In this document: positions 1 to 34,926 of the stretch, one piece after another
Layout: every line of letters begins with the position of its first letter
Numbering within the stretch: position 1 is the stretch's first letter
NCBI GenBank assembly: GCA_913031625.1
Contig: CAJWGB010000032.1
Location: 1 to 34,926, forward strand
Length of the DNA stretch: 34,926 bases
From: an uncultured Planctomycetaceae bacterium
Lineage (GTDB): Bacteria; Planctomycetota; Planctomycetia; Planctomycetales; Planctomycetaceae
Direction: 5' to 3'
The notes under the pieces: model-generated
Seen by the model: the letters and a program-made list of their open reading frames with translations, nothing else
What the model was told of the DNA's origin: nothing
Database searches by the model: none
Program-made: the position numbers and the translations under genes

Positions 1-599
1 ACGGTTCCTGTCTGATCCTGTTCCCTCATCGAGTGAGCCATTCGCACTGCGAAGAAGCCCTCTTTAGTGTCAAAGAACGTGGTGTCCTTTACGGCAGTCA
101 GTGTGATCTCGTAGGTGACCAGTGAGTTGGGGTGGAAGACGACGCGGGTCTGTTCTTTGAGCAGGTCGCTGTCTCCGTCCATCCATGTGTTCTTGAGTGT
201 CAGGATGCCGACGTCGCTCTTGCCGGTAACGTGTTCCACGCTGTTGTTCACGATCTTTGCTTTCTCGTGCCAGTAATTCAGCTTGCCGGAATTCACAGAG
301 TCGACCGCGATCCAGACTCCCTTGTGATGGAAGTGGTCCGTTCCTTCCTTCGACGATCCCTGTTCGGCAGCCGTCGGAATAATCGGACGCAGCACGTTCT
401 TTCCGCTGGGGGTCTTCACTGGAAAAAGGAACGGCTTGGCCCACTCGCCACCGTGATTCAGCACGCCGAATGTCCTCCCGTCGATCTTGATCTCGAGTTC
501 GGTATCGCTTTTCCTGACAAATGCGACTCCACGGGCCATGGCCGGAGCAGTCAGAGACAACATCAGAAGTGCAGCGAGCAGAGGGAGGGAACGTGACAT
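1..599 (-). CDS. DUF6807 (PmoA-like) secreted protein, 3' end beyond window
   Basis: The reading frame starts at the ATG at 599-597 on the minus strand and stays open to the window edge, so about 199 N-terminal residues are present and the C-terminus is missing. The protein begins with a signal peptide (MSRSLPLLAALLMLSLTAPAMA). The mature part contains a histidine-rich DHFHHKGVWIAVD stretch, which matches the DHPHHRGLWFA-type signature of the DUF6807 family, often annotated 'methane oxygenase PmoA' although no such activity is established. It is therefore probably a periplasmic or secreted protein of unknown reaction. It is transcribed divergently from the gene at 712, with about 110 bp between the two starts. 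Other frames of this stretch are also open but lack a signal peptide or family match. Family is fairly sure; function is unknown. Confidence 0.8.
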   Translation of the reverse strand, partial: MSRSLPLLAALLMLSLTAPAMARGVAFVRKSDTELEIKIDGRTFGVLNHGGEWAKPFLFPVKTPSGKNVLRPIIPTAAEQGSSKEGTDHFHHKGVWIAVDSVNSGKLNYWHEKAKIVNNSVEHVTGKSDVGILTLKNTWMDGDSDLLKEQTRVVFHPNSLVTYEITLTAVKDTTFFDTKEGFFAVRMAHSMREQDQTGT

Positions 600-711
600 G
601 GGGCGAATTCCTGTGGAAAGGGAAGCAGAACATTCAAATGCTATCGGAGCCGGGATTCGGATTCCACAGAGTCGCCTCGTCCCATCCTCGCTCGTTCTGT
701 ATTGTGCCGGT

Positions 712-2814
712 ATGCGAAATCAGCCGTTTCATGACGAACTGGCGCCTGTTGGGAATGCACAGGTGGACTCGGGAAAGCGAATCCCCGGGCTGACTCTGCT
801 GTTTGCCGCTGGATTCTTTGTTGTCCTGAGTCGTCTGGCATGGGTGCAAAACAGTCTTCAGGACGGGTATCTCAAGGCATTGGATCGGACCACGGTCACC
901 TATGAGTCGATTCCTGCTCGAAATGGTCGCATCGTCGGCGAGAATGGGACTGTCTATGCGGAGGACGTGGACGAATTCACTATTCAGGTTCATTACCGAT
1001 GGTTGCAGTCGCCTCTTCATGACAGCTGGCTCAGGCGCGAAGTGCGGCGCAGGCTGACGCGAGCGGAACGCCGTGATGAGTCACTCGTCGCAGAATGCGA
1101 GGCGGAGATTCGGGCTGACCAGGTCAGACTCTGGGAGCAACTGAGCCAACTGACAGGACTGTCACCTCAGGAACTCGCTCAACGCAGAAGCAGCATTCAG
1201 GACCGAGTTGCTCAGATTGCCAGTGCCGTCAATGCAAAGCACTTTCAGGAGCCGACGCGCGAAACTCTGCACGAGGATGGTCTGCTGGTTCGAATTGCAT
1301 CTGACATCCGGTCAGCACTGACGACTGAGCCCAAACGGACTACGGACGAGCGAATCGTCGTTCTGGAAGAGGAGTCATGGCACGACGTGGTGGTCGACTG
1401 CGGTTTTGAAATACGAGCAGTCATCGAGGAACAGCCCCACCGGTTTCCCGGAGTGCGAGTTCGGTCTCAGTATCGCCGTCATTACCCGCAGGGACATGTC
1501 GCCGCACATCTTATTGGCGCCCGGACGTTGGTGCGTGAAGAAGAAGTTCCTGACTCCACCCGCAAAGAAGGGGAACAGATCGGGCGATTCGGGCTTGAGA
1601 AATCATGGAACGCCCACTTGCGCTGCCGGCCGGGCCGACGAAAAGTTGTGCGCAATCGTCGTCTTGAGATCGTTGAATCAACGGTCATCGAGAGGGAGTC
1701 TGCCGGCAGGGACCTGGTGGTGACGCTTGACTATGGCCTGCAGAAGTTTGCCGAGAATCTCCTGGATGAAGCTGTTGGTCCGAATGTCCCCGGTTACCTT
1801 GCCGGGGATGCGGAGGATGCTTCTGATTGTCCTCAGGCTCTGGGGGGAGCCGTTGTTGTGATGGAGTGCTCTACGGGTAGACTGGTTGTTGGCGCATCTG
1901 CTCCTTCCTATTCGCTGGGACTGTTTGTGCACAGTCGCCAGGCAGACTGGGACGCCTTGAACGCTGATTCTCGGAGTCCTCAGACGAATCGCATTCTGAC
2001 CGGGACAACTCCCGGCCGCCTGATGACGCCTGTTACCGCGATCGCGGCGATCAACGCTGGTGTCCTTGATCCGGACTACGTGTTTCAGTGTTCGGGCTTT
2101 CTCGGCGAATCTCAGGAACACGCCTGTTCCGTAGTGCAGGGGCACGGAGGCGTGCGGTTGCGGGAAGCGTTGGCAGGCGGCTGTCGCATTTACTTTCAAA
2201 ATGCAGCGTTGCAGACTGGTTCCAGGCGGATGGTCAGTTGGAAGTCGCGCTTTGGATTTGGATCCATCACAGGATCTGATTTGCCGGGCGAGGCGTCGTG
2301 CGCTGATCCTGCGATCGCCAGTTCGCGGGCGCAAAGCCAACTGCTGGCAAACGCTGTCGGACGAAGAATGAAGGCGACGCCCCTTCAGCTTGCCAGAATG
2401 ATGGCGGCCATCGCGAATGGCGGAGTTTTGGTAACGCCGCATGTTGGCAGTCATTCCGGCCTGATAGATGAACAGTCGGCTCCGGCCGAGCTCGTACGAT
2501 CGAGAATCCCGGAGCTCGGGCATGCTGAATCCAATGCAGTCGCCGAGGGACTACGGGCGGGGGCGGGCAGTACTGGAGGTGCTGTTTACAAATGGCTACA
2601 TCCTGAGAAGATATCGGTTGCTGCGATCGCGGCTACAATTGACAGCACATCGGTACATGTTGACGTACCGACGGGCCTTGTGGCTGGGTATTTCCCTGCG
2701 GATGCGCCTCGCTATTCATTTGCGGCTGTGCTCGAACACGGAGGCGAAGGTCACCGCCATGTGGCCCCACTGGTTGCTCAGATCATCAAACGCATGTATC
2801 CAGAATCCCCATGA
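712..2814 (+). CDS. Catalytically degenerate class B penicillin-binding-protein homologue
   Basis: A 700-residue protein with the architecture of a class B PBP (PBP2/FtsI type): one N-terminal membrane segment (about residues 24-45), a dimerisation-like region containing an ARNGRIVGENGTVYAED stretch that resembles the RGxIxDRNG box, and a C-terminal transpeptidase fold recognisable from W..RFGFG..TGSDLPGEASC. All three penicillin-binding motifs are replaced. The SxxK position reads RLMT (436-439, in PGRLMTPVT), the SxN position reads GCR (490-492), and the KTG position reads IAA (639-641). By family knowledge such a protein cannot cross-link peptidoglycan by the serine mechanism, so a structural or regulatory role is inferred. 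The ATG at 712 is preferred because it precedes the membrane segment, although the frame is open upstream to 487. The stop overlaps the next start (ATGA). Confidence 0.85.
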   Translation: MRNQPFHDELAPVGNAQVDSGKRIPGLTLLFAAGFFVVLSRLAWVQNSLQDGYLKALDRTTVTYESIPARNGRIVGENGTVYAEDVDEFTIQVHYRWLQSPLHDSWLRREVRRRLTRAERRDESLVAECEAEIRADQVRLWEQLSQLTGLSPQELAQRRSSIQDRVAQIASAVNAKHFQEPTRETLHEDGLLVRIASDIRSALTTEPKRTTDERIVVLEEESWHDVVVDCGFEIRAVIEEQPHRFPGVRVRSQYRRHYPQGHVAAHLIGARTLVREEEVPDSTRKEGEQIGRFGLEKSWNAHLRCRPGRRKVVRNRRLEIVESTVIERESAGRDLVVTLDYGLQKFAENLLDEAVGPNVPGYLAGDAEDASDCPQALGGAVVVMECSTGRLVVGASAPSYSLGLFVHSRQADWDALNADSRSPQTNRILTGTTPGRLMTPVTAIAAINAGVLDPDYVFQCSGFLGESQEHACSVVQGHGGVRLREALAGGCRIYFQNAALQTGSRRMVSWKSRFGFGSITGSDLPGEASCADPAIASSRAQSQLLANAVGRRMKATPLQLARMMAAIANGGVLVTPHVGSHSGLIDEQSAPAELVRSRIPELGHAESNAVAEGLRAGAGSTGGAVYKWLHPEKISVAAIAATIDSTSVHVDVPTGLVAGYFPADAPRYSFAAVLEHGGEGHRHVAPLVAQIIKRMYPESP

Positions 2815-3752
2815 ACTGTACGCTCTTGTCCGCCGTTGTTGTCCTGACTTCCGTCTCGGTACAGGCACAGAAACTCCCGTCCGGTGACGCAACAATCAGG
2901 GCCCCCTTCCGAGGTTCGGAGATTGTGATTACAACCACCCGGCGACTTGCGGGGGCCATTCATTCGCTGAAGTGGAATGGTCAGGAGTTTATTAACAGCA
3001 CTGATCACGGCCGACAGCTTCAGTCTGCCTCCAATCTTGATGCTGGCTCAAAGTTTACCGGCGAAACATTCAACCCGACTGAAGCAGGGTCACGATTTGA
3101 TGGAGCCGGGGCCCGGTCAACAAGCCGTCTGCTGCATCTGTTTGCTGAGGGCAACCAGCTGCAAACGACATCGCAGATGGCCTTCTGGCTTCGCCCTGGG
3201 GAAAAGTCGTCGGGGAATCCGGCGAAGAACAAGGCTTTACTTTCGAATCACCTGCTGACGAAGCGAGTGACCATTGGCTACGATGACATGGCAAACGTCA
3301 TTCAATACAACGTCACGTTTGGAACTCCGGTGGGTGAGCATCATACGTACGCTCAGTTTGAGGCTGTGACCGGCTACATGCCGTCAGTCTTCAGCCGGTT
3401 TCTCGCAGTCGATCTAAATTCCGGAGAGCTGCTGCCTCTTACTGACGGGCCGGGTGAGCAACGACATCCTGTCATTCTGTCGACACCCTCCGGGTCACAC
3501 GCCATGGGCGTCTATTCGGCGGATCAGCCTTCACCAGGGTATGAACATGCCGGATATGGACGATTCCGATTTGAACGGCAGAAGGTGGTGAAATGGAATT
3601 GCGTCTTCCGAATTCGCAGCAGGGAGGGAGTGCCACCGGATGACTATTCGTTTCAGCAGTTCGTCGTTGTGGGGACACGTGACGATGTCCGCACCTCGAT
3701 TCTCAGGCTTCACAACAAACTGAAGAAAGACGACGGTTTGCGGCGTGAGTAA
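2811..3752 (+). CDS. Secreted protein of unknown function
   Basis: A 313-residue protein with a probable signal peptide (MNCTLLSAVVVLTSVSVQA), so it is likely periplasmic or extracellular. I do not recognise a named domain. The mature part looks all-beta, with conserved-looking patches WNGQEFINSTDHGRQLQSAS and FNPTEAGSRFDGAG near residues 60-105 and a late DDYSFQQFVVVGTRDDV stretch. It could be a carbohydrate-related beta-sandwich, but that is a guess. Its ATG overlaps the stop of the preceding PBP-like gene by four bases (ATGA), so the two are very likely co-transcribed and translationally coupled; this ties the protein to the cell-envelope context of its partner. It ends convergently with the minus-strand gene at 3997-5160. 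Confidence 0.8.
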   Translation: MNCTLLSAVVVLTSVSVQAQKLPSGDATIRAPFRGSEIVITTTRRLAGAIHSLKWNGQEFINSTDHGRQLQSASNLDAGSKFTGETFNPTEAGSRFDGAGARSTSRLLHLFAEGNQLQTTSQMAFWLRPGEKSSGNPAKNKALLSNHLLTKRVTIGYDDMANVIQYNVTFGTPVGEHHTYAQFEAVTGYMPSVFSRFLAVDLNSGELLPLTDGPGEQRHPVILSTPSGSHAMGVYSADQPSPGYEHAGYGRFRFERQKVVKWNCVFRIRSREGVPPDDYSFQQFVVVGTRDDVRTSILRLHNKLKKDDGLRRE

Positions 3753-3763
3753 TGTTGTGTGTC

Positions 3764-3791
3764 CGAACTCTTTCCGGATTCTCAGAGTTCG
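3764..3791. terminator. Inverted repeat between convergent genes, possible bidirectional terminator
   Basis: CGAACTCT (3764-3771) and AGAGTTCG (3784-3791) form a perfect 8-bp stem with a 12-nt loop, 12 bases after the stop of the plus-strand gene ending at 3752. No clear T-run follows on either strand, so it is only a candidate terminator. The rest of the 244-bp convergent spacer (3753-3996) shows nothing I can identify. Confidence 0.4.
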
Positions 3792-3996
3792 CGTGAAAGG
3801 CTGGCCCGATTCGCGTGTGTTCACAGTATCCAATGGTGGCACAGTCAGTCGGGAAGTACCCGGGGGCATCCTGGCATGGTCTGGTCTCCTAAGTTCAGGA
3901 ACCTGAAGGCGACAGCCGTGATTCAGAAATCGCGTCAGGAAGAAGGCGTGCGTGAAGTCTGGTTCCGAGTTGATCCGGCAATGGGAATGATTCGGC

Positions 3997-5160
3997 CTAA
4001 TCCAGGGTCCAGCGTGCCATTCTCAACGATGCAAACTTGCTGGACGTCGGCTTTTCGTACCACACGGACATGAACTTTCCGGGTGACAGTTCTGCGGATG
4101 TGGCATACCCGAGATCGTAATTCTCTCCGTCACCGTACAGGACCATCGCCTCCGACCATGACTGGCCGTGATCTTCACTGATACGGGCCTGGCACCCAAG
4201 TGGCCCTCGGCGATGTCCATAGGTCATGAGGATTCGGTCGTCACTCAGTCTTACCAGATGTGAGGGCAGCCCCCAGACTCCAATCAATTTCGTGGGTGTC
4301 CAGGTTGTGCCTCCATCCGTCGACATGGTCTGCAGCGTTTCTCCCGCGTTGCGTGTGTTGTGGTTTCTGATCTGGACCACCAGTCGTCCGTCCGCGGCCT
4401 GAACTGCGTGCAGCTCGTGATACTTACTCGGATCGTCTCCTTCTCGGATGGGGAGTTTGCTCAGCAGCTTCCACGTCATGCCGTCGTCGTCGGACGTCCA
4501 CACGCCAATGATACGATCCTTCGCCCAGAGAGAGATTCCGGCGTACATGAGCCGACCGTCATTAAGATTGATGGGGCCGTGTGGGCTGTTGCACGGGATG
4601 CGATATGCGGGGGACCAGTTTCTGCCCTGATCATCAGACCGGACCAGCCAGCAGCCGAGGCGTTCTTCGTGCTGGCCAGGCTTGAGACGTCGATGAGCGG
4701 CCTCCCATCGCGCAAGGTCCGTATCGCTCATGGTTGGGTTACCGACCGCTGCGCCCTTGCGAGCCTTCTCGAGGATTGGGACGTAGGCATTTGAGGTGAA
4801 CGTTGAGACCAGCAGAGTTCCCCTGGAGGTCTCGACGATCCCGGCATCTCGGTCGTCCACTGGGCCGTCGAGAATCGTTCGTGCAAACGTCCACGTCTTT
4901 CCGTTGTCAGAAGACCTGATGAGTTCGACTCGGCCAAACGGACAGACGTGACTGTCTCTCCCTCCACTGCAGACCACCATCAATTCACCTGACTTACAGC
5001 GCGTCAGTGTGGGCCAGCCGTGGTAGCGGTTCTGCAGGCTGATCGTCCGAATTTCCTCGACTTTGAATCCCGGGGCAACTGGGAGTGGTGTTGCCATGGC
5101 AGTTGCGGCAAGTGTGGTAGCGGACGCTGACAAAAGAGTGCGGCGGGAGATTCGAGGCAT
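3997..5160 (-). CDS. Tat-exported BNR-repeat sialidase-like protein
   Basis: The ATG at 5160-5158 is chosen because it is preceded by an AGGA ribosome-binding site and opens directly on a twin-arginine signal (MPRISRRTLLSASATTLAATAMA). An in-frame upstream ATG at 5232 would bury this signal. The 387-residue protein carries five Asp-box motifs of the BNR type: SSDNGKTW, SDDQGRNW, SDDDGMTW, STDGGTTW and SEDHGQSW. These mark a six-bladed sialidase beta-propeller. Planctomycetes encode many such exported 'exo-alpha-sialidase' or glycoside-hydrolase-like proteins, thought to act on complex polysaccharides. The substrate cannot be told from sequence. The gene is divergent from the FG-GAP gene at 5296, with about 135 bp of shared upstream region, and convergent with the gene ending at 3752. 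Confidence 0.85.
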   Translation of the reverse strand: MPRISRRTLLSASATTLAATAMATPLPVAPGFKVEEIRTISLQNRYHGWPTLTRCKSGELMVVCSGGRDSHVCPFGRVELIRSSDNGKTWTFARTILDGPVDDRDAGIVETSRGTLLVSTFTSNAYVPILEKARKGAAVGNPTMSDTDLARWEAAHRRLKPGQHEERLGCWLVRSDDQGRNWSPAYRIPCNSPHGPINLNDGRLMYAGISLWAKDRIIGVWTSDDDGMTWKLLSKLPIREGDDPSKYHELHAVQAADGRLVVQIRNHNTRNAGETLQTMSTDGGTTWTPTKLIGVWGLPSHLVRLSDDRILMTYGHRRGPLGCQARISEDHGQSWSEAMVLYGDGENYDLGYATSAELSPGKFMSVWYEKPTSSKFASLRMARWTLD

Positions 5161-5295
5161 GTTTTTTCCTTTCAAAGTGGGCCAGTATCCTACCGAGGCG
5201 GCCCTCGAATCAGTAGGCATCGCCTGATTCACTCGTCAGTTGGAGATTCAGTTGCGATACTCAGGCGTCCGAATTGTTTCGTTGAGAGTCCCGAT

Positions 5296-7224
5296 ATGAA
5301 AAAACTCATTTCCTATTTGTGTGTCACATGTGCAGTGACGGTGAGCGGCCTTGCTCAGGTGAAACCTGATCTAATCCCTCTGACGTATAACGACGCAGAT
5401 CTTGTTGTCGATCTGGGGGTCGGCCTGTGGGCTCATCCGGTTCCGATGGATTACGACGGAGACGGAGATTTCGATCTGGTTGTCAGCTGTCCGGACAAGC
5501 CCTACAACGGCACGTGGTTTTTCGAGAATCCGGACGGCAACGTCAGGATGCCTGTCTTCAAGCCGCCGGTCAAAGTGGGCCCCGGACACCACAGTTTGCG
5601 GGTTTCGTACGTCAAAGACAAAACGGTCGTGATGACACCCGCTCATGTGTTTCAGGATTTTCCCGCGAACCAGTTCAGTCAGCCTCGAAAGCTAAAAGTG
5701 CCGACGAAGGCGACAAACGCTCGCAAGACTCGCGCGAACCAATGGCATCAGGTGGACTGGGACAACGATGGTGACCATGACCTGTTGATCGGACTTGGCA
5801 TCTGGGACGATTACGGCTGGGATGATGCCTGGGATCAAACCGGAACATGGACGAACGGACCGCTCCACGGTCACGTTTATGTTGTGCTTAACGAAGGGAC
5901 TGACGAGAGCCCCGGATGGGCGGCGGCTGAACGGCTCAATGCCGGGTCGGAGCCGCTGGATGTATACGGCTGGCCCAGTCCGTGCCTCGCCGACTTTGAT
6001 GGTGATGGTGACCGAGACCTCATCTGTGGTGAGTTCGTCGATCACTTTACGTGGTTCGAAAACACGGGGACGGATTCAGACATTCGGCTTGCCGCCGGCA
6101 AACGTGTGCTGACTGTTGACGGGACCGAGCTGCAGATGGATCTGCAGATGATCGTTCCCACACCGATTGACTGGGACCGCGATGGCGACCCGGACCTGAT
6201 TGTCGGCGACGAAGATGGGCGGGTGGCGTTCGTGGAGAATGTCACCAGTGAGACAGTCAGGAATCCGAACTCCCCTCTGTTTCGTGCTCCGGTGTACTTT
6301 CAACAACATGCAGGCTGGTTGAAATTTGGAGCACTCGCTACGCCATTTGGAGCAGACTGGGACGGAGATGGAGACACCGACATTCTGTGCGGCAATACGG
6401 CTGGCTATATCAGCTTCTTTGAGAACAAGGGTGGCACTCCTGTGAAATGGGGAGCACCCAGATTGCTCAGCGCCGGCGGCCGGACCATTCGGATTATGGC
6501 TGGCCCGAACGGATCGATTCAGGGGCCGTGCGAATCGAAGTGGGGCTACACAACTCTGTCTGCCGCTGACTGGGACGGCGACGGTGCCCTCGACATTCTG
6601 GCCAATTCGATCTGGGGAAAAGTCGTCTGGTATCGAAATTCAGGGAGCAGGCAAAACGGGCTGCCGGTGCTGGAGGAAGCACGGTCTGTGGAAGTGGAAT
6701 GGCCGGGGGAGACGCCAAAGCCTGCGTGGACGTGGTGGACGCCTGTCGGAAAAGAACTGGCGACACAGTGGCGAACCACGCCCGAAGCGGTGGACTTCAA
6801 TCAGGATGGATTGACTGACCTTGTGATGCTGGATCAGGAGGGATACCTGAGTATGTTCCGACGAAAGAAGCACAATAAGAAACTGATACTCATGCCACCG
6901 GAGCGGTTGTTTGTGGATGGCAAAGGGAAGCCGCTTCAGCTCAATGAACGAAAGGCGGGCGGAAGTGGTCGTCGTAAAATCCATGTCGTGGACTGGGACG
7001 GAGACGGCGATCTGGACCTGCTGACGAATAGTATGAATGCAGATTTCTACGAGAATACCGGGCTCAAAGATGGCCGCGTGATACTCGAACACCGCGGACC
7101 GATCGGAGAACGCAAACTCGCCGGGCACACGAGCAGCCCGGCCACAATTGACCTTAACAGGAATGGGAAGCCTGACCTGTTGGTTGGTGCGGAAGACGGC
7201 CATCTGTATTGGCGTCCTGAATAG
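5296..7224 (+). CDS. Secreted FG-GAP/VCBS repeat protein
   Basis: A 642-residue protein starting with a signal peptide (MKKLISYLCVTCAVTVSGLAQ). It consists of repeated calcium-binding loops of the DxDxDGxxD type: DYDGDGDFDL, DWDNDGDHDL, DFDGDGDRDL, DWDRDGDPDL, DWDGDGDTDI, DWDGDGALDI, DFNQDGLTDL, DWDGDGDLDL and DLNRNGKPDL. These nine loops suggest a complete seven- or eight-bladed integrin-alpha-like propeller or two partial ones. Such proteins are common in planctomycetes as secreted or surface proteins, probably binding carbohydrate or acting as scaffolds; no catalytic motif is visible. The gene stands alone: the upstream gene is divergent and a 428-bp spacer follows. Confidence 0.85.
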   Translation: MKKLISYLCVTCAVTVSGLAQVKPDLIPLTYNDADLVVDLGVGLWAHPVPMDYDGDGDFDLVVSCPDKPYNGTWFFENPDGNVRMPVFKPPVKVGPGHHSLRVSYVKDKTVVMTPAHVFQDFPANQFSQPRKLKVPTKATNARKTRANQWHQVDWDNDGDHDLLIGLGIWDDYGWDDAWDQTGTWTNGPLHGHVYVVLNEGTDESPGWAAAERLNAGSEPLDVYGWPSPCLADFDGDGDRDLICGEFVDHFTWFENTGTDSDIRLAAGKRVLTVDGTELQMDLQMIVPTPIDWDRDGDPDLIVGDEDGRVAFVENVTSETVRNPNSPLFRAPVYFQQHAGWLKFGALATPFGADWDGDGDTDILCGNTAGYISFFENKGGTPVKWGAPRLLSAGGRTIRIMAGPNGSIQGPCESKWGYTTLSAADWDGDGALDILANSIWGKVVWYRNSGSRQNGLPVLEEARSVEVEWPGETPKPAWTWWTPVGKELATQWRTTPEAVDFNQDGLTDLVMLDQEGYLSMFRRKKHNKKLILMPPERLFVDGKGKPLQLNERKAGGSGRRKIHVVDWDGDGDLDLLTNSMNADFYENTGLKDGRVILEHRGPIGERKLAGHTSSPATIDLNRNGKPDLLVGAEDGHLYWRPE

Positions 7225-7652
7225 TCGCGGAAGGTTGACCGGCAATGTCGCGAAGCTGATCACATGGCTGCGCCGGCGGCGACAGCGACCTGCGATGTTG
7301 CCCCATACGTTGACGCGCGGCATGCCATACTTCGGGTCTTTCACGCAAACGGATTGAATTATTGGTGGTGCCTGCTGTGGCCGCCTGCGGCTATAACTGT
7401 AGCCACCACGCAGTTGTGGCGGTCAACGCTGGCCGGCCTTACCTCTTTCGTCGCATTCGTCGGCTGGTTCAGGTGTCCGGGCGGCAGAAGGTATTCTGTC
7501 GCCGCCGTCGCCAGACGGCGGTCACTTTGCAGAGTCGTCGTACGTCGCCCTGAGAGTAATTACAGGAATTCCGATCCTGCTGACTTGGAACGCCGGACGA
7601 AACCGTAGACTGGGCGGACCTGACCTGCAGTTTCGTAGTAAGAAGAGTTCTG
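7225..7652. other. 428-bp noncoding spacer before larC
   Basis: No convincing gene is seen. The longest open frame (7264-7608, plus strand) is Arg/Ala-rich, has no ribosome-binding site and no family resemblance. The region holds several GC-rich inverted repeats, including GCCGC-CT-GCGGC near 7380-7391 and the stronger hairpin at 7502-7521. The larC promoter and leader should lie near its 3' end. A purine-rich AAGAAGAG just upstream of the larC ATG is a plausible ribosome-binding site. Confidence 0.5.
7502..7521. terminator. Strong GC hairpin, possible terminator or structured leader
   Basis: CCGCCGTC (7502-7509) and GACGGCGG (7514-7521) form a perfect 8-bp GC-rich stem around a GCCA tetraloop. 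It lies about 280 bp after the FG-GAP gene and 130 bp before larC. There is no T-run, so classical intrinsic termination is uncertain; a leader structure or an extragenic palindrome is equally possible. Confidence 0.4.
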
Positions 7653-8975
7653 ATGAAAACAGCCTGGCTGGAATGTGCCACCGGCATCAGCGGTGATATG
7701 ACACTGGGAGCATTGATCGACGTGGGAGTTGATCGCAGTGCGATTGACGCGGCAATCGCTTCTCTCAAGCTTCCGGACGTTCGATTGCGTGTTGAGACTG
7801 TTATTAAGAGCGGTTTCCGGGCGACGCATGTGCTGGTTGACCATCCCGAACAGCACGCTCATCGACACTATTCTGATATCTGCCAGATTCTTGATCAGGC
7901 AGACGCACTGACAGACCGCCAGCGCGAGATAGCTCGACAGCTGTTTCTTGCTGTGGCGGAGTCAGAAGCGCGTGTGCATGGTTCAACGATCGAAAGGGTT
8001 CATTTTCATGAAGTAGGTGCTGTCGATTCGATCGTGGATATTGTCGGCGCTGCGGTCGGCTTTGATCTGCTTGGAGCTGATCGGATCGTCTGCAACTTTG
8101 TGCCGCCAGGCCGTGGATACGTGCACATTGATCATGGGATCTGTGCTGTACCTGCTCCCGGTACGGCGGAGATACTGAAAGGGATTCCTCTGGCCGATGT
8201 GCCGATCGAAGCGGAACTGACGACACCAACGGGAGCTGCGATCGTTAAGACACTGGCGGATTCATTTGGCCCATTGCCGGCGATGACCATTGAACAGGTG
8301 GGCTACGGTGCGGGCACGATGACGTTTCCACAGCGAGCGAACATTCTGCGGTTGTTCGTCGGAAACGCTGCGGCAGCTCCGAACAGCGATTTTGTGTCCC
8401 TGCTGGAAACAAATCTTGACGACGTCAGTGGCGAGGTGATTGGCCATACACGCAATCGACTGATGGGATCAGGTGCGCTCGATGTCTACACGACCCCCGT
8501 TCAGATGAAGAAGGATCGCAGTGGTGTGATTTTGTCTGTGATCTGTCGTCCAGAGGACGAACAGGACCTTGAGCAGATTCTTTTCAATGAAACGGGGACT
8601 CTTGGGATTCGACGAACTGTCGTTCAGCGCAGTACTCAACATCGTGATCATATTGACGTTAAGACCCCGTGGGGGACCGTGACTGGCAAACGCGCATGGC
8701 GAACCGGCAGTCCCCCGTCGTTTGCTCCAGAGTTTGAAGATTGTGCAAAGCTTGCGTCAGAGCACGGTGTTGCCCTGCGGGACGTTTACCGGGCTGCGGA
8801 ATCGGCCTTCCTGCAATTAGCTGATTCAGGCACACTACCGGAGTCCGCAGGAAGTACGTCAGACGGTCACTCGCACGATCACGATGGTCATTCACATGAC
8901 CACGATCATCACTCGCATGATCATGACGGACACTCCCACGACCACGATGGTCATTCTCATGACCATGATCATTAG
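7653..8975 (+). CDS. larC: LarC nickel insertion protein (nickel-pincer cofactor biosynthesis)
   Basis: A 440-residue protein matching the LarC family over its length. Typical patches are the N-terminal ECATGISGDMTLGALIDVG, RVHFHEVGAVDSIVDIVGAA, PVPAPGTAEIL-like VPAPGTAEILKGIPL, ELTTPTGAAIVKTL and the C-terminal-domain ETNLDDVSGEVIGH. LarC uses CTP to insert nickel into the pyridinium-bisthiocarboxylate mononucleotide that serves lactate racemase LarA and relatives; it acts in the cytoplasm. In some lactobacilli LarC is made by a frameshift between two frames, but here it is a single continuous frame. The last 36 or so residues are a run of HSHDHDGH units (8868-8972), unlike the internal His-rich linker often seen in this family. 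This tail probably binds or stores nickel. No larA, larB or larE is seen nearby. Confidence 0.92.
   Translation: MKTAWLECATGISGDMTLGALIDVGVDRSAIDAAIASLKLPDVRLRVETVIKSGFRATHVLVDHPEQHAHRHYSDICQILDQADALTDRQREIARQLFLAVAESEARVHGSTIERVHFHEVGAVDSIVDIVGAAVGFDLLGADRIVCNFVPPGRGYVHIDHGICAVPAPGTAEILKGIPLADVPIEAELTTPTGAAIVKTLADSFGPLPAMTIEQVGYGAGTMTFPQRANILRLFVGNAAAAPNSDFVSLLETNLDDVSGEVIGHTRNRLMGSGALDVYTTPVQMKKDRSGVILSVICRPEDEQDLEQILFNETGTLGIRRTVVQRSTQHRDHIDVKTPWGTVTGKRAWRTGSPPSFAPEFEDCAKLASEHGVALRDVYRAAESAFLQLADSGTLPESAGSTSDGHSHDHDGHSHDHDHHSHDHDGHSHDHDGHSHDHDH
8868..8972 (+). repeat. His/Asp tandem repeat encoding the LarC tail
   Basis: The 3' end of larC is an imperfect short tandem repeat (units such as CACGATCACGATGGTCATTC) that encodes alternating His-Ser-His-Asp-His-Asp residues. 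It should be prone to length variation by slippage. Metal binding is inferred from composition. Confidence 0.8.
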
Positions 8976-9101
8976 GCGACAGTCTGAAAACCGTCCGAGT
9001 TGTTCGCAGGCACTGCATTTGCTGTGTGGACGATCCGGACACCGGTTTTAGGACTGGTTCCAGGCGGCGGTGAGTCGCGCACACGACACGTCAGGGACGA
9101 C

Positions 9102-9293
9102 ATGTCAGAGGAATCAGAACATCCGACATTGAGTCCGGCAGAATGGCTGGACGTAGTGTCTGCAGCATACAGTCTGGAGATCCAGCGCCACGAACTGGAG
9201 CTCAAACGTCTGCGTGCTGATTCTGGAAAGGTCGCTGATCACCCGGCTGGTGACTATGTCATACGAATTCGACGCGCTGCCTGGTCAGAGTGA
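9102..9293 (+). CDS. Possible small acidic/amphipathic protein
   Basis: A 63-residue frame beginning MSEESEHPTLSPAEWLDVVSAAY. The ATG at 9102 is preceded by AGGGA at a suitable distance, which favours it over the in-frame upstream ATG at 9000. Residues 10-42 look like one or two amphipathic helices (LSPAEWLDVVSAAY then LEIQRHELELKRLRAD). The family is not recognised. It follows larC by about 125 bp on the same strand. The residue pattern looks protein-like rather than random, but conservation has not been tested, so it is offered with moderate doubt. Confidence 0.45.
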   Translation: MSEESEHPTLSPAEWLDVVSAAYSLEIQRHELELKRLRADSGKVADHPAGDYVIRIRRAAWSE

Positions 9294-9668
9294 GCACACT
9301 CAGAGAAGGTTCCGCTGGCCCTGTGAGACTGGATCGCAAACTGCAGGTTCGCCGGAGCAGATTCCTGAGCGTGCGAACAAATGGAAAATCACCGCTCACG
9401 CGGCCCGTGACGGGTGTCGATGCGACTTGCCTGGGATTCGGGATGCAGCTTCCTATAATCCACCGGTCGGCGAGGGCAGGGAGTTTTCGCCGGACGATGC
9501 TGCGACGTGTTTGTGCTGAAAATCGACTGTGCTTTGAGCCGCAGTGTCGGTGCGAACACGTTTGAGTGCCCGGTCGTTAGGGCCGGGGATGATCTTCGAC
9601 TGAGGGATTCCATCGTCGATCATGAATTCCTGACCGACTGCCATCGGTCTCAGTAACTCGACAGGTTC
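9294..9668. other. 375-bp spacer upstream of the giant uvrA
   Basis: No convincing gene: open frames here are Arg-rich and lack ribosome-binding sites. The stretch contains a perfect TATAAT at 9454-9459, about 210 bp before the uvrA ATG. The best upstream partner, TTGCCT at 9427-9432, is 21 bases away, which is too long for a standard sigma-70 promoter, so this is only a weak promoter candidate. I see no clear LexA-type palindrome. Confidence 0.35.
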
Positions 9669-12600
9669 ATGTCCGAAACTGAAATCGTCATCCGTGGTGC
9701 GCGCGAGCACAATCTTCGCAATGTTTCTCTGACTCTGCCGCGCAATAAACTGATCGTCATGACCGGGGTCAGTGGCTCCGGAAAGAGCAGCCTGGCTTTT
9801 GACACACTCTATGCTGAAGGGCAGCGACGGTACGTCGAATCGCTGTCGACCTATGCGCGACAGTTCCTCGGGCAATTGCCGAAGCCCAATGTGGATTCAA
9901 TTTCAGGTCTCGCGCCCTCCATCTCAATTCAGCAGAAGTCGACCAGCCGAAATCCTCGCAGCACCGTCGGAACGATCACAGAGATCTTCGACTACCTCCG
10001 TGTCCTCTTTGCCCGGGTCGGACAGGGGTATTGCTACGTCTCCGGCAAGCCCATTCAGGCTCAGTCCAGTGACTCAATCATCGACTCGATTGCAAGCATG
10101 CCGGAGGGAACGCGATATTCAATCCTGGCACCCCTTGTACAAAATCAGAAAGGCGAGTTCAGGGACCTCTTTGAAGACCTTCTAAAACGCGGTTTCCTGC
10201 GAGCTCGTGTGGATGGGGAAGTGATCTCACTGAATGAAGATCCCGGACTCCGGCGTCATCATAAACACAATATTGAAGTTGTCGTTGACCGTCTTGCTGT
10301 CGGACCTGGGTCCAGAAGTCGGCTGGCAGAAGCTGTGGAGCAGGCGCTCAAGCTGGCCGACGGACGTTTGATCTGTGCAGTGCAGCACGATGCTCCACCG
10401 GATAATTCGGCAAACAGCGGTCAGACGGACGACCGACTTTACAGTGCCAATTATGCGTGCGCAGAAAGCGGGATGAGCTATGAGCCACCGACGCCACAGC
10501 TGTTCAGCTTTAACAGTCCGCTGGGGATGTGCATGGAGTGCAATGGTCTCGGGATGCGGCATGGTTTTCCATCGGGAGCGATCGTCGTCGATGAGAAGAA
10601 GTCGATCCGCAATGGTGCCACTTTATTTCTGCCATCACTGCAGAAGATCGGTCGGTGGCCACGGCACATTCTAAAAGGTGCGGCGGAAGCAATTGAGAAG
10701 ATCGTGGGGATGGAGCACGAGTCTCTGTTGAAACTCAAATGGAAGGATCTGCCAGCCGAAGCGAAGAAGCTGTGGCTGCACGGGACCGGTGACAAACACA
10801 TTACCTTCAGCTGGAGAACACGCGGTGGTGTGTACAAGCACGGGGGTACGTGGGAAGGCTGGGTCAATCGGCTGCTGGATAATTATCGCAACGCAAAGAA
10901 CCCCATGTTGCGGCGGTCGATGGAGAAGCACCTTGAGGTTTTGCCGTGTCAGGCCTGCGAGGGTGAGCGATTAAATCGGCAGGCTCGTAATGTGCGGCTG
11001 ACGACGACCAGTCGCCGATTCGCGAGGCGCGGCCTGCCCAAACAGCTGAGTCTTCCTCAGGTGTGTGCACTCAGTATTCAGGAAGCGTCGGAGTTCTTCG
11101 ACTCACTGAAGCTTGGGGAGACGCAGCAGATCATCGCTGAGGAGGCATTGAAGGAAATCCGCGGAAGGCTTGGTTTCCTGCTGCAGTGCGGTCTGCACTA
11201 CCTGACGCTGCATCGATCTGCTCCGACATTGTCCGGGGGAGAGTCCCAGCGGATTCGACTTGCCGGACAGATCGGATGCGGACTTGTCGGCGTCGTCTAC
11301 ATTCTGGACGAACCCTCCATCGGGCTGCATCCGCGCGACAATACGATGCTGCTCGAAAGCCTGCAGCATCTTCGTGACCAGGGCAATACGGTCATTGTCG
11401 TCGAGCATGATGAAGAAACCATGCGAGCCGCAGACCATGTCGTTGACTTTGGACCTGGACCGGGTGTGCGAGGCGGCGAACTGGTCGTGGAAGGGACGGT
11501 CAAAGATGTCCTCAAGAGCAAACGGAGTCTGACGGGGCAGTACCTGAGTGGCACAAAGAAAATTGATGTGCCTTCTCATCGACGCGGACAGCCGGAATCC
11601 AGCGGGAAACCTAAGAAGAAGCGGACCGCAAAGAAGAAGAAGGCGGCTGCGGCCTCGCTCTGTGGAACCAAAGATGTCATCACAGTCAAAGAACCGCAGC
11701 ACAACAACCTCAAAGGCGTAGACGTCAGTTTCCCGCTCGGTCGCTTCGTGTGTGTGACGGGTGTCAGCGGCAGTGGAAAGAGTAGCCTGACGAGCGACAT
11801 TCTCTGGCAGGTCCTGAACCGCGATGTAAACCGTGGTAAGGGGGAGCCTGGGAAACACGGCCGTGTCAATGGCCTGACGAAGATCGACAAGGCGATCGAT
11901 ATCGATCAGTCGCCGATTGGACGCACTCCTCGAAGTAATCCGGCAACGTACGTCAAAGTCTTTGACGAGATTCGTAAGCTTTTTACATCTTTGCCGCAGT
12001 CGAAAATGCGCGGTTATAAACCGGGGCGATTCAGTTTCAATGTCGCTGGTGGACGCTGTGAAGCATGTGAGGGGCACGGGGCGACTAAACTGGAAATGGA
12101 CTTTCTGGCCGACATCTGGGTTCCGTGTGATGTCTGTGAAGGAAGACGTTTCAGTCATGAAACGCTGGAAGTGAAGTACCGCGATCACAGTATCGCCGAC
12201 ATCCTGAAGATGGAGATTCGGGATGCGATTCAGGTGTTTGAGAACGTTCCAAAGATCAATCGCCTGCTGCAGACGCTGATTGATGTGGGTCTGGACTACA
12301 TGCAGCTGGGACAACCCTCTCCAACATTGTCAGGCGGGGAAGCTCAGCGTATCAAACTGGCTCGAGAACTGGGAAAGAGATCCACCGGGCAAACACTTTA
12401 TCTGCTGGATGAGCCGACGACAGGGCTGCACTTTGCGGATGTTCACAAGCTGCTGGAAGTGCTGCATGGATTTGTGGAGCAGGGCAACACGGTCATTGTT
12501 GTGGAACACAATCTTGACGTGATCAAAACAGCAGACTGGGTGATCGACATGGGACCGGAGGGCGGAGCCGGCGGAGGGATGGTCGTGGTTCAGGGGACTC

Positions 12601-15600
12601 CCGAAGAAGTCGCTGCGTGCAAAGAGTCTCACACTGGTAGAGCACTCTGCGATGTGCTGCCCGGCCTGAAGCCTCGACGGAAGTCAAACAGGTCCGGCAA
12701 TGGTAAGTCGAAGTCAGATCCATTTGCATTCAGCAAACGGATTCAGATCAAGGGGGCGGCTCAGCACAATCTGCAACAGGTGGACGTGAATGTGCCTCGT
12801 GGGGAGATGAGTGTTTTCTGTGGGCCCAGTGGCAGCGGTAAGACATCTCTGGCGATGGACACGCTGTATGCGGAGGGGCAGCGCCGATACGTCGAAAGTC
12901 TCTCAGCCTATGCGCGGCAGTTCCTCGGCCAGATGCCGAAGCCAAAAGTGGAGAGTATTCAGGGCTTGAGTCCGGCCATTGCCATTGAGCAGAAAACAGT
13001 CGGTGCGACTCCTCGTTCTACCGTAGGAACTGTCACTGAGATCTACGACTACCTGCGTGTGCTCTACGCACGACTCGGAACTGTCCACTGCCCAACCTGT
13101 GGCGAACCGGCCCGGAAGCAAACCACTGATGAAATCGTGGATGCGATTCTGAAACTCCCGGCAAAGTCTCGATTGATGCTGCTGGCGCCCGTGGAACTGG
13201 ATCGCCAGATTCCATTTGCCACCGTATTTGAACGCCTTCGCAGGAATGGATTTGTTCGAGTGCGAATCGACGACAAGACATACTCGCTCGAGGACCCGCC
13301 GGAACTCGATCACCGTCGCCGGCATGAAGTGGAAGTGGTTGTCGATCGCTGCATTGTCGATAAGAAGCAGCGCGGCCGAATTACGGATTCCACTGAGGCA
13401 GCTCTGGATGTTGGCAAGGGCGTCATTCGGGTGGTGGTGGCTGAAGATGGTGTCGAGGAGTCAGAGTGGGAGGACCATGTCTTCAGTCTTCATCTGTCGT
13501 GTCTGGACTGCGGCTACAGTTATGAACATCCAACGCCTCAGCAATTCAGCTTCAACAGTCCGCTGGGATGGTGCTGGTCGTGCGAGGGCCTTGGCACTGA
13601 GTTTGGCGCCAATCAGTCACTGTTGATCACCAGTCCGGAGCGGTCACTTCTTGAGGGCGCTATTGGGGCATTGCCCGACCCGAACAGGGACGCAGTATTT
13701 CGAATGCTGCTGGAGGCCATCAGCAAAGAATTTGGCATTCCTCTGGATCAGCCATGGTATCTCCTGGATGAAAAACAGCAGCGACTGCTGCTGTATGGCG
13801 ATGCGGACCGCTGGGTGCTTGTCCAGAATCCTCAGACTGCAGATGGCGACCTCTGTGCACCGATCAGATTTCGGTTTCGGGGGCTCTATCCAACGATCGA
13901 AATGGCGGGGCGGCTGTCGTATTCTCATCGCCGTTCCCTGATGGAAATGGCGGGCGAAAAGGATTGCAGTGTTTGCGGCGGCAGTCGGTTGCAGGAAGTG
14001 ACGGCGGCGGTGAAGTTGAAGAAGGTGACACTGCCTCAACTCTGCCGCATGCCACTGCATCGTGCTTTGGAGTTCCTGAAACGCCTGCGACTGACGAAGA
14101 CGCAGAAGCAGATTGCCGGAGATCTGTTGCAGGAGTCGATTCATCGACTGACGTTCCTTGTTGATGTCGGCCTGGATTATCTGACGATGGATCGTTCCAT
14201 GCCGACTCTGTCAGGCGGCGAGTCTCAGCGTATTCGTCTGGCAGGGCAGGTGGGCCGTTCGCTCACTGGTGTGCTCTACGTACTGGATGAACCTACGATT
14301 GGCCTTCATCCGCGAGACAATGGGCGTTTGCTTGGTGCTCTGCGGCGCCTTCGGGATCTTGGAAACACAGTGCTGCTCGTCGAACACGATCGAGAAGTGC
14401 TTGAAGCTGCGGATCGGCTGTATGACTTTGGGCCGGGTGCCGGGCGTCTGGGGGGGAGTGTTGTTGCTGAGGGCACGCCAAAGCAGTTGGGACGCAAGGC
14501 GAAGAAGTCTTTGACGGGAGGCTACCTGAGTGGCCTGCAGGGCATTCCGATTCCGGAACAGCGTCGTATGGAGAGTGCTCGGCGACCACTGCCCGACATG
14601 GCTGAGAAGCGGCCGCGATTGACACTGCACGGGGCCACTCAGAACAATTTGCGGAATGTCGATTTGAGCATTCCGGTGGGGGTGCTTACGTGCATCACCG
14701 GAGTGAGCGGTAGTGGCAAGAGCAGCCTGGTGATGAATACGCTGGCTCGTGCAGTGTCGCGAAAACTAAATCTGACGACGGATGCTCCAGGTCCGCATCG
14801 TGACCTGGTGGGGATTGAGCATCTGTCCAAGATTGTGGTGGTGGACCAGAACCCCATTGGCAATACGCCGGCTTCAAACCCCGGAACATACACGGGCGTC
14901 TTTGAGCATATCCGGACTCTGTTCGCCAAAATGCCGGATTCGAAAGTGCGAGGTTACGGTCCCGGGCGTTTCAGTTTTAACCGCTCCGGTGGCCGCTGCG
15001 ACGACTGCGAAGGAATGGGGCAGCAGAAGATTGAAATGCATTTTCTGCCCGACGTCTGGGTCGAGTGCAATACCTGTCGCGGTAAGAGGTACAACGCCGA
15101 AACACTCAGTGTGAAGTTCAATGACTATTCCATTGCTGATGTGCTGGAGATGCCGATTGAGAAGGCACTGGAAGTGTTCTCGAACGTGCCAAAGATTCGA
15201 GCACCGCTGGCGACACTCAACGCGATCGGCCTTGGGTACCTGACCATTGGGCAGTCGGCACCGACACTCTCAGGTGGCGAAGCTCAACGAATCAAGCTGG
15301 CTGCAGAGCTTGCGAAACCCAACAAGGGCCAGACGCTGTATCTGCTGGACGAGCCAACTACGGGGCTGCATTTCGATGACATCGCGAAGCTGTTGGCAGT
15401 GCTCAACAGTCTGGTCGAGCAGGGCAATTCCGTCGTCGTGATTGAGCACAATCTGGACGTGATTAAGACAGCGGACTGGATCATTGATCTTGGCCCGGAA
15501 GCAGGCGCGGGCGGTGGGCATATTGTCGTGGAAGGAACCCCGGAAGATGTTGTTGAGCATGCCAGTGCCAATGGAAAAGCGAAGCCCCACCGGTCATGGA

Positions 15601-16631
15601 CGGGGGAAATGCTTGCTCCGGTTCTGAAGGAAGCGAAAGCCGGAACAATCGAAGTCTTCGATGTTGAGGAGGTTGCAAGGAAACGCGCTGATGACGTGAG
15701 TGTTGATCAACTCGGCAAGGCTGCCAAACTTCCCTGGGAAGTTGACGGTCAGCGATGGCACACGCAGGAGTGTCTCAGCCATGATGGCCAGCGTTGTCGC
15801 TGGGACGGTGAGGCGCTTCAATTCGTGGTGGACTTCTTCGCGGCAGACGAGCGGCTTTCACCCGTCAACTGGAATCATCGTTCCACCATTGAGGTCAAAT
15901 CCAAAGGCGGGCTGGGCTGGCTGCTGCATGCCCGCAGCGGGCATGAATGGCTGCTTACGCTCTGCTTCAGGGTCAGGAAGAACACCTTCGAGCAGAAGTC
16001 TCTGTCAGCAGCCTTGAATCTGACGCCAATTGATGATGTCGAAGAGATTCACTACTACAGCCAGTCACCACGCGTAAGGGTTCGCAACCTGAAGACTCCC
16101 TGGCAGGAAGTCACCATCAAGATCTGGAAGAAGGAAGAAGTTGACAATGATGCCTTCCGGGAGTTTCTGCAGACTGCTGCAGATGGTCACCTTTCACAGG
16201 CGTTGAAGGAGAAAGCGAATCCGGACGACCTGACACCGTGGAAACAACTGGGGCGGAAGTGGCACCTGATGAAAAAGGGCCTGCCTAAACGCCCGGACTG
16301 GACGTTTGCCACACTCGAAAAGGCACTGCCTGTTGTTGAACTGGCGTTGGCGGAGTCAAAGGCAGACTACGGTATTCGCAGTAAGATCAACTGGAAGTCT
16401 TCTGGCGGTCAACCAACCGGTGAACTGCATACCAAACGGAAGGATGGCGTTGACCTCGTTGTGTTTGTTCCAAAAGGGACTGTCACGATCGGTGCCGTGG
16501 CGGAGTTTGGCATGGAGCAGGAAGTCAAACCTGCAAAGGGGGAACAGGATGCGGTTCGAATTCGTTTTCGCAGGCCCGATCAGGTGTCGAAGAAGTTCGT
16601 TCTGTGGCTCACTGAAACGGTATACGGCTGA
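9669..16631 (+). CDS. uvrA: Double-length UvrA excinuclease subunit (two tandem UvrA units plus a novel C-terminal extension)
   Basis: UvrA is the damage-recognition ATPase of UvrABC nucleotide excision repair. Usual UvrA is about 940 residues; this one has 2,320. Unit 1 (about 1-1000) has Walker A at 33-41 (GVSGSGKSS), [12 protein letters not shown] near 521, Walker [14 protein letters not shown], a second Walker A near 698, the C-terminal zinc module CEACEGHG...CDVCEGRR (about 797-828) and [12 protein letters not shown] near 887. Unit 2 (about 1030-1980) repeats all of these: GPSGSGKTS at 1052, signature near 1514, Walker A near 1678, zinc module near 1777-1808, signature near 1867. UvrA normally dimerises, so this resembles a single-chain dimer. 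The unit 1 first zinc finger is incomplete (C264-x2-S267), whereas the unit 2 finger is intact (C1278, C1281, C1302, C1305). Residues 2000-2320 are an unrecognised extension. Double-length UvrA is, to my knowledge, also found in Chlamydiae. Confidence 0.95.
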
Positions 16632-16635
16632 TCTG

Positions 16636-17856
16636 TCATTGCAATGACTTCATGGAGTCATTGACCGCTCGATGCAGCATGCGGTCCAGCTCCCCACCCA
16701 CGCTTTTGCCGGCTTTGCTTGTTCTTGAATTCACCAGACCCACAAAGTTCAGGCCGTCATGACGACGAATCAGAATCGTTGCCGTGCCCGGCAGTGATCC
16801 GCCGTGCCAATAGTTAAATCGCTCGCCGCCGAGTGAACGATTCATCCATCCGAGGGTGTAGTACGGATTGCGGGGTGTTCCGTCTTTGTTAGTTCCTGCA
16901 AGACCTGGTGGACGTGCATGCATTGTCCGAATGCTGGCAGCAGAAAGGACCGGGCAGCGATCTGGGTCGTCGAATGCTGCGGCGAACTTTGCAAGATCGG
17001 TTGCTGAGGCGATCCATGCTCCATGTGAGTCCATCGCTTCGAGATTCCATGCTCCGTAGGCATGCGGCACTGCATCACCCGCTGGATCAAACACGGAAGC
17101 TGTCGTGCCCTTGTGTTCATATTCGACTTCGTTCGGCGCACGACCAGATTTCAGCGTGCGGCCGATCCTCATGCTGGTAATTCCAAGGGGTACCAGGACG
17201 CTCTTCTTGACGTATGCCTCATACGATTGCCCGGTCACTCGTTCAATGGCCCGTCCCAGCAGGCAGTATCCGAAGTTGGAATAGGCGTATCGTTCCCCGG
17301 GATCAAAATCGAGCGGGTATCGCAGCATGGCTCGAATAATGGTTGCCTGATCGGCGGGCGGTTTCGTCCCCAGCTCCTTCGTAAACCGAGTCGATTGAAA
17401 CATTGGGTCGAATGAGGCTCCTCGATCCCAGCCGCCTCGATGTTCCAGCAGATGTCGAATCGTGACGTCATGCCAGCGCCTGTCGAAACGGATTCCAGCC
17501 TCCGTGATTTGTTGTTTCAAATCGAGCACGCTGAGGATTTTTGAATCCAGGGTGAGCTGTTTGCGTTCTATTAGCTGAAGGATGGCCACAGCTGTGATTG
17601 GCTTGGAGATGCTGGCGATTCGAAAGAGGCTGTCGTTGGAGACGCGTTCATTCGATGACCGAGACGCGAGGCCATAACCTCGCGCAAAAACGACCTGGCC
17701 ATTTCGTGTCACAGCGATGGCAATTCCCGGGACTCCATGGTCTGTGATAAACTGTTCTGCATGATGATCAAACGGAGACGGTGGACGAGTCTCATCCTGA
17801 GCGAAAGTGACTCTGGAGGACACCAACAGAAAACAGAAAGTCAGGACGCTACGCAT
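16636..17856 (-). CDS. Secreted serine beta-lactamase-like hydrolase
   Basis: A 406-residue protein with a signal peptide (MRSVLTFCFLLVSSRVTFAQ). It belongs to the beta-lactamase/class C-like serine hydrolase family (Pfam Beta-lactamase; EstB, D-aminopeptidase and related proteins). The catalytic residues are intact: SISK (S82, K85) in FRIASISKPITAV, the YxN-type triad YSN (192-194) in YAYSNFGYCLLG, and HGG (351-353) in NYWHGGSLPGT. It is probably a periplasmic esterase, peptidase or amidohydrolase; a true beta-lactamase is less likely without closer similarity. The ATG at 17856-17854 shares one base with the proposed TTG start of the divergent ATPase, so the promoter of each gene must lie inside the other. 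The 3' end is convergent with uvrA, 4 bp apart. Confidence 0.88.
   Translation of the reverse strand: MRSVLTFCFLLVSSRVTFAQDETRPPSPFDHHAEQFITDHGVPGIAIAVTRNGQVVFARGYGLASRSSNERVSNDSLFRIASISKPITAVAILQLIERKQLTLDSKILSVLDLKQQITEAGIRFDRRWHDVTIRHLLEHRGGWDRGASFDPMFQSTRFTKELGTKPPADQATIIRAMLRYPLDFDPGERYAYSNFGYCLLGRAIERVTGQSYEAYVKKSVLVPLGITSMRIGRTLKSGRAPNEVEYEHKGTTASVFDPAGDAVPHAYGAWNLEAMDSHGAWIASATDLAKFAAAFDDPDRCPVLSAASIRTMHARPPGLAGTNKDGTPRNPYYTLGWMNRSLGGERFNYWHGGSLPGTATILIRRHDGLNFVGLVNSRTSKAGKSVGGELDRMLHRAVNDSMKSLQ
16642..16663. terminator. Hairpin between convergent uvrA and serine hydrolase genes
   Basis: CAATGACT (16642-16649) and AGTCATTG (16656-16663) form a perfect 8-bp stem with a 6-nt loop, just after the uvrA stop (16629-16631). 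It overlaps the last codons of the convergent minus-strand gene. A second, overlapping palindrome TCATTGCAATGA starts at 16636. There is no T-run; a bidirectional termination or stalling role is inferred from position. Confidence 0.4.
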
Positions 17857-18461
17857 TGGAACTTCCCTTTGCCCATTTAAATCTCAGACGAAACCCCTTC
17901 GGTGAACTGACAGAAGCGGAAAGGGCTGCACTGGCGATAGTCGATGTGAGTCAGATCGCACAGGCACTGTCAGACCCCAATTATGCCGTGCAGTTTGTGG
18001 GGGAAAAGGGCTACGGCAAGACAACTCATTTGTTGAGTCTCAGGACCATGTTTCCGGATGCTGGCTATGTGCACATTCCCGAGGGGGAAACGCGTCCGGT
18101 TCCTGGCGGTTGCCCTGTCATGATTGACGAAGCTCAGCGGCTGACATGGTGGCAGCGTCGGAAGCTTTTCTCAAGTGAGGTGCCTCTCGTCCTGGGGACT
18201 CATAAAGACTATGCGTCGTCGTTGAAGCGTTATGGGCGAAAAGTCGAAACAGTGTATGTTGGGGATGGAACGTCTACTGACCGGATCGTGCAACTCCTGA
18301 ACACCCGAATCGAGCATGTGCGACGAAGTGCGGGAGCGATTCCTGTAGTGAGCTCAGCCACCGTCGAGCGTCTGCAGGGGATCTACGGTGGCAATATTCG
18401 AGGCATGCTTTACGAGCTGTATCAGGAACTGCAGAATCTTCGTGAGATCGACCAAATCTGA
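17856..18461 (+). CDS. Small ExeA/TniB-like P-loop ATPase
   Basis: A 201-residue AAA-type ATPase. The proposed TTG start at 17856 precedes LPFAHLNLRRNPFGEL, the FGLRxNPF-type opening seen in ExeA/GspA and TniB-like ATPases; no ATG precedes the Walker A motif. Walker A is GEKGYGKTT (49-57) and Walker B is PVMIDEAQR (about 87-95), followed by a sensor-like VPLVLGTHKD. It is shorter than usual ExeA proteins and lacks any extra domain, so only the ATPase core is present. It heads the plus-strand run with the arrestin-like membrane protein 128 bp downstream, which suggests an ATPase-membrane protein pair. The actual role is unknown. The start codon overlaps that of the divergent hydrolase gene. 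Confidence 0.7.
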   Translation: MELPFAHLNLRRNPFGELTEAERAALAIVDVSQIAQALSDPNYAVQFVGEKGYGKTTHLLSLRTMFPDAGYVHIPEGETRPVPGGCPVMIDEAQRLTWWQRRKLFSSEVPLVLGTHKDYASSLKRYGRKVETVYVGDGTSTDRIVQLLNTRIEHVRRSAGAIPVVSSATVERLQGIYGGNIRGMLYELYQELQNLREIDQI

Positions 18462-18589
18462 CCCGATGAATGGGCCTGAATTCAGGAGAAGCCTGGTCCG
18501 TTGCGGCTTCAGGACCGTTGTTGTCACGGTTCAATCCTGATGAAACAGCAGTTGTCTCTTATTCGTCAATACCTAAACAGGCTGCGACT

Positions 18590-20092
18590 ATGTCAAAGTG
18601 TGATATCGATATCGAATTCGATCAGCAGGACCGAACCTATTACGGCGGCCAGTCAGTGACCGGCACCGTTCATATTCAGGTCAACAAAGATATTACCTGT
18701 AACGGGATTGTGTTGACCAGTTACTGGCGCACTCACGGTTACGGCAATCGGGATCAGGGGGACAAGATTCGGTATGACCTTGTGGAGGCTACCAAACTGG
18801 AGGCCGGACAGCGTCTGTCTGTTCCCTTTGAAATAGACGCTTCCTGCTGGCCGCTGAGTTATCACGGCCACCATATTAATCTTGACCATTACGTTCACGT
18901 GGCCGTCGATGTTCCATGGGCGATTGACCCCAAACAGGAAGAAGAGTATCTCCTGTTGCCCGGAACGCCTCCCCCTGAATTTGATGGGGCTCGTCATGAG
19001 GTGATCCAGATCGAAAAACGGGCCCCGACGGATACGGGAACCATAGCCAAGATCTGTATTGCCGGGGCCATGTTGGCCATGGGATTTGTGCTGATTCCAG
19101 CTGCCTTTATTTTTGTTCCGATCATCATTGTCTTTGTCGGTTTCGTTCTGGGATGGCAATGGCTGATTGCCAGTCGCGTCGGCAAGGTTGAATTGCAGGT
19201 TCCTCATGTTGTGGTTGGTGCTGGCGAGGAGATCCCTTTGGGGATCAGGTTTACTCCAAAGAAAACTTTTCGCATCAATGAAATCAACGCCAAACTGACG
19301 GCTATCGAGTCCGCAACTTCGGGGAGTGGAACGAATTCAACGACTCGACGTCACACGATTCACGAAGAACGCTTCGTCCTGCTGGACGCGGGAATGCTTC
19401 AGGGTGGCGTGGAAGTAAATGAGGAAGTGATGATTCCAATGCCTGACTCAAATGCATGGAGCCTTTCCGAGTCCGACAACAAGATTACCTGGGTCCTCGA
19501 AACGCGGATTGACATTCCGTTGTTTCCGGACTGGAAGGAATCAACAACGCTGCAATTTGTTCCACGGAAGTTTGTGGATGATACGATCCCTTCAGCGGAA
19601 CTGCATGAAGAGGTTTCGGGGGACGACGATTATTCGGCGCCACCTCCGCCTCCCGCGGCATCTGTCCCGGTTGAAACCGCATGGCAGGATGACGACTACA
19701 GTGAGCCGACTTCCGCCGCATATGAGCAGTCGGCAGACAATGGGCCGATCATTGCATTGATGGATCAAATCCTCGCCGCCAATCGTTTTGGCAACGCACG
19801 TGAGTCGCTCACCGAACAGTCAGCAGGGCGACCGTTTGATCTTGCGATTCAGGTTGAGCGAGTTTCACGTACATTTGGATACAAGGGGAGCTCTGGTGAC
19901 GCTTATGAATCCGGTCGCACAGTCACCGGCACAATTGCGGGAACAGAGCACGAAGTCGAACTGTTCACCCGCGATGAAAGCAACGATACTGTGGATGAGC
20001 TGCAGTCAGGATCCATATGGGAGACACAGGCCAGGGTTACATCATGGGATTCGCTGTTCAACCGGCTGAACCTTGAAGAACTGGATGGCTGA
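18590..20092 (+). CDS. Membrane protein with split arrestin-like fold
   Basis: A 500-residue protein; the ATG at 18590 is chosen because the domain begins at once (MSKCDIDIEFDQQDR), while the frame is open upstream to 18470 without domain content. Residues 5-130 resemble the arrestin N-terminal beta-sandwich (also Spo0M-like): YYGGQSVTGTVHIQVN, then a lipid- or cargo-facing strand set, LEAGQRLSVPFEI, SYHGHHINLDHYVHVAVDVPWAID. Residues about 150-190 form one or two hydrophobic helices rich in Ile, Val and Phe. Residues 195-345 look like the second arrestin sandwich (VVVGAGEEIPLGIRFTP...). A low-complexity acidic/proline linker with two DDDYS motifs follows (about 345-380), then a C-terminal region ending LNLEELDG. 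The arrestin assignment is from pattern only. A trafficking or scaffold role is speculation. Confidence 0.65.
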   Translation: MSKCDIDIEFDQQDRTYYGGQSVTGTVHIQVNKDITCNGIVLTSYWRTHGYGNRDQGDKIRYDLVEATKLEAGQRLSVPFEIDASCWPLSYHGHHINLDHYVHVAVDVPWAIDPKQEEEYLLLPGTPPPEFDGARHEVIQIEKRAPTDTGTIAKICIAGAMLAMGFVLIPAAFIFVPIIIVFVGFVLGWQWLIASRVGKVELQVPHVVVGAGEEIPLGIRFTPKKTFRINEINAKLTAIESATSGSGTNSTTRRHTIHEERFVLLDAGMLQGGVEVNEEVMIPMPDSNAWSLSESDNKITWVLETRIDIPLFPDWKESTTLQFVPRKFVDDTIPSAELHEEVSGDDDYSAPPPPPAASVPVETAWQDDDYSEPTSAAYEQSADNGPIIALMDQILAANRFGNARESLTEQSAGRPFDLAIQVERVSRTFGYKGSSGDAYESGRTVTGTIAGTEHEVELFTRDESNDTVDELQSGSIWETQARVTSWDSLFNRLNLEELDG

Positions 20093-20171
20093 TACCCGCA
20101 GGCTGGAGCGTCTGGAACTGAATGGTCCGGTAGAATCCTGAATCAGGTCAACTTACTGAGTCCACACCATC

Positions 20172-20744
20172 ATGGAAACATCTCCAAGCCTGTTGGACCG
20201 ACTCAAAAGTTCTCCGGAAGACACTGATTGGGAGCAATTGGTGAGTGTCTACACGCCCGTCATTCATGGCTGGCTGCGACGGTATTCGGCCTCGGCCCAG
20301 GACGTCGACGATGTCGTTCAGGAGGTGATGTCGGTGGTCATCCGAAAACTTCCACTGTTTGAGCGTGCCAGACTGGGTTCCTTTCGGGCATGGCTCCGGA
20401 CGATCACCGTTAATTGTCTGCGAGAGTCATGGCGTTCTAAGAAGTTTCGCCCGTCAACAGGCAGCGACTTCGAGCAGGTGCTGGACTTTCTTGGCGATCC
20501 GGGAAGTGAGTTAAGTCGGATCTGGGATGCTGAATACGATGAACGCGTCCTGCAATCTCTGCTGGGGCAGGTGCAGTCGCAGGTGACCGACAGTACATGG
20601 GAAATGTTCCGCCGAGTCGCCGTGGAAGGGGAATCTTCAGAGAGCGTGGCAGCTGATCTTGGGGTGACTGTCAACGCCCTCTATATCGCTCGGTCGCGCG
20701 TGATGACGAAGCTTCGGACACTTGGTCGGGGCCTGATGGAATAG
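20172..20744 (+). CDS. ECF-family RNA polymerase sigma factor
   Basis: A 190-residue sigma-70 family protein of ECF size. Region 2 is visible as QDVDDVVQEVMSVVIRKLPLFER followed by the -10-recognition-type segment SFRAWLRTITVNCLRESWRSKKF. Region 4 is VAVEGESSESVAADLGVTVNALYIARSRVMTKLRTL, a helix-turn-helix. The FRAWLRTI..N..R..WR pattern is typical of planctomycete ECF sigma factors. Many of those are linked to a serine/threonine kinase or anti-sigma gene, but none is adjacent here. It sits 79 bp after the arrestin-like gene and 74 nt before the a1 arm of the retron ncRNA, so it may share a transcript with, or control, either neighbour; this is inference. Confidence 0.9.
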   Translation: METSPSLLDRLKSSPEDTDWEQLVSVYTPVIHGWLRRYSASAQDVDDVVQEVMSVVIRKLPLFERARLGSFRAWLRTITVNCLRESWRSKKFRPSTGSDFEQVLDFLGDPGSELSRIWDAEYDERVLQSLLGQVQSQVTDSTWEMFRRVAVEGESSESVAADLGVTVNALYIARSRVMTKLRTLGRGLME

Positions 20745-20818
20745 CCGTCCGTGACCGCGTTTGCTGCAGAGTCTGTTCTCGCTGGAAAACCGGCTGGCAA
20801 CCATCGACAATGAGCCAA

Positions 20819-20837
20819 TCGGGTGGCGGTCCTGCAG
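20819..20837 (+). repeat. Retron a1 arm
   Basis: Reads TCGGGTGGCGG, then a TC bulge, then CTGCAG. It is complementary to the a2 arm at 21033-21049 (CTGCAG then CCGCCACCCGA). An extra GAG/CTC pairing (20812-20814 with 21053-21055) could extend the stem across a small internal loop. Confidence 0.82.
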
Positions 20838-20915
20838 TGAGCCTTGCAACCCGGGCGGTGGATCGCCGTCCATGCAACCTGCTTTGAACCGCGTCACTGG
20901 TCCGCTCGTGACTTT

Positions 20916-20990
20916 GCCGGACATCACACCTGTACGTCGATTCCGGTGTGGATTCCGCGAATCGAATTCAACGTACAGGTGTGGCCCGGC
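20916..20990 (+). repeat. Long msd-type inverted repeat
   Basis: The core is a perfect 13-bp inverted repeat, CACACCTGTACGT (20925-20937) with ACGTACAGGTGTG (20971-20983). It is extended outward across a small internal loop by GCCGG (20916-20920) with CCGGC (20986-20990). It continues inward with CGATTC (20938-20943) pairing GAATCG (20959-20964) and CGG (20944-20946) pairing CCG (20955-20957), leaving an 8-nt apical loop and a 6-nt bulge. Such a rod is the expected template for the DNA hairpin of an msDNA. Confidence 0.85.
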
Positions 20991-21032
20991 TTGAGTTGAG
21001 CGACCCAGTCCTGAGAGCCTTTCGAAGGGAAT

Positions 21033-21049
21033 CTGCAGCCGCCACCCGA
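21033..21049 (+). repeat. Retron a2 arm
   Basis: Reads CTGCAG followed directly by CCGCCACCCGA; complementary to a1 at 20819-20837. It lies 31 bases upstream of the RT start codon, the usual a2-RT arrangement. Confidence 0.82.
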
Positions 21050-21079
21050 AATCTCGACCACATTGGTGCATGCCACCAC

Positions 21080-22654
21080 ATGACTACGCGCCAGGAAATC
21101 TACGACCGCATCCGCGAATCATCACGGGACGAAGTCATCCTTGAAGAGATGATTCGCCTGGGATTCTGGTCGCGTGACACGGATAAGCCTGAAGATCCTG
21201 CGGAAGACATAAGACGGCAGGGCGAACTGGAACGCGAACAGCGGCGGCTTACACAGGAAGCCGCTCGACTCAGGAACATCGAAGCGCTTCACGAGGAAGC
21301 TCGCAGGAAACGCATGGAGGAGTTTCGTCGCCGGAGACAGGAGACAAAAGAACGACGTGAACAGGAACGCGTTCAGCGCGCTGCTGCATGGCAGGAATCA
21401 AAACAGAAGGAGATCGTCTATCTTGGAGACTCAGTTTCCACGACTCTCAATCAGCAGACGACAGATGAAGATCGCCTTCGTTCAAACGCGCTGCCAAACC
21501 TGCAGTCCATCGTCGAAGTTGCCGAGGCGATGGAGATTTCAGTGGGCGAGTTGAGATGGCTTGCGTTCCATCGCAGGACAGCCGAGATCACGCATTACCG
21601 GAAATTTGCTGTGCCTAAGAAGACGGGCGGTGTTCGTGAGATCTCTGCGCCCAAGCCACGCCTCAAGCGAATTCAGCACTGGATTCTGCATCACATTCTT
21701 GATCAGGTGGAGGTGCATGATGCGGCTCATGGATTTCGACGTGATCGATCCATTGTGACCAATGCCCAACAACATACATCGTCGGGTGTGGTCGTGAATG
21801 TCGACATCCAGGACTTCTTTCCCACAGTGACGTTTAGACGGATTCGAGGGGTATTCAAAAGCCTGGGATACTCCGGCCAGATCTCCACGGTTTTTGCACT
21901 GTTGTGCAGTGAACCGGAACGCCGTGAAGTCGCACTGGATGGACGCACATTTCATGTGGCGAGAACCGAGCGAAGACTTCCGCAGGGAGCTCCTACAAGT
22001 CCCGCCCTGACAAATGTCATCTGCCGTGGCCTTGATGCTCGACTGCACACACTCAGTCAGAAGAATGGATTCACGTACACGCGTTATGCAGACGATATGA
22101 CGTTTTCGGCATCCGGCGAAGCAACGCAGAATGTTGGTCGGGTATTGCGGCAGGTAAAGCATGCTGTGAGCCAGGAGAGTTTTCAGCTGCATCCGGACAA
22201 GACAAGGATTCAGCGTGCGTCTCGGCGGCAGGAAGTGACCGGCCTCACTGTTAACTCGGGCGTCAGCGTTCCACGGGAGACTCTTCGAAGATTCCGCGCA
22301 GTTCTGTTTCAGATTGATCGTGACGGACCCGGCGGTAAACGCTGGGGAGCGTCGCAGAACGTGATGGTTTCCATCGAAGGATTCGCCAATTTTGTGGCGA
22401 TGGTGGATCCCGAGCGAGGAGCAAAGCTGCAGCAGACTGTTGCCGAGCTTCAAGATCGTCACGGTCGAGGACGCGGGACGGTGACCGTTCGTCAGAGGTG
22501 GACTTTTCAGCGGCCGGAACCGGTCAGCAGTCCGCCCGGCCCTTCAGAAACAGCTGTTTCCAATCCGTTGCAGGCAGCAGCGTCACCTCCGGGGGCAGAC
22601 CAATCTGCACCGAAACCGAGAAAGCCATGGTGGATGTGGTGGAAGTTCTGGTAG
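21080..22654 (+). CDS. Retron reverse transcriptase with coiled-coil N-terminal extension
   Basis: A 524-residue RT (ATG at 21080; the frame is open back to a GTG at 20948, but that start would lie inside the msd stem). Retron hallmarks are all present: NAQQH (228-232, the NAxxH motif), the catalytic Asp in VDIQDFFP (242-248), LPQGAPTSPALTN (from 300), the active site YADD (336-339), and VTG (386-388), which retron RTs use to recognise their own msr. The RT core covers about 140-470. Residues 1-140 are an extra region: MTTRQEIYDRIRESSRDEVILEEMIRLGFW, then a strongly charged Arg/Glu coiled coil (about 42-112) and an EIVYLGDSVSTTLN segment. The C-terminus is Pro-rich and ends KPWWMWWKFW. Retrons usually act in anti-phage defence with a toxin partner. 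None is recognised here, so the extensions are candidate effector or partner-binding parts. Confidence 0.93.
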   Translation: MTTRQEIYDRIRESSRDEVILEEMIRLGFWSRDTDKPEDPAEDIRRQGELEREQRRLTQEAARLRNIEALHEEARRKRMEEFRRRRQETKERREQERVQRAAAWQESKQKEIVYLGDSVSTTLNQQTTDEDRLRSNALPNLQSIVEVAEAMEISVGELRWLAFHRRTAEITHYRKFAVPKKTGGVREISAPKPRLKRIQHWILHHILDQVEVHDAAHGFRRDRSIVTNAQQHTSSGVVVNVDIQDFFPTVTFRRIRGVFKSLGYSGQISTVFALLCSEPERREVALDGRTFHVARTERRLPQGAPTSPALTNVICRGLDARLHTLSQKNGFTYTRYADDMTFSASGEATQNVGRVLRQVKHAVSQESFQLHPDKTRIQRASRRQEVTGLTVNSGVSVPRETLRRFRAVLFQIDRDGPGGKRWGASQNVMVSIEGFANFVAMVDPERGAKLQQTVAELQDRHGRGRGTVTVRQRWTFQRPEPVSSPPGPSETAVSNPLQAAASPPGADQSAPKPRKPWWMWWKFW

Positions 22655-22729
22655 CCCTGGTTGATGATATGATTTCGTGATCTGCTCCAAGGCATTTCTG
22701 TTTTCCCTGTCATTGCTGTGAGTTTCTTC

Positions 22730-23662
22730 ATGCGTTTTCCACGACATACCCTGGTTGCACTTCTGCTGTCTGGATTCGTTGTTTCTATTCAGGCAGTCGA
22801 GCCGGTTAAGCACTCTTTCCTCGGAGTGGGTAAGGCAAACCGGGTGGTGATCGTAAACGAACAGGGAGAAGTTGAATGGCGATTCGACAAGCCTGCCAGT
22901 GACGGCTGGGTGCTGCCATCCGGAAACGTACTGCTGGCCCTCTACCCAACTCAGGGCTATCCCAGGGGAGGTGTGGTCGAGGTGAATCGCAAGACGGATG
23001 AGATCGTCTTTTCCTATCAGGGGCAGCAAAAAGAAATCAGTACTGCTCAGCCGCTCCCTGATGGAAAACTCTTGGTTGCCGAACTGGGGCCGGAACCGCG
23101 TGCGATTGTGCTGAATCGGGAAGCTGAAATCGTTCACAAAATGCCGCTGGCGTGCCAGAAGCAGAATGCCCACATGCAGACGCGTATGCTTCGGATATTG
23201 CCAAACGGCAACTTTATTGCCCCGCATCTGCTGGACTTTGCTGTCAAAGAATATGACCCAAAGACAGGTAAAGTCCTGAAGACATTTCCGACAGATGACC
23301 GTGGACGGGACAAGCGGGACTGGCCGTTTACTGCAATTCGACTCGACAACGGCAACACGCTCATCGGATGCACGAACGGAAATCGAATCATCGAAGTGGA
23401 TGGCGACGGAAAGATCGTCTGGAAAGTTGACAACGGTGATATTGGAGAGAATCTGTTTGATGATGCCTGTGGTGCTCAACGCCTGCCGAACGGCAACACT
23501 GTGATCACCAGCTATCACGCGAAAGGCAACAGCGTGAAACTCTTTGAGGTGACTCGCGACAAGAAGGTCGTCTGGAAGTACTCTGGGCAGAAAGCCGGAT
23601 TTCATCACTTCCAGATTTTGACGACCAATGGTAAGCCCGTCAGTCCAAATACACTGAAGTAG
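22730..23662 (+). CDS. Secreted beta-propeller (PQQ-like repeat) protein
   Basis: A 310-residue protein with a signal peptide (MRFPRHTLVALLLSGFVVSIQA). The ATG at 22730 is preferred over an in-frame GTG at 22718 because it opens directly on the signal. Repeated strands such as RVVIVNEQGEVEWRFD, VVEVNRKTDEIVFSYQG, AIVLNREAEIVHKM, VKEYDPKTGKVLKTF, RIIEVDGDGKIVWKVD and LFEVTRDKKVVWKYSG, alternating with LPNGNTL-type turns, define a six- or seven-bladed PQQ-like propeller. No catalytic or quinone-binding residues can be named. It follows the RT by 75 bp on the same strand but is exported, so a retron role is unlikely. The 3' end is convergent with the haem-binding gene, 39 bp apart. Confidence 0.82.
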   Translation: MRFPRHTLVALLLSGFVVSIQAVEPVKHSFLGVGKANRVVIVNEQGEVEWRFDKPASDGWVLPSGNVLLALYPTQGYPRGGVVEVNRKTDEIVFSYQGQQKEISTAQPLPDGKLLVAELGPEPRAIVLNREAEIVHKMPLACQKQNAHMQTRMLRILPNGNFIAPHLLDFAVKEYDPKTGKVLKTFPTDDRGRDKRDWPFTAIRLDNGNTLIGCTNGNRIIEVDGDGKIVWKVDNGDIGENLFDDACGAQRLPNGNTVITSYHAKGNSVKLFEVTRDKKVVWKYSGQKAGFHHFQILTTNGKPVSPNTLK

Positions 23663-23701
23663 GAGCAGTCCGGATCCAGGAACCCAACGACGCGCTCCGG
23701 C

Positions 23702-26700
23702 CTACTTGCCGCCGATGAGTCTGGCCTGGGCCGGTGACCCCGGTATGTTGATCATTTCAACTCGCACTTCCGCTTCGCTGTCGCGAATTACGATTTGAAC
23801 GGTATGTCGGCCGCGTGTAGCGTCGATTGACAGGTTGTTCTGACCCTCCACTGGTTGGCCATCCACTTTCACGACCGCGTTCCCCGGGATTTCCAGCCGA
23901 AACGCGATTCTCCCGGGAGTCGTGACCTCAACTTCGAACTGCAGAACGCCGGCACTCAATCCGGAATCCGCAAACGGGAGCACTCCATCAACCCGGCTGT
24001 AGATTGGTTGCCGATTTTGAGTCGCGACTCCTCCCGTTGACGGTGACACCTGCCAGCGGCGAACGTATCGCTGAGGTCCCACAGCAAAGTCGCCCACACG
24101 TCCGAGCTGCGAGAGGAATTTCACAAGGTCCAGGAGTTCCTGACGGGTGAGGTTGTCAACGAGACCGGCTGGCATGAGTGACACACCAGGCTTCTGGAAC
24201 TCGATCGTGTCGACGGGAATCGACACCTCCACGTCTTCTGCGGACCGCAGAATCAGTTCTCGTTCAGACTGACTGACTCGGATTCCGTTGTGCACTTTTC
24301 CTTCGTCGGTCGCTACCACAAGGGACTGATAGTTTTCCTTGATTTTCTTGTTTGGGTCGAGCAGGGAGTCCACAAGGTAGTCAACGGGTGCACTGGCTCC
24401 CACGCTGACCAGGTCAGGTGCGACACGGCCCCCGGCTCCTGCAATCGCATGACACTTCAAACAGGACAGCTGCCTGCGACGGAAGACAGATTCTCCTCGA
24501 ACGGCGTCGCCGTGAATGCTCACGTCTTTGACGAGCTGAGTGTATTCGGATTCTGACAGATTCCACTGACGCGGTTGAATATCGCCGCTGGCCGTTATCG
24601 CATCAATCAGCTCAGAATGATCGATTGCGGAAGAACGCGCCGCGCGAATGCCAAGCCGGGCAAAGTCAGGAGGGATTCGCGTTCCCTTGAGAAGTTTCGT
24701 GAGTGCCTGAGGACCACGCGAATGATCCAGGAAGGCTCCAAACACGGGAGTGACATCGGTTGCAGTTGGAAGTTCCACGAACAGTGTGCGTGCGGACTCG
24801 GCGGCTCTGTCCGGATCGACCCCAACAAGTGCCGCTACTGACGCCATTCGTCTGGAAGGGGAAAGTGACTCGGCTGCGAGCTGTGACAGTAGCGATTCGT
24901 CATCGTCGCGGCCAAGCAGCCCGATGGACCTGATCGCGGCCAATGCGGTTTCTTCGTCTTCCCCGCGTGCCAGCTCCGCCAGCAGCGGATCCCACGAAAC
25001 ATCTTTCCAATATCCGGCAAGCAGGACAACTTCCGTCAGCTTTCCTCCTCTCGACTCCGCAATTGTCTTTAAACTTCCTTCGATGCTGTCGGGACGGAGG
25101 CGTCGCGATTCCGCTGCATGGAGAAGCAGGGATACACACATCGATCGCAGAGTCGGCTTCGTTTCGACGGATACTGCATGGTTAAGCACCCTTTGAAGTT
25201 CAGCGGGAGTAGCCAGTGCAGCAACAACTCGACTGCTGTTGTTCCGCTGCTGCCTATTTATAGTGTCAGCAAAGATCAACTCCAGCAGCCGCGAAGCAAC
25301 CGACTTTGAGCTGTCCCCGCTGTTCAGATTGGTTCGGTCGGCAGCTGCCTGCAGGGCGAACGTGAGATGAGAGACATCGCCGTCAAAATCAGTTTCGCCA
25401 GCTTCCAGTGCGGGTAGCCAGACGTCCGCAAGTTCCCATGTTGTTCGCCAGATGGCAAAGTCCAGAAAACGGTCCGTGGGCAGGTCCAGCGCTCTCAGTG
25501 CAACGACTGCGGCTTCTGTGGAACGGAGTCCGGCCAGTGCTCGCACGGCCTCAAGGCGAACTCTGGGATGCTCGTCGGCGACCAGAACGCTGAGCAGCGA
25601 CATGCCATCGGGCATACGCGACAGCGACTGACTCAGGACCCGAACGGCTGCTGCACGGACATTGTGATCGGCAGACTTCAGGAGTCGCCTCAGAAGTGCA
25701 GGGCGATCTGCCCTGAGAGTCTGGTAGGTCCAGAGATACTCAAGCAGAAGTGAGTCGTCAGCTGTCTCCTGCTCAGCCACCCAGCGGTCGAGGAGGCCGG
25801 TCATCTTCGAACCACCATGCTGAATCTCAGCAATGAGTCGTCTTGCGCGTTCACGCGACCATTGTTCGTCAGATTCCAGTGGGCCAAACAGTCGTTTTTT
25901 ATCGTCTGGTTCTTTGATGGTGTGTGGGCGCGGCAGAGCGGGTCTGCCCTGAGCCGTGATCCGCCAGATACGACCGTGAACCCGATCTCGGCGTTCATCC
26001 TTAAAATCGACTTCACCGTGCTGGATGATGGGGCTGTACCAGTCTGCGACGTAGATCGCGCCGTCTGGGCCGAGCATCATGTCGATCGGTCGGAACGACA
26101 CGTGAGTTGACTGGATGAGGTCTTCCTTCTTTACGGATGCGTAGCCGCTTCCGTCTTCGCTGATCTCATAACTGTTAATGCGATTAGCCCGGAAGTCGGC
26201 TGAAATCATTCGCCCCTGCCATGCATCCGGAATTCCACGGCCGGAAAGTATCTCCAGCCCCGCGTTCTTCGGCATCCCCGGATTCAGTCCTCGCAGAACC
26301 CGAACAGAGTGAGGCGAAGCCAGCATCATGGCTCCGGGAAAGATGTAGTTGATTCCTTCACCGCCTGCGCCGTCGGTCGCGAAGGAAGCACCATATCGGT
26401 TGAAACGGTGGCCCCACGAATTCACGAGCCCGTGAATGTAGGGCTCCAGTCGTCCGGTCTGAGTGTCAAACTGCCAGATCCCGCCACCATTCATGCGACG
26501 AACTCCGAACTGAGTTTCGATGTGGCTGGCGATGTAATACGACTGATGAAAATACATCAGCCCGTCAGGTCCCCAACGGAGGGAGTGAATAACATGGTGG
26601 GTGTCTTCTGTTCCGAATCCATCCAGAACGACCTTCCGCCTGTCGGACCGTCCGTCACCGTTCGTGTCGCTGAGGTGGATGATCTCATTCCCGTGTGCAA

Positions 26701-27094
26701 CGTAAACCCCGCCATCTCCCGGCAGCACGCCGGTCGGCATCATCAGGCCTTCTGCAAATATTCGGACTGAGTCTGACGTCCCATCTCCGTCTTTGTCTTC
26801 AATGACGACGATGCGATCATTCTCCGGATCGCCGGGACGAATCTGCGGATACATGGTGGGACTCGATACCCAGAGGCGACCTTCCGGATCGAAAGCCATC
26901 TGTACGGGTTTACGTACCAGTGGGTCGGCGGCAAACAGATTGATCTCAAACCCGTCGGCCAGCCGAAACGATGCCTTTTCAATTGCCGGATCGGGAGACG
27001 GCACATCCTTCAGGTTTCGCTGTGCCGATACCGACTGCACAGCCAGCATCAGAGTGAATGCTGCTAACAGAGTCTTGTTCATGGTCTGATCCAT
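23702..27094 (-). CDS. PVC-type haem-binding CxxCH protein with dehydrogenase-like propeller and HEAT-like repeats
   Basis: A 1,130-residue exported protein. The start at 27094 has an AGGA at good spacing; the next ATG (27082) opens the signal peptide MNKTLLAAFTLMLAVQSVSA. Residues about 35-400 form the PVC 'membrane-bound dehydrogenase' propeller (FEINLFAADPLVRKPVQMAFDPEGRLWV, GPDGLMYFHQSY, DMMLGPDGAIYVADWYSPII). The middle (about 430-840) carries alpha-helical HEAT-like repeats (AAVRVLSQSL, VRLEAVRALAGL, AALAAIRSIGLLG). A cytochrome c-like domain has CLKCH (878-882) in LSCLKCHAIAGAGGRVAPDL, and a beta-rich C-terminal domain ends the protein. It probably carries one covalent haem and transfers electrons from an unknown periplasmic oxidation. 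It lies 25 bp after the LamG-VCBS-SGNH gene, so the two are almost surely one operon. Confidence 0.9.
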   Translation of the reverse strand: MDQTMNKTLLAAFTLMLAVQSVSAQRNLKDVPSPDPAIEKASFRLADGFEINLFAADPLVRKPVQMAFDPEGRLWVSSPTMYPQIRPGDPENDRIVVIEDKDGDGTSDSVRIFAEGLMMPTGVLPGDGGVYVAHGNEIIHLSDTNGDGRSDRRKVVLDGFGTEDTHHVIHSLRWGPDGLMYFHQSYYIASHIETQFGVRRMNGGGIWQFDTQTGRLEPYIHGLVNSWGHRFNRYGASFATDGAGGEGINYIFPGAMMLASPHSVRVLRGLNPGMPKNAGLEILSGRGIPDAWQGRMISADFRANRINSYEISEDGSGYASVKKEDLIQSTHVSFRPIDMMLGPDGAIYVADWYSPIIQHGEVDFKDERRDRVHGRIWRITAQGRPALPRPHTIKEPDDKKRLFGPLESDEQWSRERARRLIAEIQHGGSKMTGLLDRWVAEQETADDSLLLEYLWTYQTLRADRPALLRRLLKSADHNVRAAAVRVLSQSLSRMPDGMSLLSVLVADEHPRVRLEAVRALAGLRSTEAAVVALRALDLPTDRFLDFAIWRTTWELADVWLPALEAGETDFDGDVSHLTFALQAAADRTNLNSGDSSKSVASRLLELIFADTINRQQRNNSSRVVAALATPAELQRVLNHAVSVETKPTLRSMCVSLLLHAAESRRLRPDSIEGSLKTIAESRGGKLTEVVLLAGYWKDVSWDPLLAELARGEDEETALAAIRSIGLLGRDDDESLLSQLAAESLSPSRRMASVAALVGVDPDRAAESARTLFVELPTATDVTPVFGAFLDHSRGPQALTKLLKGTRIPPDFARLGIRAARSSAIDHSELIDAITASGDIQPRQWNLSESEYTQLVKDVSIHGDAVRGESVFRRRQLSCLKCHAIAGAGGRVAPDLVSVGASAPVDYLVDSLLDPNKKIKENYQSLVVATDEGKVHNGIRVSQSERELILRSAEDVEVSIPVDTIEFQKPGVSLMPAGLVDNLTRQELLDLVKFLSQLGRVGDFAVGPQRYVRRWQVSPSTGGVATQNRQPIYSRVDGVLPFADSGLSAGVLQFEVEVTTPGRIAFRLEIPGNAVVKVDGQPVEGQNNLSIDATRGRHTVQIVIRDSEAEVRVEMINIPGSPAQARLIGGK

Positions 27095-27119
27095 GAAGTT
27101 TTCCTTTTGAGTCCGGACG

Positions 27120-30100
27120 TTATTCTTCGTTTACACGGACGATTGCGAAATTCACTCGTTGCGGTCGTCGCAGTCCAGCGATCAGCCGTTCCTGCTCGAC
27201 GACCAGTGGAACAAACAACGGCACATCGCCGTGACTTGGCTGCTGCTCGGACTTGCGTTCTCCGGTGATGAACGCCGTGTTTCGGGGCCGCCACGAATGG
27301 AAGTACAGTCTGTTCTTTCGGTTGATCGTCTTGCGGAGACTGCTGCCGGCAAACAGGTCAGCATTCCTTGCCAGCAGGCGGATGCTGACTCCCTTCTTCA
27401 ATGCATCCTGACTTCCCAGCAGGCAGACAAACTCGCCTTCCGAGAGCAACATATAGTGTCCCCGTTCAAGACCAGTCACCTGAATTGAAACGGAGTCTCC
27501 GGCACACAGCCCGTAGTCTGTGGAAAGCTGAAACTCGACAGGAGTCACTTGAGCATCTGTCTCATGCCATAGGTAGTTGTGAATATCTGCTGAGGTTGCC
27601 TCTGCTCCTGCAGAGCTCATCTTAAGGGTCACTTTGCGAGGTCCGGCGTCAAGCTGAGTCGCAACAGTGTTCGCAAGTTCGACATATCCACTGTCAGTGA
27701 GCGCGGTCCCGAAACGGGAGAACAGATCATCATCCGATGTTGAAAGCTCAAGAAGACTGATGTATTTGCCCCCATGCCTGTCCGCAGACTGTTGAAGGAC
27801 GTGTGCGTATTGTCGAATGGCGTCGGCTCTTCCCCTGGCATTGTCTGGTGGCAAATGGGGAGACAACACCACGATTCGAGTTGTCAGATGTTTTAACTCA
27901 CCCAGCAGGCGATTGATACCTGTCTCGAATGCCGCGAGCCCATCCGGTCCCGCAAATGATTCGTTGAATCCGTAACCGACGATCAGAACACTCGGCTTTG
28001 CATCTCGCACCTGCCTGAGCAGATTCTGAAACCCCTGCTCGGCAGTGCCAAACACTGAGCCCGTTCGTCCTGGGGCGCGAGACTGACCGAAGACGGTGTC
28101 GCCAACCCAGCCGAGATTTCGAAACTGCAGGTTGAACTGCGGGAATGCGCACGTGAGCCGGGTTTCGAGCCGCCCGTATTTCTGGTCCCGCTCGATGAGC
28201 CCGTTCCCAATCATGACGACACGATCGCCGTTCTTAAAGAAGGAATCCTGTGCCGCCGGTGTCGGAGTTGATCCCTCGTTGAACAGAACGAATGTGCCTG
28301 ACTTCCCGGAAACCACAAGGTCCGCGAGTCCATCACCGTTCATGTCTCCGTCACGAATCTGCAGGCCGGTTCCTGCCTGTCCGGATGAGATCGTGTAACG
28401 GACGAAATTCTCACGTTGCGGGTACCATCGGTAACAGAACATTTCCGCAACGTCTGATGCACCAGGATCCCCTCCCGAATGTGCCCGGACGCGTTTACCG
28501 GTGACCAGTTCTTCCTGTCCATCGGCATCAACATCGACCCAGTGCAGCGCATGTGACTGGGAGAATGAATCGTCGATCAGGTGCTGTTTCCACTGGGTTT
28601 TGCCATCCTCGGCCGGTTCCAGCTGTTCCATCCAGTACAGTCCATAGTCGTGACCACGTCCCAATATCATGTCGTTGCGGCCATCCTTGTTGAGATCACG
28701 GACAAGGATCGGGCAACTTGACCCTGCATGATGCCAGTCGGCATGCCGCTTCCATGGCTGGCCGAATGGGTCGTTCGCCGGACGTTCATACCAGCCGGAT
28801 TCATAAATGATGTCTTCATGGCCGTCGCCATTGATGTCGCCGAAACCCATCCCATGGCCGTTATGATTCTTACCTGCCGGTTGAATCTCCAGCCTGTCGA
28901 GACTGATGATGTCTCCTTTGGGAACCAACTGCCAGCCGAGCATGGCGCGATTGGGATTCCAGCTGTTGACCACATATTCCGGCGTGCCGTCCCCATTCAG
29001 ATCGCGAAAGAATGTTAACTCGTTCTCCCCTTCTTCCGTGTCCAGCAGCAGGTGAGTCTTCCATTGCCGGCCGAATTTAAGCCCTTCGCGTCCCGGGTTC
29101 TCGAACCAGAAGACTTCTGACTCTTTGAAACTACCGGCAATCACGTCCGTCCAGCCGTCTCCATTAACATCCCATGCATGGTCACCGTTGTTGTTGGAGT
29201 AGTCTTTTCCGAATTCCCCGATCGCTCGCAGCGGGCGGGGGCGAAAGTCCGGTCCGGCAAACCAGTTTCGACCGGCAATCACGTCGAGCTGACCGTCTCG
29301 ATTGACGTCTGCAATGTCGCAACACTCGTTGGTATCAACTGCCAGCAGCGTCTTGCTGAACCTGATCGGCTCAACCTGAACAGACCAGTTCTGTGTTACC
29401 TGGTCCGTGCCGTTGTCAGCAGTCACGCTCACGTTGATTTGACGAGGCAGCGGAGAGGGGAGCATCCACTCAATGTGATATCGTTCCGGCCTCAACTGAG
29501 TCAGTTTTGCTCCGGCGGGCGATGTGACGCTGAGTTTGGGGAGCGGGAGCCCCCTGACCTCAAATTCCGCGGAATAGAGAAGCCTCTGCTCTGCAGGCCT
29601 GAAAGTCTCACGGAGCGGGGCCGCTGTAAAACGCAGCTTTCCCTGGTCTTCCTTCAAACCAAGGCGAGCGCTGTCGACAAGAAAGTTGTTCAGAATCTGA
29701 TGAGGTGTGAGCACTCCGTCGTGCACTCTGACAGTGGCGATCGCGAGTGATGCTCGGATGCTGCCAAATTCAGGCTGGTCGTCTGCTCGGATTCCGGTTC
29801 CGATCACGATGTGACTGTCCGGATGTGTGTTGAGATCCCGGGGCTGCAGTTTTTCCATTGCAATCTGTTTGCCGTCGCAGTACACGCGATTGGTTGTGCC
29901 GTCACAGGTGTGAACAAGATGGTGCCATTGCCCCGCTTCGGGAACCTGTCCCCACCCAAGATCGGCACCTCCCCAGTGTGTGATGGCGCCGTGGCCTGGC
30001 GCTGTTCCGTAGTTAAAGTTGTATGCGGTTCCCGGAGGACCACCACGGCGCGCCATGGCCACCATGGGCTCTTCAAATGCAATCTCAGGATTTAGAACCC

Positions 30101-30413
30101 AGACTTCGACAGAGCGGGTGGGTGCCTTGCCGGTGACTCCGGCCGGAGCTCCCTTGTGGCAGCGGAATGCATCATTGCTCTCACCGGCGTTCAGCATGAT
30201 GGCTGATACACCCTGAAGCTGAACCGTCTTCGGATTCCCGATACGTTGAAAGTCCCCAGCGTCTGCTGAGTTCTTCCACACTTCTGATCCCGCTGAAGGG
30301 TGACCGGCATCCAGGTCCACAAAGAGTCGACCAGCGACCTGAATGTCGGCCGCAGGCGACACGGCACACAGAAGCAGGGCTGAAACGGAGAATTGGCGAG
30401 TGATTGCAGACAT
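27120..30413 (-). CDS. LamG - FG-GAP/VCBS - SGNH-like multidomain exported protein
   Basis: A 1,097-residue protein with a signal peptide (MSAITRQFSVSALLLCAVSPAA). Residues about 25-255 resemble a LamG/concanavalin-like lectin domain (GQWHHLVHTCDGTTNRVYCDGKQI). Residues about 345-720 are FG-GAP/VCBS repeats (DVNRDGQLDVIAG, DVNGDGWTDVIAG, DLNGDGTPEYVV, DINGDGHEDIIY, DLNKDGRNDMILG, DVDADGQEELVTG, DMNGDGLADLVV). Residues about 725-920 have the SGNH/GDSL hydrolase layout (GDRVVMIGNGLIERDQ, LGWVGDTV, VGYGFNESFAG). The GDS serine position is G738 (GNG), and the expected C-terminal DxxH histidine is replaced by A904 (GTALTDSGY), so hydrolase activity is doubtful. A C-terminal beta-rich region follows. 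Likely a secreted carbohydrate-binding protein partnering the haem protein encoded 25 bp downstream. Confidence 0.85.
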   Translation of the reverse strand: MSAITRQFSVSALLLCAVSPAADIQVAGRLFVDLDAGHPSAGSEVWKNSADAGDFQRIGNPKTVQLQGVSAIMLNAGESNDAFRCHKGAPAGVTGKAPTRSVEVWVLNPEIAFEEPMVAMARRGGPPGTAYNFNYGTAPGHGAITHWGGADLGWGQVPEAGQWHHLVHTCDGTTNRVYCDGKQIAMEKLQPRDLNTHPDSHIVIGTGIRADDQPEFGSIRASLAIATVRVHDGVLTPHQILNNFLVDSARLGLKEDQGKLRFTAAPLRETFRPAEQRLLYSAEFEVRGLPLPKLSVTSPAGAKLTQLRPERYHIEWMLPSPLPRQINVSVTADNGTDQVTQNWSVQVEPIRFSKTLLAVDTNECCDIADVNRDGQLDVIAGRNWFAGPDFRPRPLRAIGEFGKDYSNNNGDHAWDVNGDGWTDVIAGSFKESEVFWFENPGREGLKFGRQWKTHLLLDTEEGENELTFFRDLNGDGTPEYVVNSWNPNRAMLGWQLVPKGDIISLDRLEIQPAGKNHNGHGMGFGDINGDGHEDIIYESGWYERPANDPFGQPWKRHADWHHAGSSCPILVRDLNKDGRNDMILGRGHDYGLYWMEQLEPAEDGKTQWKQHLIDDSFSQSHALHWVDVDADGQEELVTGKRVRAHSGGDPGASDVAEMFCYRWYPQRENFVRYTISSGQAGTGLQIRDGDMNGDGLADLVVSGKSGTFVLFNEGSTPTPAAQDSFFKNGDRVVMIGNGLIERDQKYGRLETRLTCAFPQFNLQFRNLGWVGDTVFGQSRAPGRTGSVFGTAEQGFQNLLRQVRDAKPSVLIVGYGFNESFAGPDGLAAFETGINRLLGELKHLTTRIVVLSPHLPPDNARGRADAIRQYAHVLQQSADRHGGKYISLLELSTSDDDLFSRFGTALTDSGYVELANTVATQLDAGPRKVTLKMSSAGAEATSADIHNYLWHETDAQVTPVEFQLSTDYGLCAGDSVSIQVTGLERGHYMLLSEGEFVCLLGSQDALKKGVSIRLLARNADLFAGSSLRKTINRKNRLYFHSWRPRNTAFITGERKSEQQPSHGDVPLFVPLVVEQERLIAGLRRPQRVNFAIVRVNEE

Positions 30414-30645
30414 GGTTCAATTCCATCGTGGCCGGTTGGCTGATCACATCTGATGATATCGGCTGCGACCAACGTCGCCAGTCCACAGATGGGCACTCAG
30501 GGTTGCGGCAAAATGGTTTGATGCAATCAGGGGTCTTCCCGGAAGGACATTCGATGATCAGTGCCAATCCACACAGACCGACAGACACACTTCGCTGTTG
30601 CCTGGGTTAAGATCTCAAACTCTTCATCCAGAATATGGATTTCCT
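30414..30645. promoter_or_regulatory. Divergent promoter region
   Basis: This 232-bp stretch separates the starts of the minus-strand LamG-VCBS-SGNH/haem operon and the plus-strand PilT-like gene, so promoters for both must lie here. I could not assign a convincing -35/-10 pair or an operator palindrome by eye. Confidence 0.4.
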
Positions 30646-31725
30646 ATGTCCCCGCTGTCCTCCAATCCGGTTACCGAATGGCTTCATGAAGCCGTGACGT
30701 CTGAAGCCTCAGATCTACACCTTGTCCCCGGTCATCGGCCATCGATCCGACGGCACGGAGCGTTAAAGGCCATTGGAGACGAAGTACTGGTTGCGGCCCA
30801 CCTGGAGGAGTGGCTTCTGGAATTGTGCGTTCCTCAGGACAGAGACACCTTTCTGCAGACGCAGAATGTCGACTATGCGTTGCGGCTTGATATCGGCGGA
30901 GTCGAGCAGAGGTTTCGGGCGAATTACTTTCGATCGGGACAGCAGACAGGAGCCTGCTTTCGAGTGATTCCGTCGGAGATTCCCGGTCTGGACTGGTCGG
31001 GCTTCCCATGGGAACTCGCAGATCGGATTGTGGACTTTCGCAATGGTCTGGTGCTGATCACGGGAGTGACAGGAGCCGGTAAGACAACGACTCTGGCAAT
31101 GTTAACCGAGATTCTGAATCAACGAGGCGGACTGCGAATTGTCACGATTGAAGAACCGATTGAATACACCTATCCGTCCTATCCCAATTCCATCGTGACA
31201 CAGCGGGAAGTCGGGCACGACGTCGCCTCGTTTGCCGAAGGGCTCAAGTATGGGCTGCGCCAGGACCCCGACGTTATTCTCGTGGGAGAGATTCGGGATC
31301 AGGAGACCGCTCGCCTCGCGCTGAGTGCCGCGGAGACCGGACACCTTGTTCTCTCGACACTGCATACTCGAGATGCAAAGGGTGCCATCAGTCGAATGGT
31401 GGATCTGTTTGCAGATCAGGCACAGTCCGACATTCGCTCGCAACTTAGCCTCAGCCTGCGCGCGGTTGTGAGTCAACACCTGATTCCGGGTGTGGACGCG
31501 GAAAGCAAACGGGAGCTTGCAATGGAGGTGCTTATCAACAACTCGCCCATTGCCAGTGGCATTCGTACCGGAAAGCTGGAGACGCTCGATAACTGTATTC
31601 AGACGGGGGCTGCCGACGGAATGAAGAGTCTTGATGATTCCATCAAAGAGCTGTTGCGGCAACGGAAGATCACGCATCGAACTGCTGAGCGGTACATCTC
31701 AACGCCGGAGGCATTGAATTGGTAG
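30646..31725 (+). CDS. pilT: PilT/PilU-like type IV pilus retraction ATPase
   Basis: A 359-residue hexameric secretion ATPase of the PilT/VirB11 superfamily. The ATG at 30646 is used; the frame is open upstream to a TTG at 30598. The N-terminal PAS-like domain opens VTEWLHEAVTSEASDLHLVPGHRPSIRRHG, the usual 'SDLHL' start. Walker A is GVTGAGKTTT (140-149), the Asp box is VTIEEPIEYTY, Walker B is PDVILVGEIRDQETARLAL and the His box is TGHLVLSTLHT. In PilT the C-terminal AIRNLIRE motif is needed for retraction. Here the place reads SPIASGIRTGK (about 300-310), so the protein is PilT- or PilU-like with a changed motif. No other pilus gene is near. It is monocistronic and divergent from the operon at 27120-30413. 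Confidence 0.9.
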   Translation: MSPLSSNPVTEWLHEAVTSEASDLHLVPGHRPSIRRHGALKAIGDEVLVAAHLEEWLLELCVPQDRDTFLQTQNVDYALRLDIGGVEQRFRANYFRSGQQTGACFRVIPSEIPGLDWSGFPWELADRIVDFRNGLVLITGVTGAGKTTTLAMLTEILNQRGGLRIVTIEEPIEYTYPSYPNSIVTQREVGHDVASFAEGLKYGLRQDPDVILVGEIRDQETARLALSAAETGHLVLSTLHTRDAKGAISRMVDLFADQAQSDIRSQLSLSLRAVVSQHLIPGVDAESKRELAMEVLINNSPIASGIRTGKLETLDNCIQTGAADGMKSLDDSIKELLRQRKITHRTAERYISTPEALNW

Positions 31726-31909
31726 CGCGCCGTACGCCGAGGTGAGCCAACGAAAATGCCCGTCGCACTTGGGTTCGACACCGCTCAATAATGCCGGACC
31801 TCGCTTCGCTTGCTGCCGGCCTACTCCGTATGTGTGCTAGCTACGCACAAAAAAACGGTGACAGCCGTATGACTGTCACCGTTGATCTTCTGACCACTGA
31901 TCGTTGTTA
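31726..31909. other. Spacer between convergent pilT-like and Gly/Arg-rich genes
   Basis: The 184-bp spacer holds the intrinsic terminator of the minus-strand gene (31849-31883). Nothing else is identified. Confidence 0.5.
31849..31883 (-). terminator. Rho-independent terminator of the Gly/Arg/Ser-rich gene
   Basis: AACGGTGACAG (31854-31864) and CTGTCACCGTT (31873-31883) form a perfect 11-bp stem with an 8-nt loop. On the minus strand the stem is followed by seven Ts (complement of 31849-31855; the last two overlap the stem). It lies 27 bases past the stop at 31910, the best intrinsic terminator in the window. Confidence 0.9.
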
Positions 31910-33190
31910 TCAGCGACCTCGACCTCCGTGGCCTCCACGTCCGCCGCGTGATGGGCCGCCTGCTTTGTGACCACCTCGACCACCATGACCACGGCCTGCA
32001 CCGGGGCCACCATGACCGCGAGAGCTACCTCGAACTGGACCGCTAAATCCGCGTCCCTTGCCACCGCGTGATGATCGGCTGCGACCGGTGAAGCCCCGCG
32101 AAGCCCCGCGAGATGGTCTACGGCTCATACCACGGCCAAATCTCGAACCAAATGAGCCTCGACCAATTGGAGGGCGGAATCCACCGCGACCGAATCGAGG
32201 GCCAAATGGTCCAGGTGGCCCAAAGGATGGTCCCCGACCTCGACCGTCATACGCACCCTTACCACGATCAGAGTCACCTTTTCCGCGAGCATCATGAGCT
32301 CCGCGTCCGTGATGACCATGTTCCCGGTCTCCACCGTGACGGTGGCCGGCTGAGCTGCCTCGTGAACGAGACTGCTCGGCACGCTTCTTCATGTATTCCT
32401 GAAATCGTTCACGCATTGCTTCGCGAGCCTTATCACTGTCGCGTGACGATTCACGGCCTGCTTCACTGCGGGAACGGCTCTGTTGAGATCGCTGCTGCAT
32501 GGATCGCTGCATTCGCTCCCGCATTTCCTTGATCTGTTCTTCTGACGGCCCTCGGCTGCCGGACCCGGATCGAGAACGGCTCTGTTGAGAACGCTGCTGC
32601 ATGGATCGCTGCATTCGCTCTCGCATTTCCTTGATCTGTTCTTCTGACGGCCCTCGTCCTTCGCCTCGTGAGGAACCTCGGCTCTCGCCACCACGTGCCC
32701 ATGGTGGGCCACCAGGTCCACGGCGTTCTTCACCATCATCATCTCGCGCTTCCGGTCGGCCTCGTTCGTCGCCACCTCGTGTGCTGCTGCTGCCGCGAGA
32801 CTGCATCATGCGCTGCAGAATCTCACGACGCTCTTCCGGAGAAGCCTTTTCAAGACGTTCACGCAAACCGGAAAAATCTTGTGATTCTTCTCGTGGTGGT
32901 CGACGCTCATCACGGTCACCATCCCGATCACTGTCGGGGCGTCGTTCGCCGCCAGCTTCACGCTGTCCAGGTCCGCCGGAACCGCCACGGCTGAATCCTC
33001 CGCGACCACCAAATCCGCCGCGGTTGAAACCGCCGCGCCCGCCGCCGGATCCGCCAGGACCTCCTCGGCCAGGGCCGTCATTCCGGTCTTCGCCACGTGG
33101 GCCGCCGGGCCCCTGAGCCTGCACTGCGTCTGCCAGTGGCAGCATCAACGCAGCGAGAGTCAGGAGTGAGTAACAAATTCGCACGTTCAT
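31910..33190 (-). CDS. Secreted low-complexity Gly/Arg/Ser-rich repeat protein
   Basis: A 426-residue protein with a signal peptide (MNVRICYSLLTLAALMLPLADAVQA) followed almost entirely by low-complexity sequence. There is an RGG-rich block (GGRGGFNRGGFGGRGGF), an acidic/basic block with one helical segment LRERLEKASPEERREILQRMM, two 34-residue tandem repeats (RGPSEEQIKEMRERMQRSMQQRSQQSRSRS), a related third helix EAMRERFQEYMKKRAEQSRSR, a His-rich patch (HRHGGDREHGHHGRG) and an RG/SRG-rich tail. It is strongly basic and probably disordered, with short helices. The family is not recognised. On the minus strand AAAGGAG abuts the ATG at 33190; the GTG at 33184 is better spaced and may be the true start. 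It has its own intrinsic terminator. Confidence 0.82.
   Translation of the reverse strand: MNVRICYSLLTLAALMLPLADAVQAQGPGGPRGEDRNDGPGRGGPGGSGGGRGGFNRGGFGGRGGFSRGGSGGPGQREAGGERRPDSDRDGDRDERRPPREESQDFSGLRERLEKASPEERREILQRMMQSRGSSSTRGGDERGRPEARDDDGEERRGPGGPPWARGGESRGSSRGEGRGPSEEQIKEMRERMQRSMQQRSQQSRSRSGSGSRGPSEEQIKEMRERMQRSMQQRSQQSRSRSEAGRESSRDSDKAREAMRERFQEYMKKRAEQSRSRGSSAGHRHGGDREHGHHGRGAHDARGKGDSDRGKGAYDGRGRGPSFGPPGPFGPRFGRGGFRPPIGRGSFGSRFGRGMSRRPSRGASRGFTGRSRSSRGGKGRGFSGPVRGSSRGHGGPGAGRGHGGRGGHKAGGPSRGGRGGHGGRGR
32472..32656 (-). repeat. 102-bp tandem duplication inside the Gly/Arg/Ser-rich gene
   Basis: Two near-identical copies of about 83 bp (32472-32554 and 32574-32656) repeat with a 102-bp period, which keeps the reading frame (34 codons). 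They encode the two SEEQIKEMRERMQRSMQQRS units. The few differences are mostly single bases, which suggests a recent duplication. Confidence 0.85.
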
Positions 33191-33475
33191 CTCCTTTTGG
33201 GAAAGTATCTGCAGGCACGAAATGCGTCAGCATGCACAGGTCTTGTGTGCTGAAAATTCACGTTGGCCCGCAAAGCAGTCTGGTGTATGTCCCGGCCGGA
33301 CATCTCATGTTTCCAGACACAGCGATCAAACTCACAGGACGCCTGATCGGTGTCGGTGTAATCAGCGTATTTCAATAATTCCTGTTATTCCGAGCGATTT
33401 GAAAGTGTTTGCGGGCGAAGTTCTGCGCGCCATTCGGCGGTTTAAGCCATCGTCCGAAGCCGGTAAACTGTTTGC
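33191..33475. promoter_or_regulatory. Divergent promoter region
   Basis: This 285-bp spacer separates the minus-strand Gly/Arg/Ser-rich gene and the plus-strand DUF1501 gene, so it should hold both promoters. I see no gene and no convincing promoter hexamers in it. Confidence 0.4.
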
Positions 33476-34870
33476 ATGTCTGCATTCTTCCCATGGTCAT
33501 CTCGCCGTCAGATGCTGGTCCGGTCCGGCACCGGATTCGGTATGCTCGGACTCGCAGGCTTGCTTGAATCTCAGGCAACTGGCGCGGACGTCAATCCACT
33601 GGCCCTGAAGCCATCCCACCATTCCGCCAGTGCCAAACGTGTTGTGCATCTGTTTATGAATGGGGGGCCGTCCCATGTGGATACGTTTGACCCGAAGCCG
33701 AAACTGGCCCAATACCATGGGCAGCCGATGCCACACGGCAACCTGCGGACGGAACGTCTGACAGGGGGCCTGATGAAGTCGCCTTTCCGCTTTCGCAACT
33801 ACGGCGAATCCGGTCTGCCTGTCAGCGATCTGTTCCGGCGGACAGCGGCTTACGCTGATGACATGGTTGTCATTCGGTCCATGTATGCGGAAGTTCCAAA
33901 TCACGAGCCGTCTTTGATGCTGATGAACTGCGGGGACGCTCGGCTTCCACGGCCCAGTTTTGGAGCATGGGTCACGTACGGACTTGGGACCGAGAATCAG
34001 AATCTCCCCGCCTTTATCGCGATGTGTCCAGGCGGATACCCAATCGTGTCCACCCGAAACTGGCGTTCTGCGTTTCTCCCGGGAACGTGTCAGGGCACAT
34101 ACATCGACACAAAAAACACGGATGTCACAAAACTCATTGAGAACATTCGTAACGGCCACCTCACCCTGAAGGAACAACGGCGACAACTGGACCTTGTCCG
34201 AAGACTCAACCAGAAGCATGCTTCCGGGCAATACGACCCCCAGCTGGATGCACGGATTGAATCCTTCGAACTGGCGTTTCGGATGCAGACAGAGGCAGCT
34301 GACGCGTTTGACCTCTCCAAAGAACCGAAGCACATTCAGGACGCCTATGGCTCCGGCACTCATGGACGCCAACTGCTGATGACACGCCGTCTGCTGGAAC
34401 GAGGTGTTCGGTTTATTCAGGTGTGGAGCGGAGCAGGGCAGCCATGGGACAACCACAGTAACCTCATTGCAACCCACACGAACCTTGCCGCAGAATGGGA
34501 CCAGCCCATCGCGGCATTCCTGAGTGACCTGAAACAACGTGGCATGCTGGACTCAACTCTCGTGCAGTGGGGCGGTGAATTCGGACGGACTCCGGTCGCT
34601 GAAAAGCCCGCTTTGAATGGCAGAGACCATAATCACTACGGCTTCACCTGCTGGCTGGCTGGTGGAGGCGTGCGTGGCGGACAGGCAATCGGCGCCACGG
34701 ACGAGTTTGGTTTCCGAGCCATCGAGCGGCGCATCTCGGTGCACGACCTCCACGCCACGATGCTGCACCTATTGGGGATGGACCACAAACGATTGACGTA
34801 CCGCTACGCGGGTCGAGATTTCCGTCTGACAGATGTGCACGGAAATGTTGTTGAAGAGGCCGTTGGTTAA
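33476..34870 (+). CDS. DUF1501 Tat-exported protein
   Basis: A 464-residue protein of the DUF1501 family, very abundant in planctomycetes and distantly related to sulfatases/alkaline phosphatases. It starts with a twin-arginine signal (SSRRQMLVRSGTGFGMLGLAGLL). Family patches are KRVVHLFMNGGPSHVDTFDPKP near residue 54, a MHGRQLLMTRRLLERGVRFIQV-like stretch (HGRQLLMTRRLLERGVRFIQVW), WDNHSNL, VQWGGEFGRTP, GRDHNHYGFTCWLAGGGVRGG and a C-terminal HDLHATMLHLLGMDH. The conserved His and Asp residues (D71, WDNH, GRDHNH, HDLHAT) suggest a metal site. Substrate and reaction are unknown. DUF1501 genes are often next to a DUF1549/DUF1553 cytochrome-type gene, but none is visible upstream; the downstream side lies beyond the window. 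Confidence 0.92.
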   Translation: MSAFFPWSSRRQMLVRSGTGFGMLGLAGLLESQATGADVNPLALKPSHHSASAKRVVHLFMNGGPSHVDTFDPKPKLAQYHGQPMPHGNLRTERLTGGLMKSPFRFRNYGESGLPVSDLFRRTAAYADDMVVIRSMYAEVPNHEPSLMLMNCGDARLPRPSFGAWVTYGLGTENQNLPAFIAMCPGGYPIVSTRNWRSAFLPGTCQGTYIDTKNTDVTKLIENIRNGHLTLKEQRRQLDLVRRLNQKHASGQYDPQLDARIESFELAFRMQTEAADAFDLSKEPKHIQDAYGSGTHGRQLLMTRRLLERGVRFIQVWSGAGQPWDNHSNLIATHTNLAAEWDQPIAAFLSDLKQRGMLDSTLVQWGGEFGRTPVAEKPALNGRDHNHYGFTCWLAGGGVRGGQAIGATDEFGFRAIERRISVHDLHATMLHLLGMDHKRLTYRYAGRDFRLTDVHGNVVEEAVG

Positions 34871-34926
34871 TTCGGACAGTCGTCTCGCGGAAAATCACCT
34901 GGTGTGCGACGCGAAGGCGTGGTTCA

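Follow-up and report, generated by a model that had tools for sequence, protein, structure and literature searches.

What remains of a penicillin-binding protein (PBP) that has lost all three of its catalytic motifs, and why would such a protein be kept? The question is raised by a gene near the start of a 34,926-nucleotide contig from an uncultured Planctomycetaceae bacterium, the whole of which is referred to here as the window. The gene (Table 1) translates into 700 amino acids with zero internal stops, the stop codon being counted within its end coordinate. Its frame stays open upstream of the ATG at 712 (TTG at 487), and homology with relatives begins at that ATG. Two Pfam domains score above cut-off in the protein, PBP_dimer (PF03717, 58.6 bits, residues 68-321) and Transpeptidase (PF00905, 113.6 bits, residues 379-692), and no other domain does, GT51 included. 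Hydropathy shows one peak only, near residues 24-46, which indicates a single N-terminal anchor. The structural marks of a class B PBP are thus all found: the PBP_dimer pedestal, the transpeptidase fold, one N-terminal anchor and no GT51. The top NCBIfam model is pbp2_mrdA (TIGR03423), at 271.8 bits against a curated cut-off of 455, which may miss the whole family. PBP2/MrdA enzymes are the nearest solved structures by sequence (E = 4.5e-37), and the protein branches inside the PBP2 clade of its genus (eight rows, support 99), apart from FtsI. As the PBP2 orthologue of its genome, the window gene encodes what has become a pseudo-transpeptidase: fold and descent place it among the class B PBPs, but its motifs do not qualify it as a penicilloyl serine transferase.

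Table 1. Coordinates of the window pbp2 gene and of its domains and former catalytic sites.
Feature	Position in window	Strand	Residues and basis
PBP2/MrdA-type class B penicillin-binding protein, predicted catalytically dead	712..2814	+	700 aa; translation, Pfam, NCBIfam, alignments
N-terminal membrane anchor region	790..882	+	hydropathy peak at residues 24-46; predicted helix 20-57
Pedestal / PBP_dimer domain	892..1701	+	residues 61-330; strongly conserved columns kept 21/22
Transpeptidase domain	1840..2811	+	residues 377-700; fold kept, accelerated
SxxK position	2017..2028	+	residues 436-439 = R-L-M-T; alignment
SxN position	2179..2187	+	residues 490-492 = G-C-R; alignment
KTG position	2626..2634	+	residues 639-641 = I-A-A, on predicted strand 637-643
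Conserved H-A-W-F block adjoining active site	2671..2682	+	here T-G-L-V, residues 654-657

The window protein was aligned with more than 50 orthologues and with E. coli PBP2 and FtsI. RLMT falls under S-x-x-K, GCR under S-C-N and IAA under K-[T/S]-G, with both flanks well aligned at each site, and the protein has none of the three signatures of an active class B PBP (Ser-x-x-Lys, Ser-x-Asn/Asp, and Lys-Thr/Ser-Gly on strand beta3). The two other reading frames around each of the three sites contain no displaced motif, which excludes a pair of compensating frameshifts. On the evidence of these residues, the catalytic death of the window PBP2 is close to certain. With the acyl-enzyme serine, the general-base lysine, SxN and the KTG strand gone, acylation on stem peptides or beta-lactams would be impossible, a loss of chemistry that we deduce from established class B PBP chemistry and from residue losses at the sequence level.

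An AlphaFold2 model of the window protein, built on a 32-sequence alignment, has a mean pLDDT of 85.8 and a pTM of 0.81. In this model, the membrane helix and the pedestal are in place, as are a helix beginning at the position of the lost serine (435-448) and the strand that once carried KTG. VIA-align superposes it on Yersinia PBP2 (Z 44.6, 2.8 Å, 510 residues) and on H. pylori PBP2 as solved in complex with MreC (Z 44.5, 3.7 Å, 514 residues), and fold Z values are 42-45 across PBP2 and PBP3 structures. The scaffold is predicted to be whole, with the chemistry alone missing. The sequence-only reading had proposed just such a preserved fold around a dead transpeptidase site, and its account of the protein holds up: the alignment places the three substitutions exactly where it had them, the landmarks RFGFG and TGSDLPGE and one N-terminal transmembrane helix are present, the frame is intact, the non-catalytic half is retained, the structural comparison to PBP2 that it proposed gives the Z values above, and the intact Ser-x-x-Lys that might have lain elsewhere does not occur in the other frames around the motif sites.

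We then asked how widespread this state is. PBP2 was read from 153 of 170 genomes of the same family, comprising 142 intact genes, 3 with all motifs degraded, 2 that lack only the lysine, 2 frame-shifted and 4 cut by contig ends. Two genomes (G054 and G016) were excluded from the counts because their genes are motif-less at KTG merely through a frame shift, be it real or due to assembly. Among the 147 readable genes, 142 have all three motifs intact. The three genomes in which all are degraded are that of the window (G000, RLMT/GCR/IAA), G013 (DLFK/RCQ/RIG) and G027 (SLFQ/SCH/RGG). Within the genus of the window, all seven other members carry a single PBP2 with intact motifs, and the substitutions of the window gene are common to no relative. 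A shared planctomycete or genus trait is ruled out by this census. In two genomes of one other genus, G060 (L033) and G161 (L249), the SxxK lysine is replaced by threonine, with the serine, SxN and KTG kept; these genes may be at the beginning of the same loss, or may encode an active enzyme that uses a different base.

G027 and G060 each have a congener with an intact PBP2 gene (G160 and G004, respectively), and in the tree the three dead copies are widely separated. The intact same-genus relatives and the scattered positions indicate that the losses are independent. G013 is a closed, single-contig genome, in which the dead pbp2 sits in the native mreB-mreC-pbp2 locus as a 723-aa open frame and no second PBP2 was found; a single-sequence structure model of this copy reaches a pLDDT of 40. 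FtsI is intact in both G013 and G027. The replacements differ in each of the three dead copies, which have no new conserved motif in common. The loss in the window is rare and recent, but it recurs in the family. These counts speak against the link to the planctomycete wall or division in general that the sequence-only reading drew, and the check that it proposed for substitutions shared across related species finds none. An intact paralogue, for which it also proposed to look, does exist as FtsI (G000:C73; STFK / SSN / KTGT), the sole other PF00905 protein in the window genome, but this is a division-type protein and not a second PBP2. Seven other genomes, G003, G059 and G096 (genus g4), G009 (g10), and G055, G168 and G169 (g55), have one PF00905 domain each, except for G168 with none, and their genera seem to have lost FtsI.

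Is the window gene maintained, or is it decaying? The main rival to maintenance is that PBP2 became dispensable after leaving the mre operon and that the gene is a recent pseudogene, losing function from the active site outwards. We regard this as rather unlikely, and it has several observations on its side. The terminal branch of the window PBP2 is long (1.47 versus 0.28 in its sister). On a fixed tree, the branch lengths for pedestal and transpeptidase domain are 0.77 and 1.71 in the window gene, and 0.31 and 0.23 in the intact sister. The pedestal has thus changed at about 2.5 times the rate seen in the sister, which points to some relaxation gene-wide. The operon position has been lost, and mreB, ftsI and ftsW are non-essential in P. 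limnophila (PMC6952346).

On the other side stands the pattern of what has been kept. We examined 90 columns of at least 95% conservation among the 142 intact orthologues. The window protein keeps 21 of 22 such columns in the pedestal and 32 of 41 in the parts of the transpeptidase domain outside the active site, but 6 of 21 at the active site (pedestal versus active site, P = 5e-6, Fisher's exact test). The loss in the window PBP2 is domain-selective. The ratio of the transpeptidase to the pedestal branch is the highest of 32 rows for the window gene and the second highest for the dead G013 copy. Pedestal columns are likewise kept in the other dead copies (22/22 in G027 and 21/22 in G013), in which the active site and the remainder of the transpeptidase domain differ only weakly in retention. 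The absence of any stop or frameshift in 700 codons also argues against decay. A neutral walk that starts from a congener's gene accumulates about 18 stops on average by 50% amino-acid identity (minimum 10 in 40 runs), and about 6.6 by just 80% identity, whereas the window gene has none. Codon-position GC is normal (0.68/0.48/0.57, the same as in the genome's own FtsI), and G013 has a PBP2 in the same dead state inside the native operon.

The window genome is overall somewhat diverged, yet its PBP2 stands out. Its identity with congeners is 67-69% for FtsI and about 63-66% for RodA, compared with 72-76% and 72-75% for G042 against the others; for PBP2, the corresponding values are 42-46% and 57-64%. 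Taken together, these data indicate that selection has acted on the gene along the greater part of its branch. Since no second genome carries the dead allele of the window, selection after the loss is inferred rather than directly measured.

A second alternative, which we consider improbable, is that an unassembled part of the genome holds an intact PBP2, of which the window gene would be a diverged duplicate serving in regulation. The metagenome-assembled genome (MAG) is 96% complete in 444 contigs, so that about 4% is missing, and the window gene stands away from the ancestral mre locus; both would accommodate a hidden copy. No second PBP2 was found in the MAG. The ancestral site itself is assembled: mreBCD lie on contig C203 without pbp2, the region downstream of mreD yielded no pbp2 remnant, and a convergent gene resembling a 2-oxo-acid dehydrogenase E2 subunit follows. 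In addition, every congener has a single PBP2, and the closed G013 genome has the dead one as its only PBP2.

The relocation deserves a description of its own. In six of the seven congeners pbp2 follows mreB, mreC and mreD, whereas the window pbp2 stands alone among unrelated genes and so lies outside the mreBCD operon, to which the dead gene of G013 still belongs; membership of that operon is usual for a Rod component and not strictly required. The pbp2 of G061 (L203, G061:C20) has likewise moved away from mreBCD, with its motifs intact, to a different place, and the differing flanks rule out a relocation shared with the window. Origin of the contig from an unrelated organism is unlikely, because its GC content (0.56) is in line with the 0.55-0.57 of other contigs in the bin and each genome of the genus encodes good relatives of a nearby 1130-aa protein. 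The window also holds several genes of separate interest. One (9669-16631, + strand) encodes a protein of 2320 aa in which the UvrA interaction and UvrA DNA-binding domains are each matched twice, an apparent tandem (double) UvrA. A beta-lactamase-fold gene (PF00144; 16636-17856, - strand) lies near one for a 540-aa protein with weak arrestin / Spo0M-like matches (18470-20092, + strand). Another gene (20948-22654, + strand) encodes an RVT_1 reverse transcriptase (PADLOC RT_XIII, 619 bits), likely that of a type XIII retron.

That the old active-site cleft has gained a new binding or catalytic function is a most improbable third alternative: the cleft residues are replaced and not deleted and the transpeptidase fold is kept, but the three dead copies have differing replacements with no common new motif, and the accelerated branch looks relaxed, not re-specialised.

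We therefore return to maintenance without catalysis and ask what the protein could still do. The partners of a Rod complex are present in the window genome. MreB, MreC and MreD are all encoded, and the RodA-type and FtsW-type SEDS proteins keep their catalytic Asp (R-T-D in RodA). There are also five Mur-ligase-type proteins and one LysM-YkuD L,D-transpeptidase with its cysteine motif; a class A PBP was not found in this genome. In other bacteria, MreC and the PBP2 pedestal govern RodA polymerisation (PMC6207328), and PBP2 switches RodA allosterically by opening (PMC10257715). Dead class B PBPs can also serve their complexes: B. subtilis can divide with PBP2B S309A as long as PBP3 provides the catalysis (PMC5656894), and the SpoVD S311A of C. 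difficile can sustain asymmetric division, but only together with its SEDS partner (PMC12713402). Given these precedents and a retained pedestal and helix without the crosslinking residues, we read the window protein as a natural pseudo-transpeptidase that activates RodA.

With somewhat better than even confidence, we propose that the window PBP2 is kept as a membrane-anchored activator and scaffold of RodA. Its membrane helix and pedestal would dock it to RodA and MreC, and the docked dead protein would allosterically license glycan polymerisation by RodA. Crosslinks would then come from the intact FtsI and/or the LysM-YkuD L,D-transpeptidase. The independent loss of the same site in two other genera suggests that elongasome transpeptidation may be dispensable in the family while the activator role is not. 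A tentative extension, which we hold to be somewhat less probable than not, is that PBP2 of Planctomycetaceae repeatedly loses its transpeptidase and yet stays an obligate RodA activator, FtsI or an L,D-transpeptidase doing all the crosslinking of RodA glycan. Planctopirus limnophila tolerates the loss of mreB, ftsI or ftsW (PMC6952346) and remains viable, which makes for a permissive background. By analogy, the elongasome may matter little here, which would count against the activator reading.

Whether crosslinking or SEDS switching is the essential job of a class B PBP has so far been separated by point mutants. A natural PBP2 without its catalytic site but with its pedestal, together with two independent parallels, one of them in the native operon of a closed genome, would be an evolutionary experiment on that question. 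In the open literature we found no previous report of class B PBPs that had lost their activity in nature, which is not proof of absence. The results suggest that the RodA-activating job can outlive the enzyme activity of PBP2. If this is true, PBP2-directed beta-lactams would have no target in the elongation machinery of these bacteria.

Compared with known systems, the window protein is most like PBP2/MrdA of the Rod complex (E. coli, Yersinia, T. thermophilus and H. pylori), with which it shares orthology and the order of membrane helix, pedestal and transpeptidase fold, in a genome that also has RodA and MreBCD. It differs from these enzymes in having no SxxK, SxN or KTG, in lying outside the mre operon and in scoring below the pbp2_mrdA cut-off. 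The genome's own FtsI (PBP3) belongs to the same superfamily and is about 25-30% identical to it, but falls in another clade, keeps intact motifs and evolves at a near-normal rate, as its identity with relatives shows. Like the engineered PBP2B S309A and SpoVD S311A, which still support their SEDS partner or complex (PMC5656894, PMC12713402), the window PBP2 would have no transpeptidase chemistry. Those are laboratory point mutants of division and sporulation PBPs, whereas the loss described here is natural, extends to all the motifs and concerns PBP2.
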